In this document: positions 1 to 64,000 of the stretch, piece by piece
Position numbering within the stretch: the first letter of the stretch is position 1
Layout of the letters: the number at the start of each line of letters is the position of its first letter
Origin: Candidatus Bathyarchaeota archaeon
GTDB taxonomy: Archaea > Thermoproteota > Bathyarchaeia > Bathyarchaeales > Bathycorpusculaceae
Reading direction: 5' to 3'
DNA length: 64,000 nt
Assembly (NCBI GenBank): GCA_026414485.1
Contig: JAOAIX010000003.1
Location: 1-64,000 of the forward strand
Notes under the pieces: model-generated
Database searches by the model: none
Told to the model about the DNA's origin: nothing
What the model saw: the letters and a program-made list of their open reading frames with translations, nothing else
Program-made: the position numbers and the translations under genes

Positions 1-759
1 TTGCATTTCTTAGCCAAAGCTGGTGTACTTGCAGTTAAAAGCGTGAGCAGCAGCGACATGGAAAAACTTGCTCGTGCCACAGGCGGAAAAATCTTAGCCA
101 GTATTGAAGACCTCACTCCAGAAGCATTAGGTAACGCTAAAAAAGTTGAAGAAGTTAAGATTGGCGACGACAAACTTCTCTATGTGCGTGAGTGCAAGAA
201 CCCCAAGGCCGTAACAATAGTCATACGAGGTGGCTCAGATCACGTTATAGACGAAGCAGAACGTTCACTACATGATGCGCTGTGCGTCATCCGCAATGCT
301 ATAGAGGATGGCAAAATTATTGCAGGCGGAGGAGCACCTGAAGCGGAAGTTGCCAAAAACTTGCGTGCTTACGCAGTTAAAGTTGGCGGACGTGAACAAC
401 TTGCAGTTGAAGCGTTTGCTGAAGCGGTTGAGGGCATCCCGCTAACGCTAGCTGAAAACGCAGGTCTAGACCCCATAGACATCATGGTAAACCTAAGAGC
501 AAAACATGAAAATGCAGACAACAAAAACTTTGGCATCGATGTTACTACAGGCAAAATTGTGAACATGATTGAGCAAGCAGTCCTTGAACCCTTACGGGTA
601 AAGCAGCAAGTTATTAAGTCAGCAACTGAAGCTGCGAACATGATTCTGAAAATCGACGACCTCATCAGCATAAAAGGCACAGCCGGGAAAACTCCGCCGA
701 TGCCCTCAGGAGCAGGTGGAATGGGCGGCATGGGTGGTATGGGCGACATGCCCTACTGA
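1..759 (+). CDS. Thermosome subunit (group II chaperonin), C-terminal part; runs off the left edge
   Basis: ATP-dependent cytosolic protein-folding chamber subunit. What is visible is about 252 residues covering the end of the apical domain, the intermediate domain and the C-terminal equatorial domain. The equatorial block with AGLDPIDIMVNLR and the flexible tail of repeated Gly-Gly-Met ending in DMPY are hallmarks of archaeal thermosomes. Full-length subunits are about 540-560 residues, so roughly the first half lies upstream of base 1. The TTG at base 1 is therefore only an in-frame leucine codon, not a start. The subunit type (alpha, beta, gamma) cannot be decided from this fragment. A T-rich stretch follows the stop and probably terminates transcription. 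Confidence 0.96.
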   Translation: MHFLAKAGVLAVKSVSSSDMEKLARATGGKILASIEDLTPEALGNAKKVEEVKIGDDKLLYVRECKNPKAVTIVIRGGSDHVIDEAERSLHDALCVIRNAIEDGKIIAGGGAPEAEVAKNLRAYAVKVGGREQLAVEAFAEAVEGIPLTLAENAGLDPIDIMVNLRAKHENADNKNFGIDVTTGKIVNMIEQAVLEPLRVKQQVIKSATEAANMILKIDDLISIKGTAGKTPPMPSGAGGMGGMGGMGDMPY

Positions 760-879
760 GAGCACGCCCCTTCTCTTTCTTTGTGCAGACTCAAAAATTT
801 GCTATTTTATTTTTTACACCAATTTTATATTGTTGTAAACCTCACTATTTTCTACCCTTAAATTCTGGGGCGGAAACAT

Positions 880-1611
880 GTGAAACACGTGAAAATCTCA
901 GCGTTTGACTGCCCTGATGCGTGGTTTAAAGCACTAAGTCGTATCTGGGAAGAAGGGGACACATTCAAAGTTGGTTTCGGTTCAGAGGAAACTGAAACAA
1001 AGAAACTGAACATAACAATCGAAATTGCTCATCCAGAAAACAGACCGCTAGTCAGCGATAAAGCGCCCTGCGACATAAGGTACGTTCAAGGATATGCCTT
1101 GGAGTATTTGTGGTGTGGTGAAAAACAAGATGAAGAAACTTACACCTATGGCAGCAGGTTAAACGCGCCTATTAACCAGATAGAAGAAGCTGTGCAAAGG
1201 TATGTGCAAGAGCAACATGACAGACAAGTAACTATGGTAATTAGGTTACCTGAGGATATCAAAAAATATGTACGAGACAAAAAACACGAACCACCCTGCC
1301 TCAGCCTTATTGATACAGAAATCCTTGAGGGCAAAATGCACTTAACATGTTACTTTCGAAGCTGGGATGCCTACGCAGGATTACCCGCTAACATCGCAGG
1401 GTTGCAGCTTTTTAACGAGGCATTCGTTAAGGAAATTAACAGCCGCGGCGACCTTGAACTAGAAACAGGGAAACTTGTTTTCCACAGCAAAAACTGCCAC
1501 ATATACCAAAGACAATACAAACTTGTCGAGGAGTTGCTATCTCCTAAAAGCAACTCAAAAACTCAACGGTTGGCTCAAACAATGAAAGACAGTTCGCACC
1601 AAAAAATATAG
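880..1611 (+). CDS. Thymidylate synthase-like protein (archaeal ThyA-type)
   Basis: 243-residue protein with the core of the folate-dependent thymidylate synthase/dCMP hydroxymethylase superfamily. The nucleophile region PPCLSLID places the catalytic Cys at residue 140. It is followed by FRSWDAYAGLPANIAG, which carries the phosphate-binding Arg160, Asp163 and nucleotide-recognising Asn171. Upstream, YTYGSRL (about 88-94) matches the archaeal ThyA signature. It probably makes dTMP from dUMP, but the archaeal branch is divergent and the cofactor (tetrahydromethanopterin-like or folate) cannot be read from sequence. The last 25 residues look like a poorly conserved tail. GTG at 880 is preceded by a G-rich GGGGCGG; GTG at 889 is an alternative start. 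The gene stands alone, with an AT-rich TTTTATAT upstream. Confidence 0.82.
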   Translation: MKHVKISAFDCPDAWFKALSRIWEEGDTFKVGFGSEETETKKLNITIEIAHPENRPLVSDKAPCDIRYVQGYALEYLWCGEKQDEETYTYGSRLNAPINQIEEAVQRYVQEQHDRQVTMVIRLPEDIKKYVRDKKHEPPCLSLIDTEILEGKMHLTCYFRSWDAYAGLPANIAGLQLFNEAFVKEINSRGDLELETGKLVFHSKNCHIYQRQYKLVEELLSPKSNSKTQRLAQTMKDSSHQKI

Positions 1612-1687
1612 AACTCCCACTGCTCTACTGCAAGACACAAAAATGGGAAGCTGCATACAGCAAGACATATGGTCAATGTGTGTAAGT

Positions 1688-2332
1688 TCACCAAAAACAT
1701 TGGATATAATCTCTAACTCTAAATGCCACGCCTAATGTGGCAGCTAAAGCTTTAACTTTTTCTATATCTACCTCAGGCATCCTAACTGCAGAAATCTCTA
1801 CTTCTAATCCGGCGGCTTTGGCTTTATTTACAAAATCCAACACAGCTTCAAAGGCTCCTTCGAAATCAGGTCTACAATTTTCACTGTACGTTGTTGCATC
1901 ATGTCCATTCAAACTAACACTGATTTTGCTAACTCCTGCGGCTTTTAATTCAGCTGCTACATTTCTGCCGATGTTCAAAGCGTAACCATGACCGTTTGTG
2001 TCTAACCGAATAATCAGAGAACTTCCACAATTATGTTTGATCCAATCGGCAATCTCTAACAGCACATCCAACCTTGCTGTAGGTTCGCCAAACCCTGTAA
2101 AAACTACTTCACGCCAACGTCTCATTGTTAAAACTTGCTTCAATTCAGTTATCACTTCAGCAGTAGTTGGTTCAGTTTTCAGTTTAAGATTAAAGCCGCC
2201 AACGCCTTGTTTGAAATTACGTAGACAGAACCAGCAACGGTTAGAACACTGGTTAGTGATGTTTAGGTAAAGGCTACTGCCTAGCCAGTAAACAATAGCG
2301 GCTTCTCCGTCGCCAACCAAGGACAGATTCAC
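1688..2332 (-). CDS. Radical SAM protein, TatD-associated type
   Basis: 214-residue radical SAM enzyme. The cluster motif CSNRCWFC (Cys29, Cys33, Cys36) binds the [4Fe-4S] cluster that cleaves S-adenosylmethionine. FTGFGEPTARL carries the GEP-type SAM-binding motif, followed by RLDTNGHG and SVSLNGHD strand motifs. Short length, N-terminal YLNITNQC and overall pattern resemble the TatD-associated radical SAM family, whose substrate is unknown. No TatD nuclease gene is next to it here. GTG at 2332 is the likely start: a TATATA element at 2353-2358 sits about 25 bases upstream, so the message may be leaderless. Confidence 0.75.
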   Translation of the reverse strand: MNLSLVGDGEAAIVYWLGSSLYLNITNQCSNRCWFCLRNFKQGVGGFNLKLKTEPTTAEVITELKQVLTMRRWREVVFTGFGEPTARLDVLLEIADWIKHNCGSSLIIRLDTNGHGYALNIGRNVAAELKAAGVSKISVSLNGHDATTYSENCRPDFEGAFEAVLDFVNKAKAAGLEVEISAVRMPEVDIEKVKALAATLGVAFRVRDYIQCFW

Positions 2333-2350
2333 TCTTCATTTCAACAGATT

Positions 2351-2360
2351 GCTATATAAG
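2351..2360. promoter_or_regulatory. TATA box shared by two divergent genes
   Basis: The symmetrical TATATA core at 2353-2358 could direct transcription both ways: leftwards to the leaderless-looking GTG of the radical SAM gene at 2332, and rightwards to about 2383, in front of the small ORF at 2427. Both spacings match the usual archaeal 25-27 bases from box to start. No mapped start sites are available. Confidence 0.5.
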
Positions 2361-2426
2361 GCTACATAGTTTATGTTCATAAATGTTATAACCAAGACAC
2401 TTGCCTGAGAAGTTAAGGAGTAGTAC

Positions 2427-2513
2427 ATGAAAAAAGTGCCACTGTTTGAATACGAGATCCCCCGTTACAGGAAAACCTCCGTAAAATGGTTTGATTCGTA
2501 TCCAGAAAAATAA
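2427..2513 (+). CDS. Putative 28-residue microprotein
   Basis: Short ORF encoding MKKVPLFEYEIPRYR followed by a Trp/Tyr-containing basic tail ending PEK. Support comes from its signals rather than homology. AAGGAG at 2415-2420 lies six bases before ATG, an ideal ribosome-binding distance, and a TATA element lies about 70 bases upstream. It is divergent from the radical SAM gene. Composition is basic and aromatic, with no membrane segment and no Cys. No function can be proposed. It could equally be a leader peptide, but no downstream gene on this strand would be controlled by it. Confidence 0.45.
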   Translation: MKKVPLFEYEIPRYRKTSVKWFDSYPEK

Positions 2514-2531
2514 TGCCAAAAAGGAAAGCAG

Positions 2532-3065
2532 TTATCCTGTTTTCGTTAAGGCAGCTAGTTTCTTGACGAATATTTTGATATTTTCAGGTGACCCATAAAC
2601 AGTTAATTGCCCATTTGGCTCTTCTCGGAAGCTTAGGTTTGTTTGAGTTACAAGCTCCTCCAACTTATATAACGGCAAAGTTGGCATCGGTTCAATACGG
2701 ATCCACTTCTGGTCGCGTGGTACACCTGTCATGAAACGGGTTTCTTCTTTAGGTTTGTCTAATTCAACTTGGGTGCAACCACATTCGTCGATAGTTGCTT
2801 GTTCTAGCAATCTGAGCCATTCTTCAACTTTTTCTGCCGCAAAATTCTTTTGAGCTTCAGTTATTAAGTAAGCCTCTACACTTCCAAGGTATTCTTCAAT
2901 TTTTTGGGCAGTCTCGCCAAGGTCTTTTTGGCTTGCACTCATGACTTTTAATAAAACACGCGCAGCCTTCAAATCCCCCAAAACAGTTTCTGGTATAGTA
3001 ACGCCTTTCTTTCGTAGCGCAATAATTATTGTCTCAAGAATTTGAGACCTAGCATTGTAACCCAT
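2532..3065 (-). CDS. Conserved archaeal protein, DUF2096-like
   Basis: 177-residue soluble protein of unknown function. The first 110 residues are predicted to be all helical (KARSQILETIIIAL, LGDLKAARVLLKVM), with a CGC motif near residue 98. The C-terminal 60 residues form an alternating strand/helix domain ending YGSPENIKIFVKKL, suggestive of a small ligand- or RNA-binding fold. Length and architecture resemble the archaeal DUF2096 family; this assignment is from memory of the family. ATG at 3065 is used. The gene lies in the same orientation as the next two, but with an 85-base gap. Confidence 0.6.
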   Translation of the reverse strand: MGYNARSQILETIIIALRKKGVTIPETVLGDLKAARVLLKVMSASQKDLGETAQKIEEYLGSVEAYLITEAQKNFAAEKVEEWLRLLEQATIDECGCTQVELDKPKEETRFMTGVPRDQKWIRIEPMPTLPLYKLEELVTQTNLSFREEPNGQLTVYGSPENIKIFVKKLAALTKTG

Positions 3066-3150
3066 GTCTTTTTCCTCTATAAAACTTTACATGTTGCAGT
3101 AATAAACAGTTTCCGCCACTTAATAAAAACTTGTAAAACTTAAGTTAGCT

Positions 3151-3525
3151 TTAACAGATACCACTTTCTTTAAAATAGTAGTCATCTTCTTTTTTTGAGC
3201 CGAAACTACGTACCCCTTTTGTTTTGAGTTGAGTTTTTAATTCACAAGCCTTGGTTTCAGTTAATTCTCCACGCTTTTCCATATAAGCGATTATTTCCTC
3301 CGCTTGCTTCTCTGTGTCGCATCTACGAATAAAATCAATTACATCTGGGTTATAGTGCCGGAATTTGTCAGGGTCGGGCAAAATTTCCTCCCCATTGGCC
3401 AGGGCTTCCTCAGCCGCAACTGCGTCTTTACGCACGGCGTCTATAGAAATTTTGTTTTGACCGCCTTCGAGCTCCTCGAATAGATGGGGAAACATTTTTT
3501 TAAGATCTTTTTTGTCAGTTTCCAA
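3151..3525 (-). CDS. Conserved archaeal protein, DUF2095-like
   Basis: About 124 residues if TTG at 3525 is the start. The reading frame is open to 3582 (another TTG), but the extra 19 residues look non-conserved. Two recognisable blocks are KMFPHLFEELEGG near the N-terminus and DVIDFIRRCDTEKQAEEII ... EKRGELTE near the C-terminus, ending in a KGVRSFG motif and an acidic, aromatic tail. This pattern resembles archaeal DUF2095. The function is unknown and no enzyme motif is seen. It follows the nucleotidyltransferase gene by a short gap and is probably co-transcribed. Confidence 0.55.
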   Translation of the reverse strand: METDKKDLKKMFPHLFEELEGGQNKISIDAVRKDAVAAEEALANGEEILPDPDKFRHYNPDVIDFIRRCDTEKQAEEIIAYMEKRGELTETKACELKTQLKTKGVRSFGSKKEDDYYFKESGIC

Positions 3526-3605
3526 ATAGTACCCGCAACTATACCTGTTATGTAGAACAGCTTTAAGTCCTTTTTTGCACAAAAACAGCCACTACACAGG
3601 GGTTT

Positions 3606-4223
3606 TCAAAAAGGAACAAAACGCTGACGAGGGTTAGTTTTAAGGATCTTTTCGAGTAGGGCGATGTTGAGTCCCCTGATTTCGTCGCCGAAGGTTTCAC
3701 AAAAACGTTTTTTGCCGACTTCTTCGATTCCTCGTACAACAACTTCAGCGTTGTACTTCTTCCAAGTTACAAGGTGAATATGAACCGAAGACAAAGATTT
3801 TCCCTGCTCTTCCGCAACCATATGCTCAAGGCGAAAAACAATTAGATTTTTTTGCGCTCGAAGAATTGATGTAACTTCAACGTCGTCTCCATAAACAGCT
3901 ATATCTATGTCGCTTCCGCGCCTTATAGTGCCACGCCAAACACTCCCCAACAGCACAGGACGATAAGTTTTGAGAATCTTCATCAACTTTAATGCTTCCA
4001 TTCGCATTTCAACAAGCCGCTCAAGTCGACTTATACCCTCGTTTTCCTCAGCAATATTGTCTAGTTCTATGGCGATTTCGATGTTCTTGGGGAGAACATG
4101 AACACCTAGATTAGCGGCAGCCTTCAACTTTGCCTGTTTGTACTCTTTTTCTAAACCAGAATACAGTAACGTTGCCGCTTCCCGTGCAACTTTCCCACGT
4201 AAAATAGAAGAATTAGAGTTCAT
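3606..4223 (-). CDS. Nucleotidyltransferase-domain protein
   Basis: 205 residues. The central motif LLGSVWRGTIRRGSDIDIAV is the Pol-beta-superfamily signature G-S-x9-D-x-D, with metal-binding Asp105 and Asp107. The N-terminal 85 residues are helical (REAATLLYSGLEKEYKQA) and precede the catalytic domain, and a short alpha/beta C-terminus follows. It should transfer a nucleotide to an unknown acceptor (protein, RNA or small molecule). It is larger than the minimal MNT toxin-antitoxin nucleotidyltransferase and no HEPN partner gene is adjacent, so an antitoxin role is not supported. ATG at 4223 is the start; the upstream neighbour begins 272 bases away on the same strand. Confidence 0.75.
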   Translation of the reverse strand: MNSNSSILRGKVAREAATLLYSGLEKEYKQAKLKAAANLGVHVLPKNIEIAIELDNIAEENEGISRLERLVEMRMEALKLMKILKTYRPVLLGSVWRGTIRRGSDIDIAVYGDDVEVTSILRAQKNLIVFRLEHMVAEEQGKSLSSVHIHLVTWKKYNAEVVVRGIEEVGKKRFCETFGDEIRGLNIALLEKILKTNPRQRFVPF

Positions 4224-4245
4224 GTTTCACCATTTCACTGAATAT

Positions 4246-5496
4246 TTAGCGTTTAAGTACACCCTCATATAACTCTAAGGTTTTCTCGGCAATTCGGCTC
4301 CAAGTAAATTCAGCAAGAACCCGTTTCCGACCGTTTTTACCGAGCCACCTACGGCGTTCAGGACTTTCCAACGCACTCATAATACCCCAAGCAATATCTG
4401 ATGGGTTGTTGGGGTCAACATGGTAACCACACTGATCTTCTCCACAACAGATCACAATTTCGCGCATACCACTGACACCTGCTGCTCCCACAACGACGGG
4501 CTTCTCCATTGCCATAGCCTCAAGAGCCACGATGCCGAAGGGTTCGTAGAGACTGGGAAACACTGCAAGGTCACACGCGGCGTAATGGAGAATGCGTTCT
4601 TCTTCAGAAATAAAGTCGAAGCGGAACCGCACATACTCATCCATACGAATTGTTCGAACAAGGTTCTGCAGATATTCCTGAAGTTCCCCCACGCCCACAA
4701 TGACTAAACGAACCTTGGGAAACTTAGGTAAAATATGAGGCAATGCCATTATGAGTTTGTCAACGCCTTTCACACCCACTAGTCTACCAAGGAAAAGAAT
4801 CATAAAATCGTCATCTTTCAAACCATAGTATTCCCTAATTTTCTTTGCTTGCTCTTCAGATACGCTGCTAGGGTCATATTTTTGTGGGTCAACACCGTTA
4901 TAGCTCACGTGAATTTTGTCCCTAGGAAAACCAAGCTGGATTAGCTCATCTTTCATTGCATACGAAACCGTAACAACTATATCAGCAAATTTTCCTCCGC
5001 GTAACTCAATGTTACTAACTACACTTGAACCGTTTCCCAAGGTACGACCTTGCTCGGTGGAGTGCACGTGAAAAGCTAAAGGCAAACCGCTTTCCTTTTT
5101 GACAGTAATACCACCCATAACTGAAAGCCAATCATGAGCTACCACAAGGTCGTAGTTCATTGCTTCTTTTCGGATGAGGTCATTAACCAGTTTAGCTGCG
5201 GTCAAGTAGTTGTAAACTAAAAGTTTACCAAAAAAATGAATACCTCGACCCCATTTCCGTATGTCCTCTGCGATTACATCAGGTAAAGAATCAGAGATAT
5301 CCAGATGAAGAGGACGATGAATTTCAATGCCACGCCAAATTTCCCTAGTAGGCATCGAGCCTTCATCGTCATTCATGGTGAAAACTGTAACATCGTGGTC
5401 TGTAAGAACAAATTTCCTTGTGATTTCAGCCGCGTAAGTTCCTAACCCACCCACTATTTTTGGTGGATACTCATAAACCAGAACTGCAATCTTCAT
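4246..5496 (-). CDS. Glycosyltransferase family 4 (glycogen synthase-like)
   Basis: 416-residue GT-B fold enzyme that probably moves a sugar from a nucleotide-sugar donor to a glycan or glycogen-like acceptor. The N-terminus MKIAVLVYEYPPKIVGGLG carries the donor-side glycine loop. HDWLSVMGG is typical of the acceptor domain. LGRLVGVKG and EPFGIVALEAM, with the E-x7-E pair, mark the C-terminal nucleotide-binding domain. ATG at 5496 is preferred over an upstream in-frame ATG at 5553: the family starts at this MKIA strand, and GGTG lies just before it. The gene runs toward the nucleotidyltransferase with a 22-base gap, suggesting one transcript. Confidence 0.88.
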   Translation of the reverse strand: MKIAVLVYEYPPKIVGGLGTYAAEITRKFVLTDHDVTVFTMNDDEGSMPTREIWRGIEIHRPLHLDISDSLPDVIAEDIRKWGRGIHFFGKLLVYNYLTAAKLVNDLIRKEAMNYDLVVAHDWLSVMGGITVKKESGLPLAFHVHSTEQGRTLGNGSSVVSNIELRGGKFADIVVTVSYAMKDELIQLGFPRDKIHVSYNGVDPQKYDPSSVSEEQAKKIREYYGLKDDDFMILFLGRLVGVKGVDKLIMALPHILPKFPKVRLVIVGVGELQEYLQNLVRTIRMDEYVRFRFDFISEEERILHYAACDLAVFPSLYEPFGIVALEAMAMEKPVVVGAAGVSGMREIVICCGEDQCGYHVDPNNPSDIAWGIMSALESPERRRWLGKNGRKRVLAEFTWSRIAEKTLELYEGVLKR

Positions 5497-5752
5497 GGTT
5501 GCACCGTTTAACTTTAGAAGTGTTGTTGATTCTACTAAAGCTTTGCTAAGCAAGGTTCAAATTTGGAAATTGTGGGATTTAACATATGGTGGCTGTTAAT
5601 AGCCATTTGTAGTTTCAGCATCTTGTCGTAAATCGGAGCTTTAAACATTAAAAGTTCGGTTGAGTTCAAAGAAAAATAGTATTAATTGGCAAAAGAAAAG
5701 GAGGAGGAAATCCTAATTATAGATGTACTTTTTCCCTGATTGGGCGCATGAG

Positions 5753-6901
5753 TTACACTACTTCCTGAAAAGGCATAAAGCGTTTACCTAGTTTATCTAA
5801 AATTTGCGACATAGAAGTGTATTCTAACTCTTCAGAGCCCAAACGGGCAGGCTCGAATTCTCCCATTCGCCGTAGTGCCGTGCCGCTTAAAACAGCCTCC
5901 CGCCGCGCTTCGTCAAAGGCAGGGTCATCAAATAAATCAGCAATCATTGGGTTACCCTCATCATCGCTGGCTATTTTGCCGTTTGCCACTTGGAAACCTA
6001 GCGCCACAATCCTTGGTGGACCGTCAAAAGCGGTGCACTTAGAATCTTTAAGTCCAACAGGCATGAGAGGCCCCCAGTGGCTACCGCGCATCCAGCCCTG
6101 CACAAAGTACGTGTGCATGAATGGTGCCAGAAGTTCTCCTACTGCAGGTAGCCCATGTTGGGCGCGTGTTATCATAACAGGATCGTCTTTTCCAACGTAT
6201 TTTCCTGCAATTAAGGAGAGTTTGGAAACACTGCTTGCTGCACATATGAGGTTATCGTCGGCGCGGTATATGCGCGAGATTACGTATCGACCAACTGTAC
6301 CTATCAAAGCAAGAAGCTCGTACATCTCCTCTGGACATTTAAGCATAATAGCCTTGTTTTCTAGGGTGTCTACTACTTCAAATTTGAAGCCGCAGAGCAT
6401 ATGTGGGTCAATTATGAGACCTGCAGTGTTCATGGGGTCGGCAAACATACGAAACAGGGGATAGTTGAAACTGCCTGCGCTAGTTTTGTCCGCTGCAAAA
6501 ACGACGATCGGATCGGCCCCGCGCTCCTCAAACTCCATCTCTGCTACGCCTGGACCCATGCCACAGACGTTGCCACTGAACGCGGTTTTTAAAAGGTCTT
6601 GCCCTGCGCCGTACAGCTTTAGTGTTAAAGCTTTGTCGGCGGCTTCGCGGAAGGTGTTCCATGCTAGCTCGTGTATCATATGGTTACGTTCGCCTTTCTC
6701 ATGAGCTAACAGAAGTTCCAAGTCGTCTCCGGCGTTAAATATATAAAAATTGTTGATTAAGCCGTTTTCTACTGCTTCCCTGAGTTTTTTTTGGGCAATC
6801 TTAAAAAGAGGTCGGGGGACAACATGGTGGCCGGCTAATGAGCCGACGTCACATTTTATGAGAGAGATTGTTGTTTTTTTGGGCACAAGCAACCCATCCA
6901 T
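5753..6901 (-). CDS. fbp: Fructose-1,6-bisphosphate aldolase/phosphatase (bifunctional)
   Basis: 382-residue cytosolic gluconeogenic enzyme that condenses triose phosphates and dephosphorylates the resulting fructose-1,6-bisphosphate, as known for archaeal type V FBPase. The start TISLIKCDVGSLAGHH provides the metal- and substrate-binding Asp/His. NAGDDLEL supplies further Asp ligands for Mg2+, and AGSFNYPLFRMFADPMNTAG is the typical substrate-binding block. Length is normal (family about 360-400). The promoter element CTTAAATG near 6930 is about 25 bases upstream, so the leader is very short. It is divergent from the RHH regulator, a plausible but untested controller. A pyrimidine-rich tract follows the stop. 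Confidence 0.95.
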   Translation of the reverse strand: MDGLLVPKKTTISLIKCDVGSLAGHHVVPRPLFKIAQKKLREAVENGLINNFYIFNAGDDLELLLAHEKGERNHMIHELAWNTFREAADKALTLKLYGAGQDLLKTAFSGNVCGMGPGVAEMEFEERGADPIVVFAADKTSAGSFNYPLFRMFADPMNTAGLIIDPHMLCGFKFEVVDTLENKAIMLKCPEEMYELLALIGTVGRYVISRIYRADDNLICAASSVSKLSLIAGKYVGKDDPVMITRAQHGLPAVGELLAPFMHTYFVQGWMRGSHWGPLMPVGLKDSKCTAFDGPPRIVALGFQVANGKIASDDEGNPMIADLFDDPAFDEARREAVLSGTALRRMGEFEPARLGSEELEYTSMSQILDKLGKRFMPFQEVV

Positions 6902-6999
6902 ATGTCCGGCTGAAATAACATTTAAGGTTTATTCCATTGATCAGTGCTGAAGAAATTAAGAAATAGTAAAAGCGCATACATCTTAGTAAGGTGGTTGCG

Positions 7000-7503
7000 G
7001 TGGTTGATCTACATGTAGTTACAGCCAAAGTTCCTGAAGAAGTCTACAAAGAGATGCTGTTGCGTGTTCCTGAAGGAGATCGAAGCGATTTTATACGGGA
7101 AGCCATAATGGAGAAACTACAAAAAACTCCAAAGGCAGACAAAATTTTACAATTAGAGGAGCGGATGAGCAAACTTGAAGAGCAACTTGCAGATATCCGT
7201 AAATGCCTCGCTGACTTAGAGCTCCTCACGTTTTTGCACCAAAAAGTCAACCCTTATAAGTTTTGCAGCGACGAACTGGACCACAAAATCATGGATTACC
7301 TCATACATTACAAGGGTGGCACCACGCCTGAATTGGCAAGCTACCTAAAAATCAATCGTTGGCTCGTACTAAATCGACTACAGAAGATTCAGAAAAACTC
7401 CAAGAAGCAATGCGGTAAATCTATCATAGACTACTACGGCGGCGTAAAAGCCGGCAAGAAAAAAGCATGGTGGATAAACGAAGAACTCATACAAGATATG
7501 TAG
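7000..7503 (+). CDS. Transcriptional regulator: ribbon-helix-helix plus winged-helix
   Basis: About 167 residues with three recognisable parts. An N-terminal ribbon-helix-helix (DLHVVTAKVPEEVYKEML ... SDFIREAIMEKL) is followed by a coiled coil at about 45-80 (ILQLEERMSKLEEQLADI). The C-terminal helix-turn-helix (GTTPELASYLKINRWLVL) ends in a wing rich in Lys and Trp. This suggests a dimeric DNA-binding regulator. GTG at 7000 is preferred because AAGGTGG lies six bases before it; the frame is also open from GTG at 6991, inside that ribosome-binding site. It is transcribed divergently from fbp with a gap of under 100 bases, so both genes share a control region. Confidence 0.7.
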   Translation: MVDLHVVTAKVPEEVYKEMLLRVPEGDRSDFIREAIMEKLQKTPKADKILQLEERMSKLEEQLADIRKCLADLELLTFLHQKVNPYKFCSDELDHKIMDYLIHYKGGTTPELASYLKINRWLVLNRLQKIQKNSKKQCGKSIIDYYGGVKAGKKKAWWINEELIQDM

Positions 7504-7542
7504 CGATTAACTTAAATTGAGAAAAAGAGTTGTTTGAGCGTT

Positions 7543-7621
7543 GGGCCTGTAGCCGAGCACGGATTAAGGCGTCGGCCTCCGGAGCCGAAGAACCTGGGTT
7601 CAAATCCCAGCGGGCCCGCCA
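7543..7621 (+). tRNA. tRNA-Arg (anticodon CCG)
   Basis: Full cloverleaf. The acceptor stem GGGCCTG pairs with CGGGCCC (one G-U). The anticodon stem TCGGC/GCCGA closes the loop CTCCGGA, giving anticodon CCG for codon CGG. The T-stem CTGGG/CCCAG closes TTCAAAT. The discriminator is G at 7618 and CCA is encoded at 7619-7621. No intron at the usual position 37/38. Confidence 0.95.
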
Positions 7622-7637
7622 TACATAGGAGAAGAAC

Positions 7638-8318
7638 ATGGCAATGGAGAAAGTTGTTGTTGGTTGGAGTGGAGGTAAGGACAGCGCTTTTGCGTTGTAT
7701 GAAATTTTGAAGTCTCAAACTTATGAGGTTGTAGCTTTATTGACGACTGTTACGCGGGATTATGACCGTGTCAGCATCCACGGAGTGCGACGCGTGCTAC
7801 TTGAAGCGCAGGCCGAAGCTCTAGGGTTGCCTCTGGAAGTGATGCTTCTCAATAAAGGCGCCTCTGACATTGATTATGAATCAAACTTAGTTGAGGAGCT
7901 AAAGAAGTTCAAAAGCAGAGGGGTTGAAAAAGTGGTTTATGGAGACATTTTCTTAGAGGACGTAAAGAGGTACCGTGACAACCTGCTTGCCAAGGTAAAT
8001 ATGATAGGTGTATACCCGCTTTGGAAAAAAGATACGGGTCAACTCGCGCACACCTTTGTGGATTTAGGCTTCAAAGCCATAATAACAGTGGTTGACTCAA
8101 AAGTGCTTGGCAGTGAATATTCTGGTAGGAAATATAACAGACAGTTCCTTGAGGATTTACCGACCACCGTGGATCCCTGTGGAGAAAACGGCGAATTTCA
8201 TTCTTTCGTCTACGATGGACCAATATTCAAAAAGCCTGTAATGTTCAAAAAGGGCGATATTTTGTTGAGGGAAAATCGTTTCTGGTACTGCGACCTCCTT
8301 CCCCTACAGATTGATTGA
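7638..8318 (+). CDS. dph6: Diphthine--ammonia ligase-like ATP pyrophosphatase
   Basis: 226 residues, alpha-hydrolase (PP-loop) fold. VVGWSGGKDSAFALYEIL is the ATP-pyrophosphatase P-loop, and DPCGENGEFHSFVYDGP near residue 180 is the Dph6 signature. In archaea and eukaryotes this enzyme amidates diphthine on the conserved histidine of elongation factor 2, the last step of diphthamide synthesis. It acts in the cytosol. GGAG at 7627 is correctly spaced for ATG at 7638; a second ATG two codons on is an alternative. The gene sits between tRNA-Arg and a convergent tRNA-Val with minimal gaps. Confidence 0.9.
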   Translation: MAMEKVVVGWSGGKDSAFALYEILKSQTYEVVALLTTVTRDYDRVSIHGVRRVLLEAQAEALGLPLEVMLLNKGASDIDYESNLVEELKKFKSRGVEKVVYGDIFLEDVKRYRDNLLAKVNMIGVYPLWKKDTGQLAHTFVDLGFKAIITVVDSKVLGSEYSGRKYNRQFLEDLPTTVDPCGENGEFHSFVYDGPIFKKPVMFKKGDILLRENRFWYCDLLPLQID

Positions 8319-8329
8319 AAATAAAGGAG

Positions 8330-8404
8330 TGGGCCGAGCCGGACTTGAACCGGCGACCTTTGGCTCGTAAAGCCAATGTCCTAACCAAGCTAGACGACCG
8401 GCCC
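8330..8404 (-). tRNA. tRNA-Val (anticodon TAC)
   Basis: Reading the minus strand: acceptor GGGCCGG pairs with TCGGCCC. The anticodon stem TTGGC/GCCAA encloses TTTACGA, giving anticodon TAC. The T-arm is GCCGG TTCAAGT CCGGC and the discriminator is A at 8330. CCA is not encoded, unlike the other three tRNAs in this window. No intron. AT-rich elements suitable as a promoter lie about 30 bases upstream. Confidence 0.95.
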
Positions 8405-8532
8405 CTGTGTTTTTCCTTTTTCATTAAGGGCTTGTGATTTTTAAGTTTGTTTGATTGCGAATAAATATAAATCCGTTCCGTTCCATATCAAGCACATTAC
8501 ACAAATGTTTCGTTAAACATGGAGTCTTAATT

Positions 8533-9615
8533 ATGGAAAGACAAAAACGTATTCTCTGTACAGGCGCAGGAGGCCCAGCTGGTATAAACTTTACACAATC
8601 CTTGAGGGTGGCGCCAGAAGAAATATACATCGTCGGCACCGAAGCTAACTCGCTATTTGTGCATCTGTCAGTTGCAGATAAAACCTATGTGGTGCCACGG
8701 GCAAAAGACCCCGCTTATATTGACGAACTAAATGACATTATAGCAAAAGAGAAAATTGGATTTCTCCATGCTCAACCCGATGTGGAAGTAGAAGCAGTTT
8801 CAGAAAACCGTGAAAAATTAAACGCTCCTGTCTTTTTGCCCTCCAAGAGGGCAGTGAAAGCTTGCCAAGATAAACTTGAATCAGCGAAAATCTGGCATAA
8901 GAAAAATATCCCTGTTGCCCGCACCTTGGAGGTAAAAAAAGAAACAGATATTGAAAAGGCATTTGAAGAGTTCGGGAGCCCAATTTGGATTCGGGCTCGG
9001 ACAGGGGCTGGTGGGAAGGGCAGCACTCCTGCGGACAATAAAGAAACTGCTGTAGCATGGATAAATTATTGGAAAGCTCGAAAAGTTGACTGGGAGTTCA
9101 TAGCGCAAGAGCATCTGCCAGGCAGGAACATAGCATTTCACAGTATATGGAAAGAGGGTGAACTAGTGACGTCGATGGCACGGGAGCGCTTAGAGTACAT
9201 TTACGCGTATTTGGCACCCTCAGGGATAACAGGCACTCCTGCGGTGCAGAAAACTGTCCACGACGCTGAAGTCAACAAAATTGGAACAGAGGCCGTGCTC
9301 TCAATTGACCCTAATTTTACAGGGATAGCGTCTGTGGATCTGAAGGGAAACGCGCAGGGGGTTCCATGTGTTACAGAGATTAACCCAGGCCGCATGTTCA
9401 CGACAAGCTTCTTTTTCTCTTTTGCCAGCAAGGTTTTGCGAAAAGACTACGGAGCAAATATTCCGTATTTATGTGTTAAACTGGCATTCAAAGAAAAAAT
9501 TCCTAAAATTCCACAGTATAACATTTTACCAGCCGATGTTTATTGGGTTAGGCATATGGATGCTCCAGGCAGACTAGTTAAAGACGGTAAAGTTCTAGGA
9601 GCCATGTATCGTTGA
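8533..9615 (+). CDS. ATP-grasp ligase, carbamoyl-phosphate synthase-like
   Basis: 360-residue protein starting MERQKRILCTGAGGPAG, with a Rossmann-like pre-ATP-grasp domain (to about residue 115). An ATP-grasp domain follows, with IWIRARTGAGGKGS as the glycine-rich nucleotide loop. FIAQEHLPGRN is a substrate-side strand, and VTEINPGRM is the metal-binding E-x-N motif. It resembles the CarB half-module but lacks the glutamine and allosteric domains. It should join a carboxylate to an amine or thiol through an acyl-phosphate; the substrate is unknown. ATG at 8533 is used because GGAG lies before it; the frame is open further upstream without similarity. The stop overlaps the next gene's start by four bases (TTGA), implying coupled translation with the HAD phosphatase. 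Confidence 0.78.
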   Translation: MERQKRILCTGAGGPAGINFTQSLRVAPEEIYIVGTEANSLFVHLSVADKTYVVPRAKDPAYIDELNDIIAKEKIGFLHAQPDVEVEAVSENREKLNAPVFLPSKRAVKACQDKLESAKIWHKKNIPVARTLEVKKETDIEKAFEEFGSPIWIRARTGAGGKGSTPADNKETAVAWINYWKARKVDWEFIAQEHLPGRNIAFHSIWKEGELVTSMARERLEYIYAYLAPSGITGTPAVQKTVHDAEVNKIGTEAVLSIDPNFTGIASVDLKGNAQGVPCVTEINPGRMFTTSFFFSFASKVLRKDYGANIPYLCVKLAFKEKIPKIPQYNILPADVYWVRHMDAPGRLVKDGKVLGAMYR

Positions 9616-10103
9616 TTGAGGCAGTCATCTTCGACCTTGATGGAACCCTCATCCAGTTGCCCATTGACTACCAAAAAATGTATGCAACATTTTCCAAGAT
9701 AATGGAGAAGGAACAAATTCGCCCGTTACTTGAAACGGTAGCGAAACTCGATAAAAAAACCAAAGAGCAAATTTTTAGAGCATGGGACAACGCGGAATTG
9801 GAAGTTGCAGAGAAAATCACCCTCAACAAAGAAGGAATAAGTCTATACTACGAGTATGCTGATAAACCTAAAGCGCTAGTAACCATGCAGGGCAAAGCAA
9901 TAGTGAAAATCGTCATTGATCAATACAGGTTGTGCTTTGATTTTGTTGCTACCAGAGAAGATTCACTAAACAGGGCAGAACAACTCAGGATTGCTGCGAA
10001 AAAACTAGAAACGCCTATAGACTCGGTTCTGTTTGTCGGAAACACCGAGGGGGATGCTATGGCAGCAGAAAAAGTTGGTTGCCAGTTTCAGAAAATAAGT
10101 TAG
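9612..10103 (+). CDS. HAD-family phosphatase
   Basis: 163 residues, haloacid dehalogenase fold. Motif I FDLDGTL near residues 7-13 gives the nucleophilic and acid/base aspartates. A helical cap follows, and motif IV VGNTEGDAMAAEKVG lies near the C-terminus. At 163 residues the cap is short compared with typical phosphoglycolate phosphatases. The TTG start overlaps the TGA of the ATP-grasp gene, so the two proteins probably act in one pathway, perhaps removing a phosphate from the ligase substrate or product. The substrate is unknown. It converges with the DUF2110 gene; the stops overlap by four bases. Confidence 0.8.
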   Translation: MIEAVIFDLDGTLIQLPIDYQKMYATFSKIMEKEQIRPLLETVAKLDKKTKEQIFRAWDNAELEVAEKITLNKEGISLYYEYADKPKALVTMQGKAIVKIVIDQYRLCFDFVATREDSLNRAEQLRIAAKKLETPIDSVLFVGNTEGDAMAAEKVGCQFQKIS

Positions 10104-10873
10104 GTCAGGCAAGAGTTAAAAAAAGCGTATATTTTTCTTGGATTGAAAACAGTAAAAGTTGCCGCTCTGATTCTTCTGCCAAGTCGCGGTATCAACCCTG
10201 CAGCGTCGGTACCCAGTTTACAAACCAGCGCATGCTCAAACATACCTAAATATTCTATGTCAATTATGTCACGGTTGAGCAGTGCTTGGGTTACGGCAAG
10301 TTTAATCTGCGACAGAGAAGCACCAAAAACAAGTAATCTATCCAGCAGAGAGTCGCGCCAAAAAAGGTATTTCTCTATCTGCTCCGTGGCCAATTCAGCT
10401 TTTATACGGCGGTTTAGAATATCAACGTTAACCACTTTTATTTTGAGGGGCAAATTTTCGCATATACCCCAAAGGTCAGCAATTTCATCAAGAGCAAACC
10501 TGTTTGCTTCTGCAAGTTTAGCCTGCAGATTTTCCAGTGGCACATTTGCCAGTACAGGCTTTGGCTGGTAAACGCCAACATCCACAAGTAAGTCCTTGCT
10601 GCTGTTTTTTAGATCAGTAACAAAGCCTTTCAACGTGGAAGATGGCATAATGTTTTCTATTATTGAGGGGCAGAAACCAATGTCACGTGCCAAAATGTTC
10701 TTGGCTATTGCTTCATCTTCTCCTGTCAGAGACACAGTAACCCAAAAACTATTTTTATCTACTTCAACTGCAACTTTTACATCTAAACCTTCGAAGAGGA
10801 CTTGCAACGTTTCATCAATGAGACATCGCTGATTAGAACTGTAAAGTTTTGTTAACAAAGTAACTCTGGTCAT
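10100..10873 (-). CDS. Conserved archaeal protein, DUF2110-like
   Basis: 257-residue cytosolic protein of unknown function. The N-terminal two thirds alternate strands and helices. The C-terminus (about 150-255) resembles an RNA-binding or S1-adjacent alpha/beta domain with a basic block RLGRRIRAATF. The main support is context: it directly follows an HD-domain gene and TFE, an order seen in many archaea for DUF2110. Its ATG overlaps the upstream stop (TGACC...), so the three genes form one operon. A role linked to transcription or RNA is guilt by association only. Confidence 0.7.
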   Translation of the reverse strand: MTRVTLLTKLYSSNQRCLIDETLQVLFEGLDVKVAVEVDKNSFWVTVSLTGEDEAIAKNILARDIGFCPSIIENIMPSSTLKGFVTDLKNSSKDLLVDVGVYQPKPVLANVPLENLQAKLAEANRFALDEIADLWGICENLPLKIKVVNVDILNRRIKAELATEQIEKYLFWRDSLLDRLLVFGASLSQIKLAVTQALLNRDIIDIEYLGMFEHALVCKLGTDAAGLIPRLGRRIRAATFTVFNPRKIYAFFNSCLT

Positions 10874-11400
10874 GGCTCTTCACTAATCAATTTGGTTACT
10901 TCATCATGAATAAGTTGAACTCTTTCCGCAGCAGCTTCTAATTTTTCTGCTCGCAACTTGTTAATCGTAGCTTCTATAGGAATACGCTCAGAAGTTTCAA
11001 CCAGTTTATCAGCGTAAGAAACAATTTTCTCTTCTAACGTCGTTGGAACATAACTGCCTGCAGGCCAGCCTAATTCTGCGGCTTCAGAGGCAGTTATACC
11101 ACCGCCAACGTGGCACTTGATAATTGAAATTACAGGGTCAGGCAAACCTGCTTTTTTTGCGATTTCCACTCCTGCAACAACATGATGAATGCTATGTGTC
11201 TTTGATCTGCCTACATCGTGTAAAAGAGCCCCAATTTCCACGAGGTCTACGTCAACTTTCAAACCTTTCTTTTTACAGATCTCCGCCGTTTCCCGAGCAA
11301 GCTTTGCTACCGCTTCACAATGCGCGATTACATTTTTTGAACAGCCATTTTTGCGGAGAAGTTCCAGGGCTTCCTTTCGCGTAGGAAGCAGGTTACTCAC
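10870..11400 (-). CDS. HD-domain phosphohydrolase (TIGR00295-like)
   Basis: 176 residues. The HD signature is complete: HCEAVAKLA near residue 27, GALLHDVGRS (the His-Asp pair), then IHHVVAGVEIAKK and IIKCHVGGG, supplying the metal-binding His and Asp residues. It is therefore probably a metal-dependent phosphohydrolase acting on a nucleotide or a phosphorylated RNA end; the substrate is unknown. It overlaps the TFE gene by eight bases at its start and DUF2110 by four bases at its end, a tight operon. The start is supported by the overlap. Confidence 0.82.
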   Translation of the reverse strand: MSNLLPTRKEALELLRKNGCSKNVIAHCEAVAKLARETAEICKKKGLKVDVDLVEIGALLHDVGRSKTHSIHHVVAGVEIAKKAGLPDPVISIIKCHVGGGITASEAAELGWPAGSYVPTTLEEKIVSYADKLVETSERIPIEATINKLRAEKLEAAAERVQLIHDEVTKLISEEP

Positions 11401-11905
11401 CTAGTTCCTTGCGGAGCTGCTCAACTTTCTCGGCTAGTTTCTTGGTCATTTTCCCGTTTTCAAAATGAACTAAGGGTTTACCACATGCACTACAGTGAAA
11501 AACGGCTTCTACTGCTTCTTCAAAGGTAACTCTGCGGCAACCCTGCGTGTTACAATAGTAAAAATCATGAGTGCTCTCGTATTCCAGCCTGACGCAGAGT
11601 TTCTCGAGAACTCTTCTTTTTTGACTTAAAATGAAACCTTCTAGTTGATCAGGTTGGAGTTTCCAGTGAAAGATGAACCAACCAGTTTTCGGGTCGCGGG
11701 TTCGCCTTAAACTCACAAGCGAGTGGTCATAAAGTTTGTATAGAATTTTACGAACTGAGTTAAGCCTGATACCGGTTTTGTTAGCTATTTCATCATCTGT
11801 AATTTCATCTATGTTCTTGAGAAACTCGATAAGTTTTACAGCCTCTTCTTCGCCAAGAGAAACTGCGACTTTCATCAAAGTTGCATCGTCAATGGTTGAT
11901 AACAT
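11393..11905 (-). CDS. tfe: Transcription factor E, alpha subunit (TFIIE-alpha homologue)
   Basis: About 170 residues. An N-terminal winged helix (EEAVKLIEFLKNI ... SVRKILYKLYDHSLVSL) is followed by a linker. The C-terminal zinc ribbon has two Cys pairs (CNTQGC and CSACGK). TFE helps RNA polymerase open promoters, stabilising non-template strand contacts together with TBP and TFB. The frame is open up to 11974, but ATG at 11905 (MLSTIDDATLMK) fits the family length and N-terminus. The gene heads an operon with the HD protein and DUF2110. Confidence 0.93.
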   Translation of the reverse strand: MLSTIDDATLMKVAVSLGEEEAVKLIEFLKNIDEITDDEIANKTGIRLNSVRKILYKLYDHSLVSLRRTRDPKTGWFIFHWKLQPDQLEGFILSQKRRVLEKLCVRLEYESTHDFYYCNTQGCRRVTFEEAVEAVFHCSACGKPLVHFENGKMTKKLAEKVEQLRKELGE

Positions 11906-11984
11906 ATTCCAGTTCCTTGAGCAGTATAAATAATGTATAGTAGTTGCATAAAACTCTTCTGCGCCGCCCATCAAAATTATTATG

Positions 11985-12524
11985 TTACTCCACTTGTTTA
12001 CCTCGCTTTTTTGGGACTATACGCTTTTTGGCGTTCTCAAATGGCGCCGCCAAGGTTTTTCCCTCAAAAAGCCTATCCAAAAAGATGGCTAACGCAGCAC
12101 ACTCAGAATGGGGTTGGTTGCCTACGGCAACGTTGAAGTCAGAAATATCCACGGAATAGAAAGCAGCAGGAACTTTTTGGCTACCCACTAAAATTAGGAT
12201 GTCTTTTTTGAGAGCACGGATTTCATTGAGGACATTGCTTGATTGTATGTTTTCTCCGTAGGCAGTCAGATGTACAACTATTCCGCCTTTCTGTTTCCAG
12301 TCTTTGACAACTTTTTTCCATGGTGTGCCCATTTCAAAAGAGAAATTTCCACCCCAGTTCTCTTTAACCTGTTCCATTGTCTTTTTGAGGGAGTTGTCCA
12401 CTATATCTGACAGGACAAATCCTGTAGCGCCTAAAGCACGTGCCGCCAGAGCTACATGGGTAGTAAGCCTAGCATCCCTTTGGGGACGGTGTCCCCAACG
12501 TAAAACGACCACTTGTGTTTGCAT
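11985..12524 (-). CDS. tRNA (cytidine-56-2'-O)-methyltransferase (Trm56)
   Basis: 179 residues of the archaea-specific SPOUT-class methyltransferase that methylates the 2'-hydroxyl of C56 in the T-loop of tRNA. VLRWGHRPQRDARLTTHVAL is the family's N-terminal signature. VGSQKVPAAFYSVDISDFNVAV is the knotted SAM-binding region containing the conserved Gly and Val. A basic C-terminal tail (KKRIVPKKRGK) probably contacts RNA. Starts close after the hflX stop (12 bases) on the same strand, so it is probably co-transcribed with it. Confidence 0.93.
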   Translation of the reverse strand: MQTQVVVLRWGHRPQRDARLTTHVALAARALGATGFVLSDIVDNSLKKTMEQVKENWGGNFSFEMGTPWKKVVKDWKQKGGIVVHLTAYGENIQSSNVLNEIRALKKDILILVGSQKVPAAFYSVDISDFNVAVGNQPHSECAALAIFLDRLFEGKTLAAPFENAKKRIVPKKRGKQVE

Positions 12525-12535
12525 TATTCTGCCTT

Positions 12536-13813
12536 CTAGTTTTTGAGCTGGTGGTTTGTTTCGAATTTTCCTTTAAGTTCATTTATGCGTTTTTTAATTT
12601 TTTCAGCGAATTCAGGAGTAGCTTCGAAAACAATTTGGATGTTGTTATTGCTGTAGTCAGTTTTTTTCACATCTGCTTCGGTGTGAACCCATGAAATGAG
12701 GGGCATGGCTTCGTTTGTAAGTGGGAGAGAAAAAGAAGCTTGAATGTAGCCTTCAAGTTTTTTCAATATTTCTTTTCGTAAATTGTCTATGTTTGTTCTG
12801 GTTAAAGCTGAAATTAAAATAGGGTTTTTTGTTGTCTCTTTGAGGGTGGCAAATTTTTGTTTTAGTTCGTCTTCTCTTAGTTTGTCAATTTTGTTGAACA
12901 CGGTTATTACTGGCACGTTTGATGCGCCGATGTGTTCTATAGTTTTGTGGCAAGTTTTGATTTTTTTCTCTATAATTTGCAGTGGTTCACTTATATCTAC
13001 AACTAAGAGTATAAGGTCAGAGTATATTGTCTCTTCCAGCGTGGAGTGGAACGCTTCAATTAAAGATAGAGGCAACCGATCAATGAAACCTACGGTATCA
13101 GTCAGCAAGAATCTCCGTTTGGAGAATTCTACGAGTCTTGTAGTAGTTGAAAGTGTGGTAAAGAGAGCGTTGTCTACACGTGTAGTTTGTTCAGCTAAAG
13201 CGTTAAACAACGAGCTTTTACCCGCGTTTGTGTATCCTGCGAGGGCTATGGAAGAAAAGCCTAGTTCAGCTCTTCGGTCACGGTGAAGAACACGTTTTTC
13301 TCGAACCCGTTTGAGTTTTTTCTGGATGGTGTGAATTTGCCGTTTGATGGCGTCAATGTAAACCTCAGCTTCGTAAACACCTAGACCCATGAATCCTGGC
13401 TGTTCACCCATTTTTGTTAAGCGAACTTTTTCTTTGGCGTGTTTAAGTTCATTTTTCTGCATTGCCAGTTGGATTTGTAGTTTGGCCTCGGTTGTCGTGG
13501 CTCTCCTTGTAAAAATTTCCAGTATTAGTTGAAAACGGTCTATTACTTCAACTTTTGTGGCTTTAGCCAGGTTATAAGCTTGCAGCGGTTTTAGGTTGTT
13601 GTCGAAAATTATTTTTTTTGCGTCTTTCTCATTTACTAAGTTGACAAGTTCTTCAACTTTGCCTGCGCCGATTTGATAGCGGGGATCAGGGCGCCGTGTT
13701 TGTTCAATTTGTCCTACAACCGTGTACCCTGCGGATTCAGCCAGATGTTTGAGTTCAGGCAGAGTTGATTCTTCACGGTTTAGTCGTCTTTGGACTATTA
13801 TTGCTTTCGTTAC
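12536..13813 (-). CDS. hflX: Ribosome-associated GTPase HflX, no canonical start codon
   Basis: About 425 residues. The N-terminal HflX domain is encoded at roughly 13463-13810: it begins KAIIVQRRLNREES, contains RPDPRYQIGAGKVEEL and the family motif DNNLKPLQAYNLAK, and ends TRRATTTEAKLQ. The GTPase domain follows with G1 GYTNAGKSS, G3 DTVGF and G4 NKID. HflX rescues or splits stalled ribosomes. The first in-frame ATG (13462) would delete the whole N-terminal domain. Between the aMBF1 stop (TGA, 13822-13820) and that ATG there is no ATG, GTG or TTG. GGAGCTGA at 13827-13820 resembles the GGAGGTGA ribosome-binding consensus and points to GTA at 13813, where GTG would be expected. It is in the same frame as aMBF1, one stop codon apart. 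Confidence 0.85.
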   Translation of the reverse strand, partial: VTKAIIVQRRLNREESTLPELKHLAESAGYTVVGQIEQTRRPDPRYQIGAGKVEELVNLVNEKDAKKIIFDNNLKPLQAYNLAKATKVEVIDRFQLILEIFTRRATTTEAKLQIQLAMQKNELKHAKEKVRLTKMGEQPGFMGLGVYEAEVYIDAIKRQIHTIQKKLKRVREKRVLHRDRRAELGFSSIALAGYTNAGKSSLFNALAEQTTRVDNALFTTLSTTTRLVEFSKRRFLLTDTVGFIDRLPLSLIEAFHSTLEETIYSDLILLVVDISEPLQIIEKKIKTCHKTIEHIGASNVPVITVFNKIDKLREDELKQKFATLKETTKNPILISALTRTNIDNLRKEILKKLEGYIQASFSLPLTNEAMPLISWVHTEADVKKTDYSNNNIQIVFEATPEFAEKIKKRINELKGKFETNHQLKN

Positions 13814-13819
13814 GAGGTG

Positions 13820-14350
13820 TCAGCTCCCTTTGTTTTTCTTGTCGAACTGTATAATGTCTCCAAGTGTCAACTCGTTTGCCACCTTTGTAGTTTTAGGCGG
13901 AGTTTTTTCCTCGGATACTGGAACGAGCAGCTTAATTTTTAGGATATGTTCAAGTTTTGACACAAGCAGATCGTTAGGTGCAACTTTACCGGTTTCAATT
14001 TTCCTAAGCAAAGATTCTTTTTCATTTATTTTTTTACCCAGTTCTTCGTGGCTCAACCCAGCTTTTTCTCTTGCTTGCCGTATTACTTCACCGTAGTCTT
14101 CCACAATTTCTTGTGTTGTATCCACTTTGGGTTGGAAAACTTTCTTTTTAATTGGGATCGAACCCATATTAGAAGTTAGGACGACTGAGGGAAGATTTGG
14201 TTTTTGGAGTTCAACTTTAGGTTTTGGCGCTTCTGACCAAGTGGTTGTCCCATGTTTGGCGCATTCGCGGCATACAGTCATTTTTGCGCCTTCAATTATT
14301 ACTTTGTTTGGGTTTTCGTGGATTTTACGTCCGCATACTTCGCATCGCAT
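13820..14350 (-). CDS. Archaeal multiprotein bridging factor aMBF1
   Basis: 176 residues. An N-terminal zinc ribbon (MRCEVCGRK, CRECAKHG) is followed by a disordered Pro/Lys-rich linker. A Cro/C1-type helix-turn-helix lies at about 85-140 (VIRQAREKAGLSHEELGKKINEKESLLRKIE). aMBF1 is known to bind TBP and the small ribosomal subunit. The stop TGA falls inside the ribosome-binding sequence of hflX, so translation of the two is probably coupled. The basic C-terminus ends KKNKGS. ATG at 14350 is the natural start because the zinc ribbon begins at residue 3. Confidence 0.92.
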   Translation of the reverse strand: MRCEVCGRKIHENPNKVIIEGAKMTVCRECAKHGTTTWSEAPKPKVELQKPNLPSVVLTSNMGSIPIKKKVFQPKVDTTQEIVEDYGEVIRQAREKAGLSHEELGKKINEKESLLRKIETGKVAPNDLLVSKLEHILKIKLLVPVSEEKTPPKTTKVANELTLGDIIQFDKKNKGS

Positions 14351-14422
14351 TGGTAGACCTACCCATTTTGTTTTTATTGCGTACGCTATGTTTATAGTTG
14401 TCGAATAGAAAAATCAAATTAA

Positions 14423-14902
14423 ATGGTGAAGCAAGTGGATAGCACCCTGAATCAAATCCGAAGCATAGCCGATTACCAGTTTGGGCGAGGAATAGGAGAA
14501 AAACTTTTTCCTGAAGACGTTGAGGTGGCTTACTCGCCTACCACTAAACGGATACGCTATGTTAATTTAGGCGGCAAAAGGTTGGCTACACTTCGTCCTA
14601 CGGACAGTTTATTTTCTTTAAGCATCTTTGCCGCGGAGCGATTAGTTGAGGAAAAGGCTCCTTTGCGCTGTTTTGTTGTGGTACGTGACGAGGTGAAGAA
14701 ATTTATCGCGGAGGGTAGCGATGTTTTCGCTGCGCATGTAGTCAGGGTCGATGATGTTCGATCAAAAGATGAGGTCTTGGTTATTGACGAAAATAATCAC
14801 GTGCTTGCAGTAGGACGCGCGTTGCTGTGTGGTGCAGAAATGCAGTTTTTTAAGGTCGGGGTCGCCGTAAAGGTTCGTCACGGATGCGACAACAACGGGT
14901 AA
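14423..14902 (+). CDS. PUA-domain RNA-binding protein
   Basis: 159 residues. The N-terminal half resembles the C2-like domain of archaeosine tRNA-guanine transglycosylases (IADYQFGRGIGEKLFP). The C-terminal half is a PUA domain (RCFVVVRDEVKKFIAEGSDV ... VLAVGRALL) that binds structured RNA. It lacks a catalytic TGT barrel. Its place just upstream of the NAC gene is a recurring archaeal arrangement and suggests a role around the ribosome or tRNA; this is inference. The first ATG is 14423. Confidence 0.8.
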   Translation: MVKQVDSTLNQIRSIADYQFGRGIGEKLFPEDVEVAYSPTTKRIRYVNLGGKRLATLRPTDSLFSLSIFAAERLVEEKAPLRCFVVVRDEVKKFIAEGSDVFAAHVVRVDDVRSKDEVLVIDENNHVLAVGRALLCGAEMQFFKVGVAVKVRHGCDNNG

Positions 14903-14952
14903 GTTAAGTATATTTGTCTCTTGTGTAGAAATATTTTTGGAAGTGAAACAAT

Positions 14953-15315
14953 ATGCAAAGACGGTTAAATCCTCGTGATGCAAAGCGCATGATGCAACGT
15001 ATGGGCATGAACATGGCGGCTGTAGACGATGTCGAAGAGGTGATTATAAGAACACCGATCAAAGAAATTGTAATTACAGAGCCTGAGGTAGCCATTGTTC
15101 AGGTACAAGGTCAGAAAATCTTCCAAGTTGCAGGCGGCAACATAAATGAGAGGGTACCTCAACCCAAGGCTTCAGCTTCGCCGGCGGCATCAATTTCTGA
15201 GGAGGATGTACAGTTAGTAGCAGGACAAACGGGCAAAAGTGCTGAGGCTGCGCGAAAAGCGTTGATGGAATGTGAGGGGGATTTAGCAAAAGCAATTTTA
15301 CTACTTCAGTCTTAG
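14953..15315 (+). CDS. nac: Nascent polypeptide-associated complex protein (archaeal NAC)
   Basis: 120 residues. The basic N-terminus (MQRRLNPRDAKRMMQRMGM) contacts the ribosome. A NAC beta-barrel follows at about 30-72 (EVIIRTPIKEIVITEPEVAI). A proline/serine linker leads to a C-terminal UBA domain (ISEEDVQLVAGQTGKSAEAA ... GDLAKAILLL). It forms homodimers at the ribosome exit and shields emerging chains. Length and order are canonical. Downstream is a 135-base intergenic region with T-rich runs. Confidence 0.96.
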   Translation: MQRRLNPRDAKRMMQRMGMNMAAVDDVEEVIIRTPIKEIVITEPEVAIVQVQGQKIFQVAGGNINERVPQPKASASPAASISEEDVQLVAGQTGKSAEAARKALMECEGDLAKAILLLQS

Positions 15316-15420
15316 TAAAGTTGTTTAGAAGTCAACTTAATAGCCCTATTTTTAAATTGAACTTTTGAAGGGATTTGATATTATCTAAGTGCAATTTACA
15401 GCGAATAGTTTTTGTTTGCC

Positions 15421-15428
15421 TTTATATC
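15421..15428 (+). promoter_or_regulatory. TATA box for the radical SAM/dinB operon
   Basis: TTTATATC lies about 27 bases upstream of the GTG at 15451. That spacing puts transcription at or beside the start codon, so the message should be leaderless; no ribosome-binding sequence is seen before this GTG, which agrees. Confidence 0.55.
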
Positions 15429-15450
15429 TGATATTTGGCAGTGAAATTTA

Positions 15451-16317
15451 GTGCCTCTGATTTCCAGTTTTGATCCGTGGCACAGTGCTATGTGCACGTG
15501 TCCGCCTAAACTTACATTTAACCCTTACAGTGGATGCGACCATCGCTGCGTGTATTGTTACGCATCAAGCTACATTCCCAATTTTGGGGATTGCCGACCA
15601 AAAAAGGATATAATCTCAACTTTAAAGAAGGAAGCTGAGAAGCTCAAAGGTGAATTAATTTCTATTTCTAATTCTTCTGACCCCTATCCGCGTATTGAAG
15701 CTACTACAGGCTTGACACGCAGATGTCTAGAAGTTCTTGTGGAGAGTAACTGTAAAATTCAGCTAATTACAAAATCAAACATTGTCTTACGAGACGATGA
15801 CTTGCTCAGCAGAACTCAAGCGACAGTAGCATTGACTATAACAACCGATGAAGAAAACACTGCTAAGCTTCTTGAAATAGCCGCGCCACCTGTAAATGAA
15901 CGCTTGAGTGCAGTACAAGAGTTAATCCACAAAGGCATTCCTGTTTCCGTCCGCGTCGATCCCATTGTGCCTTTAATTAATGACCACCAAGAAAAACTCA
16001 TTAAAACTCTTGCAGCCATTGGTGTTAAACACATAACAAGTTCAACATACAAAGTCAAACCTGACAACTGGCGCCGATTCTGTCAAACCTTCCCAGCCAT
16101 TTCAGAAAAATTGAAACCACTATATTTTCAAGAGGGAGAAAAAATTGGTGGAAATATTCTGTTACCCCGCGAACTACGTTATAAACTTATGAAAAACATG
16201 CGGGATCTAGCCACAGCAAACGGCATTAAATTTGGAGTTTGCAGAGAAAACCTCGCTCAACTCAACACTGGGACGTGTGATGGTTCATGGTTACTTAATA
16301 CTCCACAGAGGGGATAA
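15451..16317 (+). CDS. SPL-family radical SAM protein
   Basis: 288 residues. CDHRCVYC (Cys29, Cys33, Cys36) is the radical SAM cluster motif, in a CPPKLTFNPYSGC context typical of the spore-photoproduct-lyase/SplB-like family. SNSSDPYPRIEATTGLTR supplies a SAM-contacting strand, and TKSNIVLRDDDLL follows. Family members repair DNA photoproducts in Bacillus, but archaeal relatives are uncharacterised and the substrate here is unknown. It ends exactly at the base before dinB (TAA then ATG), so it is translated with a DNA-damage-bypass polymerase. That supports, but does not prove, a DNA-repair role. Confidence 0.8.
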   Translation: MPLISSFDPWHSAMCTCPPKLTFNPYSGCDHRCVYCYASSYIPNFGDCRPKKDIISTLKKEAEKLKGELISISNSSDPYPRIEATTGLTRRCLEVLVESNCKIQLITKSNIVLRDDDLLSRTQATVALTITTDEENTAKLLEIAAPPVNERLSAVQELIHKGIPVSVRVDPIVPLINDHQEKLIKTLAAIGVKHITSSTYKVKPDNWRRFCQTFPAISEKLKPLYFQEGEKIGGNILLPRELRYKLMKNMRDLATANGIKFGVCRENLAQLNTGTCDGSWLLNTPQRG

Positions 16318-17436
16318 ATGTTGCCTGTCCAACAAAGAGTAGTGATGCTCGTTGATTTAGATTACTTTTTTGCGCAATGTGAAGAACTCCGTAATCCCAC
16401 CTTAAAAGACAAGCCTGTAGTTATAGGAATGTACTCAGGTCGCACTGAAGACAGCGGGGCTGTTAGCACCAGCAACTACGTCGCCCGCAAATATGGCGTT
16501 AAATCAGGTATGCCATTGTTCTTGGCAAAAAAGAGATTGGAAGGTGTAGACTCAGTTTTTTTGCCTGTTGATCACGATTTTTATCAGCAGCTTAGTGACA
16601 AAATTATGAACATACTCCGGGGATATGCTGATGCCTTCGAGCAAGTAGGTATAGATGAAGCGTATTTAGATGTTACACAAAAATTACACGGCAACTTTGA
16701 AGAAGCCATCGCATTGATTCATGAGATGAAAAATGACGTGAAAAAACAAGTGGGGATCACATTTTCTGTGGGTGTTGGACCCAACAAACTTGTAGCTAAA
16801 ATTGCGTCTAACCAAAACAAGCCAGATGGTATAACTGTGATCCGCCCAGAACAGGTTAACGATTTTTTGGCTCCTCTACCCGTTGATAAACTGTTAGGTG
16901 TTGGACGAAAAACTGCTCTGAAGATGGAAGAGTTAGGCATAAAGACTATCGGTGACTTGGCAACTTATGATGCACAAAGGTTAATTGAAATATTTGGTAG
17001 AGCGTTGGGAGTGTACTTTCACAGCGCAGCAAATGGTATAGACAACGAAGCTGTTGTAGAAGCAGGCGAAGCTGAATCAATCAGCAGAATAGCAACTTTG
17101 AAAGAAGATACACGTGACTTTGAGGTTATTATTCAGAAAATAAACCAGCTTACCGAAGAAATTTACAAGGAACTTGATCAAAAAAAGTTAACCTACAAGC
17201 AGATTACCATAATAGCTGTCAGAATTGACCTAACAACCCGCAGTCGGTCTCTGACTCTGGAAAAGTCAACTAAAGGAATAGAGGCTTTAAGAAGACACAC
17301 AAGAGAGCTGTTGGAGAAGTATCTCAACGAATCGGATCTACCGGTTCGTAGGATAGGCGTTAAAGTTGCACAACTAAGAAAAGAAGAAAAAAAACAACAA
17401 CAACTAACAAGTTTTTTACAAACAAATAAAGTTTAG
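16318..17436 (+). CDS. dinB: DNA polymerase IV (Y-family, DinB/Dpo4)
   Basis: 372-residue translesion polymerase. VMLVDLDYFFAQCEEL carries the first catalytic Asp and the steric-gate region, and GIDEAYLDV carries the catalytic Asp-Glu pair. LLGVGRKTALKMEELGI is the helix-hairpin-helix of the thumb. The little-finger domain spans about 240-345. The C-terminus QQQLTSFL (360-367) is a good PCNA-interacting peptide (Q-x-x-L-x-x-F-L), so the enzyme should be recruited by the sliding clamp. Co-transcribed with the upstream radical SAM gene without a gap. Confidence 0.96.
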   Translation: MLPVQQRVVMLVDLDYFFAQCEELRNPTLKDKPVVIGMYSGRTEDSGAVSTSNYVARKYGVKSGMPLFLAKKRLEGVDSVFLPVDHDFYQQLSDKIMNILRGYADAFEQVGIDEAYLDVTQKLHGNFEEAIALIHEMKNDVKKQVGITFSVGVGPNKLVAKIASNQNKPDGITVIRPEQVNDFLAPLPVDKLLGVGRKTALKMEELGIKTIGDLATYDAQRLIEIFGRALGVYFHSAANGIDNEAVVEAGEAESISRIATLKEDTRDFEVIIQKINQLTEEIYKELDQKKLTYKQITIIAVRIDLTTRSRSLTLEKSTKGIEALRRHTRELLEKYLNESDLPVRRIGVKVAQLRKEEKKQQQLTSFLQTNKV

Positions 17437-17543
17437 AAGCTTCAGCTAAAACTCTGACTTTAAAATATTGAAAAAGTTACAGAAAACTTATTAATACGTT
17501 TGACAAGTGCTTTTGCTCCCAAACAAAAATAGAGGTCAAAAAA

Positions 17544-17699
17544 TTGGCATCTGATTCAGAAGCTAAACGTCACGCCTTGGCAGTTGTGCCGTTTCCACTA
17601 ACTCCTGAGCTGAGGGTCTCTTTGAAAGGCGACGTAATCGCATATAGAAATGAAGGAAAGAAAGAAGCAGAAGATCCCATTTATCTGAAACGAATCTAA
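17544..17699 (+). CDS. Putative 51-residue protein
   Basis: TTG-initiated ORF between dinB and the PPC gene. AGAGGTC at about 17531-17537 is spaced correctly before the TTG, and CTTATTAATACG near 17487 could be its TATA element. The product has a central PFPLTPELRVSLKGDVI segment with beta-strand character, a basic middle and the tail EDPIYLKRI. No Cys, membrane span or known motif is seen. It ends about 90 bases before the PPC gene. I do not recognise a family. Confidence 0.45.
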   Translation: MASDSEAKRHALAVVPFPLTPELRVSLKGDVIAYRNEGKKEAEDPIYLKRI

Positions 17700-17789
17700 A
17701 AGCCAGCTCTTTACATTCTTTACAATTTAATGCTAAACTCTGTTTTTATATTTCAACCTGTTTCTTTTTGTAATAAAGAAAAGGGGAAA

Positions 17790-18236
17790 ATGATGAAGTA
17801 CACCCAAGCAAAGATGGGCAGAATTTTCATATTAAGGCTTCACGATAATGACCACTTACCAGATGTAATTGAGGAGTTTGCCTTAAAAGAAAGGGTTTCG
17901 AGCGCTCTCTGCTTTTTAGTCGGCGGCGTGAAAGACAAAGGGCGGGTTGTGGTTGGCCCAAAAAACGGGGAGGTTTTACCCGTGGAACCCATGGTCAGGT
18001 TTTTAAGTGGAGTTCACGAAATTTGCGGTGTAGGCACTATCTTCTTAAATGAAGAAAAAAAACCAAAGCTGCATATGCATGCAAGTTTTGGGAGAGATAA
18101 AGAAACCCTCACCGGTTGCTTACGCATGGGTATGGATATATGGCGTATAGGGGAAGCAATAATCTTGGAGTTGACAGAAACTACAGCTAAAAGAGTCATA
18201 GATAAAGAAACAAGCTTTGAGTTTTTGGAGGTTTAG
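17790..18236 (+). CDS. PPC/DUF296-domain protein
   Basis: About 148 residues forming a single PPC (plant and prokaryote conserved) domain. Key features are the N-terminal IFILRLHDNDHLPDVIEEFA, the central SGVHEICGVGTIFL and the metal-like motif PKLHMHASFGRD. The domain trimerises; plant members bind AT-rich DNA through added AT-hooks, which are absent here, so a DNA role is uncertain. ATG at 17790 follows AAGGGG at a suitable distance. The frame is open from 17730, but those residues look non-conserved. A small-molecule or metal-binding enzyme role is also possible. Confidence 0.8.
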   Translation: MMKYTQAKMGRIFILRLHDNDHLPDVIEEFALKERVSSALCFLVGGVKDKGRVVVGPKNGEVLPVEPMVRFLSGVHEICGVGTIFLNEEKKPKLHMHASFGRDKETLTGCLRMGMDIWRIGEAIILELTETTAKRVIDKETSFEFLEV

Positions 18237-18241
18237 AAGCT

Positions 18242-19936
18242 TTACCTTAGGAAGGTAAAAGAGAAAACACGTTTTGGTGGATAAAGCCCAAATTCTCGGC
18301 TTCCTTCACGGTCAAAAGCTGAGAAACTGCCTGTTTCTGACATCAGGATGTACACATCCCTGAAGGTCAGGGTTGAGTTAAAATAGGTTAAGCTGTCACC
18401 GAACGCATCGGAAAATTCATAGAGAAGCACATATTTTGCATTACGCTCTCGACAAAGGTTCACTAATTCAGTGGCGTTAAAGTGAGGCGTGTAGGTGTCT
18501 ACAGGTTCTTGAGGGTATTGCCACACGTAGACGCTTTTGCCTTGTGCTTCTATGTAAAACCGCACAATATCTTGGCTGAACATATCTTGCGGACAAAGTA
18601 CGGCAACTGATTCTCCCTCACCAATGTTGGAAGCAACGTAATTGGACGCTTCTTGGATGGGGATTCGCACTTGAGAGCGTCGTACCCACGCATAAGATTG
18701 TTCAACACTGAACCCAACTCCCACCAACGTAAATGCTATAAGGAAAACTGCTGGAATCAATGCGAAGCGTTTCTCTTTGGCGCTGAGATGTTTGTTTTTG
18801 AAGATGCTTTTCCCTATGTTTAAGCCGTAGGTGAGGAAGCAGGCAGCTGATATGGCAAGGACAGGAAAAAGGGGTACAACATAGCGCCAGTGTCTATTTG
18901 GAATAATCGTAAAGAACACATAGACGATAAAGAACCAAAGAAGCAAATATTTATCGAGCGGCTTCCGCCGCCACGCAAACATTGCTAGACCACCTAGACC
19001 TATCAGATATGGAAAAAGCGATATAGGATGAACGTTAAAGTATGGCTCGGTCATTTCCAAAAAATAAAATATGGGCAGTTGGAGCCAACTGGGAATTTCT
19101 ATGTAAAAATGAGGTAGACGGTTGCCGCCGGCGCTATTTAAGCCTAGACTGTAGAGAGATTTGTCAGGGTTACCTATAGTCGCGGCATAAAGCCACGTAT
19201 CAAGCATACCTGAAGCGTAAAGTTGATATGAAGCCAGAATCCAAGGCAAAACCACTGCAACCGTTGTTAAAATTAGAAGTGGGAAACGTTTCAATTTATG
19301 TTTTAGATGATCTCTGCCCAAAACAACCAGGCCTGTCAGCATGATAGCTAGCCCAATTATCACCTGATACTTTGTCAGGATACCAACGCCCAAAGTTAGA
19401 CCACTTAAAATCAAAGTTTTGGTTTGTCCATTTCTAAGCCACATAAAAAAGAACAGGACCGATAAGGTGAAAAAGAAAATCAACATGGTTTCAATCATAG
19501 CTAGGCGAGAAAGCCAAACGAAACCAGGCATGATTCCTAGAAAAATGCTGGCAAGCAACCCAATTTTAGGCTCATACATCCTGTAGGTAAACTCGAAGAC
19601 AGCATACAATGACAAAAGCGAAAAAACCACAGACACCAATCGTCCAGAAAAAACGGTTATGCCACCAATACTAAAGAAAGCGGCGGTGAATAAATCAAAC
19701 ATGGGTGGATAGAACGCGTTAAAAGCAAAGTAACTAGAAAAGTCTCCTCGTAGAAGATACATACCGCCTGTCAAATGGGTAACTTCGTCCCACATTATAG
19801 AGTTGTAAGAGATGTTCACCAGTAAAAGAGCACCATAAAATAAAGCAAACACTAAAAAAGCTACGCGCCACTTATCTAAGCTCCATCTAATCCACTGGAA
19901 CAGCGAACACCGATTCAACATACTTTGAATAACCAA
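18242..19936 (-). CDS. GT39-like membrane glycosyltransferase (PMT/ArnT family)
   Basis: 564-residue integral membrane protein with about ten to twelve hydrophobic helices and a C-terminal soluble domain of about 140 residues. NSIMWDEVTHLTGGMYLLRG in the first external loop carries the Asp-Glu pair that binds the polyprenyl-phosphate sugar donor in GT-C enzymes. LASIFLGIMPGFVWLSRLAM is the typical second-loop block. It probably transfers a sugar from dolichyl-phosphate to protein, lipid or polymer on the outer face of the membrane. It stands alone; the PPC gene converges on it with a 5-base gap. Confidence 0.85.
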   Translation of the reverse strand: MVIQSMLNRCSLFQWIRWSLDKWRVAFLVFALFYGALLLVNISYNSIMWDEVTHLTGGMYLLRGDFSSYFAFNAFYPPMFDLFTAAFFSIGGITVFSGRLVSVVFSLLSLYAVFEFTYRMYEPKIGLLASIFLGIMPGFVWLSRLAMIETMLIFFFTLSVLFFFMWLRNGQTKTLILSGLTLGVGILTKYQVIIGLAIMLTGLVVLGRDHLKHKLKRFPLLILTTVAVVLPWILASYQLYASGMLDTWLYAATIGNPDKSLYSLGLNSAGGNRLPHFYIEIPSWLQLPIFYFLEMTEPYFNVHPISLFPYLIGLGGLAMFAWRRKPLDKYLLLWFFIVYVFFTIIPNRHWRYVVPLFPVLAISAACFLTYGLNIGKSIFKNKHLSAKEKRFALIPAVFLIAFTLVGVGFSVEQSYAWVRRSQVRIPIQEASNYVASNIGEGESVAVLCPQDMFSQDIVRFYIEAQGKSVYVWQYPQEPVDTYTPHFNATELVNLCRERNAKYVLLYEFSDAFGDSLTYFNSTLTFRDVYILMSETGSFSAFDREGSREFGLYPPKRVFSFTFLR

Positions 19937-20027
19937 CTAATTCCAGATTTTAGAAATTAATAATGCAGAAAACACCATATAAAAGCATCTAAAGACAACG
20001 GAACTTGGTCTCACTCTGTTTGCTCAG

Positions 20028-20264
20028 TTACAGTTTCTTCTTAACTATAAATGCAAGAAAGGCTGCAATCAAAACTGAAACTACGAATAAAACGCCTAAT
20101 GCGGAGAGCAACCCCCGAAAGAGGGGCTCTGAATGATAGACCACATCACGTGGAACATCTCGTAGACCCAACAAATAAACAAAAAGAAAAAGCCCAACAA
20201 ACCCTGTACCAACGCATTCGACGGTAAAAAGGAAACTGTGCAGTTGCCTCTTACTCAGATTCAT
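20028..20264 (-). CDS. Small membrane protein, two predicted helices
   Basis: 78 residues. The N-terminus is charged (MNLSKRQLHS). A hydrophobic span follows at about 11-33 (ECVGTGFVGLFLFVYLLGL), then a short external loop and a second span at about 50-73 (LLSALGVLFVVSVLIAAFLAFI), ending in VKKKL. Topology is probably both ends inside. Unknown function; no family recognised. It lies between the GT39 gene and a divergent larger membrane protein. Confidence 0.6.
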   Translation of the reverse strand: MNLSKRQLHSFLFTVECVGTGFVGLFLFVYLLGLRDVPRDVVYHSEPLFRGLLSALGVLFVVSVLIAAFLAFIVKKKL

Positions 20265-20398
20265 CTGGAACTTCCACCTAGTCTATATATTAACAGGTTC
20301 ATTTATAAGATTACCCGCTTCGTCGGTAAGAAGAGGGTATTAGAGCAAAAATAATATACTCAAACATTGCAAAGCAGTAAACAGGGATTGGAGAGAAA

Positions 20399-21289
20399 AT
20401 GGCTGATTACCCATATGGTTCATTGAAGATTGGTTTGTTTGTTGTCACGATAAGTTGGTTTTTGTTTACAGCCTATGAATTTCTAAAAGGCGCATTCAAC
20501 ATCGGCAAAGAATATGGTTTTTGGATTTCTTTAACAGACACGGCAGGCGCGTTTGGGCTAGGTTTCCGGACAGCAGCTGCCCTAATAGCTGTAGTTACCA
20601 CGCTTTTTTTTGTTTTAAAAAGAGACCTGACCAAACCTGAACTATACATGTCCATCAGATGGATGCTACTTGGAGAGATAGTATGTTTCTTGGCTTTGTT
20701 TCCATGCGTGATTTGGGGGTTACTTATCCTCGCAGGGACAAACATATCCATGCTGGGCTTAGGATTTTTCACAGAAAGCACTTTGCCGGTTATGATTGAA
20801 TCTATTGGAATCCCTATAGTTCTAGCTAAACTATTTTTCGAGTTAAACCCCAACAAGCCGGCAAAGGGCGCCATAAAGTGGGCGCTCATCGGCGGTACAT
20901 TTTACCTTTTTGTTCACTGGATAAATAATACAGGCAACTGGGTAGGCGCCATAACACGTAGGGGGATAGAATATGTCACAGCTTATCCTGACCACATACT
21001 CAGTGCAGGATTGACGACCGTTGGATTGCTTGTACTAGCGATTTACAGCGCGTACTTTTCCAAAAAATCTATAGGCGCCAACTCTTTAGCCGAACTTGAC
21101 CTACGCAAAGTGGGTGTAATAATTACTGCACTGGGTTTGTACTTCCTAATCATATATGTCATGTGGCTTTTTTTGGGAACCAATGAGAAATGGAGCACCT
21201 GGTACGCGTGGTTCCTAGGTCACAACATGGATCTTTGGCTGATGTCTCTGCCGCTGGTAGGGGTACCACTACTTTTTAAAGAAAAATAA
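20399..21289 (+). CDS. Polytopic membrane protein of unknown function
   Basis: 296 residues with about eight hydrophobic helices (for example LFVVTISWFLFTAYEFL and LLGEIVCFLALFPCVIWGLL) and few charged residues inside them. The C-terminus has Trp-rich loops (WSTWYAWFLGHNMDLW). No transporter or enzyme signature is apparent. ATG at 20399 is preceded by TTGGAGAG, a plausible ribosome-binding site. The downstream SelB-like gene converges on it with a ten-base gap. No function proposed. Confidence 0.65.
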   Translation: MADYPYGSLKIGLFVVTISWFLFTAYEFLKGAFNIGKEYGFWISLTDTAGAFGLGFRTAAALIAVVTTLFFVLKRDLTKPELYMSIRWMLLGEIVCFLALFPCVIWGLLILAGTNISMLGLGFFTESTLPVMIESIGIPIVLAKLFFELNPNKPAKGAIKWALIGGTFYLFVHWINNTGNWVGAITRRGIEYVTAYPDHILSAGLTTVGLLVLAIYSAYFSKKSIGANSLAELDLRKVGVIITALGLYFLIIYVMWLFLGTNEKWSTWYAWFLGHNMDLWLMSLPLVGVPLLFKEK

Positions 21290-21299
21290 CAACTAAAGG

Positions 21300-22277
21300 C
21301 TAGCTTTCGGGCGCAGGGTTTATTTCCATTGTGCCTGCAACACGAAGTTTTCCACCTTCCAGATATGTCAACACTGCTTGGTCTCCAAGATGATAAACCA
21401 ATTCTTTCTCTAAAGTCAAAGTCAAAGTGGGTTTGCGCCAGTCGCCTTCATCGCTGACAGTTTCGACTTTGCTGTTGAGAAACTGCATCCAGTGCCCCAC
21501 ATGGAGAACCATACCCGTCTTTATTGGCGTGTTCCAGTACTTAACCAATGATACTTGTACCTTCAGAACTTTGGAGGTCTTAACTGATGGATCAGTTGTC
21601 AAAACAACGCCACGGTCTAAATCATCTACTTCTACATTTTTCAAGGCGAGCCCTACTCGTTCACCTTCATGTGCGGCGTCGAAGTCGTCGTCGTGTTTTT
21701 GTATAGATCGAAGTTGAGCTACTTTACCGCCTGGCAGAACCCTGAGGGCATCATGCTTTTTTATTATACCAGCCATGACTACACCCAACACTACTGTACC
21801 TACACCTTTCACGTTGAATGCGTGATCGACAGGAACACTTCCGGCGGTTACTGCTTCATTTGTGGTTTTTTGTTGTCTAGCTTCAGCTAAAAGTTGTTCG
21901 CGAATAAATGCAGAATTATCCTCGACGAACTGAAAATTTTCCAGCGGCGTACCTTTTATTAGGGAAACAATCTTTTCTTTAGGGGTATAGTTTCTAAGTA
22001 TAAAGTAGCCGCTATTTATTCCTGTACATTGCAACATCACAAGGCTTTCTCCTAAGGCGGCGTTTAACTCGTCAATAACCACTATGGCTTTTTTGGCCAT
22101 GGAGCATGCGTAAAAGAGAGGAGCAAGCCTTTCAGGGTACCGTGATGGTTCGATTAATGTTACAGTATCTTCGCCTCTTTTGAAGTCATAAAGTGTAATA
22201 TCAGTAGAGGTGCTTTTTTTGCCGATACTGGCAGCGTAACCCAGTGATCCTATAACTGCAACAACTAAATTGCCCAT
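21300..22277 (-). CDS. SelB-like/EF-Tu-family protein with a degenerate GTPase domain
   Basis: 325 residues. The C-terminal two thirds (about 145-325) contain EF-Tu-like beta-barrel domains 2 and 3 (PVDHAFNVKGVGTVVLGVV, AHEGERVGLALKNV). The N-terminal domain occupies the G-domain position but has lost the nucleotide motifs. The P-loop G-x4-GKT is replaced by GSLGYAASIGKKST, the DxxGH switch by EPSRYPERL, and no NKxD is seen. This fits the archaeal SelB-like family found in species that do not use selenocysteine. It may bind tRNA or the ribosome without hydrolysing GTP; its role is unknown. Confidence 0.8.
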   Translation of the reverse strand: MGNLVVAVIGSLGYAASIGKKSTSTDITLYDFKRGEDTVTLIEPSRYPERLAPLFYACSMAKKAIVVIDELNAALGESLVMLQCTGINSGYFILRNYTPKEKIVSLIKGTPLENFQFVEDNSAFIREQLLAEARQQKTTNEAVTAGSVPVDHAFNVKGVGTVVLGVVMAGIIKKHDALRVLPGGKVAQLRSIQKHDDDFDAAHEGERVGLALKNVEVDDLDRGVVLTTDPSVKTSKVLKVQVSLVKYWNTPIKTGMVLHVGHWMQFLNSKVETVSDEGDWRKPTLTLTLEKELVYHLGDQAVLTYLEGGKLRVAGTMEINPAPES

Positions 22278-22481
22278 GAGTAGATCCCCAGTAGATTACC
22301 GCACGATGACACATGTCTCAAATAAGGTTTATGGAATTTTCAATTCAGACTTCACATGTAACTATTTTACTTGAAATGTCACAATAAAGCATAGGGAGAT
22401 CTTTTAATGCAACTTAAAGACACTTAAATATGTCGATTTACCAGCCCCTCAAATTACTTACAGAGCAACTTGGAGAAATGG

Positions 22482-22557
22482 TGGTAGCCCGGAAGAGATT
22501 CGAACTCTTGTCAATGGCTCCAAAGGCCACTATGCTTGACCACTACACCACCGGGCT
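22482..22557 (-). tRNA. tRNA-Gln (anticodon TTG)
   Basis: Minus-strand cloverleaf. Acceptor AGCCCGG pairs with CCGGGCT. The anticodon stem GTGGC/GCCAT (one G-U) encloses CTTTGGA, giving TTG. The T-loop is TTCGAAT, the discriminator is A at 22485 and CCA is encoded at 22484-22482. No intron. Confidence 0.95.
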
Positions 22558-22589
22558 TTTTGCGCCTTCAAAGTTAAACGTCAGAGTTT

Positions 22590-22623
22590 TAAGAATGCAT
22601 CTTTTTCTTAATAAGCATTCTTA
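22590..22623. repeat. 9-bp inverted repeat TAAGAATGC / GCATTCTTA
   Basis: Arms at 22590-22598 and 22615-22623 with a 16-base AT-rich spacer, in the region between tRNA-Gln and the divergent tfb gene. A third, direct copy of TAAGAATGC lies at 22762-22770, at the predicted tfb transcription start. It may be an operator or chance; no binding protein is known. Confidence 0.4.
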
Positions 22624-22735
22624 CTGAGACTATTCTCACCTTAGGAAGGCAAGCAGAAACTAAAAAGTTTTTAAGGGCGAATTGTAATAGATGCAGTTAA
22701 GTTATTTACCAAACTTCACCTCCCAGACCGCAAGA

Positions 22736-22743
22736 TTTATATA
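22736..22743 (+). promoter_or_regulatory. TATA box of tfb
   Basis: TTTATATA lies 25-27 bases before about 22765, the expected transcription start. That leaves an 85-base leader to the ATG at 22852, which has its own ribosome-binding sequence. The remaining spacer upstream (22624-22735) holds no gene that I can see. Confidence 0.55.
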
Positions 22744-22851
22744 GTTAATCTTCGACTCTGCTAAGAATGCGCGGGCCGAATGTACTGTTTTCTCAAGCCC
22801 AAAACGAAAAATGGTGACGGTTTTGCGCATGTGTGGAATGGAGTTGAAAAA

Positions 22852-23790
22852 ATGAGTAAAGATGTCCCCCGACCCCACCAAAGATTAGTTGACAAATGCC
22901 CCGAATGCGCAGGTCAAAATCTTATTCATGATTATGACACGGGCGAAACGGTATGTGGTGATTGTGGTCTTGTTCTATACGAACAAATGCTAGATAAAGG
23001 TCCAGAGTGGCGCGCGTTCACTCAGGAGGAGAAAGCGTCTCGAAGCCGCGTAGGCGTGCCCACCTCATATTCAGTCCACGATAAAGGCTTGTCTACCGCT
23101 ATCAGTCAAGTAGACAGAGACGCATTTGGCAGAAAACTACCGCTTTCAACAAGACTACAGATGTGGCGGCTCAGAAAGTGGCAAATACGCTCCCGCGTAC
23201 ATTCCTCGATAGACCGCAACCTCGCTCAAGCCATGGCAGAGTTGGATAGACTTTCAGACAAGGTATACATCCCACCGCCAATTAAAGAAAAATCCGCAGT
23301 CATTTACCGTAAAGCCCTTGACAAAGGGCTAGTCAGAGGCAGATCCATCGCTGCAATTGCTGCAGCTGCACTTTACGCTGCATGCAGAGGCAGCGGAACA
23401 CCGAGAACTCTGCGGGAAATTGCTGAAGCGAGCCTTGTAGACAAAAAAGACGTAGCTAGGTGCTACAGGCTACTTCTACGGGAGCTTGAAGTGCACATGC
23501 CGATCGCTGACCCCCTAACTTATGTTTCCAAGATCGCGGAAAAAACAGGAATATCAGGCAAAACACAAGGTGCAGCTATTGCCATTTTGCGCGATGCACG
23601 ACGCAGGCGCGCCGCAGCTGGAAAAGACCCAATGGGGTTGGCTGCTGCCGCACTCTACATTGCTTGTCTGCAGAACAATGAAAAGAAAACTCAGAAGGAC
23701 ATCGCTGAAGCAGCCGGTGTAACTGAGGTCACTGTTAGGAACCGCTACAAGACATTAAAAAAACAGCTGAATTTAGAACTGCCTGATTAG
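22852..23790 (+). CDS. tfb: Transcription initiation factor B (TFB/TFIIB)
   Basis: 312 residues. The N-terminal zinc ribbon is CPECAGQNLIHDYDTGETVC with CGDCG, followed by the B-finger/linker (GPEWRAFTQEEKASRSRVG). Two cyclin folds of about 90 residues each follow, the second ending in a helix-turn-helix (KTQKDIAEAAGVTEVTVRNR) that reads the BRE element. TFB bridges TBP-bound promoter DNA and RNA polymerase. ATG at 22852 is chosen because GGAGTTGA lies four bases before it and the length then matches the family. The frame is also open from ATG at 22780, adding 24 residues. Confidence 0.96.
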   Translation: MSKDVPRPHQRLVDKCPECAGQNLIHDYDTGETVCGDCGLVLYEQMLDKGPEWRAFTQEEKASRSRVGVPTSYSVHDKGLSTAISQVDRDAFGRKLPLSTRLQMWRLRKWQIRSRVHSSIDRNLAQAMAELDRLSDKVYIPPPIKEKSAVIYRKALDKGLVRGRSIAAIAAAALYAACRGSGTPRTLREIAEASLVDKKDVARCYRLLLRELEVHMPIADPLTYVSKIAEKTGISGKTQGAAIAILRDARRRRAAAGKDPMGLAAAALYIACLQNNEKKTQKDIAEAAGVTEVTVRNRYKTLKKQLNLELPD

Positions 23791-23811
23791 ACATTTCTTC
23801 CTTTTTTATTC

Positions 23812-24012
23812 TTAATTGGCTTTTTCAAGTTCCATGTAAACTGGACCGACGTAACCACATTTAGTGCAAACGTATTGTTGAGGAGTCAGCCAAAGGGCTA
23901 GCACACTGTAAAGTTGCAGTTTTGGATGGGCACATCTCGGGCAGAAAAAGATTTGGGGCTTTTTATGTTTCAGACTTTTGAATACATCACGGATGTTGTC
24001 TAAGATTTTCAT
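23812..24012 (-). CDS. Small zinc-ribbon protein
   Basis: 66 residues with one zinc ribbon: CPRCAHPKL near residue 24 and CTKCGYVGPVY near residue 48, each a C-x2-C knuckle. It has a basic N-terminal helix (ILDNIRDVFKSLKHKK). Similar small archaeal proteins are uncharacterised; nucleic-acid or protein binding is likely. It follows the aIF1 gene by 27 bases on the same strand, so the two are probably co-transcribed, which hints at a translation link. It converges with tfb. Confidence 0.65.
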   Translation of the reverse strand: MKILDNIRDVFKSLKHKKPQIFFCPRCAHPKLQLYSVLALWLTPQQYVCTKCGYVGPVYMELEKAN

Positions 24013-24039
24013 GTTCAGGACTTTTTGTTTGTTGGTTAA

Positions 24040-24345
24040 CTATTGGGTTTGGATGTTTTCTTCAGGATAGCCAATTTTTATGAGGAATTCTTTGGCACGG
24101 TCACGGTGGTCTCCTTGAAGCATAATTTGCCCGTTCTTTGAGGTCCCGCCACAAGCGCAATACGCTTTAAGTTTATGTGCAACTTCCTGCAAGTTAGAGC
24201 TGTCGTCTATACCATCGACAATTGTTGTTGGCCGCCCAAATTTCCTAGTTTCAAGCCTTATACGAATTCGCTGCTGCTCTTTTTCGATTTCACCACAAAC
24301 ACATAAGTCCTTGGGGAGTCCACATGTTGTACAAACTTCAGCCAT
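24040..24345 (-). CDS. Translation initiation factor aIF1 (SUI1 family)
   Basis: 101 residues. The N-terminal extension carries CTTCGLPKDLCVCG, two Cys pairs typical of many archaeal aIF1 proteins. The SUI1 fold follows with the basic loop ETRKFGRPTTIVDGID and the conserved CACGGTSKNGQIMLQGDHRD. It monitors start-codon selection on the small ribosomal subunit. ATG at 24345 is preferred over TTG at 24354, because the TATA element at 24375-24382 predicts transcription starting near 24353. The message would have a very short leader. Confidence 0.95.
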   Translation of the reverse strand: MAEVCTTCGLPKDLCVCGEIEKEQQRIRIRLETRKFGRPTTIVDGIDDSSNLQEVAHKLKAYCACGGTSKNGQIMLQGDHRDRAKEFLIKIGYPEENIQTQ

Positions 24346-24372
24346 GACACTCAACCTATGGATTGGAGTTAG

Positions 24373-24383
24373 CAGTATATAAG
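24373..24383 (-). promoter_or_regulatory. TATA box of the aIF1 gene
   Basis: On the minus strand CTTATATACTG is centred about 26 bases before the predicted start near 24353, so the aIF1 message should be nearly leaderless. Confidence 0.5.
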
Positions 24384-24676
24384 AGTTTCAAGAAGATGTG
24401 GCGTTATTTTGATTAGCCGCTATGATAAATATATGCCAGAGTAAACGTTAAATGTGCAAAAAGTTACTTCGTGATTGCTTAAATTTCCAGGTTGACTTAA
24501 AAAATCAAAGCTACTACAGAAACACTATTTTTCCGAACTACCTTGTTTACCTTAAACCCTCTTGCAAACCACACATTAAACCTGTTGAACCATAGGATGA
24601 TAATTTTAGCAGATTCCAAAAGAGAAGACAAACTTCTGGAAAAGGTTTAATTTAATTCTCCAGCAGATTGTTCTGC
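24384..24676. other. Intergenic region upstream of pncB
   Basis: About 290 AT-rich bases with no supported gene or RNA. The only signal I see is GGTTTAATTTAATT near 24643-24656, a TATA-like element about 26 bases before ATG at 24677, which suggests a leaderless pncB message. Confidence 0.4.
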
Positions 24677-26071
24677 ATGAAAAAATTTCTATCTTTCCAG
24701 AACGAAGAAAACATGGCGCTGTTCACTGACCTTTATGAACTGACAATGTGCGCCAGCTATTTTGATAACAAGAAATTTGAGCAGGCCACTTTTGACTTGT
24801 TCATCAGACGTATGCCCCCTGAGCGCAGTTATTTTTTATTTGCAGGACTTGAGCAAGCACTGCTTTTTTTGGAAAAAATTTGCTTCACTGATGAACACCT
24901 TGCATACCTCGAAAAACAAGGTTTTGAGGATTCTTTTCTAGAATACCTTAAAAACTTCAAGTTTACAGGCGATGTATATGCCGTCCCCGAAGGCACAGTA
25001 GCTTTTCCCTGTGAACCACTAATTCGGGTAACTGCTCCAATAATTGAAGCCCAAATAGTTGAAACTTTTTTGCTCAACACCATCAATCTTCAGACTACGA
25101 TAGCCACCAAAGCCTCTCGTGTAGTGCAAGCGGCCAAGGGTAAACCCGTAGTTGAATTTGGTTTAAGACGGGAGCATGGAATAGATGCGGGTATGAAAGT
25201 TGCCCGCTGCAGCTACCTAGCAGGTTGCCAGGGCACCTCAAATGTTCTTGCAGGTATGGCTTACGGTATTCCAGTTTTTGGCACTATGGCACACTCGTTT
25301 ATCTTGGCGTTTGAAAAGGAAATTGATGCGTTTCGCGCCTTCACAAAAACCTTTCCTGATAGAGCCACCCTGTTGATTGACACCTACAATGATGTAGCAG
25401 GAGCGGAAAAAGCAATTACTATAGCCAAAGAACTCGAAGCTAGAGGCTACAAGATCAACGGAGTGCGTCTAGACAGCGGAGATTTAGCGGAAACCAGTAA
25501 AAAAATCCGTGCCCTCTTAGATGAGAAGGGTTTGGATTACGTGAAGATCTTTGCCAGTGGCGACCTTGACGAATACAAGATAAATGAACTCTTAAACAAA
25601 GACGCAAAAATTGACGCTTTTGGCGTAGGCACCAAAATGGGAACTTCAGCAGATCGACCCTACTTAGATGTTATCTACAAACTTTCTGAAACGGCAAACA
25701 GACAAGGCATATTTTCGCCTGTTATGAAGCTAAGCGAGGGCAAAATCACTTTGCCAGGAAGAAAACAGATCTACCGCTGCAAAGACTCTGCAGGCTACTA
25801 CACGAAAGATGTAATCACATTGGCGGATGAAAAAACAGAAGGAGAGCCGCTGTTAGTTAAGTTAATGGAAAAAGGGAAACTAATTAAAAAACTTCCAGAG
25901 CTGAAGGATGTGAGAATTGCCGCTGCAGAAAACCTCAAAAAACTACCAGAAAAATACAAGAAACTAACACATGCTCCAGCATACCCAGTTGAATTGAGTC
26001 CAAAACTGAAAACATTAATTAGAGAACTTAAAGTTAAACTGAGAAAAAAAGAGAACAGCAACCCAAATTGA
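24677..26071 (+). CDS. pncB: Nicotinate phosphoribosyltransferase
   Basis: About 464 residues. It makes nicotinate mononucleotide from nicotinate and PRPP in NAD salvage. ALFTDLYELTMCASYF is the N-terminal signature. VEFGLRREHGIDAGMKVAR is the substrate-binding block with the conserved Arg-Arg. The phosphate loop region includes GVRLDSGDLAETSKKI, then FASGDLDEY and AFGVGTKMGTSADRP. The length matches the family. Start options are TTG 24668, ATG 24677 and ATG 24713; 24677 fits the TATA-like element. The Lys-rich C-terminal tail is not conserved. Confidence 0.94.
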   Translation: MKKFLSFQNEENMALFTDLYELTMCASYFDNKKFEQATFDLFIRRMPPERSYFLFAGLEQALLFLEKICFTDEHLAYLEKQGFEDSFLEYLKNFKFTGDVYAVPEGTVAFPCEPLIRVTAPIIEAQIVETFLLNTINLQTTIATKASRVVQAAKGKPVVEFGLRREHGIDAGMKVARCSYLAGCQGTSNVLAGMAYGIPVFGTMAHSFILAFEKEIDAFRAFTKTFPDRATLLIDTYNDVAGAEKAITIAKELEARGYKINGVRLDSGDLAETSKKIRALLDEKGLDYVKIFASGDLDEYKINELLNKDAKIDAFGVGTKMGTSADRPYLDVIYKLSETANRQGIFSPVMKLSEGKITLPGRKQIYRCKDSAGYYTKDVITLADEKTEGEPLLVKLMEKGKLIKKLPELKDVRIAAAENLKKLPEKYKKLTHAPAYPVELSPKLKTLIRELKVKLRKKENSNPN

Positions 26072-26171
26072 CTCAAAAACCCTCTGCAGCTCAATGGGGA
26101 ACAAAAGATAAATGGCAAACACTTAAAAGCCTTTTTGAAAAAGGGTAATTGCTACTAGAAGAGAGAACCTT

Positions 26172-27374
26172 ATGCAGAATTGTCCAGCTATAGTTGCCGT
26201 CGGCAGAACCAAATTTGGAGAACACTACGGCAAAGAACCCGAAAAGTTAATTGAAGAGGCATGGCTTGGCGCCTCTCGTGAATGTGGAATAGAACGAAAA
26301 GACCTGCAAGCATGTTACATCTCAGACTATTTTCTCCCAATCACCAATAAACTTGGTCTAGAAGAAGGCTTCCTCTCAGAACTTACAGAACTCCATGTAC
26401 CAATGGAAGTCACTCGCTCCTTCAGTGCAGCTCTCAAAACGGCATGTCACGCCATACAAGCAGGCATTTACGACACAGTACTTGTCGGCGGTATCGAAAA
26501 AATGACTGACCGATGGGACAAAATCCGCGATGACTTAATGCTTCTTGAAGATCCATGGAGCTACTATGCAGGAGGCACTCCCGAAGTTAATCACGAACTT
26601 ATGCTACGGGCGTACATCAAAAAATATGGGATAAAAGGAGAAAACCTCGAGAAACTTAACGTAGCTCTTGCCCAGATTGCCGTAAAGAACCATGTTAACG
26701 CCACTAAAAACCCAAACGCACAGTATCAGAGAAGCATCACAGTGGAACAGGTGATTAAAGCCCGCAAAAGTAGCCGTAAATCTCTAGGGCTCTTTGATTT
26801 TGCACCCATATCAGACGGCGCCTCTGCGCTTATTCTCACCAGTTCAAAGAAAGCAAAAAAAACAGTTAATAATCCAATCTACGTTTTGAGCATCACTTCT
26901 GCAACAGACTACTTGGATTACCCGGCACGAGAAGACCTAACTCATTTTACGGCAACCAAACTCGCTATGAAAAAAGCCCTGCAGACTTCTATGGTGAACC
27001 CTGCAGGACTACAATTGCTAGAACTCTATGACCAATCCACCGTCATGGAGATGATCTCTCTTGAAGATTTGGGTTTGTGCCAAGAAGGAACTGCTTGGAA
27101 GCACATTTACGAAAGTTGCCAGAACTTACAAGGCTATTACGAGATTAACGGCAAGAAAATTTTCACAAACACGAACGGCGGCTTAAAAGCCGATGGCAAC
27201 CCTCTTGGAGCTACAGGCGGCGCCCAAATTTTTGAAGTGGTAAAACAACTCCAAGGCAACGCAGGTGAGCGCCAACTCCCTTCTGACATCCAACCACAGT
27301 ATGGTTGCTCTCTTGAAATCGAAGGGTTTGGCACCAAAAGCTATGTCAGCATACTAGGGAGAAATCATTCATGA
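26172..27374 (+). CDS. Thiolase-family protein lacking catalytic residues
   Basis: 400 residues with a thiolase fold, aligning along its length with archaeal acetyl-CoA acetyltransferases of the mevalonate pathway (for example DTVLVGGIEKMTD, GLFDFAPISDGASALIL). The active site is not conserved. The usual nucleophile context (AC-ASGG) reads VTRSFSAAL, putting Thr81 where Cys is expected. The usual HD-F motif reads ELYDQS, with Tyr for His. The GHP motif reads ADGNPLGATG, with Asn343 for His. It overlaps the next gene by ATGA, so it is made together with the DUF35-HMG-CoA synthase fusion. It may be a structural or channelling subunit, or have changed chemistry. A condensing thiolase elsewhere would be needed. 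Confidence 0.85.
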   Translation: MQNCPAIVAVGRTKFGEHYGKEPEKLIEEAWLGASRECGIERKDLQACYISDYFLPITNKLGLEEGFLSELTELHVPMEVTRSFSAALKTACHAIQAGIYDTVLVGGIEKMTDRWDKIRDDLMLLEDPWSYYAGGTPEVNHELMLRAYIKKYGIKGENLEKLNVALAQIAVKNHVNATKNPNAQYQRSITVEQVIKARKSSRKSLGLFDFAPISDGASALILTSSKKAKKTVNNPIYVLSITSATDYLDYPAREDLTHFTATKLAMKKALQTSMVNPAGLQLLELYDQSTVMEMISLEDLGLCQEGTAWKHIYESCQNLQGYYEINGKKIFTNTNGGLKADGNPLGATGGAQIFEVVKQLQGNAGERQLPSDIQPQYGCSLEIEGFGTKSYVSILGRNHS

Positions 27375-28879
27375 GTAGTGAACCAATCGAACGCAGAGTC
27401 TCCTACTTAGGAGACAGACTGAAAATCAGTCGATGCACCATATGTGGAAAAGAATACTTTGAAGTAAGAGATTACTGTAGCAACTGCGGCAGAAAAAGCT
27501 ATGAAAAAATGGCTCTTGCTGACCTCTTCTTTGACAAAGGCACACTAGAACTTTGCACGCTTGTAAATGAACCCACCAATAAATTCACAAAACTGGAAAG
27601 CTACGTTTATGGCGTCATCTCTTTCCACAATGGCAAAATCCGAGTACCAGGCAGACTCACAGACCAAATCATAAAAGACGACAAACCCTTGGATCTGACA
27701 AGCTTAGAAGGGAAAGAGGTTGTGCCTAGATTCCGTAGACGTTATATGGTAAATAAAAGCGACGTAATTCCAACTATTTCTCTGGCGTTTACTTTTGCAG
27801 ATGAATATTATCCTCATCAAGAGTACAAAGTAATTCACCCCACTAAAGAATACAAGTTGCCGGGAATCGTGGGTTACGGAGTTTATTCTTCAAGTTTTCG
27901 AATACAAGAGGGTGGAATTGAACGTGCGGTGCCCTACATCGACGAAGATTCAATGACCGCTGCTGTTGAATCAGGAAAGCTTGCGTTAATTCACGCCGGC
28001 GTGGACAGCGCTTGTGTGGGCAAAGTCTACGTGGGTTCAGAATCTAATCCTTACGCGGTTAAACCCATAGCCTCTAAAGTGGCGCAAGTTCTCAAACTCG
28101 GGAAAGAAGACGAAGATACGCAAAGCGTCGACGCTGTAGATACTGAGTTTGCATGCAAAGCAGCTACAAGCATGTTCAAAGACGCGGCGGCACTCGTGAA
28201 TTATCCAAACACAGACGTCGAATACACTATGGTTATAGGTTCAGACAACAGTCAAGCTGCACCAAGAGGATGCCCAGGTGGCGAGTTAGATCTGTTTGTC
28301 GGTTACGGTGGAGCCGCGTTTCTTTTTGGCAAAAAAGATGTTATAGCGGAAATTGAAGGATGGTACTCCTGCACTTCAGACACGCCTGATTTCTGGCGCC
28401 GTGACGGTGAACCTTTTCCTATGCATGGAGGCAGGTTCACAGGAGACCCAGCATATTTCAAACATGTCCGTAAAGCCGCGGTCAAACTCATGGATAAACT
28501 TCATTTGAAGCCAAGTGACATTAACTATTTTGTTCCGCATCAACCTAATCCTGCGTTTCCCACTAAAGTTGCCAAAGACATAGGTTTCAAAGAAGAACAG
28601 TACAAAAGTGCCCTTATTGTTAACAAATTCGGTAACACTTACTCTGGCTGTTCACCTATGGGTTTAGCTGCTGTACTTGACGTAGCCAAACCTGAGGAAC
28701 TCATACTTGTTGTCAGTTATGGTTCTGGTGCAGGAAGCGACTCCTATGTACTCAGAACTACAAGTCAACTTCTTGAAAAACGGGAACGTCAAAAAATGAC
28801 GGTGCGATATCAAGCAGAAAACCCACATATAAAGTACGTGGACTACACGACATACCGCCGTCTAAAATTAGGGATGTAA
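27371..28879 (+). CDS. DUF35-HMG-CoA synthase fusion protein
   Basis: 502 residues. Residues 1-162 form the DUF35 module: a rubredoxin-like zinc ribbon (CTICG, CSNCG) and an OB-fold that binds acyl-CoA. Residues from about 164 are a complete archaeal HMG-CoA synthase, with DEDSMTAAVES (general-base Glu), EFACKAATS (nucleophile Cys), PHQPNPAFP (catalytic His) and SYGSGAGSDSY. It condenses acetyl-CoA and acetoacetyl-CoA for the mevalonate route to archaeal lipids. In many archaea DUF35 is a separate gene whose product bridges thiolase and synthase in a channelling complex; here it is fused at the N-terminus. ATGA overlap with the thiolase-like gene. Confidence 0.93.
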   Translation: MSSEPIERRVSYLGDRLKISRCTICGKEYFEVRDYCSNCGRKSYEKMALADLFFDKGTLELCTLVNEPTNKFTKLESYVYGVISFHNGKIRVPGRLTDQIIKDDKPLDLTSLEGKEVVPRFRRRYMVNKSDVIPTISLAFTFADEYYPHQEYKVIHPTKEYKLPGIVGYGVYSSSFRIQEGGIERAVPYIDEDSMTAAVESGKLALIHAGVDSACVGKVYVGSESNPYAVKPIASKVAQVLKLGKEDEDTQSVDAVDTEFACKAATSMFKDAAALVNYPNTDVEYTMVIGSDNSQAAPRGCPGGELDLFVGYGGAAFLFGKKDVIAEIEGWYSCTSDTPDFWRRDGEPFPMHGGRFTGDPAYFKHVRKAAVKLMDKLHLKPSDINYFVPHQPNPAFPTKVAKDIGFKEEQYKSALIVNKFGNTYSGCSPMGLAAVLDVAKPEELILVVSYGSGAGSDSYVLRTTSQLLEKRERQKMTVRYQAENPHIKYVDYTTYRRLKLGM

Positions 28880-28952
28880 CAGCTAGACCACGACGTCTAT
28901 TTGGAAATACTTAATAAACGCCCTTGCAAAGTGGTAGACGGAGTTCATACAA

Positions 28953-30212
28953 TTGTTTGCTACAGACATAATTAAGATGGTTTATTCTCCACGCAGCACT
29001 TTCAAAAAAATAATTGAGAACCCAAAATATTGGGGAGCTCTTTTAGTTCTACTCTTGTTTGTAGGTTTGCAAGTAGCCTTTGATTATGCACAACAGTCAA
29101 AAACCTATTTTGAACAGACCGCCCCAAATGTAGGTTTAATCTATAATTGGAATTCAAACACAACTCTCTGGAGTGCCAACTCAGGAGTTACTGTGAGTAA
29201 CAATTATGAGGATTTTATCAACCAAACTATCTATGTAGGTCCCCCATACTACGTTTATTACAGTGTTTTTGGCAACAGTAGCCTCCAGTTCGACGCAGCA
29301 AACAGCAATTTAGTATCCGTTACCTTAGAAACCTCAAACGTGGATTGCGGACCAACAGGGTTCCAAAATTTAACGTTATTAATCAAAATTGTCCAGCCTC
29401 AAAGCAACCCACAAAAGTTAACCTTGACCCTCTTCACATTAAATAATTCTGACAGCTATTTCCAGCAGGACTTAACTTCTGCTTTTTTGGGCACAAGCGG
29501 CATATGGAATAACTTAACCATCCCCGTAGGCACTAACACACAAATGTGGCAAAGCATCGGCAACCCCAGTTGGAGCAATATAACGAGGGTAAAATTAGAT
29601 TTTGAATTCTCCACAAACACCAGCGTAACCATAAATGTTGGGGGACTGTTTTTCCGAAGCAAGTATATAACTTCGCCTCAGATTGACGGCGGCACAGTCA
29701 TCTTGAATGCTGCCTACACTTACGGCACGCAGTTCATCTTTGAATGGATTATCTTGACCGCCATTGTTTACATACTTATCAAATTGTTTAAAGGCAGCTT
29801 GATTTGGAAACCCCTCTTTATAGCTATTGGCTCTGCCTTAGCAGTTCTCTTAATTCGTTCTCTGATTTTCCTTGCAGCCACACCGCTCTTGCCAAACGTC
29901 TACTACCCCTACGAACTCGCTTATGGCGTTTCCTACTCACTTTTTGGAACTATGGCTTACCCCGCAACCCAGGTGTCCATTTTGTCGTCACCAAATTTGG
30001 CCGTTTACAACCACATAGTGGAAACGACTTTGGCTTTTCAAGCGATAACCGAGTTCGCTGCAATAGCAATCTACGCGTGGCTAAGCGGTTTAATTATGAT
30101 AATTATAAGTTCAATGTTGCCAGAGTTTTCACTTGTCAAAAGGATGGCAGTTGCAGTTATAGGCATAGTCATCACTATGCTGCTCCTGATTATACTAATC
30201 GGTGTCGTCTAA
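28953..30212 (+). CDS. Yip1-like membrane protein with a large extracytoplasmic insert
   Basis: 419 residues. The start MFATDIIKMVYSPRSTFKKI followed by NPKYWGALLVLLLFVGL is typical of prokaryotic Yip1-family proteins. A roughly 200-residue segment rich in Asn, Ser, Thr and beta strands follows. It has several N-x-S/T sites (NSS, NLT) and probably lies outside the membrane. Four or five further helices complete the protein. Function unknown. TTG at 28953 is chosen because GGAG lies nine bases before it; ATG at 28977 is an alternative. It is a single-gene unit after the isoprenoid operon. Confidence 0.62.
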   Translation: MFATDIIKMVYSPRSTFKKIIENPKYWGALLVLLLFVGLQVAFDYAQQSKTYFEQTAPNVGLIYNWNSNTTLWSANSGVTVSNNYEDFINQTIYVGPPYYVYYSVFGNSSLQFDAANSNLVSVTLETSNVDCGPTGFQNLTLLIKIVQPQSNPQKLTLTLFTLNNSDSYFQQDLTSAFLGTSGIWNNLTIPVGTNTQMWQSIGNPSWSNITRVKLDFEFSTNTSVTINVGGLFFRSKYITSPQIDGGTVILNAAYTYGTQFIFEWIILTAIVYILIKLFKGSLIWKPLFIAIGSALAVLLIRSLIFLAATPLLPNVYYPYELAYGVSYSLFGTMAYPATQVSILSSPNLAVYNHIVETTLAFQAITEFAAIAIYAWLSGLIMIIISSMLPEFSLVKRMAVAVIGIVITMLLLIILIGVV

Positions 30213-30375
30213 CTTCCTCACAGAAGTGACAGTACTTCAACCGAATTGGGTCGATATTCATTTACAACAAATCAGGATTTTCAAGGTTAGCAAAATTTAT
30301 ATTGACGCAAGGCCTTTCTGCAAATAAACTGACAATAATCAGTTCTCAGATAACGCTAAAGGTGGAATACTCACT

Positions 30376-30669
30376 TTGAAAATTAGTGAACTGCGTGACG
30401 GAATGAAAAGGGTGGAAGTGGAAGCTGAAGTTGTAGAGAAAGGCCCCCCCAGACAAGTCATGTCTAGATACAAAGACGAAGCTTACACAGTTGCTGACGC
30501 CATAGTGCAAGATGAAACAGGAACCATAAAGTTGACTCTGTGGAATGAACAGATTGATCAGGTGAATCAAGGCGACAGAATAAAAGTTGAAAATGGATAT
30601 ATAACTAGTTTTAAAGGTGAAATTCAGCTTAACGTAGGCAAATACGGCAAGCTAACCGTCAATCCCTAA
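30376..30669 (+). CDS. Single OB-fold nucleic-acid-binding protein (RPA/SSB-like)
   Basis: 97 residues forming one OB-fold: ISELRDGMKRVEVEAEVVEKG, then VADAIVQDETGTIKLTLWNE and GDRIKVENGYITSFKGEIQL. This is the pattern of archaeal RPA-like and SSB-like domains. It has no zinc finger and no C-terminal acidic tail, so it may be a minimal single-strand DNA or RNA binder or an accessory subunit. A TATA-like TTTATATTG lies near 30296, leaving a leader of about 55 bases that holds a 6-bp hairpin (AACTGA/TCAGTT at 30327-30344). TTG start at 30376, with AGGTGG upstream. Confidence 0.8.
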   Translation: MKISELRDGMKRVEVEAEVVEKGPPRQVMSRYKDEAYTVADAIVQDETGTIKLTLWNEQIDQVNQGDRIKVENGYITSFKGEIQLNVGKYGKLTVNP

Positions 30670-30735
30670 ACGAAAATACGAAAGTTACTTGTCCAATTGT
30701 TGAGAAAAGAGGCAAATAAAGGGAAGGTTCCGTTT

Positions 30736-33625
<2,890 letters not shown>

Positions 33626-33655
33626 CCGTTAAAGTAGTGAAGAGAGATGCGCGGT

Positions 33656-33808
33656 TCATCCGCCCGTTGCTTTGCCGTAGCCTGTGCAACATTCACAACC
33701 TGAACTTTCGCCACAATATGGGCAAACACATTTGCAGTCGTCTATGGAATTGCCACATCGATCACAACGAGGCAACGCTTCTTTTTCGGACAAACCACAC
33801 GCCTTCAA
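33656..33808 (-). CDS. 50-residue cysteine-rich putative zinc microprotein
   Basis: Short ORF encoding ten cysteines in 50 residues. The core reads CDRCGNSIDDCKCVCPYCG, then a C-x-C-C group, and it ends TGYGKATGG. Pairs of C-x2-C knuckles suggest two small zinc sites or an iron-sulfur or metal-storage role. TTG at 33808 is the start. CTTAAATTA at 33841-33833 is a TATA-like box 25-28 bases upstream, implying a leaderless message, and no ribosome-binding site is seen. It lies between the double-ferritin gene (same strand, same frame, after its stop) and the oxidoreductase. I do not recognise a family. Confidence 0.6.
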   Translation of the reverse strand: MKACGLSEKEALPRCDRCGNSIDDCKCVCPYCGESSGCECCTGYGKATGG

Positions 33809-33850
33809 GTTTGATGTTTCAAAGTAAAAAAATAATTTAAGTAGAGTTTT

Positions 33851-34831
33851 TTACTTTAAGAAGTCGTCGAAGTTCCAGTAGTGCTCTTCTTCTTGCATTA
33901 CAATGTCTTCAAACATACGTCTTGTGGCTGTGTCGCCTCGTTTCATGGCTTCTTCTATGATTTTGCGGTATAAGACGATGGCGTTATTTTCGGCTTCATG
34001 ATCTAGTTTTAAGAAGGCATCTGCATCTTCTCCGACCTGAGGTAAGGGGTCGGGTGTGAAGACTGCTTCGCCTTCCAGTAGATAGATGCGCTCACTGATT
34101 TTTTCAAGATGCTCCATCTCGGCCATAAAGATTTTTTTTAGCAGCTCACTGACGACTTTGGCTTTGTTACTTTCTGTAATAACCTCTAATGGCGTGTTTT
34201 TGACGCGTAAAGCAAGATAACTAGCTTTCTCATGCTGGTTTGTGTACTGAATTATAGCGGAGATCTCAGAGGCAACTGCCTTGTTGAGAAGAGCGAAGTA
34301 ATCTGAGGTGAAGATTTTTCGCCACTCCGACATCGGAACAGCCTCAGATGTTTCAACTTCATCTCTCATACCGGTATATTCTTGAAACTTGAAAAAGTGC
34401 TGTTCCTCCTCGCTGTAGATTTTCTCGAAAATTTCCCGCGTTTCCCAGTCGCCGATTTTTCCTGCAGCCTCTATTATTTTGCGGTATAAAATCAACGCTT
34501 CCTCTTCGGCTTTAACGCCGTTTTTTGCAAACTCGCTTAAATTATCGCCAATTTTTGGCTTGTCCGCTTTGGTTGTTGCTGAGCCGCCGAGATAATAAAT
34601 ACGCTCCATGATGGCAGCCGCATGTTTCATCTCCTGTATAGCAAATTCTTTGAGAAACTTGCCCACTGCATCGTAGGTGGTTTTATCTAACAGTATATTT
34701 TCCGGGATTATTCTGCGCAGCAGTTTCTCCATTTTTGCATGCTGAAGTATATACTGTATCGAAACCTGAATTTCTCGGGAAACAGCTTGATTTAAAAGGT
34801 TGACATATTCGGCTGTCGTTTTAACTGACAT
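33851..34831 (-). CDS. Tandem ferritin-like protein (two diiron domains)
   Basis: 326 residues made of two related four-helix ferritin-like domains (about 1-160 and 175-326). Each keeps a full set of diiron ligands. The first has SREIQ, QEMKH, KAEEEAL and SEEEQHF; the second has ASEIS, AEMEH, EAENNAI and QEEEHYW. Single-domain relatives are bacterioferritin- or rubrerythrin-like proteins that oxidise or store iron or reduce peroxide. A fused pair would form a pseudo-dimer. No rubredoxin tail is present, although a Cys-rich microprotein follows. A TATA element (34861-34876, minus strand) gives a leader of under ten bases. Confidence 0.85.
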   Translation of the reverse strand: MSVKTTAEYVNLLNQAVSREIQVSIQYILQHAKMEKLLRRIIPENILLDKTTYDAVGKFLKEFAIQEMKHAAAIMERIYYLGGSATTKADKPKIGDNLSEFAKNGVKAEEEALILYRKIIEAAGKIGDWETREIFEKIYSEEEQHFFKFQEYTGMRDEVETSEAVPMSEWRKIFTSDYFALLNKAVASEISAIIQYTNQHEKASYLALRVKNTPLEVITESNKAKVVSELLKKIFMAEMEHLEKISERIYLLEGEAVFTPDPLPQVGEDADAFLKLDHEAENNAIVLYRKIIEEAMKRGDTATRRMFEDIVMQEEEHYWNFDDFLK

Positions 34832-34860
34832 AACAAATCACGCTTGGTTATAAGTATGGG

Positions 34861-34876
34861 ATATAAAATATAAAAA
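34861..34876 (-). promoter_or_regulatory. TATA element of the double-ferritin gene
   Basis: Minus-strand TTTATATTTTATATC contains two overlapping TATA-like octamers. The nearer one predicts transcription at about 34838, just before the ATG at 34831. Confidence 0.5.
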
Positions 34877-34944
34877 GACTTCTGGGCTAACCATAAAAGT
34901 AGTTTTTGAAAAATAGTATAGACTCACGATAGTAGATAAAAACA

Positions 34945-34993
34945 ACTTTATAAAAAGATAAAAATGAAGAAGAGGATTCTGCCTTTTTGAGGC
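34945..34993 (-). terminator. Hairpin and T-rich terminator of the 16-codon ORF
   Basis: Immediately after the stop, GCCT and AGGC (34993-34981) form a 4-bp stem with a 5-base loop. Thymidine runs on the minus strand follow (ATTTTTATCTTTTTAT), the usual archaeal termination signal. Confidence 0.45.
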
Positions 34994-35044
34994 TTACTTC
35001 TTCTTTTCTTCTTTCTTTGCTGGTTTCTTTGCTTTTTTAGCCAC
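34994..35044 (-). CDS. 16-residue lysine-rich peptide ORF
   Basis: Codes for MAKKAKKPAKKEEKKK, starting with GTG at 35044. Nine of sixteen residues are Lys. It has a full set of expression signals: TTTTAAATA box (35091-35083), GAGGT ribosome-binding sequence (35056-35052) seven bases before the GTG, and a hairpin plus T-tract after the stop. The composition resembles the Lys/Ala/Pro tails of histones and ribosomal proteins, so nucleic-acid binding is conceivable. Too short for homology. It could instead be a small RNA whose sequence happens to be open. Confidence 0.5.
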   Translation of the reverse strand: MAKKAKKPAKKEEKKK

Positions 35045-35082
35045 GAGTTTTACCTCGGAATTCTACATATGAGGTTAATTTG

Positions 35083-35091
35083 TATTTAAAA
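35083..35091 (-). promoter_or_regulatory. TATA box of the 16-codon ORF
   Basis: Minus-strand TTTTAAATA predicts transcription near 35062, about 18 bases before the GTG at 35044, with a GAGGT ribosome-binding sequence in between. Confidence 0.45.
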
Positions 35092-35099
35092 TTTGCTAA

Positions 35100-35363
35100 A
35101 GTCTCTGCTTTACGTCGGCAAAAGTTAACCCGCGTGTAAAAGTGGCTGAAAAGAAAAAATAAAATAAATTTTACTCAGATAAATCACGGAAATGGGTATT
35201 CACTCATAATAATTGTGAAACTGACCAAAAATGTGTTGCTTAACAAAAAAGTGGGAACCAAACAAAAGTGTTAACCAAAGACTACAACATTTTAGCACCG
35301 TAAAAGTGCGAAGAAACCAAGAAAATAAAAGAAAGTTTCGCCAAATTGATTTAAAATGGTTCA
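35100..35363. other. AT-rich intergenic region before the ABC transporter
   Basis: 264 bases with no supported gene or RNA. It holds many short A-runs and scattered stops in all frames, plus a weak dyad TTCAC/GTGAA near 35200-35220. The promoter of the ABC transporter operon should be here, but no clear TATA box stands out. Confidence 0.35.
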
Positions 35364-36335
35364 GTGAAAATGTCCCCACGCAACTTCAGAAATCAATTTG
35401 TAGTACTTAGAGAAGTTACGAAAAAGTACGGCGGTTTAACCGCCTTAAAAAAGATTTCGTTTGAAATTGGCGAAGGCGAAATCTTTGGCTACATTGGCCC
35501 GAATGGCGCAGGGAAAACAACCACGATGAAAATTTTAGTAGGATTACTCACTGACTTCGAAGGCGAGGTCTACATCGGCGGCTTTCAAGTTCCCAAACAA
35601 AAAAGCGAAGTGCATAAATTACTGGGTTATCTGCCTCAGAGCGTAGGGTTCCAAGAATGGCGCACTGTAGACCACGCCTTGAAAACTTTTGGAAAACTCT
35701 CAGGTTTAACTGAAACAGAAATAGAAAAACGTATAACTGAAGTTTTGGATTTGCTTGCACTTTCCGAGGTACGTCACAAAAAAATTGCTCAGTTGTCAGG
35801 CGGTATGACGCAGAAAGTAGGCTTAGGGCAAGCGATTCTTCATAATCCAAAGCTACTAATTTTAGATGAACCTCTAAACGGTTTAGATCCCCTTAGTCGA
35901 TACCAGTTCAAAGAGGTTCTATTGAAACTCAGCAAAGGAGGCACAACCATATTGTTTTCATCTCATATCCTCAGCGATGTCCAAGATGTTGCTGACCGTA
36001 TAGGCATCATAAATCGTGGACAGATCAAACAAGTGGGCACTTTAAATGAACTTAAAGAACACTTAGCTGAACAGAGAACAGTGGAGGTTTTGCTAACTTA
36101 TGCGACAGATAAATGGCGAGAATTCCAAAACATTAAACATGTCAAAAGTGTGGAGCAGCCCTCTGTGGGCAGGATTCTGGTCAACATTGAAAAAGGCTCT
36201 GACCCAGACGATGTAATGAACGATCTAGCACAATTGATAGTAAAGCAGAAAATCAGGATCCGCGGCATAAACTTGTTGTCTCCTTCACTGGACGACATAT
36301 ATCAAAAATATGTACAGGAAGGAGAGAGCATATGA
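35364..36335 (+). CDS. ABC transporter ATP-binding protein (exporter type)
   Basis: 323 residues. Walker A is GPNGAGKTTT, the Q-loop region is GYLPQSVGFQEW, the signature is LSGGMTQKVGL, Walker B is LLILDEPLNGLDP and the H-loop is LFSSHILSD. A C-terminal extension of about 90 residues follows, as in CcmA/NatA-type exporters. It energises the membrane partner encoded immediately downstream (ATGA overlap at 36332). The substrate is unknown; antibiotic, lipid or Na+ export are family possibilities. GTG at 35364 or ATG at 35370 is the start. Confidence 0.93.
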   Translation: MKMSPRNFRNQFVVLREVTKKYGGLTALKKISFEIGEGEIFGYIGPNGAGKTTTMKILVGLLTDFEGEVYIGGFQVPKQKSEVHKLLGYLPQSVGFQEWRTVDHALKTFGKLSGLTETEIEKRITEVLDLLALSEVRHKKIAQLSGGMTQKVGLGQAILHNPKLLILDEPLNGLDPLSRYQFKEVLLKLSKGGTTILFSSHILSDVQDVADRIGIINRGQIKQVGTLNELKEHLAEQRTVEVLLTYATDKWREFQNIKHVKSVEQPSVGRILVNIEKGSDPDDVMNDLAQLIVKQKIRIRGINLLSPSLDDIYQKYVQEGESI

Positions 36336-36997
36336 AACTGCCATTACTTTTTACTGATGAATTAAGAGGGTTTTATAAATCAAAACTAATGTTGATCCTC
36401 TGGATAGGTTTACCTATTATTGCGCTATTGTTTCGTTTTGCGCAGACTACCTCCACAGGACAAGACATACCCTTCACGGTAATTTCCACAATAGTAATTT
36501 CTAGTTTAGCGGGAACACTTTCTTCAGTTATGTTAGCTGTATCGATAATCAACGAAAAAAACCGAAATGTTTACACATTATTCCTCATTAGACCCCTGAA
36601 ACGACGAGAACTACTTCTTGCCAAGTTTCTTTCTGTCTATATCTGCGTAACTATAGCTAGCCTCCTTGCCGTTTTCGTGGGCATGACAACAGATTACATC
36701 ACCACAGGTATGTTGTCTACTAAGTTAATTGATAATACAGCACAGTCACTTGTTACAAGTTTGTCTATGCTGGCAGTTTCTTGTGCTGCGGGAGTACTCA
36801 TAGGTGTAGCGTCGCCAAGTGTGATGGTGGGAGCAATATTAGTCATTTATGGAGGAAACCAAATTTCAGTCATTCCATTAATGCCAACAATACTGAACAT
36901 AACATATGCCACCCTTTTTACAACGACGACAACACTACTAACGTGTAGTTTACTTTTGATAGCCGCTATTGGTTTATTCGAAAGGAAACAGTTCTAA
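36332..36997 (+). CDS. ABC-2 type transporter permease
   Basis: 221 residues with about six hydrophobic helices. A cytoplasmic N-terminus (TDELRGFYKSKLM) leads into helix one, and the conserved coupling segment INEKNRNVYTLFLIRPLKRRELLLAKFLS is typical of ABC-2 permeases. Its start overlaps the ATPase stop. Together the pair forms a homodimeric exporter. A promoterless, tightly coupled gene; the substrate cannot be read from sequence. Confidence 0.88.
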   Translation: MKLPLLFTDELRGFYKSKLMLILWIGLPIIALLFRFAQTTSTGQDIPFTVISTIVISSLAGTLSSVMLAVSIINEKNRNVYTLFLIRPLKRRELLLAKFLSVYICVTIASLLAVFVGMTTDYITTGMLSTKLIDNTAQSLVTSLSMLAVSCAAGVLIGVASPSVMVGAILVIYGGNQISVIPLMPTILNITYATLFTTTTTLLTCSLLLIAAIGLFERKQF

Positions 36998-37041
36998 GCA
37001 GAAATTACAATTAGATAGAATGAGTGCGCTACAGGGTGATA

Positions 37042-39510
37042 CTATGTTTTCTTCCAGCGTTTGAGCATGTTTTCGAGAGTTGGTTTAAGCTTTGCGTTTT
37101 CTTCTTTTATTTTTTCTTTACCCAATGCTTTCATGTCTGCGTCGATTTCTTTGATGACTTCAGCGTAGTGGATGCCTTCTGCGGCTGATACGTACTCGAC
37201 TCTGAATCTTTGAGGACTCATACCTAGCTTGGTTAACATGCCTTTTAATGCATCAGTTCGTGCTTTCATCTTGTAGTTACCGCTGATATAGTGGCAGTCG
37301 TAGGGCAAGTGACAAGCTCCAACCAAAACCATACCAGCACCTAACCGGAACGCTTCTAGTATGAATTCACGGTCAACCCTGCCTGAACACATGACACGAA
37401 TGGCACGTACACTTGGTGGATATTCAAATCTGCTTGTACCTGCTAAGTCTGCACCTGCGTAGCTACACCAGTTGCACAGAATAGCCAAGATTTTATCTTC
37501 AGGATCCCTTTCGAGCGCTGCTCGAATCTGCGCCATGATTTGGGCGTCTGTGAAGTGCATCTGTGTAATAGCGTGTTGTGGGCATTCAGCAACACATGTT
37601 CCACAACCGTGACAGCTAGCGGTGATTATTGTTGCAGCTTTATTTGGTTCGGCTTTTATAGCACCGTAGGGGCATTTGTCAACGCAGACTCCACATTTGG
37701 CGGTTTTGTTTCTGCACTTTGTTTCATCAACAATAGAGATAATAGGTTCAATTTTCCACTTTGGTTTGGAGATTACGGTTGCGGCTCGTGCCGCTGCGCC
37801 GCTTCCTTGTGAAACACTAGCTGGAATATCTTTGAGACCCTGACAGGCTCCTGCAAAGAACACGCCATCTGTTGGAGCATCGAGAGGTTTTAGTTTGGGG
37901 TGACTTTCCATAAAGAAGCCGTCAGCGCCACGGGATAAGTTGAGAATGCGTGCGATCTCATCTGATCCCTTCTTGGGTATCGAAGCGGTGGCTAGCACCA
38001 CCATTTCTACATTGACTTCTATGGGGTGCCCAAGATTAGCGTCCTCTGAATATAACGTCAAATTGTTAGTTTTGGGGTCTTCTTCGATGCGGCTTACACG
38101 ACCACGTATGAAGTTAACACCCCGTTCACGTGCTCGATCATAGAACTCTTCGTAACCTTTACCTGGAGTTCGCATATCCATGTAAAACACGTAAACCTCA
38201 ACATCTTCTTTGTATTTCTCTTTGAGTTGCACTACGTGCTTGAGGGTGTACATGCAGCAATAGTTAGAGCAGTATGGATACTTGTTTTTGTCTCTAGAGC
38301 CAACGCACTGAATGAAAGCCACGGAATGGGGTTTTTGACCGTCGGACTGGCGGAGAACTTTGCCACCGGTTGGACCCGCGGCCAAAATTAGTCTTTCAAA
38401 CTCCATTGAGGTAATAACGTTGGGATATTTACCGTAGCCTAAGAGAGGCATGTCATAAGGCAAATAAACGTCAAACCCTGTGCTGACGATAATAGCACCA
38501 ACTTCTATGTCAACCTCTTCGGCTTTCTGCTCAAAATCTATAGCTTGCCTTTCACCACATACATCTACACATTTGAAGCATTCTATACAGTAATCTTTGT
38601 TGATGGCATAAATCAATGGCACTGCTTGATCAAAAGGAACAGAGATTGCTTTGCGGGTGCCAAGGTTCATATCCCACTCGTTGGGATATTCGATGGGGCA
38701 AACATCTTTACATTCACCACAACCCGTACACCGTTGAGGTATGACGTAACGTGGATTCTTGCGAATTTTAACTTTGAAGTTGCCTATGTACCCTTCAACT
38801 TTGACGAGGTCAGAGTAGGCAAAAATCTGGATGTTAGGATGGCGGCCACAGTCCACCATTTTTGGACCTTCAATACAGATGCTACAGTCAAGCGTCGGGA
38901 AAGTTTTATCCAACGCCGCCATGTGCCCACCAATGCTCTGCGTGTTTTCAAGCATATACACCTTAAAGCCCATCTCTGCAAGATCCAACGCAGCGTTCAT
39001 GCCCGCAATGCCACCGCCGATTATTAGAGCTTTATTAGTTACTGGAACCTCGATTGTTTGCAGAGGCATAAGTAAACGTGCCTTTGCCACTGCCATACGC
39101 ACAGCGTCTTTAGCGCGTTCAGTAGCTTCCTGCGGCGTACTGGGGTGACACCATGACGCAAATTCACGGATATTAGCCATCTCATACAAAAAGGGATTCA
39201 AACCGGCTTCGGAAACAGTGCGCCTGAAAGTTGCCTCATGCATACGGGGCGAACAGGCCGCAATGACGACGCGGTTTAGTTTTTGCTCTTTTATCGCGTT
39301 ACGTATTTCTTCTTGACCTGGATCAGCGCATGTGTAGCGGTTTTCTTTTACGAAAACTACGTCGGGGATTGTTTTGGCGTATTCAACTACTTGCTTTATA
39401 TCAACAGTACCTGCGATGTTTAAACCACAGTGACAAACGAAAACACCTATACGCAGGTCTTCCGTTTGAGGTTTTGTACTCAGATTTGAAGGAGTTTCAG
39501 GTTGGCTCAT
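37042..39510 (-). CDS. hdrA: HdrA-like flavoprotein fused to MvhD
   Basis: 822 residues. The N-terminal domain has CHCGLNIAGTVD and GQEEIRNAI. A thioredoxin-reductase-like FAD domain follows with IIGGGIAGMNAALDLAEMG. The HdrA insert carries LDCSICIEGPKMVDCGRHP, followed by two ferredoxin clusters (CTGCGECKDVCP, CIECFKCVDVCG) and, after the second FAD half, two more (CGVCVDKCP, CHGCGTCVAECP). The last about 140 residues are an MvhD/FrhD-type domain (CNWCSYAGADLAG, VGACHLPYDC) that links HdrA to hydrogenase or formate dehydrogenase. It should split electron pairs by flavin-based bifurcation. HdrB and HdrC are not in the window. Overlaps the polyferredoxin by four bases. Confidence 0.92.
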   Translation of the reverse strand: MSQPETPSNLSTKPQTEDLRIGVFVCHCGLNIAGTVDIKQVVEYAKTIPDVVFVKENRYTCADPGQEEIRNAIKEQKLNRVVIAACSPRMHEATFRRTVSEAGLNPFLYEMANIREFASWCHPSTPQEATERAKDAVRMAVAKARLLMPLQTIEVPVTNKALIIGGGIAGMNAALDLAEMGFKVYMLENTQSIGGHMAALDKTFPTLDCSICIEGPKMVDCGRHPNIQIFAYSDLVKVEGYIGNFKVKIRKNPRYVIPQRCTGCGECKDVCPIEYPNEWDMNLGTRKAISVPFDQAVPLIYAINKDYCIECFKCVDVCGERQAIDFEQKAEEVDIEVGAIIVSTGFDVYLPYDMPLLGYGKYPNVITSMEFERLILAAGPTGGKVLRQSDGQKPHSVAFIQCVGSRDKNKYPYCSNYCCMYTLKHVVQLKEKYKEDVEVYVFYMDMRTPGKGYEEFYDRARERGVNFIRGRVSRIEEDPKTNNLTLYSEDANLGHPIEVNVEMVVLATASIPKKGSDEIARILNLSRGADGFFMESHPKLKPLDAPTDGVFFAGACQGLKDIPASVSQGSGAAARAATVISKPKWKIEPIISIVDETKCRNKTAKCGVCVDKCPYGAIKAEPNKAATIITASCHGCGTCVAECPQHAITQMHFTDAQIMAQIRAALERDPEDKILAILCNWCSYAGADLAGTSRFEYPPSVRAIRVMCSGRVDREFILEAFRLGAGMVLVGACHLPYDCHYISGNYKMKARTDALKGMLTKLGMSPQRFRVEYVSAAEGIHYAEVIKEIDADMKALGKEKIKEENAKLKPTLENMLKRWKKT

Positions 39511-40439
39511 CTTATAACCTCTTCAGTAACGGCTCGTTTTTTAACCATTTCTTGAGCTTTTTTGTTACCGATGGACTTAAGTTCTTTAACCGCGTCCATT
39601 GGCGAAGTCAAGCGTTCTAATGCTTTGTTCCATGTTCCTGAATGTACAGGAGTATGAAGCACTCTTGTCCGTTTAACAGTTAAAGCCTCATCAATTGGGC
39701 AGACAACCTTGCAGGCTCCACAGTAAACACAAGTTGCCTCGTTAACCTGAACTTTACCGTCAACAAAAGTTAAAGTGTCGGTTATAGGACATACATCAAC
39801 ACAGTCATGGCAACCCGCAGGGCACTTGGACTGGTCAATGGCAATTTTTCCTTCAAAAATTTTGCCCATTTTGATCACGCCTGCAGGGCACTTGTATTCG
39901 CATGCTTTGCAGGTGGGGCATTTCTCTTTAGGGATATTTACACTCACAACTACATGGCGCCTCTGGCTGGGAGATAAAGCCGCTAAGTTTTCCACAGGTT
40001 TACCGTCAAAGGTTACTCGTGAGATAGTAAGTTGATCTAGTGGACATGCTTCAACACAAACTTCGCAGTCTTTGGGGCAGTTGCGGGTATCAATCTTTAT
40101 GTTGCGTACGAGTTCAGGGAAGCTTTCTTTTTCAACTATGTTAATGTTGCGAGAATCGTTCAACGTAACTTTCACTGCACCATAAGGGCAAGTTATGTCA
40201 CAGATACCACAGAAAATGCATTTAGCCAAGTCAACGTCAACCGTGGCCTTCTTGACTTTTTCACCCTGAACTTTGGGTTGCTTCTGAATTTTAATTGCCT
40301 CTTTTGGGCAAGCTAAACTGCAAATTTGGCAACCTACACATTGCTTTTTGTCAAGAGTTAATTTATAGTGTTTATTCTGTAAAATCCACTCTAACGTGAG
40401 GGCTTCTGCCGTGTCGAGTTTTTGGGTTTTAAACGGCAT
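39507..40439 (-). CDS. Polyferredoxin with six [4Fe-4S] motifs
   Basis: 310 residues. Six Cys-rich motifs occur in order: CVGCQICSLACP, CIFCGICDITCP, CPKDCEVCVEACP, CPTCKACEYKCP, CPAGCHDCVDVCP and CVYCGACKVVCP. Three of them carry an inserted residue or two (CPKDC, CPAGC), as seen in methanogen polyferredoxins. It should be an electron wire between HdrA-MvhD, encoded next with an ATGA-type overlap, and soluble donors such as the 2-oxoacid oxidoreductase. A basic helical tail of about 60 residues follows. GGTGG precedes the ATG. Confidence 0.9.
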   Translation of the reverse strand: MPFKTQKLDTAEALTLEWILQNKHYKLTLDKKQCVGCQICSLACPKEAIKIQKQPKVQGEKVKKATVDVDLAKCIFCGICDITCPYGAVKVTLNDSRNINIVEKESFPELVRNIKIDTRNCPKDCEVCVEACPLDQLTISRVTFDGKPVENLAALSPSQRRHVVVSVNIPKEKCPTCKACEYKCPAGVIKMGKIFEGKIAIDQSKCPAGCHDCVDVCPITDTLTFVDGKVQVNEATCVYCGACKVVCPIDEALTVKRTRVLHTPVHSGTWNKALERLTSPMDAVKELKSIGNKKAQEMVKKRAVTEEVIR

Positions 40440-40560
40440 TGATCATGTCCACCATATAGACGTAGATGCGCCGAAATAGACTGTTCAACGCCCTATAACC
40501 GTCTATTGCATTTTTGAGTACAGTTTTATTGATATAAATATTGCTTGAGAACAGTACGTA
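40440..40560 (-). promoter_or_regulatory. Leader and promoter of the polyferredoxin-hdrA operon
   Basis: On the minus strand TTTATATC (40538-40531) is a good TATA box, predicting transcription near 40509 and a leader of about 70 bases. Within it AATAGAC (40475-40481) and GTCTATT (40501-40507) form a 7-bp inverted repeat with a 19-base loop at the 5' end of the predicted RNA, possibly a regulatory hairpin or an operator. Confidence 0.45.
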
Positions 40561-40619
40561 TTCACACGGTTCAACATGATAGAAGCTAGGGGTGATTTCA
40601 GACCACAGAAAGATCGTAT

Positions 40620-41177
40620 TTATGCTTTAACAGCGACGACTACATTACACTTAAGTAACTCGTCATCCCGTAGAGAAATTGCACATAAGCCTGAATGCCT
40701 CAGCCATACGCTAAGAGTCTCCAAATCTACCGCCCGTTTCAATGCTGTTACTACAAAACACGCGTGATGGTTTCCAATCTGCGCGATTTCCTTGAGAGTC
40801 ACTGAGGGAGCAGGCATATTCTGAATCAGGGTAAAAGCAAAAATAAAACTGAATAAACCCTGCCTGAGGGGAAGATGATCAGCGTCAGCACATACCACAA
40901 AAATATTACTGAAAGATCTAGCACGGTTTTTAGCTTGAATTAGCAACTGTCGAGAAATGTCGACACCCACCAATGCCTCAGCATTATCGGCCACGTGAGG
41001 AAAAAATAGGCCTGAGCCACAACCGACATCAAGTATTAAACCGGTGGGAGCTACCGCTAACACTTCGAGCCCTGCTTTGTATTTGGCTTCCTGCTCTTCA
41101 GCATAACGCTGGTCATACATATGAGCAGTTAAATCGTAGCGCATCATAATACTGCGTTTTCGTCTCCACTTGTTCAT
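40620..41177 (-). CDS. Class I SAM-dependent methyltransferase
   Basis: 185 residues. LILDVGCGSGLFFPHVA is motif I for S-adenosylmethionine, GVDISRQLLIQAKNR is motif II, and VVCADADHLPL with FSFIFAFTLIQNM marks motifs III-IV. The C-terminal substrate region is short. The substrate is unknown; small molecules are likely for this subfamily. ATG at 41177 is supported by GAGGT five bases upstream; the first ten residues are basic (NKWRRKRS). Monocistronic. Confidence 0.85.
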   Translation of the reverse strand: MNKWRRKRSIMMRYDLTAHMYDQRYAEEQEAKYKAGLEVLAVAPTGLILDVGCGSGLFFPHVADNAEALVGVDISRQLLIQAKNRARSFSNIFVVCADADHLPLRQGLFSFIFAFTLIQNMPAPSVTLKEIAQIGNHHACFVVTALKRAVDLETLSVWLRHSGLCAISLRDDELLKCNVVVAVKA

Positions 41178-41726
41178 ATAATACCTCTGTTATACAGAGC
41201 GTTTATTCGTAGAACGCAGCTATAGCCATTACTCAAAAAATTAAAAGAACAGGGAGCACAAAAAGAATCAACTCATGTTCAGTTGCTTTGTTTTGAGATT
41301 TGTTCTTCAGCGTAAGTGTTTTTTCGCTCTTACTGCACATTGTGGCACCGCTGAGTATCACAAGAAAATTGGCAAAGACTAACTGAAGAGAGTAATTCAC
41401 AGATTACAGTGTTTAGGTATCTCAAACACTGTAAGCGCCCTCAGCTGCAGGACAACAGGCATAACCTACAATAGCGTAAAGACTACTTGCTCTACACATA
41501 GCAGTTCTCTGCCTATTCAGTTCTCTTCTCGAACAGAAGTTCTAATCAAAGGTGTCTATATCCTAGTGATTTTCATGTACCGAGCATTCAACATTTTTGT
41601 TAATTGAGCTATAGTGGAACACAGGTTTAATGGTTGCAAAAACTGTTTAATACATGTAAACAAGCAAAGGAGACGTTTACACTAAATCTTATTTACAGAA
41701 GAAACTGTTAGTGTGTGTGAAACAAA
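41178..41726. other. 549-base region without a protein gene; several hairpins
   Basis: No supported ORF on either strand. It contains a dyad at 41185-41199 (CTCTGT/ACAGAG) covering part of the methyltransferase ribosome-binding site, and a perfect 11-bp inverted repeat at 41404-41434. CAGTTCTCT is repeated directly at 41502-41510 and 41518-41526. A 7-bp dyad TGTAAAC/GTTTACA lies at 41655-41681, just upstream of nucS. No similarity to SRP RNA, RNase P RNA or C/D-box RNA is evident by eye. Confidence 0.45.
41404..41434. repeat. Perfect 11-bp inverted repeat with 9-base loop
   Basis: TTACAGTGTTT at 41404-41414 and AAACACTGTAA at 41424-41434 are exact reverse complements. It could be an RNA hairpin (terminator or part of a noncoding RNA) or a binding site for a dimeric regulator. 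It lacks an adjacent long T-run on either side, so a simple terminator is less likely. Confidence 0.6.
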
Positions 41727-42512
41727 TTGCTCGACGACAAAATAGTAGTTCTTAAAAATCCAACTTTGACAGAAGCAAAAGAGATCATTGAAAAGGCATT
41801 GATACAAAAGAGAACACTCATAGCAGTTGGCAAGTGCCACGTGCATTATTCCGGGCGTGCACGATCCACTCTTGAAGCAGGAGAACGACTATTAATTGTA
41901 AAAGAAGACGGGGCACTTTTGGTACATCGACCTGTAGGTTACGAACCTGTGAATTGGCAACCTGCGGGCACTGTTTTTCACGTTCGAACCAAGGACAATG
42001 AACTTGAAGTTCACGGCGTCAGACAGAAACCTCGCGAAAACGTTCAAGTTAATTTCACTGAGATTTACATGGTGTCGGCTTTGTGGCTCAGCGATTCAGG
42101 AGAGTTTCTGTTGCATGCCACTGAAGACGATATGCATCGTGCAATTCTCCTCAAGCCAGATCTTTTAGAGGAGGGGTTCAGACCCATCAGCTGGGAAAAA
42201 AAGGTAGATCCTGGATTTGTGGACATCTATGGCGAAGACAAAGATGGAAAACTAGTGGTTGTTGAGGTAAAAAGGAAAGCCGCCACCAAAGAAGCAGCAT
42301 TGCAACTTGCAAAGTACATTGAACCAATAAAAGCTAAGATAAATCGTGAACTTCGAGGAGTACTTGTAGCACCAAGTTTAGGTAAAGATGCACAAAGGAT
42401 ACTACTTACGCTAGGCTTAGAGTTTAAGAAGCTAGACCCCAAGAAATGTGCTGAAGTATTAAAAAAGCAAAAAAATGCCAAATTAGAAAAATTCTTTGAA
42501 GAAAACAGCTAA
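41727..42512 (+). CDS. nucS: Endonuclease NucS (EndoMS)
   Basis: 261 residues. The N-terminal DNA-binding domain (to about 125; YSGRARSTLEAGERLLIV, DGALLVHRP) is followed by a RecB-like nuclease domain. GFVDIYGEDKDGKLVVVEVKR carries the catalytic Asp, Glu and Lys, preceded by a Glu-Asp motif (LHATEDDM). The enzyme cuts mismatched or branched DNA. The C-terminus NAKLEKFF (250-257) fits the PCNA-binding pattern apart from Asn for Gln. TTG at 41727 starts the gene; a GTG two codons upstream is blocked by a stop. ppa follows on the same strand after 78 bases. Confidence 0.95.
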   Translation: MLDDKIVVLKNPTLTEAKEIIEKALIQKRTLIAVGKCHVHYSGRARSTLEAGERLLIVKEDGALLVHRPVGYEPVNWQPAGTVFHVRTKDNELEVHGVRQKPRENVQVNFTEIYMVSALWLSDSGEFLLHATEDDMHRAILLKPDLLEEGFRPISWEKKVDPGFVDIYGEDKDGKLVVVEVKRKAATKEAALQLAKYIEPIKAKINRELRGVLVAPSLGKDAQRILLTLGLEFKKLDPKKCAEVLKKQKNAKLEKFFEENS

Positions 42513-42590
42513 TAGCATCAGACTTTAAACTGATAAAGTGAAGAACACTTAAATTTAACTGCAACGTTGTGGTTTTGAAGGTGTATAGAA

Positions 42591-43136
42591 TTGGTAAATT
42601 TTTGGAAAAACCTTCCAGCGGGAGATAAACCTCCAGAACTGTTGAACATGGTTATCGAAGTTACAAGTGGCTCCCGAGACAAATATGAGTACAACAAAAC
42701 ATGGGAAGCATTAGTTTTAGATAGAATAATCCCTTCATCAGTTGTTTTCCCTGTTGAGTACGGATTTGTTCCCCAAACTTGGTATGACGACGGCGACCCA
42801 CTTGACATTATGGTGTTGAGTTTTGCCAAGTTAACTGTGGGGTGCGTGGTTAAAGTAAGAGTGATAGGTGCCTTAATAATTGAGGATGAAGCCGGAATGG
42901 ATGCCAAGATACTTGCTGTGCTTACGAGTGATGCACGGTTTGAAGGTTACCATGACATAAGCGATGTGCACAAACACCGATTAATTGAGATACAAGAATT
43001 CTTTGAAACCTACAAAAGACTTGAACCACACAAGTGGGCAAAAGCAAAAGAGTGGAAAAACGCCAAGGAAGCCATGGATATAGTGAAATACTCCATGGAG
43101 AAATATAGTATACTAGAGAAGCAAAAAGCCATATGA
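42591..43136 (+). CDS. ppa: Inorganic pyrophosphatase, family I
   Basis: 181 residues. It hydrolyses pyrophosphate, pulling biosynthetic reactions forward. EVTSGSRDKYEYNK is the N-terminal substrate block, VEYGFVPQTWYDDGDPLDIM carries the metal-binding signature D-G-D-P-x-D, and DAKILAVLTSD supplies further ligands. FFETYKRLE is the usual helix before the C-terminus. Length is canonical for archaeal/bacterial hexameric enzymes. TTG at 42591 is the start. It converges with nreA, six bases apart. Confidence 0.96.
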   Translation: MVNFWKNLPAGDKPPELLNMVIEVTSGSRDKYEYNKTWEALVLDRIIPSSVVFPVEYGFVPQTWYDDGDPLDIMVLSFAKLTVGCVVKVRVIGALIIEDEAGMDAKILAVLTSDARFEGYHDISDVHKHRLIEIQEFFETYKRLEPHKWAKAKEWKNAKEAMDIVKYSMEKYSILEKQKAI

Positions 43137-43142
43137 ACTTTG

Positions 43143-44504
43143 TTAAGCGACTTCTGATTTGATTGAAAAGAAATCTGTGAGGCGTCTCTGGAAAAGCAGT
43201 TGTCTCAACAGTTTACTCTGGATGACCCAATTTGCCAGTGGAATTTCGAATCTGCGGCTGACAAATTTAAGTGAGTCCTGTAAGGTTTTGAACAAACAGG
43301 GTTTTTGGCGCATAGCGTTCCGCACATTCTCCCGAACTTGCCAAACACCAACTGGCATTATGTATCCTGGACGAGCTTCGCGCAGCACAATAACTGTGGC
43401 TTGCCGCCTTTCTTTGACAAGTTGTTCGCATACAGCTAACCGCGCAGAATAGTAACAACCACCAATTTGGGCATATGTGGTTCTACCATTATATCCCTCC
43501 CAGTCAGAGTATATGGCGACGCTAGGACCGTTGGGGTTCCATGTAGTACCAGGATACCAAGCTTCCATCGACTCGTAGCTCCAAGCCGCAGGAATCATCA
43601 AAATTTCGAAAACATTATCTAGATAGTTACTTTCATAGACGCGGTACTCGCTTATTTCTGGAAACGTCTTCACTTGCTCGATTAGGCTTTTGCTTATTAT
43701 ATCGTCTACAGCAGTGATGCTCCACCGCGTGGGAACTAGACGCCGTTTTTTCTCTAAACCAAAAGCTCCTACGCTGAAAGCTTTTTGTATTTTCGTGACC
43801 AGTACACCGCGGTTATAGAGATCTATAACAGCCTGTGTAGATTTCAAGTCAGTGTCATAGTAAGCTTTTTCTACACGGTGGTCAAAGCGTGTGTTCCCGA
43901 CATAAAGGTAACGTATGGGAGCACTAGGACCGAAAGGTTGAACGTCATCGCTTAAAAAGAGGGAGCCCCTCGGCTTTTTGGTGAGACCCAACTCCATGTC
44001 TACGCTGTCGTCTGCCAGAGCTAACTCTACGGTTTTGTCCATAATTTTTCCTGCTTGTGCAAACTTCTGCACATGCACACGATATTTGCCACGGACAAGT
44101 AAACTGCGGAACCCTACAATTTCATCAATTGACTTGCCAAACCACTGCTCAGGTAAATCATAAACACTAGTGTCCTCTTGAACAGGAGGCACAAGTGGAC
44201 CCACATAAACATATGGGTGACCAATTCTCCCAACAAAAACGCTAGGAGGAGAAACTCCTGTGATGTCTTCACTTGAAATCAAAGGCACACTTCTAAGGAA
44301 ACAGTTAAGTTTAACCAAAAGGGGACAACGCGTTTTACCACAGAGATTCCTAGTGCCCTTGCATAAGACGCAAAAACTGTTTTGGCTCGGTCGAGCTGCA
44401 AACTGATTATCAATGGTCACACCATCTTTAACTTGCTTTATGACCTCAACTAACCAATTATCAGAAGAAGATTCAAGCGGCTTAGCTTTTGATTGCAAAT
44501 GCAT
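43143..44504 (-). CDS. nreA: DNA-repair protein NreA-like (DUF650/DUF651)
   Basis: 453 residues. A zinc-binding N-terminus (CVLCKGTRNLCGKTRCPLL) leads into DUF650 (FVGRIGHPYVYVGPLVPP, RGKYRVHVQKF), then DUF651 (IQKAFSVGAFGLEKKRRLVPTRWSITAVDD). The C-terminus QRRLTDFF (439-446) is a near-ideal PCNA-interacting peptide. Haloferax NreA is implicated in DNA repair through PCNA. It is convergent with ppa, and nucS lies just beyond it, so two clamp-binding repair proteins are close together. ATG at 44504 is the first codon before the zinc motif. Confidence 0.93.
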   Translation of the reverse strand: MHLQSKAKPLESSSDNWLVEVIKQVKDGVTIDNQFAARPSQNSFCVLCKGTRNLCGKTRCPLLVKLNCFLRSVPLISSEDITGVSPPSVFVGRIGHPYVYVGPLVPPVQEDTSVYDLPEQWFGKSIDEIVGFRSLLVRGKYRVHVQKFAQAGKIMDKTVELALADDSVDMELGLTKKPRGSLFLSDDVQPFGPSAPIRYLYVGNTRFDHRVEKAYYDTDLKSTQAVIDLYNRGVLVTKIQKAFSVGAFGLEKKRRLVPTRWSITAVDDIISKSLIEQVKTFPEISEYRVYESNYLDNVFEILMIPAAWSYESMEAWYPGTTWNPNGPSVAIYSDWEGYNGRTTYAQIGGCYYSARLAVCEQLVKERRQATVIVLREARPGYIMPVGVWQVRENVRNAMRQKPCLFKTLQDSLKFVSRRFEIPLANWVIQSKLLRQLLFQRRLTDFFSIKSEVA

Positions 44505-44692
44505 ACAGACCTGAAAATAGCATGGTTTTTCTCATATGCTTTCTGCAACCAAAACAAGCAAAACACGCTCAGACATTACACAGATATTTACATCACGTTG
44601 TTCACTAAACCAACCACGCATAACAAATAAAGGAGGTTGGAGGTTATAAAACACAAAATTCAACTCATGAGTAGAACTGGACGTATAAGGTG
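44505..44692. other. Intergenic region between nreA and tRNA-Asp
   Basis: 188 bases with no supported gene. On the minus strand it should hold the end of the tRNA-Asp transcript (pyrimidine-rich CCTCCAACCTCC and T-runs near 44625-44650) and the promoter of nreA. A plus-strand AGGAGG-like sequence near 44632 has no credible ORF after it. Confidence 0.4.
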
Positions 44693-44770
44693 TGGCGCCC
44701 AGGCCGGGATTCGGACCCGGGTCCTGCGGGCGACAGCCGCATATACTAGACCGGACTATACTACCTGGGC
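44693..44770 (-). tRNA. tRNA-Asp (anticodon GTC)
   Basis: Minus-strand cloverleaf. Acceptor GCCCAGG pairs with CCTGGGC. The anticodon stem TGCGG/CCGCA encloses CTGTCGC, giving GTC. The T-arm is CCGGG TCCGAAT CCCGG, the discriminator is G at 44696 and CCA is encoded at 44695-44693. No intron. CTAAAATAG about 30 bases upstream may be the TATA element. Confidence 0.95.
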
Positions 44771-44826
44771 TTAAGTGCCTCTTGAATACTTGCTATTTTA
44801 GCTAATTAACTTTTCTCGGAGAAACA

Positions 44827-45309
44827 TCAGGGTTTTGGGTAACGGTGCTGCTTTCCCGTCATGTAAACGATGTCGATTCGGCCCATGGTTGTTTTTGCAA
44901 GTTTCTCAGGTTTAATTTTGGTAAGTTTCTCCTCTGGTTTAGTGGAAAGTTGCCTCACTATAACTTCCATGCCGTGCTGCTTCTCGACCAAGTTATCAAT
45001 TAGGGATATTGTACCTGCAAAGTGGACACAAGTGTAAGCGTAGTCACATTCATCCGTAACTCCGTAGTCTAACACGGCTTGACCCCAAATTTTGGGGTTA
45101 GCTTTTAAATAAACTAGTTTTTTGCCTTCAGAAGCACAGTGGAAATAGAGACAGTGTTTGGTTTCGTCATAACCGTGGCTTAAAGCAACAAGGTAGGGTT
45201 CGTTATTCATAGCGAGGGCTATTGTTATGTAAGTTGTGGATTTGAGAACTTGTTTCAGAGTAGCAGCATCAGTTATTTCTCGATCTTTGCGCCTAACATG
45301 AAACGACAT
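44827..45309 (-). CDS. Pyridoxamine-phosphate-oxidase-fold flavin protein (NimA-like)
   Basis: 160 residues with a split-barrel flavin-binding fold. RRKDREITDAATLKQVLKS is the N-terminal signature of the NimA-like group. NNEPYLVALSHGYDETKHCLYFHCASEGKKLVYL is the core block that binds FMN or F420, with the typical HCA-x2-GKK. CVHFAGTISLID is the second barrel strand. It probably catalyses flavin-dependent reduction or simply binds a cofactor; the substrate is unknown. Same strand as, and 30 bases after, the membrane protein gene. Confidence 0.85.
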   Translation of the reverse strand: MSFHVRRKDREITDAATLKQVLKSTTYITIALAMNNEPYLVALSHGYDETKHCLYFHCASEGKKLVYLKANPKIWGQAVLDYGVTDECDYAYTCVHFAGTISLIDNLVEKQHGMEVIVRQLSTKPEEKLTKIKPEKLAKTTMGRIDIVYMTGKQHRYPKP

Positions 45310-45339
45310 AAAGAAATAGTTGACTCTTTGAGGACATAT

Positions 45340-45873
45340 TTAACTTTTGGAAGTGAGATTTCTTTGCAATCTATTATACACACCGATCAGTTTCTGTCTA
45401 ACAAAGTAAACAACATCGGGGGTAAATATAGACAGACACCCTAAAGAAAAGTTGAAAGGAAACACATACCAAGGTTCGAATATGTTCCCGCCAAACGGTC
45501 CTATCCACATTAAGGAATAACCAAAATATTGAATAGCTGACCAAAATGCAGTTTGTGCCAAGGCACCTGCCAGCCGCGCTTCATATTTTGTTTTTCCTTG
45601 AAGTTGCGATCCATAGTAGTTACTCACAAAAACTTCCCCTGCGACAGCGCCTGCTCCACCAGGGAAAAAGGCGTTTATGAGAAATTTTTCGACGAGATTT
45701 CCAGGGATTAAGTGATAAACCCAAAAGCCTGGCCAACTTAAGATAGGTATGTAATAGCTACCCGTCGTAAAACGTATGGCCACAGGAATACAATAGAGTA
45801 TAATACCGCCTCCTTGCCAGATCCAGAAACGTTTGCTTTTTAAAGTGTAGGCTACGGCGTGATATAGATTCAT
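45340..45873 (-). CDS. Membrane protein of unknown function
   Basis: 177 residues with about four hydrophobic segments (IWQGGGIILYCIPVAIRF, IPILSWPGFWVYHLI, ALAQTAFWSAIQYFGYSL, SLGCLSIFTPDVVYFV) and a basic C-terminal tail. A glycine-rich stretch, FFPGGAGAVAGEVFVSNYYG, lies in the middle. No known family is recognised. Starts MNLYHAVAYTLKSKRFW. Unknown role; the neighbouring flavin protein may be co-transcribed. Confidence 0.6.
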   Translation of the reverse strand: MNLYHAVAYTLKSKRFWIWQGGGIILYCIPVAIRFTTGSYYIPILSWPGFWVYHLIPGNLVEKFLINAFFPGGAGAVAGEVFVSNYYGSQLQGKTKYEARLAGALAQTAFWSAIQYFGYSLMWIGPFGGNIFEPWYVFPFNFSLGCLSIFTPDVVYFVRQKLIGVYNRLQRNLTSKS

Positions 45874-45999
45874 ATTAGTTCAGCGCAGATTAGAGTTAAA
45901 AGTTTTTTCGGAAAAACAGCTTATCATACGTTTAAGTTTGTATTTAGTTATAGCCATCAACACCTGAAGCACGCTTTATTTTTTGCTACCTAAAGGATA

Positions 46000-47217
46000 T
46001 TATTTTTGTGCGGCAGCAACGAGGAGATCCATTAAAGATGTTTCGGTTATCAAACCGTATTTGCCGTTTTTCGCTGAAAACTCGTCAAATTTTTTTACAC
46101 CGTCTGAAGCAAGCAATGGAGAACTTATAGTGAAAGGTACAGGATCTCGGGTGTGTGTTCCCACCGCAATAGGAGTAGGATGATCTGGAAGAACAGCTAT
46201 AGTGCAGGGTTCTTTCAAACCGTCAAGTATTCTGCCAACAAGGCGATGGTCAAGGTCTTCGATTGTTTTAACTTTTAATTTAGGATCTCTCATATGCCCC
46301 GCTTCATCAGGCGCTTCAACATGAACAAAAACCAAGTCATTGGTTTCCAACGCTTTGAGAGCATGATCTGCTTTGCCTTCATAGTTAGTATTATGTAACC
46401 CTGTGGCGCCTGGAACGTTGATGACTTCCATGCTTGCGTGAGCTCCAATGCCCTTCACTAAGTCAACGGCAGATATTACGGCTGCTTTCAGTCCATATTT
46501 GAGTTTAAAGGATGGCATGGAGGGTTTTGGTCCGCCTCCCCACGGCCAAATCATGTTGGCGGGTCGCTTACCTGCTTTGATTCGCTCAACATTGATTGGG
46601 TGGGATCCCAAGATTTTTTTGGAATCAAGAATCAATTGCTTTAGGGTATTTGCAGCCTTTTCTGCTTTTTTAGAATTAGCTTTGGGAAGAATTTCAAAAA
46701 TAGGAATTCCGACAGCATCGTGTGGAGGAAAACATTTTATTTCGCGAGAGCAAGGTTCATTACGCAAAATCAGAAAGTGACGATAATCAAGTCCAGAGAA
46801 GAATTCTACCTCACAGGTTTTGTTAATAACCTCTTTCTTCATTGCTGCTATCAGAGGCTCGGCTTCGCTGGTGGTTATGTGCCCAGCGGAGTAGTCAAGA
46901 ATTTTGCCGTCGTACTCAGTTATAAGGTTACATCGGAAAGCAGCATCGGTTTTTCCGAGGTTTATTCCACGAGCAGGGGCTTCGAGAGGACCACGCCCAG
47001 TGCAGTAACGTTTAGGGTCGTAGCCTAAGAGTGAAAGAATAGCCGTTTCAGAGCCTGGACTTAGACCGTCAGGCACATTTTTAATTAAGCCGTTTTTGCC
47101 TTTTGCTGCTATTGAGTCTATGTTGGGTTTTTGTGCTGTTTGCAACGGGGTTTTGTTTCCTAGTTCAGGCACAGGATAATCAGCCATACCGTCGCCAACA
47201 ATTAGCAAGTACTTCAT
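46000..47217 (-). CDS. apgM: 2,3-bisphosphoglycerate-independent phosphoglycerate mutase, archaeal type
   Basis: 405 residues, alkaline-phosphatase fold. MKYLLIVGDGMADYP gives the metal-binding Asp. LSPGSETAILSLLGYD carries the phospho-accepting Ser. HVEAPDEAGHMRD and AVLPDHPTPIAVGTHTRDPVPF supply the second and first metal sites. It interconverts 3- and 2-phosphoglycerate in glycolysis and gluconeogenesis. ATG at 47217 is the start because the phosphatase strand begins there; the frame is open to 47310 with unrelated residues overlapping carB. It is the last gene of the arg-car run and may share its transcript. Confidence 0.94.
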   Translation of the reverse strand: MKYLLIVGDGMADYPVPELGNKTPLQTAQKPNIDSIAAKGKNGLIKNVPDGLSPGSETAILSLLGYDPKRYCTGRGPLEAPARGINLGKTDAAFRCNLITEYDGKILDYSAGHITTSEAEPLIAAMKKEVINKTCEVEFFSGLDYRHFLILRNEPCSREIKCFPPHDAVGIPIFEILPKANSKKAEKAANTLKQLILDSKKILGSHPINVERIKAGKRPANMIWPWGGGPKPSMPSFKLKYGLKAAVISAVDLVKGIGAHASMEVINVPGATGLHNTNYEGKADHALKALETNDLVFVHVEAPDEAGHMRDPKLKVKTIEDLDHRLVGRILDGLKEPCTIAVLPDHPTPIAVGTHTRDPVPFTISSPLLASDGVKKFDEFSAKNGKYGLITETSLMDLLVAAAQK

Positions 47218-47284
47218 GGGTTTAGGCCAGCCTTCACAGTAAACTTTAGAGATTTTTGAGGCTTTAGTAGAAAATAAGGTTTGC

Positions 47285-50200
47285 TTACCAAAAAGTCCAA
47301 GGTAGTTCATCCATGTAGTCGTTCAGGGAGCGGATAGTTGTACCGTTATTGTGTTTTAGAACTTTAACTAAAGTGGAAGCCAATTCTAAATTGACTATTA
47401 CAGGTACGTTGAATTCAACTGCTTGCCGGCGTATAATATAGCCATCAGTTAACACTTCAGTGTAGTTTGTTCGCTTGTTGGGCATAGGCATATTGATTAC
47501 AAGGTCGATTTTGTGTTCCTGTAGGTAATCGAGGATGTTGTTCGGGTTTACGTTTGCCTCTTTAACCTTTAACAACTCGGTAACTTTTACACCGTGGTTC
47601 CGTATAACTTCGGCGGTATGTTTAGTTGCATAAATTGTAAAGCCCATCTCTTCAAAAGCCCGAGCCAACTCCACGGCGCGTCGCTTAGGTTCATCTCCGC
47701 CAACAGTTATGAGAACCGCTCCATTCTTGGGGGGCATACGGAACTCGGCTGACTGCAGCGCCTTAGAAAAAGCGTCAGCGAAGTTTTCGCCTAGACATGC
47801 CACTTCACCCGTGCTGAGCATTTCTACACCCAATACAGGGTCAGCGCCGCTTAGCCTCATAAAACTAAACTGTGGAACTTTAACAGCCACATGACGGAAT
47901 GGAGGTAACTCGCAAGTTTTGAGAACTTGGTTAAATTTCTTACCTAACATCGCCAAAGTGGCAAGCTCGATAAGGTTAACACCACGGGTTTTGCTTACAA
48001 ACGGCATTGACCTAGAAGCACGCAAATTACATTCTATGACGTTAACTTCGCCATCCTTGACTAAGTATTGTATGTTGTACGGACCTTTGATATTAAGAGC
48101 TTTAACGATTTTCTGTGTGGCATCTTCAATCTTCTTTGTAACTTCAGGAGAAAGCGTCTGTGGTGGAATAGACATAGTTGCATCACCGCTGTGGACACCA
48201 GCGTTTTCAACGTGTTCTATTATTGCGCCAATAAGACAGGTTTCTCCATCTGAGACTCCGTCGGCTTCAACTTCTTTGGCACCCTCCACAAATTTGCTGA
48301 TAACAACAGGGTGGTCACGGGAAACTTTGGCGGCTAACTTGAGAAAGTTATCTAATGCAGCTTCATCGTAGGCAACACGCATAGCTGAGCCTGAAAGCAC
48401 ATAACTTGGACGCACAATCACAGGATAACCTATTTTTTCCGCAAAAAGTTTGGCTCCTTCAATGGAAGCCAGTTTACTCCAAGGGGGTTGTGGAATTTCA
48501 AGTTTATCCAAGAGCTCACTAAATTTTGACCGGTCTTCCGCTGCATCTATATCTTCAGCAGCTGTACCCAGCAGTTTTATGCCTGAATGCGCCAATTTCA
48601 TAGCGAGATTATTTGGAATTTGACCGCCGACGCTGGCTATGAGCCCTGTCGGATTTTCTTTCTCGTAAATGTCAAGGATCCTTTCAGGGGTTAATTCTTC
48701 AAAGTACAGCTTATCTGAAATGTCATAGTCGGTGGAAACGGTTTCAGGATTATAGTTCACCATTATAGCTTCTTGTACACCGTATTTCTTTAATGCCCAA
48801 ATGGTGTTTACACCACACCAGTCGAATTCTACGCTAGAACCGATACGGAAAACTCCTGACCCTAAAACCAAAACCTTGTTGTTGCTTCTTTTAGGTTCTA
48901 TATCGTCTTCGGTTCCACCATACGTTAAGTACAAATAGTTAGTCTTAGCAGGCCATTCTGCTGCCAGAGTGTCGATTTGTTTAATCACGGGGTTTATACC
49001 TGTGGTTTTTCGGAATTGCCTAACTTCAGGTTCACTAGTACCTGTGCAAATAGCGATTTGCTCGTCTGAGAAGCCTAAACGTTTCGCTTCGCGGATAATT
49101 TCTTTAGCAGTACTCTCTTTAAGTTGAAGAGCGCGAAGTTGAGCTTCCATGTCAATTATGTTTTGGATTTTGTGCAGAAAGAAGGGGTCAACACCGCTTA
49201 AAAGATAGATTTCTTCTATTGAGATGCCCATTTTAAGGGCTTTAACAATTTTAAATAACCGTTCATCTGTGGGGTTAGCGAGTACTTCTTTAATTTTTTC
49301 TGGTGGTTCTGGCTCAGAATCATCAGCATTACAAACCAAACCCACTTTGCCGATGTCTAACATTCGCACAGCTTTTTGTAAGGCTTCTTCTAGGCAACGC
49401 CCAATTGCCATGACTTCCCCGACAGAACGCATCTGGGGACCTATGTGCCGATCAGCATTTTTGAATTTCTGCAAATCCCACCGAGGAATTTTTACTGTGA
49501 TATAGTCTAGCGCTGGTTCAAAACAGGCAGTTGTGACTTGAGTAACTTTGTTTATCAACTCAGGCAAAGTGTAGCCGATTGTTAATTTGGCAGCGATGTA
49601 AGCCAATGGGTAACCTGTGACCTTACTTGCAAGAGCCGAGCTTCTAGAAAGCCGCGAGTTAACTTCTATAACTCGAAATTCTTCAGATTTTGGATGCAGC
49701 GCCCATTGGATGTTGCACTCACCAATTATGCCCAAGCTGCGTATGGCTTTCAAAGCTGCAGACCGCATGAGATGGTATTCACGGTTAGTTAGCGTTTGAG
49801 ATGGTGCCACGACAATTGAGTCGCCTGTATGGACACCCATTGGATCAATGTTTTCCATGTTACAAATGATAAGACAGTTATCGTTGTAGTCGCGCATGAC
49901 CTCGTATTCGAGTTCTTTCCAGTGACCCACATACTCTTCTACTAGAACCTGGGTTATTCGACTCTGAACTAAGCCGCGAGTGACTATTGCTTTTAATTCG
50001 TTGTCGTTGTGAGCAACGCCTGCGCCTTTTCCACCGAGCGTGTAGGCTACCCGCACAATTACAGGATAACCAATTTCGGTTGCCGCTGCTAACGCGTCTT
50101 TTACTGTATGCGCTGATTTGCTCCTTAATGGAGGCACGCCTGCTTTAATCATGACCTGTCGGAAAAGCTCACGATCGCTAGTATTCTCTATTGATTCAAT

Positions 50201-50557
50201 TGAAGTGCCTAAAACTTTGACACCGTATTTTTCTAAGATACCGTTTTTTGCAAGTTCAATGCCACAGTTAAGAGCAGTTTGCCCACCGAAACCTAGCAAT
50301 ATACCGTCAGGTTTCTCTTTCTGTATTACTTTTTCGACGTATTCAGGCGTCACAGGAAGGAGGTACACTTTCCCCGATAAACGTGGGTCAGTTTGAATAG
50401 TTGCTATGTTAGGGTTTACCAAGACAGTTTCGATGCCTTCTTCCCTGAGAGCTTTTATGCATTGGCTACCTGAATAGTCAAATTCGGCAGCTTCTCCAAT
50501 TTTGATGGCGCCACTACCGAGAACCAGAACTTTCTTTATCCACTCAAACTTGGGCAT
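47285..50557 (-). CDS. carB: Carbamoyl-phosphate synthase, large subunit
   Basis: 1090 residues in two homologous ATP-grasp halves. The first begins KKVLVLGSGAIKIGEAAEFD, with VRVAYTLGGKGAGV. The second begins NKVLVLGSGVFRIGSSVEFD, with VRPSYVLSGSAMRVAY. A C-terminal methylglyoxal-synthase-like allosteric domain starts near VLITVGGDEPKR. It makes carbamoyl phosphate from bicarbonate, ammonia (from CarA) and two ATP for arginine and pyrimidines. It starts one base after the carA stop. Length is canonical and both ATP sites look intact. Confidence 0.97.
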   Translation of the reverse strand: MPKFEWIKKVLVLGSGAIKIGEAAEFDYSGSQCIKALREEGIETVLVNPNIATIQTDPRLSGKVYLLPVTPEYVEKVIQKEKPDGILLGFGGQTALNCGIELAKNGILEKYGVKVLGTSIESIENTSDRELFRQVMIKAGVPPLRSKSAHTVKDALAAATEIGYPVIVRVAYTLGGKGAGVAHNDNELKAIVTRGLVQSRITQVLVEEYVGHWKELEYEVMRDYNDNCLIICNMENIDPMGVHTGDSIVVAPSQTLTNREYHLMRSAALKAIRSLGIIGECNIQWALHPKSEEFRVIEVNSRLSRSSALASKVTGYPLAYIAAKLTIGYTLPELINKVTQVTTACFEPALDYITVKIPRWDLQKFKNADRHIGPQMRSVGEVMAIGRCLEEALQKAVRMLDIGKVGLVCNADDSEPEPPEKIKEVLANPTDERLFKIVKALKMGISIEEIYLLSGVDPFFLHKIQNIIDMEAQLRALQLKESTAKEIIREAKRLGFSDEQIAICTGTSEPEVRQFRKTTGINPVIKQIDTLAAEWPAKTNYLYLTYGGTEDDIEPKRSNNKVLVLGSGVFRIGSSVEFDWCGVNTIWALKKYGVQEAIMVNYNPETVSTDYDISDKLYFEELTPERILDIYEKENPTGLIASVGGQIPNNLAMKLAHSGIKLLGTAAEDIDAAEDRSKFSELLDKLEIPQPPWSKLASIEGAKLFAEKIGYPVIVRPSYVLSGSAMRVAYDEAALDNFLKLAAKVSRDHPVVISKFVEGAKEVEADGVSDGETCLIGAIIEHVENAGVHSGDATMSIPPQTLSPEVTKKIEDATQKIVKALNIKGPYNIQYLVKDGEVNVIECNLRASRSMPFVSKTRGVNLIELATLAMLGKKFNQVLKTCELPPFRHVAVKVPQFSFMRLSGADPVLGVEMLSTGEVACLGENFADAFSKALQSAEFRMPPKNGAVLITVGGDEPKRRAVELARAFEEMGFTIYATKHTAEVIRNHGVKVTELLKVKEANVNPNNILDYLQEHKIDLVINMPMPNKRTNYTEVLTDGYIIRRQAVEFNVPVIVNLELASTLVKVLKHNNGTTIRSLNDYMDELPWTFW

Positions 50558-50558
50558 C

Positions 50559-51704
50559 TCAGGCAGCCTCCAGATTTTTCAGGAACATGTCGAAAAGAAA
50601 TTCAGTGTCGTATGGTCCAGGCGAGGCTTCAGGATGCCATTGTACAGCAAAAACGGGTTTACTTTTGTGACGAACACCCTCTATGGTTTTGTCGTTCGCA
50701 TTCACAAACCATGCTTCCAGCGGTGTTCTACTGAAACATTCATTGGTTATTGCGTAGCCATGGTTTTGGGTAGTTATATAACAACGATTAGTAAACAAAT
50801 CCAACGCAGGCTGGTTTTGACTACGGTGTCCATATTTGAGTTTGTATGTATCTCCACCTACCGCCAACGCCAATATCTGCGCGCCCAAGCAGATTCCCAT
50901 GAGAGGCTTTTGTTCAACAATTTCTTTGATCGTTTCTATGGTGGCAGTACATTTTTTTGGGTCACCTGGACCATTACTTAGGAAAATACCTGCCGGGCGA
51001 TAATCGAGGATTTCTTTAGCTGATAAATCGTGCGGTACTCGCGTAACGTTTATTCCGCGGTTCAACAGGTTACGTATAATGTTGTACTTGACGCCACAGT
51101 CTATGAGAACCACATTGTATTTGCCGCTGACGGCGTAGTGTACTGGTTCTTTTACAGAAACTGCGCTAACCAGATCTGTCTGGTTGGGGTCGGGAATAGC
51201 CTTAGCTTCTTTGATCAAACTCTCAAGGTTGAGGTCCTCGCCTTCCTCACAAACTTGCAGTATACCCAACATCACACCGTGTGTTCGAAGTTTCTTGGTT
51301 AAGGCACGAGTGTCAATGCCGCTTATGCCAGGGATATTTTCATCTCGCAACCACTGATCCAATGTACGAGTTGAGGCCCAATGGAAAGGGTCAGTACATA
51401 ACTCGTGGATAATTAACCCTGATGTTTGGATGCGATCTGATTCAAAATAGAGGGGGATACCAAAGTTTAAATCGCAATAAGGAGGTACACCGTAATTTCC
51501 TACAAGTGGATAAGTCAAAGCCAAAAGTTGCCCTTTATAGGACGGGTCTGTTAGTGCTTCAGGATAACCTACCATGGAGGTGGAGAATACTACTTCACCA
51601 GTCGCTTTTCTGGCTGCCCCAAAACCCTTACCGAGATAGAAAGTGCCGTCTTCTAAAACTAAAGCCGCTTTTTTGCTTTTGCAGGAGTTAAGTTGTTGGA
51701 CCAA
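50559..51704 (-). CDS. carA: Carbamoyl-phosphate synthase, small (glutaminase) subunit
   Basis: 381 residues. The N-terminal CarA domain (ALVLEDGTFYLGKGFGA, GYPEALTDPSYKGQLL) is followed by a class I glutamine amidotransferase. LSNGPGDPKKC is the oxyanion segment, MGICLGAQILALAVGG has the nucleophile Cys, and QWHPEASPGP has the catalytic His and Glu. It passes ammonia to CarB. It sits 17 bases after argH and directly before carB, consistent with an arginine operon. Confidence 0.97.
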   Translation of the reverse strand: MVQQLNSCKSKKAALVLEDGTFYLGKGFGAARKATGEVVFSTSMVGYPEALTDPSYKGQLLALTYPLVGNYGVPPYCDLNFGIPLYFESDRIQTSGLIIHELCTDPFHWASTRTLDQWLRDENIPGISGIDTRALTKKLRTHGVMLGILQVCEEGEDLNLESLIKEAKAIPDPNQTDLVSAVSVKEPVHYAVSGKYNVVLIDCGVKYNIIRNLLNRGINVTRVPHDLSAKEILDYRPAGIFLSNGPGDPKKCTATIETIKEIVEQKPLMGICLGAQILALAVGGDTYKLKYGHRSQNQPALDLFTNRCYITTQNHGYAITNECFSRTPLEAWFVNANDKTIEGVRHKSKPVFAVQWHPEASPGPYDTEFLFDMFLKNLEAA

Positions 51705-51720
51705 AGCCCTATTCTACCTA

Positions 51721-53277
51721 TCAGCTTGAATTTTTAAAGGTTACGTTTTCATCTTTTTTGGAAATATACAACTGAACTAGAGCGTTCAGCTTGCATTCTG
51801 CTTCTTCAAGTGCCTTGTCGAACTTTGATATATTAGATTTGGTGGCAAACAATTGTTTCTCTCGTGCTGCCAACGCACGTTTCACCTCAGCGGGTGCAGG
51901 TCCACCTTGAACGTTATGTGTCTGTACCAGTTCAAGCGGGTTCATAAGTGCTTGGATTTCTTCGTCTTTAACTGCAACGTTTATGTTTGCTACATCCTGC
52001 GCCACTTTCTGCAACAAATCAGGAGTTGCATCTGCGAAGGTCAACTTATCTTCAACCAGAGATTTGACGAGAGCCCCCACAATTTTGTGAGCAGTTCTAA
52101 AAGGAACAGTATATTTACGTACCAGTAAGTTAGCTAGTTCAGTAGCTGCAACAAAGCTTTTGGATGCTTTGTTTGAAACGTCTGCGGTGACTTTGAGTTT
52201 AGGGAGTAATTTGTGGATCATGTCTAAAGAGGTACGGGTAATTTCCACTGATTCCCACAGTTTGGGGGTTATTTCCTGAAAGTCAAGGTTGTACGTTGAA
52301 GGCAAACTTTTCACTGCTGCGGTAACTGCCACAAGGTTGCCTAGCACGTGGCTGGCTCGGGCACGTATAACTTCCAAGACTTCAGGGTTCTTTTTTTGGG
52401 GCATGATGCTGCTGGTGCTTGTGAATTCATCAGGGAGTTCAACTACACCAAAGTCAGGGGAACTCCAAATTATCAGGTCTTCAGATAGCCGGCTCAAGTT
52501 TAACGAAATCATGGCAAGCACCGCAACAGTTTCGGTTACAAAGTCTCGGCTACCCACTGCGTCTATCGAGTTTTCCAACAAACCATTAAAGCCTAAAAGC
52601 TCAGCGGTTCGGTCACGGTTTATTGCAAAACTAGTAGTTGCCAATGCTCCTGCCCCTAATGGAGAAAGATTAACACGACGATAGAGGTCTTGGAGTCTTT
52701 GTATGTCTCGCTCTAACATGTCAAAATAAGAGAGCAAGTAATGCGCAAAAGTTACAGGCTGTGCAGGCTGCAAATGGGTGTACTCCAAAATTACAGTCTC
52801 CAAATTTTCTCCCGCCACTTCAGCCAAGTGATCTTGCACGTGCGCCACTGTCCGCATCAGAGTAAGCAATTCGCTACGTAGAACCATACGAATGGCGGTG
52901 GCAACTTGGTCATTTCGACTTTTAGCTATATGAAGATTACCGCCGATTTCAGATCCAGCATCCTTGAGAACTACTTCTTCCACTGCCACGTGCACATCTT
53001 CTGCAAATTCATCCAATTGTATGTCTGAATGTTTGGTTAAGGCCGTTAGAAGTTTAGCCCCGTCCGTTGCGGGTATTATCTGCTGTTCAATCAACATGAC
53101 AACATGGGCTTTGTTTATGGCTAACACTGCATCTATCAAGCGTAAATCATCTTTTATTGAAGAAGTGAACCGGACAACGTCTTCACGTGCTTTTGTTAAG
53201 CGTCCACCATGCAGAATTTTTGACGTTTCAGACACACCTCCTTTACTTGCACCAGTAGATACTGTCAACTGGCTCAT
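51721..53277 (-). CDS. argH: Argininosuccinate lyase
   Basis: 518 residues of the fumarase/aspartase superfamily. It releases arginine and fumarate. Its elements are EDVHVAVEEVV, SRNDQVATAIRM, YTHLQPAQPVTFAHYLLSY and the mobile signature loop TSSIMPQKKNPEVLE, which carries the catalytic Ser. Length is slightly above the usual 460-500, owing to a C-terminal extension of Lys-rich helices. ATG at 53277 overlaps the argG stop by four bases (ATGA), showing coupled translation. Confidence 0.96.
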   Translation of the reverse strand: MSQLTVSTGASKGGVSETSKILHGGRLTKAREDVVRFTSSIKDDLRLIDAVLAINKAHVVMLIEQQIIPATDGAKLLTALTKHSDIQLDEFAEDVHVAVEEVVLKDAGSEIGGNLHIAKSRNDQVATAIRMVLRSELLTLMRTVAHVQDHLAEVAGENLETVILEYTHLQPAQPVTFAHYLLSYFDMLERDIQRLQDLYRRVNLSPLGAGALATTSFAINRDRTAELLGFNGLLENSIDAVGSRDFVTETVAVLAMISLNLSRLSEDLIIWSSPDFGVVELPDEFTSTSSIMPQKKNPEVLEVIRARASHVLGNLVAVTAAVKSLPSTYNLDFQEITPKLWESVEITRTSLDMIHKLLPKLKVTADVSNKASKSFVAATELANLLVRKYTVPFRTAHKIVGALVKSLVEDKLTFADATPDLLQKVAQDVANINVAVKDEEIQALMNPLELVQTHNVQGGPAPAEVKRALAAREKQLFATKSNISKFDKALEEAECKLNALVQLYISKKDENVTFKNSS

Positions 53278-54476
53278 TTTTTCTTGGCGGAAAACTTGAG
53301 AGCGTTGTACATTCTAGTTTGGAGACCCCATAGTTCAATGAAGCCCTTTGAATAAGACTGGTTAAACGACGTTTTTATATTGTAATTCGCCAAGTTTTTA
53401 TCATAGAGAGACAGCGGTGAATTGCGTCCAACCACCCGAAGTCCGCCTTTGTAGAGTTTAACTCGAACCTCGCCGTTTACGTTTTCCTGTGACTTGTTTA
53501 TGAAAGCGTCAAGATCCTCTTTTAGAGGGTCAACCCACAGCCCCGCATATGCTAAGAAGACCCATTCCGCATCTATGTATTGTTTAAAGAGAACCTCATG
53601 GCGGGTCATAACTAGTTTTTCTAAGTCTTTGTGGGCCTCCAAGATAACAGTTGCCGCAGGACACTCGTAAACCTCTCGCGATTTTATACCGACCAGACGG
53701 TCTTCGATGTGGTCGATACGTCCTACACCGTGTTTTCCCGCAATTTTGTTTAGGGTTTCAATGAGACTAAGGGGCTTCATTTTTTCTCCGTTAACTGCCA
53801 CAGGTATACCTTGCTCAAATTTTATTGTGACGTACTCTGGAGTGTTGGGTGCCTTCTCAGCAGGAACTGTCCATTCATAGGCTTCCTCTGGCGGTTCATT
53901 ATTTGCGTCTTCAAGTAAACCACATTCTATTGCTCTGCCCCAAACGCTGGCGTCTATGCTGAATTTTTTTGCAGCGTCAGAAACAGGGATTCCTTTGGCT
54001 TTGGCGTATTCAATTTCTTCTTCACGGGTCATACCCCATTCACGAACAGGGGCTATTATTTTTTTGTCAGGAGCTAACGAACCTAACGTTATATCAAATC
54101 GCACTTGATCGTTGCCTCTACCTGTGCAACCGTGAGCTAATCCGCTGGCCCCTTCTTTATCGGCAACCTCAACCATTTTTTTGGCAATTAAAGGTCTTGA
54201 AAGGCTGGTGCTGATGGGATATTTGCCTTCATACAGAGCATTGGCTTTTATGGCTGGGAAAATATAATCAGTTACAAATTCATGTTTTGCATCGATTGAG
54301 AAGTGCTTTAAAACCCCGAGTTTTTTGGCTTTAGCTTCGGCGGCTTTCAGGTCTTCCTGTTGTCCAACATCAACGGTAACCGTTATTACCTCTGCGGAAT
54401 ATTTTTCTTGTAAGTATTTGATCAATACAGATGTGTCTAGCCCACCACTGTAGGCGAGTACAAATTTTTCAGTTAT
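53274..54476 (-). CDS. argG: Argininosuccinate synthase with an apparent ATA start
   Basis: 400 residues if translation begins at ATA (54476). It joins citrulline and aspartate using ATP. The PP-loop AYSGGLDTS is encoded at about 54453-54427, upstream of the first TTG (54425), so a start there would destroy the ATP site. The frame is closed by TGA about 12 codons above ATA, and no ATG, GTG or TTG lies between. GGGGGAG sits six bases before ATA, giving M-T-E-K-F-V-L-A-Y-S-G-G. Other motifs: HGCTGRGNDQVRF, SIDASVWGRAIECG, and CPAATVILEAHKDLE. Normal length then matches the family. Confidence 0.93.
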   Translation of the reverse strand: MTEKFVLAYSGGLDTSVLIKYLQEKYSAEVITVTVDVGQQEDLKAAEAKAKKLGVLKHFSIDAKHEFVTDYIFPAIKANALYEGKYPISTSLSRPLIAKKMVEVADKEGASGLAHGCTGRGNDQVRFDITLGSLAPDKKIIAPVREWGMTREEEIEYAKAKGIPVSDAAKKFSIDASVWGRAIECGLLEDANNEPPEEAYEWTVPAEKAPNTPEYVTIKFEQGIPVAVNGEKMKPLSLIETLNKIAGKHGVGRIDHIEDRLVGIKSREVYECPAATVILEAHKDLEKLVMTRHEVLFKQYIDAEWVFLAYAGLWVDPLKEDLDAFINKSQENVNGEVRVKLYKGGLRVVGRNSPLSLYDKNLANYNIKTSFNQSYSKGFIELWGLQTRMYNALKFSAKKK

Positions 54477-54568
54477 TGTTTGCTCCCCCGTTTTTGGAAT
54501 TCAAATTATTCCCCTAACCTTCCACACAGTGTTTTTAAACTTTACGACTTTTTTGTAACATAACAAGC

Positions 54569-54575
54569 TTTAAAT
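54569..54575 (+). promoter_or_regulatory. TATA box of the threonine operon
   Basis: TTTAAAT centred about 26 bases before 54598 predicts transcription right at the ATG at 54601, a leaderless message. The 124 bases between argG and this gene are a divergent control region. Confidence 0.5.
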
Positions 54576-54600
54576 GTCCTAAATAATACATCTGTGTCCC

Positions 54601-55179
54601 ATGACAACAATAGCGCAAAACGTCCGCAATTACCTACGTAACAAGCCGTATCTTCTGGAAGCTTTAGAAAAAGGCATAGTGAACCTTAGCGAGCTGTCTC
54701 GTCAAATCCAAAAAGAACTCAAAACCAACAACATAACCGCTATTAAAGCGGCTCTACGCCGGTTCGGCGAAGAACTGCAGAAGCATAGGCAAAAAAGAGA
54801 AGAAAAAGTGTTGCAAATTCTCAAACGCAGCAGCATAGCAGTTTATGACCGAAAAGCCGTTATTATAACAACTAAGGAAGTTAACACAAAAAGCGGCATG
54901 AAAGTGGATTTGCCGGGCAAATTTGTATATCTTCTCGACCGCGCCGACCTACCTGAACGCATAAGCACGCTGGTCAAACATGACAACTGCACCATGATCG
55001 TCATAAATTCACCTGAAGAACTAGAAGCGACACCAGGAGTTGTAGCTTTCTTAACCACTTTGCTGGCGGAGCAAAACGTAAACATAGTAGAGTTCATTTC
55101 CTGCTGGACTGAAACGGTAATAGTTGTAGATAAACAGGACAGCCTCAAAGCATACGAAGCATTAACCAACATAGTGTAG
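54601..55179 (+). CDS. Helical/ACT-domain protein, likely amino-acid-sensing regulator
   Basis: 192 residues. The first 70 form a helix-rich region with helix-turn-helix character (LLEALEKGIVNLSELSRQIQKEL, ITAIKAALRRFGEELQKHRQ). The C-terminal part (about 70-192) contains two ACT-like beta-alpha-beta units (GKFVYLLDRADLPERISTL, VVAFLTTLLAEQNVNIVEFI). ACT domains bind amino acids, commonly those of the pathway they control. It is the first gene before thrB-thrC-hom-lysC, so it may sense threonine, or regulate aspartate kinase. A related uncharacterised family is widespread in archaea. Confidence 0.7.
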   Translation: MTTIAQNVRNYLRNKPYLLEALEKGIVNLSELSRQIQKELKTNNITAIKAALRRFGEELQKHRQKREEKVLQILKRSSIAVYDRKAVIITTKEVNTKSGMKVDLPGKFVYLLDRADLPERISTLVKHDNCTMIVINSPEELEATPGVVAFLTTLLAEQNVNIVEFISCWTETVIVVDKQDSLKAYEALTNIV

Positions 55180-55259
55180 CTGAAAAACAGCAAAAAGCCA
55201 ATTAAAATAATATTAATAATCCCCAGAAACACTAATTCACCGTCACATGAGGAAAAAAG

Positions 55260-56210
55260 ATGCCCCCTCGAGAAGTCACAGTTAAAGCACCGGCAACCAG
55301 CGCTAACCTTGGACCAGGATTTGACATTTTCGGTTTAGCATTAAATTATCCCACCGATAAAGTTACAATCACACTCACTGACGCGAAGCCCAGCATAAAA
55401 ATTGAAGTTTTTGGAGTTGCAGCACAAACAATCTCGACAGCTCCTGAACGAAATACTGCCGGCGTCGTCGCAAACCAAATCCTTCGTGAATACGGGTTGA
55501 ACTTGGGCATCAACATCAAAATTGAAAAAGGGATATGGCCAAGCCGAGGTTTAGGCAGCAGTGCAGCTTCAGCAGCTGCTACCGTTTTTGGATTAAACCA
55601 TTTACTTAATCTTAAGCTTTCCAAAGAGCAGCTAGTGAGGTTTGCAGCTAAAGGAGAAGTAGCCAGCGCAGGTTCAGCGCATGCAGACAATGTTTCTGCC
55701 GCCATCTACGGCAATTTTGTCATTGTGAAAGCTTATAATCCTGTAGAAGTTATCGGTTTAAAGGCGCCTCCTGACATGGAAATCTGCATAGCGTTTCCTC
55801 AGATAGTCACACCAAAAGGTAAAACCGTGAAGGCGCGTTCTGTTTTACCAAAGGTGGCACACTTGGAAAAAGTTATTTATAATACAGGGAAAGTGGCAGC
55901 TATGGTGAGCGGATTTTACACTGAAAATGTAGAACTTATAGGGCAATCTATGTCGGACGCTATTGTTGAGCCTGCCCGCGCATTTCTGATTCCTAGTTAT
56001 GTTCAGGTTAAAGAAAGCGCTTTGAAAGCAGGCGCATGCGGCTTTGGCATAAGCGGCGCAGGCCCTGCAGTGATAGCTATAGTTAACAGGAAAAAGGCAC
56101 ATTCTGAGAAAGTTGCTCAAGCCATGAAAGAAAGCTTTGAAGCTGCAGGTTTAGATGCAATTGCTTTCACCACCAGACCTGGTGAAGGAGTAAGTTTAAT
56201 GGAGAAGTGA
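55260..56210 (+). CDS. thrB: Homoserine kinase
   Basis: 316 residues, GHMP kinase superfamily. VTVKAPATSANLGPGFD is motif 1, WPSRGLGSSAASAAA is the phosphate-binding motif 2, and GFGISGAGPAVIAI is motif 3. It phosphorylates homoserine with ATP. The length is typical. Six bases later threonine synthase begins, so the two are translated from one message. Confidence 0.95.
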   Translation: MPPREVTVKAPATSANLGPGFDIFGLALNYPTDKVTITLTDAKPSIKIEVFGVAAQTISTAPERNTAGVVANQILREYGLNLGINIKIEKGIWPSRGLGSSAASAAATVFGLNHLLNLKLSKEQLVRFAAKGEVASAGSAHADNVSAAIYGNFVIVKAYNPVEVIGLKAPPDMEICIAFPQIVTPKGKTVKARSVLPKVAHLEKVIYNTGKVAAMVSGFYTENVELIGQSMSDAIVEPARAFLIPSYVQVKESALKAGACGFGISGAGPAVIAIVNRKKAHSEKVAQAMKESFEAAGLDAIAFTTRPGEGVSLMEK

Positions 56211-56216
56211 GATGAA

Positions 56217-57467
56217 GTGATGCATCAAGAATGTATCAACTGTGGAGCTAAGTATAACATAAACGAAATTGTGTATTTCTGCAAAAAATGCGGAGACCTA
56301 CTCGAGGTTAAATATGACCTTAAAGAGTTATCAGAGAAAGTGGAGAAAAGCAACTGGCAGGATATTCCACTTTCTGTTTGGCGGTATAAAGACTTCATGC
56401 CTATTGAAGACAGGAGTAAAATAGTTTCCCTCAACGAAGGCGGTACCGGGCTACATTCCTGTCACAAGTTGGGGAAACAGTTGGGGCTCTTGCAGTTGTG
56501 GGTTAAAAATGAAGGAGAGAACCCCACAGGCTCTTTCAAAGACAGGGGAATGACGGTTGGCGTCTCCAAAGCCAACGAATTAGGCGCTAAAAATGTTATT
56601 TGTGCCTCTACAGGCAATACCTCAGCATCGTTGGCAGCTTACGCAGCAAAGGCAGGAATGCGGTGTACTGTCCTGATTCCTTCAGGCAAAATTGCCTATG
56701 GTAAACTGTCACAGGCAATGATTTACGGCGCTAAAGTTCTTCAAATCCGAGGCAACTTTGACCAATCGTTAGATATGGTGCTTAAGATTTCTGAGAGGCA
56801 CCCAAGCATCTACCTACTCAATTCAATTAACCCTTTCAGAGTTGAGGGACAGAAGTCGCTGGCCTTTGAAATATGTGACCAACTGGATCAAAAAGCACCA
56901 GACAGAGTGGTAGTACCTGTTGGTAATGCAGGAAACATAAGCGCCATCTGGAAAGGCTTCACTGAATACAAGAGACTTGGGTTTATCAAAAAATTGCCAA
57001 AAATGACGGGGATCCAAGCCGCCGGATCCGCCCCAATAGCTCAAGCCATAAAAACCAACAGTGACAAGATTGTACCAGTTGAAAACCCTGAAACCATAGC
57101 CACAGCCATCAGAATTGGGTCGCCTGTCAGCTGGAAGAAAGCTGTTAACGCCATCCGCGACTCAGGTGGGACAGCGGAAACTGTCACTGACGAAGAAATT
57201 CTGGAAGCACAGAAAATGTTAGCTCGTGTGGAAGGGATATTTGTTGAACCTGCAAGCGCCTCCTCCATAGCAGGGTTAATTAAACTATTGAAGAACGGAA
57301 TTATAGACAAAAACGAGCGGGTCGTCTGTGTAACAACTGGTCATGGACTCAAAGACCCAGATACAGCAGTGAAAATGAGTGAGAAACCTATGGAAGTCGA
57401 CGCCGAAATGACCGCTATTGAAAATGCTCTTGGCTTGAAGCAAAGTGTGAGTGTCGGAGCAAGGTGA
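56217..57467 (+). CDS. thrC: Threonine synthase
   Basis: 416 residues. An N-terminal zinc ribbon (CINCGAKYNINE, CKKCGDLLEV) precedes the fold-type-II PLP domain. NPTGSFKDRGMTVG carries the PLP lysine. VPVGNAGNISAIWKGF is the phosphate-binding loop and VCVTTGHGLKDP lies near the C-terminus. It converts O-phosphohomoserine to threonine. ATG at 56217 is the second of two close start candidates (GTGATG). Confidence 0.95.
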   Translation: MMHQECINCGAKYNINEIVYFCKKCGDLLEVKYDLKELSEKVEKSNWQDIPLSVWRYKDFMPIEDRSKIVSLNEGGTGLHSCHKLGKQLGLLQLWVKNEGENPTGSFKDRGMTVGVSKANELGAKNVICASTGNTSASLAAYAAKAGMRCTVLIPSGKIAYGKLSQAMIYGAKVLQIRGNFDQSLDMVLKISERHPSIYLLNSINPFRVEGQKSLAFEICDQLDQKAPDRVVVPVGNAGNISAIWKGFTEYKRLGFIKKLPKMTGIQAAGSAPIAQAIKTNSDKIVPVENPETIATAIRIGSPVSWKKAVNAIRDSGGTAETVTDEEILEAQKMLARVEGIFVEPASASSIAGLIKLLKNGIIDKNERVVCVTTGHGLKDPDTAVKMSEKPMEVDAEMTAIENALGLKQSVSVGAR

Positions 57468-57473
57468 GAAAAC

Positions 57474-58502
57474 ATGAGGATAATTTTGGTCGGCTATGGC
57501 GTCGTCGGTAAAGGCGTCACCACCATTATTACACGCAAATATGCTAATAACACATCAGATTACGGCTTCAACCCGAAAATTGTTGCCATTGCAGATATAG
57601 ACGGGGCGGTTATAAACCCGAGGGGGTTGAGCCCACAAAAGTTAGAAGAGATCAAGCAAAAGGGCTTCCCCATATCAAAAGATCCTGACTTTGGACAGCC
57701 TAACATAACGGCATTAGAGGTTATTAGAACAGTTGAGGCAGAAGTTGTAGTTGAAGTCACTCCTGTCAACATAAAAAATGGTGAGCCTGCCATTTCTCAC
57801 ATCACAGAAGCATTCAAGACAGGTAAACATGTTGTCACAACAAATAAAGGACCGTTAGCTTTAGCCATGCCTGCGCTTACTGAACTGGCTGAGTATAATA
57901 ACGTCTATCTACGTTTCAGCGGTACTGTTGGTGGCGGAACACCTATGCTTGAATTCGCCAAAAGATGCTTGGCAGGAGATAAAATTCTTGCAATACGGGG
58001 TATATTGAACGGAACAACTAATTACATATTAACTGAGATGTCCCAGAATCGTATATCTTTCCAAGAAGCTTTGGCAACTGCACAGAAATTGGGTTACGCT
58101 GAAAGAGAGCCATCTATGGACATTGACGGTTTTGACACAGCCTGCAAGGTAGTCATTTTGGCTAATTGGATAATGAATAAAAAGGTGACCTTAAAAGACG
58201 TCGACCGAACAGGCATCCGTGATGTAACCTTGCAGATGCTTGATGAAGCCAGTAAAAGAGGCAACACTATTAAACTTATAGGCGCCATAGATGGCGATAA
58301 ACCAACTGTGAAACCAACCGAAATAGCAAAAATTAATCCGTTATGTGTCAGCGGAGTACTCAATGCGGTAACCTTCTCCACCGAATATGCAGGAGAACAA
58401 ACCCTCATCGGCAGAGGCGCAGGTGGAATAGAAACGGCCAGTGCAGTTTTAAGGGACCTCTTAGACATTAGACACAGATTAGCAAATAGACTATTATCAT
58501 AG
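57474..58502 (+). CDS. hom: Homoserine dehydrogenase
   Basis: 342 residues. IILVGYGVVGKGVTTII is the NAD(P)-binding loop, and VTTNKGPLALAMPALTELAE plus GTVGGGTPMLEFAK follow. The catalytic block is GILNGTTNYILTEMSQ with YAEREPSMDIDGFDTACK. It reduces aspartate semialdehyde to homoserine. No ACT tail is present, unlike some bacterial forms. Six bases separate it from thrC. Confidence 0.96.
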   Translation: MRIILVGYGVVGKGVTTIITRKYANNTSDYGFNPKIVAIADIDGAVINPRGLSPQKLEEIKQKGFPISKDPDFGQPNITALEVIRTVEAEVVVEVTPVNIKNGEPAISHITEAFKTGKHVVTTNKGPLALAMPALTELAEYNNVYLRFSGTVGGGTPMLEFAKRCLAGDKILAIRGILNGTTNYILTEMSQNRISFQEALATAQKLGYAEREPSMDIDGFDTACKVVILANWIMNKKVTLKDVDRTGIRDVTLQMLDEASKRGNTIKLIGAIDGDKPTVKPTEIAKINPLCVSGVLNAVTFSTEYAGEQTLIGRGAGGIETASAVLRDLLDIRHRLANRLLS

Positions 58503-58515
58503 AGAAGGAATCCAA

Positions 58516-59922
58516 ATGAAAAAAATAGTGATGAAGTTCGGTGGAACCAGTGTTGGCACAGGTGAAAACATTCGCCATGTAGCCGATTTAGTTACACAAT
58601 ACGCCAAAGACTGTAAAGTGGCCGTGGTGGTTTCGGCGTTGGCGGGAGTCACCAACAGTTTACTTGAGGTTGCTTGCCAAGCAAAAAAAAGTGATGTAAA
58701 ACATATCGAAAACTTTACTAAAAAATTACTGCAAAAACACATAGAGGCAATTTCAACTGCTATTATTAGCAAGCAAATCCAAAAAGAAGTGAGCCAAATA
58801 ACAGAAAAAACCATTTCAGAACTAGAGAAAGTTTTAACAGGCATTTGTTATGTGGGGGAGCTCACAGCTAAATCGAAAGACTATGTAGCATCATTTGGAG
58901 AGCGGTTATCTGCACCTATCGTGTGGGGAGCAATAAAAGACCACAAACTTGAAACCCAATGGTTTACCGGTAAAGATGCAGGGATAGTTACGGACTCCAA
59001 CTTCGGTGAAGCAGAGCCACTAATGAATTACACTACACATCTTATTCGGGAAAGAGTAGATCCGCTACTTGAGAAAGGTGTTGTACCAATTGTTACTGGC
59101 TTCATTGCTGCGAACCAAGACGGCGTAGTAACTACAGTTGGACGAGGCGGCTCCGATTATACCGCAACGATACTCGGCGTAGCGTTGCAGGTTGACGAGG
59201 TCTGGATATGGACCGACGTCGACGGCATAATGACAACTGACCCAAAAATTGTTCCATCCGCCCGCATGCTCCCTCAACTCAGCTATCAAGAAGCCACTGA
59301 GATGGCCATTTTTGGGGCAAAAGCCATGCATCCTCGTGCCTTGGGGCCTGTAATTAAAGAAAACATACCAGTGCGGATACGCAGCGTTTTTCACCCTGAA
59401 AACGAGGGGACACTCATAACCAAAGAAGCGGACGCAAAATTCACTGAAGTAGTCAAGGCAGTAGCGTTAATCAAAGATGTAGCGATGATTAACGTTGGTG
59501 GCGCCGGCATGGTAGGTGCACCTGGTAGTTACGCTAAAGTTTTTGAAGTTCTAGGGAAGAGCGGCATCAACATAATGATGATTTCTACAGCTGTTTCTGA
59601 AGCAAATATATCTATGGTTATCCGTAGAAACCTTGTAGGCAGAGCAGTGAGCACCTTAGAAATAGCGCTGTTGGGGAAAGGCTTGGTCAGCGAGGTGACC
59701 GCTGAAGACGACGTGGCGGTGGTAGCTGTAATGGGAGCAAACATGAAAGGTACTTTGGGTGTGGCATCAAAAATCTTTTCCACAGTTGCTAAGGCAGGTA
59801 TAAACATACGTATGATCGCTCAAGGCAGTTCCGAACTAAACATTTCGTTTGTTGTAAAAGAAAAGGATGGCCCTACTGTGGTTAGGGCTATTCACGAAGC
59901 TTTTGGACTAGACAAAATTTAA
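58516..59922 (+). CDS. lysC: Aspartate kinase
   Basis: 468 residues. VMKFGGTSVGTGENIRHVA is the N-terminal kinase loop, SFGERLSAPIVWGAI follows, and TVGRGGSDYTATILG is the substrate block. Two C-terminal ACT domains (VALIKDVAMINVGGAG and VAVVAVMGANMKGTLG) provide allosteric control, probably by threonine. It is the last gene of this operon, phosphorylating aspartate for the threonine and methionine branches. Lysine is probably made by the separate LysW route encoded opposite. Confidence 0.96.
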   Translation: MKKIVMKFGGTSVGTGENIRHVADLVTQYAKDCKVAVVVSALAGVTNSLLEVACQAKKSDVKHIENFTKKLLQKHIEAISTAIISKQIQKEVSQITEKTISELEKVLTGICYVGELTAKSKDYVASFGERLSAPIVWGAIKDHKLETQWFTGKDAGIVTDSNFGEAEPLMNYTTHLIRERVDPLLEKGVVPIVTGFIAANQDGVVTTVGRGGSDYTATILGVALQVDEVWIWTDVDGIMTTDPKIVPSARMLPQLSYQEATEMAIFGAKAMHPRALGPVIKENIPVRIRSVFHPENEGTLITKEADAKFTEVVKAVALIKDVAMINVGGAGMVGAPGSYAKVFEVLGKSGINIMMISTAVSEANISMVIRRNLVGRAVSTLEIALLGKGLVSEVTAEDDVAVVAVMGANMKGTLGVASKIFSTVAKAGINIRMIAQGSSELNISFVVKEKDGPTVVRAIHEAFGLDKI

Positions 59923-59983
59923 CACTACTGCTTTTTTCTCTTTTATTTTTGCGGATTAATTCAAAACGATTACTGGTACATAG
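59923..59983. terminator. Shared T-rich region between convergent lysC and lysK
   Basis: T-runs on the plus strand (CTTTTTTCTC, TTTTATTTTTGC) lie just after lysC. These are typical archaeal termination signals; no strong hairpin is present. Confidence 0.4.
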
Positions 59984-61135
59984 TCACCGATAAAAGGTAT
60001 TCACAGCGCCATTTCCGTTGGCGCTATTTTTCTTGTGGTAAAGCTGGCTTAGTTTTAAGAGGGTTTCCTTGTAGATTTGAATACTATCCAAGTACTCATT
60101 TATGACTATGTGTTCCTCTGGCGTATGATCTAGATGACCGTCTCCTGGTCCATAGGTTACTATAGGTAAATTCATGGCTTTACCGAGGATATTCATATCA
60201 CCTGTACCGGTCTTGCGTAGTAGAGTCGCAGGTTTGTTGAGAACTTTGCGAATAGCCGCTGACAACGCATGCACCAGCGGCGAGCTTTTGTTTACTTCGA
60301 AGGGTTCTACAGAATCTTTCAGAGTGACTTTGATTGCAACTTTGGGATGAGCCTCTTTGTATTGTGATATTGCGTTTTGAACCTGCTCAAACACCTGTGT
60401 GGCGGTTAACTGGATTGGAACCCGAATATCAAGATGCATCTCGCATTCAAAAGGTATTACTGAATCTGCACGACCACCACCAATTTTTGTTATACACGAG
60501 GTTACTGCGTAAAAGGGACTTTCTTGTTGCTCCAACGGAGGAAAACTTTGCTTGATGTGCTCGGACAACTCGAAGGCTTTGTCGAGGGCATTGTCGTAAA
60601 GCCACGGTGTTGAAGAATGACCTGTGTGAGTCTTGACGACTATTTTGAGTTGGAGTTGTCCCTTGTAGCCTATTGTTATGTTTTCTACACCGCTGGGTTC
60701 CCCGAATATAGCATAGTCAGCAACGATGCCTTCATTTATAAGGTGACGGACGCCCCGGCTGGTAGCTTCTTCTTCAACTACAGCTGCCACTAGGACTTTT
60801 CCCTTGAAAGCAGGGTCTTTGGCAACTTCTGCCGCTGCCATAATCATAGCTGCTAAGGGTCCTTTTGCGTCGACTGCTCCTCGGGCATATATTTTACCTT
60901 CTTCCACCCGTAGAGGTAGATAGCCTTCAACTGTATCCATGTGTCCACACAAAAATATTGTTGGTTCACCTTCACCAATCACGCCTATGACGTTTCCTAT
61001 GGCATCTACGCCAACTTGAAATCCAAGTTTCTTCATCTTTCCTGCTAGAAAGTTAGAGATGTCTTCTTCTTTGCCTGAAGGGCTGTAGATGCCCAGTAGG
61101 TTAATGAGAAACTGAACTGCCTGCTGTTCTTGCAT
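59984..61135 (-). CDS. lysK: LysK-type carrier-protein lysine/ornithine hydrolase
   Basis: 383 residues, M20 metallopeptidase. FLCGHMDTV (metal ligands), ARGAVDAKGPLAAMI (bridging Asp), AVVEEEATSRG (catalytic Glu), DYAIFGEPSG, and the C-terminal GPGDGHLDHTPEEH complete the zinc site. It releases lysine or ornithine from the LysW carrier. The start overlaps the end of lysJ by 35 bases, an unusually long overlap, but the conserved core begins right after it. Confidence 0.9.
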   Translation of the reverse strand: MQEQQAVQFLINLLGIYSPSGKEEDISNFLAGKMKKLGFQVGVDAIGNVIGVIGEGEPTIFLCGHMDTVEGYLPLRVEEGKIYARGAVDAKGPLAAMIMAAAEVAKDPAFKGKVLVAAVVEEEATSRGVRHLINEGIVADYAIFGEPSGVENITIGYKGQLQLKIVVKTHTGHSSTPWLYDNALDKAFELSEHIKQSFPPLEQQESPFYAVTSCITKIGGGRADSVIPFECEMHLDIRVPIQLTATQVFEQVQNAISQYKEAHPKVAIKVTLKDSVEPFEVNKSSPLVHALSAAIRKVLNKPATLLRKTGTGDMNILGKAMNLPIVTYGPGDGHLDHTPEEHIVINEYLDSIQIYKETLLKLSQLYHKKNSANGNGAVNTFYR

Positions 61136-62315
61136 TTTCCTCTTCCTTCAAAACGGTGTCAAGAACTGAGATTACTTTGTCAATTTGAGTTTTTGTTATT
61201 ACAAGCGGAGGCAGAAAACGTAGCACGTTACGTCCAGCGTCTAATATGAGAACACCTTTTTCGGCAGCTCTCAATATAGCGCTAAAGACTTCGAAACGGA
61301 GCTCCACACCTATCATCAAGCCTTTTCCGCGAACTTCTTTAACGATACTGTGTTTGTTTTGGAGTTCTTCTAGTTGTTCTTTGAAGTATTTGCCAAGGGC
61401 AGCTGCGTTTTCGGTTAAGTTTTCTTCTATCAGCGCGTCTATGGCAGCGCATCCTGCGGCGCAGACTAAGGGGCTTCCACTGAAGGTTGTGGAGTGTTCA
61501 CCAACTTTGAGTGAAGACATTATGTGTTCTTTTGCTACTGTAATTCCAATTGGCAGACCTCCTGCGAAAGGTTTGGCAAGACACATTACGTCAGGGGTGA
61601 TACCCCAGTGTTCACAACCGAAAAGTTTGCCTGTTCTGCCAAAGCTAGTTTGCACTTCGTCTAAGATTAAGAGGACATTTTTTTCATTGCAAAGTTGACG
61701 TAGCCCCTCCAAGAAACCATCTGGCGGCACTCGGATGCCACCTTCGCCTCGGATGGGTTCAACAATAATGGCTGCGGTTTTGTCAGTTATTGCTTCTTTG
61801 ATTTTGTCGAGGTTATCTGGGGGAGCATGTTTTATTTCAGGAACCAGCGGCAGGAAAGGTTCACGGTACTTTTTGTCCCATGTTGCAGATAGGGCACCCA
61901 TGGTTTTGCCGTGGTAGCCGCCCATTACAGCGATTATCTCGGGTTTGCCTGTGTATTTGCGGGCAAGTTTGATGGCGCATTCCACTGATTCGGCGCCACT
62001 GTTTGAAAGAAAGGCTTTGTTCAAGCCTTGAGGTGTTATACTTGTAAGTTTTTCTAGGAATTCTGTGCGTTTGTCGTTGTAGAGACTGGCATGGCAAGAA
62101 ATAAGAGATTGCGCCTGTTTGCAGATTGCGGCGACCACTTTAGGATGACAGTGACCAAGTAATGCTACACCATAGCTACCCATGCAGTCCACATACTCTT
62201 TTCCGTTTATGTCCCAAAGTGTGGCTCCTTGACCTTTAGTTATAACTATGGGGCGTTTGCTGAAGACGTTTGCCATCAATTTGTTTTCTTGGTCAATTAT
62301 GTATTTTTCATTCAC
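61101..62315 (-). CDS. lysJ: LysJ-type acetylornithine/aminoadipate-semialdehyde aminotransferase
   Basis: 404 residues of class III PLP aminotransferases. FLSNSGAESVECAIKLAR, MGGYHGKTMGALSAT, LILDEVQTSFGRTGKLFG (the Asp contacting PLP) and CLAKPFAGGLPIG (PLP lysine) are all present. In archaea it converts a LysW-bound semialdehyde to LysW-lysine or LysW-ornithine. It overlaps the lysZ stop by eight bases. Confidence 0.92.
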   Translation of the reverse strand: MNEKYIIDQENKLMANVFSKRPIVITKGQGATLWDINGKEYVDCMGSYGVALLGHCHPKVVAAICKQAQSLISCHASLYNDKRTEFLEKLTSITPQGLNKAFLSNSGAESVECAIKLARKYTGKPEIIAVMGGYHGKTMGALSATWDKKYREPFLPLVPEIKHAPPDNLDKIKEAITDKTAAIIVEPIRGEGGIRVPPDGFLEGLRQLCNEKNVLLILDEVQTSFGRTGKLFGCEHWGITPDVMCLAKPFAGGLPIGITVAKEHIMSSLKVGEHSTTFSGSPLVCAAGCAAIDALIEENLTENAAALGKYFKEQLEELQNKHSIVKEVRGKGLMIGVELRFEVFSAILRAAEKGVLILDAGRNVLRFLPPLVITKTQIDKVISVLDTVLKEEENARTAGSSVSH

Positions 62316-63117
62316 AAGTGATCACAGTGCCACTTTCATGTTTCAAAGCAGAAGAAATTGGGGTTTTTCCTGTACCTGAAGTTATTAAAACTTCGCTGAC
62401 GCCTTGATTGAGGGCTTCTATTGCTGCGTGAACTTTGGTGCTCATACCTGCACCTACATTTTTGAGGACTTCTCTGACTTCTGAAGCACTGATTTTAGGT
62501 ATACGTTGGCCTTTAAGCAGCAAGCCTTCAACATCAGTGAGGAGTATAAGGCGATCAGCCTTGAGGGCCCCTGCGATTATTGCGGCGGTTCGGTCACCGT
62601 CTACATTGAGGGGTTCATATTCTTGGCTCATAGCTATGGGCGTCACGATAGGTGTGTAGCCTTTTTCCATAAGGAGATTTAACAATTCTGTTTTTACTTG
62701 AGTTATTTTTCCTGTGTAGCCGCCGTCAACAACGCGCTTGCGACCCCTTTCGTCAACCGCTATGAGACGGGCTTTACGTTCTGCCTTCAGTATGGCGCCA
62801 TCTAAACCTGATAAGCCGATGGTGGGAATACCTTGACTTTGCATTGCTATGGTGATTTGCTTGTTAATTTTGCCTGCCATTACCATTGTGTAGATTTCAA
62901 TTGTTTCTTTGTCAGTATAGCGGCTTCTGAAGCCCTCAGGCGAGATTATGAATTTTTGTTCTTTGCCCAGCTTGGAGGCAATATCTGTGACTTCAACACC
63001 TCCGCCGTGAACTATAACTACCTTGTTTTCTTTGAGTACGTCCTTGAGGTCGGTAACGAGGCTGCCTGAGGCGCCTTCTTTGAGTATGCTTCCGCCCATT
63101 TTTACTACAAGCAACAT
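62308..63117 (-). CDS. lysZ: LysZ-type acetylglutamate/aminoadipate kinase
   Basis: 269 residues of the amino acid kinase family. LLVVKMGGSILKEGA is the phosphate loop, VIVHGGGVEVTDIASKLG the substrate loop, PLNVDGDRTAAIIAGALKAD the nucleotide region and TDVEGLL follows. It phosphorylates the carrier-bound carboxylate of glutamate or aminoadipate. It begins six bases after lysY. Confidence 0.92.
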   Translation of the reverse strand: MLLVVKMGGSILKEGASGSLVTDLKDVLKENKVVIVHGGGVEVTDIASKLGKEQKFIISPEGFRSRYTDKETIEIYTMVMAGKINKQITIAMQSQGIPTIGLSGLDGAILKAERKARLIAVDERGRKRVVDGGYTGKITQVKTELLNLLMEKGYTPIVTPIAMSQEYEPLNVDGDRTAAIIAGALKADRLILLTDVEGLLLKGQRIPKISASEVREVLKNVGAGMSTKVHAAIEALNQGVSEVLITSGTGKTPISSALKHESGTVITCE

Positions 63118-63123
63118 GTTTTA

Positions 63124-64000
63124 TCACATCGGATGAAAACCGGTACTTTTAAGCCCTGTTGCTTCGTCGATGCCCAACATGAGGTTTAGACATTGAACCC
63201 CTTGACCTGAGGCACCTTTAACCATGTTGTCGATTGCTGAGAACATCAACAGGTGGTCTGTGTGGGGGTCTATTTCAAAGCCTATATCGCAGTAGTTGGT
63301 GCCTTGCGTGATTTTGGGATCAGGAAGTTGATAGACGCCTTTCTGGTATTTGACGAAGCGTATAAAGGGTTCACCTTCGTAGGTGCCGCGAAGTGCCTTC
63401 CACAGGTCTTTATTTGCTATAGGTTGTTTTGGAAAAGCATGAATAGTGACGAGAATGCCGCGTATCATGTTAACCGCGTGAGGAGTAAAAGAAATTTTGA
63501 CAGGCTCACTTGAGAAGGCGCTAATTTCCTGTTCAACTTCCCCTATGTGGCGGTGCATAATGACCTTATAGGGTCGGACACCACCGGCACGTTCAGGGTG
63601 ATGAGAAGCCGCAGTAGGCTTGCTACCGCCTCCTGATGAGCCCACTTTGAGATCGGCAACTATGTATTTTTTGTCGATAAGATCCGCTTTTATTAAAGGA
63701 ACCAAAGCGAGAATGGTGGCAGTTGCCATACAACCTGGACATGCTACGAGACGCGCTTTTTTGATTTCTTCACGGTGCAACTCGGGCAGACCATAGACAG
63801 CTTCCTTAAGAAGCAGTGGGTTGCTGTGTTTCCACCCATACCACATTTCGTAGTCGGCAGGGTTTTTGAGGCGAAAATCCGCGCTCATGTCGATGACTTT
63901 CAATCCTACTTCCAAAAGCTTGGGAACAAGATTGACGGAACCTCCGTGTGGAGTTGCAGTGAAAACTACATCGCAGCTCTTTTTCAGTTCAGCTATGTCT
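63124..64000 (-). CDS. lysY: LysY-type N-acetyl-gamma-glutamyl/aminoadipyl-phosphate reductase, partial
   Basis: About 292 C-terminal residues are visible; the N-terminus lies beyond base 64000 (a complete enzyme has about 345). VFTATPHGGSVN and MSADFRLKNP are encoded up to the edge. LVACPGCMATATILALVPL carries the catalytic Cys, and HRHIGEVEQEI the catalytic His. It reduces the acyl-phosphate made by LysZ with NADPH. The TTG at 63915 is an internal codon and is not the true start. lysW and lysX probably continue to the right; this is inferred from the usual operon order. Confidence 0.93.
   Translation of the reverse strand, partial: DIAELKKSCDVVFTATPHGGSVNLVPKLLEVGLKVIDMSADFRLKNPADYEMWYGWKHSNPLLLKEAVYGLPELHREEIKKARLVACPGCMATATILALVPLIKADLIDKKYIVADLKVGSSGGGSKPTAASHHPERAGGVRPYKVIMHRHIGEVEQEISAFSSEPVKISFTPHAVNMIRGILVTIHAFPKQPIANKDLWKALRGTYEGEPFIRFVKYQKGVYQLPDPKITQGTNYCDIGFEIDPHTDHLLMFSAIDNMVKGASGQGVQCLNLMLGIDEATGLKSTGFHPM

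Follow-up and report, generated by a model that had tools for sequence, protein, structure and literature searches.

The window analysed here, a stretch of 64,000 nucleotides from contig 27 of a Bathyarchaeia MAG (G000; 1.53 Mb in 33 contigs), raises the question of where translation of its hflX gene begins. This gene is encoded on the reverse strand, following its upstream partner aMBF1 (13820-14350, reverse strand; TIGR00270, 154 bits), and an hflX neighbourhood shared with mbf1 is likewise found in the Crenarchaeota (PMC3062615). The aMBF1 protein ends in ...FDKKNKGS, followed by a TGA stop codon (13822-13820), and from this TGA onwards the hflX frame is open, reading CAC CTC GTA ACG AAA GCA ATA ATA GTC CAA. 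As stated in a preliminary description of the locus, correctly in both coordinates and facts, neither ATG, GTG nor TTG occurs in this frame between the aMBF1 stop codon and an internal ATG at 13462-13460, and the ribosome-binding sequence GGAGCTGA (13827-13820) does overlap that stop codon. Six bases separate this Shine-Dalgarno (SD) sequence from the codon GTA (13813-13811), which had been proposed as the start, and nine separate it from the adjacent ACG (13810-13808). Comparison with about 100 relatives points to the latter as, very probably, the hflX start codon, giving a coding sequence of 424 codons plus the stop (12536-13810, reverse strand) in which the internal ATG represents codon 117 when ACG is counted as codon 1.

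The translated open frame matches the GTP_HflX equivalog TIGR03156 with 313.3 bits against a cut-off of 216.75, from residue 6 to residue 354, and the 116 codons ahead of the internal ATG are open and coding, as the preliminary description had held. The G-domain motifs GYTNAGKS and DTVGF are present with the N-terminal HflX domain ahead of them, and HflX chains in the PDB align with the window protein from residues 16-24 onward, the HflX proteins of Sulfolobus (PDB 2qtf and 3kxi) and of bacteria belonging to the same family. When hflX codons 2-116 of the window are compared with those of L002, its nearest relative, 20 differences fall on first, 15 on second and 61 on third codon positions, a pattern indicative of protein-level selection. 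Judged by its sequence, the gene codes for an ordinary HflX GTPase of which only the initiation codon is unusual.

Start codons of hflX among the relatives of the window

HflX genes were gathered at each rank from genus up to phylum, and the codons around their starts were compared. ACG occupies the start column in 100 of the 159 non-redundant hflX loci, all of which derive from MAGs and were sampled without phylogenetic independence. The window's order is represented in a maximum-likelihood tree by a fork of 113 HflX sequences, with an SH-aLRT support of only 90%, and within this clade the start column reads ACG in 97 members, ATG in three and GTG in one. Canonical hflX starts number five in the clade, including one ATG located one codon earlier, while 11 of the 113 members carry ATA (seven), ATT (one), CTG (one) or GTA (two, a possible start) at that earlier codon. 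Three lineages nested within the clade (L022, L062 and L102) have replaced ACG by ATG. Three further ACG-started genes occur in the sister families f16 and f19, while most other outgroup HflX genes, from the class and phylum, encode ATG, GTG or TTG exactly at the ACG column; a few start some codons earlier or cannot be placed. A near-cognate start is kept throughout the clade where the outgroups are mostly canonical, a pattern resembling that of bacterial infC.

Several features mark ACG as the start rather than an internal threonine codon, among them codon choice, which differs from that at other threonine positions. ACG makes up 99 of the 105 threonine codons in this column (94%). Its share is 16% among the 2,977 threonine codons of the hflX gene bodies, and at six further conserved threonine positions of the same genes it ranges from 10% to 41%. 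Where the start lies one codon upstream, as ATA, ATT or ATG in family f7, the threonine codon turns into ACA, ACC or ACT. A stop codon in the hflX frame is present one to three codons 5' of ACG in 23 of the 100 ACG loci (immediately 5' in seven), and 96 of the 100 lack a canonical start between the last in-frame stop and ACG, which argues that the missing canonical start in the window is not due to chance. Base conservation across the start regions comprises a GGAGG block at positions -15 to -11, a variable spacer, the ACG itself and then coding periodicity, and the usual pattern is GGAGG-N10-ACG-AAA-GCN-ATH-ATA-GTN-CAR-CGN-CGN. The SD sequence is nearly always located nine to ten bases 5' of ACG, and the 10-base gap falls within the range of ATG-started genes in two relatives. 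The 16S rRNA 3' end of one relative (G105) carries CACCTCCT and, as in archaeal starts reviewed previously, the GGAGG of hflX would pair with the 16S 3' end.

Two departures from this pattern were observed. In genus g43 (L103, L104, L237 and L238) the hflX start reads GTA-ATA or GTA-ACA, and GTA may be used as the initiation codon in this genus only. No canonical start is seen in hflX of L152 (family f25), which reads GGGAGGACAGAAATTCG-TTA-AGG and possibly starts at TTA or another unusual codon.

The aMBF1 overlap and other readings of the locus

A possible reason for the retention of ACG lies in the overlap with aMBF1, whereby ACG would be the start codon but would be held in place by the neighbouring gene rather than for regulation. 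Most commonly, aMBF1 ends in the +1 frame relative to hflX, 13 nt into the latter gene; elsewhere its TAA overlaps the first base of ACG (xTAACG), it ends upstream or it occupies other frames. Since hflX codon 2 begins with A, an ATG, GTG or TTG start would create a TGA in the overlapping aMBF1 frame, shortening aMBF1 by a few residues. At 62 loci aMBF1 passes through the hflX start in the +1 frame; 61 of these have ACG, and the lone ATG (L102) itself forms a new aMBF1 TGA stop. ACG is, however, also kept at 38 of the 53 loci free of frame conflict, the window among them, where only four canonical starts are found, and the overlap can thus not be the whole reason for its retention. The aMBF1 tail is, moreover, variable in length, so that its loss seems tolerable. 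The overlap is a possible reason, as far as the aligned loci indicate, for why ACG arose, while it is unlikely that ACG is kept by the overlap instead of for regulation. Unlike that of hflX, the aMBF1 start is freely variable in the same loci, with 60 TTG, 23 GTG and 21 ATG codons, and parsimony places 20 start codon changes on the tree for aMBF1 versus eight for hflX. In three loci of genus g38 (L088, L102 and L231), the conserved N-terminus of aMBF1 is itself encoded without a canonical start, the gene apparently using ATT or ATA as its first codon.

Initiation at GTA, favoured in the preliminary description, is very improbable. Its distance from GGAGCTGA would suit a start codon, and the g43 relatives L103 and L238 have GTA without an ACG next to it, but the six relatives from the window's own genus encode AAA, AAG, AGA, CAG, CAA and AGA in its place, followed in all six by ACG, and where GTA does precede ACG elsewhere it mostly belongs to the aMBF1 stop codon (G-TAA-CG). 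Nor is GTG, which had been expected at the GTA position, found there in any relative of the order; L176 has a GTG at the ACG column instead.

Equally improbable is C-to-U editing of the mRNA of the kind known from plant chloroplasts, which would convert ACG into AUG ahead of translation. This would fit the middle base, a C where relatives have T, but no mRNA C-to-U editing is, to our knowledge, known in archaea. Editing of ACG to AUG does exist in chloroplasts (PMC9845219), where, as in hflX, ACG is encoded at the place of AUG; the sister lineages of hflX differ in using ATA, ATT or CTG, which are beyond C-to-U repair to AUG and would stay unmended.

An aMBF1-HflX fusion, produced by readthrough of the TGA as previously suggested or by programmed frameshifting, is less probable still. 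The two genes share a frame in the window, with only the TGA between them, but among the relatives the frame relation varies (0, +1 and +2, with +1 prevailing) and the aMBF1 stop codon may be TAA, TAG or TGA, most relatives having the genes in different frames and TAA or TAG as the stop. The same-frame TGA of the window is thus a variant of local extent; no common frame and stop context was found among the relatives, as conservation of a readthrough fusion would require. Both the 23 loci with an hflX-frame stop within three codons 5' of ACG and the conservation of the GGAGG block at the aMBF1/hflX junction argue against a fusion. Finally, although the window derives from a MAG, a sequencing or assembly error (including the local indel or G/A misreading considered in the preliminary description) and initiation at ATG 13462 to give a truncated HflX can practically be dismissed, because some 100 loci of unrelated assemblies share this ACG, the codons preceding this ATG are under protein-level selection, and the first internal canonical codon is not conserved, its distance into hflX ranging from 4 to 140 codons.

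ACG and other unusual starts in further genes

Gene starts were further compared between the whole chromosome of G102 and 900 kb of G105, with the identities of rpl39e, rpl7ae and dnaG confirmed by NCBIfam. The rpl39e gene has an apparent ACG start in both G102 (414765, reverse strand) and G105 (509469, forward strand), within the pattern GGAGG-N8-ACG-GCA-AGA-AAC. As a second clade-wide case it was ruled out, given that 29 of 30 other relatives start rpl39e with ATG and one with CTG; the window's own genome starts it with ATG (L357). The rpl7ae gene of G102 (1138747, forward strand) has an ACG three codons after an in-frame TGA, with an ATC just 5' as an alternative, and that of G105 starts with ATG. 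In G105, dnaG, coding for a DnaG-type primase (386651, reverse strand), has ACG where G102 has ATG, with an in-frame TGA three codons 5' and the next canonical start 18 codons inside. On these alignments the ACG starts of rpl39e, rpl7ae and dnaG appear to be isolated cases, which may reflect errors in individual MAGs. A genome-wide count of the codons that follow GGAGG ahead of open frames did not place ACG above background, suggesting that ACG starts are rare. The translation machinery of the window's order nevertheless appears, from its gene sequences, to accept ACG, and clade-wide retention is, among the genes compared, a feature of hflX only.

Other unusual starts were noted in the same comparison. 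The rpoN gene of G105 (471027, reverse strand) lacks a canonical start, with ATA, ATT and GTT as candidates, while in G102 two genes, one of them mcm (190968 and 1015685, both reverse strand), show CTG at the site of an ATG or GTG in G105.

Initiation at ACG and its possible role

The reading preferred here, with a probability of about 0.87, is that HflX is translated from ACG through near-cognate initiation that is placed by the SD sequence and probably coupled to aMBF1. The position of the start, its conservation, the SD spacing and the close packing with aMBF1 are established by comparative sequence analysis. The SD sequence would place the 30S subunit at the hflX start, some of the subunits arriving from terminating aMBF1 translation, whose stop codon lies within about 16 nt, and the initiator Met-tRNA (anticodon CAU) would pair with ACG with tolerance of the middle-base mismatch, giving an HflX protein that begins with Met. 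A search for a special tRNA with ARAGORN on G102 and the 900 kb of G105 yielded a tRNA-Thr(CGU) with the look of an ordinary elongator, in a list that contains no tRNA-Met and is hence incomplete. A conserved RNA hairpin at the hflX start was not detected by RNAalifold on 100 aligned start regions.

It is less certain that selection maintains the weak ACG because it keeps HflX synthesis low, or lets it respond to the stringency of initiation, for which aIF1/aIF2 activity and the supply of free 30S subunits may be the inputs. A ribosome-splitting factor would in this way be subject to a control loop analogous to the one that acts through the AUU start of infC in bacteria. Given that HflX splits ribosomes in bacteria (PMC4770234) and that archaeal aIF1 destabilises wrong initiation complexes (PMC7531240), an infC-like loop based on codon stringency is plausible. 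The chances that ACG is kept for a regulatory purpose are put at slightly below even, and the fuller proposal, that ACG is both a working start codon of Bathyarchaeia and an archaeal regulatory device setting HflX by start-codon stringency, is a little more tentative again.

The AUU start of the bacterial infC gene, coding for IF3, is conserved over a large group. Both infC and hflX are translation-factor genes in which a clade-conserved near-cognate start replaces AUG, GUG or UUG. They differ in the gene concerned, in the codon, with ACG mismatching at the middle base, and in the aIF1/aIF2-type initiation of archaea, and autoregulation is known for infC alone, where autocontrol in E. coli is lost once AUU is changed to AUG (Butler et al. 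1987, as cited by PMC9845219). The hflX start also shares with the ACG starts of eukaryotes and their viruses the probable use of initiator tRNA at ACG with a middle-base mismatch. The eukaryotic and viral starts rely on scanning, whereas the ribosome would be placed at hflX by the SD sequence and probably by translational coupling. Initiation at ACG has been described for a mammalian reporter and the Sendai virus P/C mRNA (Peabody 1987; Curran and Kolakofsky 1988, both as cited by PMC9845219), and for a luteovirus small ORF (PMC4422679). For archaea, the relevant part of a 2020 review gives AUG, GUG and UUG as start codons, and the terms 'ACG' and 'non-AUG' are absent from its text (PMC7531240). 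Searches of the open-access literature did not turn up an archaeal gene described as starting with ACG.

Because ATG, GTG and TTG are the only starts that gene finders allow, HflX would be truncated in annotation by up to about 140 residues across the order; other ACG-started genes would be mis-annotated in the same way. The hflX ACG provides a natural case for the study of start codon discrimination by aIF1 and aIF2, and the occurrence of a near-cognate start across the clade in the gene of a factor that splits ribosomes suggests, by analogy with infC, that start-codon-based regulation may occur in archaea.

Follow-up and report, generated by a model that had tools for sequence, protein, structure and literature searches.

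HMG-CoA synthase (HMGS) starts membrane-lipid synthesis in archaea. Acetoacetyl-CoA is described as moving between the active sites of the archaeal thiolase/HMGS complex through a shared CoA site, and the catalytic residue of the thiolase superfamily is a nucleophilic Cys. According to PMC6392133, CoA lies in the 6ESQ structure at an interface formed by all three proteins, and the key residues of the Methanothermococcus thermolithotrophicus (M. thermolithotrophicus) HMGS are Cys114 and Glu82. PMC12329534 likewise describes the thiolase and HMGS of the archaeal complex as sharing a CoA site at their interface. In PhlABC the HMGS-like PhlA lacks both key residues, Cys and Glu, but function still depends on all three subunits (PMC6392133). 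Ltp2 and Sal are thiolase-fold aldolases with DUF35 partners and a YDxF or YDCY motif, in which the general acid is either a Cys at the third motif position (Cys304, Sal) or a second Tyr (Tyr344, Ltp2; PMC12329534).

The architecture of the complex is known, and a dead thiolase subunit beside HMGS appears to be unreported: no catalytically dead thiolase subunit of this complex was found in a literature search that had most subscription papers outside its scope, Voegeli et al. 2018 being one that may mention it. The word thiolase is absent from the main text of PMC11052028.

The thiolase-like gene and its HMGS partner

The window, that is, the whole 64,000-nucleotide stretch of DNA that was analysed, contains two overlapping genes, the first of which is here named pTh.

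26172..27374, plus strand: pseudothiolase (pTh), 400 aa (open reading frame, Pfam, AF2 model)
27371..28879, plus strand: DUF35-HMG-CoA synthase fusion, 502 aa (open reading frame, Pfam, PDB sequence and fold matches)

A previous sequence-only reading had described a thiolase homologue overlapping a synthase fusion, and this is confirmed by the reading frames, which overlap by 4 nt with pTh first, and by the Pfam matches of pTh to Thiolase_C_1 (91 bits) and Thiolase_N (40.4 bits). The pTh protein scored below the curated NCBIfam cut-offs of acetyl-CoA acetyltransferase models (229.5 vs 600 bits for NF053570, 221 vs 403 for NF004810), and was under the cut-off for every one of the 25 thiolase families listed of 33. 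Its AF2 model (pLDDT 87.4, pTM 0.90) has 6esq_A as best fold match (Z 52.8, rmsd 2.2, 376 residues aligned, 33% identity), tied with 6et9_C (Z 52.8); by sequence, 7yvy_A and 6esq_A were approximately equal matches. The same reading had considered both fold and spacing to be preserved, which is right for the fold and wrong for the spacing at the nucleophile, where the loop is four residues short.

The second gene carries the following features.

27434..27490, plus strand: DUF35 zinc ribbon with C22, C25, C36 and C39 (zf-ChsH2; Cys conserved among fusions)
28040..28042, plus strand: HMGS catalytic Glu224 (alignments)
28154..28156, plus strand: HMGS catalytic Cys262, in EFACKA (alignments)
28538..28540, plus strand: HMGS catalytic His390, in HQPN (alignments)

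Pfam assigned a DUF35-type zinc ribbon (zf-ChsH2) and ACP_syn_III_C to the fusion. The best PDB sequence match of the DUF35 part was 6esq_E, the DUF35 protein of the archaeal complex (E 1.2e-6), and the HMGS part (predicted model pLDDT 80.7) was best matched by 6esq_I, both by sequence (E 2.5e-77) and by fold (Z 43.7). Against PRK04262, the NCBIfam model for archaeal HMG-CoA synthase, the HMGS part scores above the cut-off (362.8 bits vs 244); against TIGR00748 it stays below (320.1 vs 353.35). The Glu/Cys/His triad is intact in all 45 first-set HMGS of sufficient length (43 fusions and two unfused proteins; L008 was cut) and in 97 of the 98 survey-set HMGS. On our reading of the motifs, Cys114 and Glu82 of the M. 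thermolithotrophicus enzyme would be residues aligned with this triad.

The exception in the survey set, L197 (G181:C21, 1828-4416), is a reciprocal case: there the HMGS-like protein has no triad, and its neighbours are a Cys-bearing thiolase and a DUF35 gene; the same genome also encodes a second HMGS (L196) that shows DUF35 similarity and has kept the whole triad. In further families of the class (L194-L196, L199-L203) the HMGS apparently has a C-terminal DUF35, in frames of 508-560 aa. At L194-L196, L198-L203, L309-L315 and L323, loci from several genomes of the phylum, no thiolase was found beside HMGS; a linked thiolase is therefore not required in every case. Five genomes of the same taxonomic order (L206-L209 from G043, G370, G398 and G408, and also G390) gave no strong match to the HMGS family of the fusion and contain instead a divergent HMGS-like frame of 457-651 aa, which is possibly a replacement.

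Just 3' of HMGS is a 419-aa frame with a TTG start (28953-30212) and no Pfam match at 1e-4, whose hydrophobic stretches suggest a membrane protein. Close to the HMGS operon, on the minus strand (30736-33625), are genes with pyruvate ferredoxin oxidoreductase domains (TPP_enzyme_C, PFO_beta_C; POR, POR_N, PFOR_II).

Catalytic positions of pTh

The positions at which a thiolase would carry its catalytic residues were compared with Cys-containing relatives and with 108 orthologues, which are the 149 pTh loci minus short and identical rows (the locus sets overlap in genomes).

26400..26423, plus strand: nucleophile loop P77-F84 (PMEVTRSF), four residues short, no Cys (alignments, length count)
26583..26594, plus strand: E138 to H141 (E138 and H141 in 108/108 pTh)
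27027..27038, plus strand: YDQS, residues 286-289, replacing HDCF (alignments)
27195..27203, plus strand: GNP, residues 342-344, replacing GHP (N343 in 108/108 pTh)
27315..27332, plus strand: fourth active-site loop E382-G387 (EIEGFG), replacing N-x-G-G (alignments)

In the tree set, the span from P77 to G107 has 31 residues in 26/26 pTh vs 35 in 48/48 Cys-containing thiolases, indicating that the nucleophile was deleted and not substituted. Alignment with L160-L163, the closest intact sisters, shows the missing letters to be A-A-C-A, and the nucleophile column is empty in all 26 pTh. Thr81 had been proposed to stand at the position of the nucleophilic Cys; it just precedes the gap, and position 81 is variable, its six commonest states among the 108 orthologues being T (78), V (9), M (9), A (4), S (4) and C (2). 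An ungapped count back from the common VLxGG puts Thr81 opposite the 6ESQ Cys and is the probable source of that proposal; the loop length count rules out Thr81 as a direct replacement of the nucleophile. Only two of the 108 (L156 and L158) have any Cys between positions 76 and 88, in both cases at position 81, before the gap, and these are otherwise like other pTh, with YDQS and GNP.

The two His replacements noticed from the sequence alone hold in the alignments: Tyr286 takes the place of the HD-F His, and the GHP His is replaced by Asn343, with N in 108/108 pTh vs H in 48/48 Cys-containing relatives. Across 45 orthologues from relatives the motifs read YDQS or NDQS, and GNP; among the 108, position 286 is Y in 88, N in 19 and C in one. 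With both catalytic His gone, it is very improbable that pTh stays active as a thiolase through other residues, such as Cys92 or another Cys or His. Cys92, which the sequence-only reading had itself raised as a possible active-site residue, is Cys in 100/108 orthologues; however, it is Y, I or T in the other eight and lies within helix 84-96 of the AF2 model, and was rejected as a rescuing nucleophile. In addition, 42 of 46 pTh genomes searched have another Cys-bearing thiolase (see below). We consider it probable that pTh is a dead thiolase that has been retained as a structural, CoA-site subunit of HMGS, with acetoacetyl-CoA coming from a separate thiolase.

Seven residues (E138, H141, D287, Q288, S289, N343 and E382) are invariant in 108/108 distinct near-full-length orthologues; Cys-containing thiolases have mostly P/V/S and Y/N/F at the sites of E138 and H141, and Asn (39) or Ser (9) at that of E382 in the 48 compared. 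Judged from the alignments, the fixation of Asn343, Asp287, Gln288 and Ser289 is beyond chance. These seven residues could form the putative rebuilt pocket of a repurposed enzyme or a ligand-binding regulatory subunit, serving another CoA-ester reaction or sensing on behalf of HMGS, a reading which we regard as unlikely. Besides their invariance, six of the seven are found in under 10% of Cys-containing thiolases (D287 is shared with catalytic relatives), and the DUF35-partnered thiolase-fold aldolases have Tyr at the position of Tyr286 (PMC12329534). However, position 286 varies as given above, Gln288 occupies the site of the Sal catalytic Cys304, and other Cys-less lineages show different replacements at the same sites, as expected if only the loss is common to them.

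The suggestion that the subunit might use another chemistry finds little support, the sole plausible base, Tyr286, being Tyr in just 88/108. A Sal-type aldolase with Tyr286 as base was rejected for this reason, and also since Q288, present in 108/108, excludes a Sal-type acid. A conserved putative pocket of E138, H141, Q288, S289, N343 and E382 might instead bind acetyl-CoA, acetoacetyl-CoA or CoA allosterically, with pTh regulating HMGS and with independent conversions in several lineages; this is quite unlikely, and if it were true pTh would regulate archaeal membrane-lipid synthesis.

Conservation, linkage and phylogeny

Among the relatives, 80 loci were kept of 119, with titles of Bathyarchaeota/Bathyarchaeia, Bathycorpusculum, Bathyarchaeum, Crenarchaeota, Nitrososphaerota or uncultured archaeon. 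Of 398 genomes sampled across the phylum, 71 gave a match at E <= 1e-70. Five of these (G066, G089, G096, G111 and G104; families f24 and f33) showed 42-43% identity, and the four of them that were read (L160-L163) contain a thiolase followed by DUF35-HMGS, with Cys, HDCF and GHP intact. The remaining 66 were classed as pTh on identity (at least 53%, with residues read in part only); eight of them lie outside the class, and those eight (L152-L159) were read for residues. The linkage is fixed: HMGS is in the same locus at 145/149 pTh loci, and of the remaining four, three stop at a contig end, while in L074 the HMGS gene begins and then runs into a stretch of N.

Seventy-six positions are invariant across the 108 pTh, and dN/dS was 0.13, 0.04 and 0.07 in three of seven pairs (dS exceeding 1.4 in two of these three and being saturated in the other four). 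These comparisons indicate that pTh is under purifying selection and is not a decaying gene. A pseudogene, an assembly error or a chance frame is hardly credible: all the motifs are lost and a stop was found inside the search stretch of three orthologues (G004, G002 and G005), but this stop is the normal gene end, because the reading frame closes one codon short of where the match stops, and the 108 distinct near-full-length orthologues have open frames. This explanation is refuted by the conservation and by the low dN/dS (0.04-0.13) of the three measurable pairs.

Twenty-one positions are invariant in pTh yet found in under 10% of Cys-containing thiolases, several of them in the old active-site loops. 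They include E138, H141, Q288, S289, N343, E382, F386 and K389, and this is more fixation than passive decay of a pocket predicts, which counts against the retention of pTh as a purely structural and CoA-site subunit. They also include K117, R119, D120, L125 and D127, within the poorly predicted stretch 111-140 (block mean pLDDT 43-60). A region that is fully conserved but poorly predicted in a lone chain is expected of a subunit contact, and the stretch 111-140 may be one.

A maximum-likelihood tree of 98 thiolases was built with the motif columns removed. It included as pTh 18 of the 45 first-set sequences plus the eight from outside the class, and 22 free thiolases that were hand-picked, so that their all being intact is by selection. 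Dropped from the tree were the fragment L168, the intact near-relatives L264 and L286, and the linked Cys-less partials L261, L262, L265, L266, L268, L271, L274 and L287, four genomes of which re-entered as L316-L319. Cys-less free paralogues were found outside the tree (L051 at 2808 and 3991, L215, L246, the minus-strand frames of L238/L242, L345, L347 and L381).

pTh forms one clade (100/100) that groups with the intact sister L160-L163 (100/100). The presence or absence of the Cys requires at least 4 changes on the 98-row tree and 3 on the linked-only tree, suggesting that, depending on the tree, the Cys disappeared from synthase-linked thiolases on two or three further occasions elsewhere in the phylum. 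Change counts and trees cannot separate gain from loss, and loss is the direction taken, given that the superfamily relies on this Cys for catalysis. The 98-row tree shows three further Cys-less groups linked to HMGS (f26/f34; f14/f17/f25/f40/f44; f27/f32/f35/f58), whose nucleophile position is occupied by Asp, Glu, Gly, Gln, Ala or Ser and whose two His sites vary; f32 may correspond to Sulfolobaceae. Outside pTh, a tally of tree rows under non-random sampling gave 11 sampled families with a Cys-less linked thiolase and 20 with a Cys-bearing one. Since the survey loci were the 30 highest-scoring HMGS, 20 chosen for family spread and 20 more, some from known Cys-less families, the dead fraction is no frequency.

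A second thiolase and the comparison with known complexes

The host genome (G000; 1.53 Mb, 92% complete) gave in genome searches a single match to this HMGS family, in a search that picked up far more divergent HMGS in other genomes, and one HMG-CoA reductase. The sequence-only reading had proposed to look for a second, intact thiolase in the same genome, and one other thiolase was found (G000:C5:5661-6833), with EAACASSG, HDCF and GHP. It is followed by a free DUF35 gene, and no HMGS was found near it in the 16 kb examined. With a single HMGS and this C5 thiolase, the DUF35-HMGS fusion is likely the HMGS of the mevalonate pathway, and its acetoacetyl-CoA can come from C5.

In a 75-row tree of linked thiolases, 44 of the 49 rows with a dead subunit had another Cys thiolase and 5 had none, while any other thiolase was present in 1 of the 26 rows with a live subunit and absent in 25 (Fisher p = 6.4e-14, a value that ignores relatedness and should not stand by itself). 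Independent pairs (200 pairings) offered only 3 contrasts, with 1.8 for the association and 0.1 against it, and a median p of 0.5, which is not significant. The association of a dead subunit with a second thiolase is suggestive and not proven, and the pattern is what one would expect if the presence of a second thiolase leaves the linked subunit free to die.

The 42 pTh genomes with another Cys-bearing thiolase include G178, where it is a fragment, and G005, where it has an N-terminal extension with the Cys present. No other Cys thiolase was found in the pTh genomes G042 (97% complete), G024 (85%), G033 (71%) and G257 (76%), of which G024 and G033 lie outside the tree. For the other Cys-less linked rows, 20 of 24 genomes had another Cys thiolase, and none was found in G296 (82% complete), G107 and G176 (both 99%); G288 had fragments only, for which its row (L299) was excluded from the 75-row count. 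G249 was the only one of the 26 live-linked genomes with another thiolase, counted irrespective of residues, and the missing second thiolase in the others is weaker evidence because 10 of the 26 are under 90% complete. Second thiolases were searched with PF00108 and PF22691 in different genomes, and the absence in G257 and G111 comes from PF22691 alone.

Some of these genomes have other particularities. In G107 and G176 (f35; L292, L308, L345, L347) the linked thiolase is Cys-less and the other one is ST0096-like, with Ser at the nucleophile. The pTh-bearing G042 (L048, L377) had no other thiolase in two HMM searches. L051 (1800-5142) and L246 contain paired thiolase-like genes without the Cys motif, together with DUF35 genes and no HMGS seen alongside; one gene of these pairs has GGGTGVF, YDPF and GNP.

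The idea that the subunit may be a scaffold is supported, on comparative grounds, by the HMGS triad, the fixed operon, the conservation of pTh, the other thiolase and the parallel losses. pTh would descend from the thiolase subunit of an archaeal acetoacetyl-CoA thiolase/DUF35/HMG-CoA synthase complex, with catalysis lost. It would complete the quaternary structure of an active DUF35-HMGS fusion and probably also the CoA-binding site that they share. The complex would no longer make acetoacetyl-CoA, which a separate catalytic thiolase (here C5) would supply and HMGS would then condense. We infer that the proteins physically assemble, that the HMGS is active and dependent on pTh, and that acetoacetyl-CoA takes this route. 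If the thiolase contributes part of the HMGS CoA site, its body would be indispensable even where its chemistry is redundant.

A thiolase body kept without its chemistry, in this operon and apparently in further lineages of the phylum, sets what the thiolase does as a structure apart from what it does as a catalyst, and opens to experiment the question of why thiolase and HMGS are bound together. If this retention of a dead subunit is right, HMGS-linked genes of this kind named acetyl-CoA acetyltransferase are misnamed, and the source of acetoacetyl-CoA is a different gene; searches of a few nearly complete genomes did not find it.

Among known systems, ST0096 from Sulfolobus tokodaii (4YZO) is an archaeal thiolase fold in which, on our reading of the alignment, Ser stands at the expected nucleophile Cys; unlike pTh, it keeps HD and GHP. 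Ltp2 (6OK1), Sal (9MYR) and the trypanosome SLP (5AB6) have the thiolase fold with Tyr for the His of HDCF, as in pTh. In contrast to Ltp2 and Sal, pTh has YDQS, a Tyr that is not invariant and an HMGS partner, and the fold matches of Ltp2, Sal and SLP are weaker than that of 6esq_A (Z 43.6, 43.5 and 46.5 vs 52.8). The M. thermolithotrophicus complex (6ESQ/6ET9; Voegeli et al. 2018) is like the operon of the window in its three modules, linked genes and HMGS triad. It differs in that pTh is without the nucleophile and the catalytic His and has an altered fourth loop, and in that DUF35 here forms the N-terminal part of a fusion with HMGS, with the order thiolase then DUF35-HMGS; channelling of acetoacetyl-CoA made by the complex is not expected with pTh. 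The PhlABC Friedel-Crafts acylase (5M3K; PMC6392133) has the same three modules and one silent condensing subunit. It would be the mirror image of the present operon: in PhlABC the HMGS-like subunit is silent and the thiolase-like one works, whereas here the thiolase is silent and the HMGS triad is kept.
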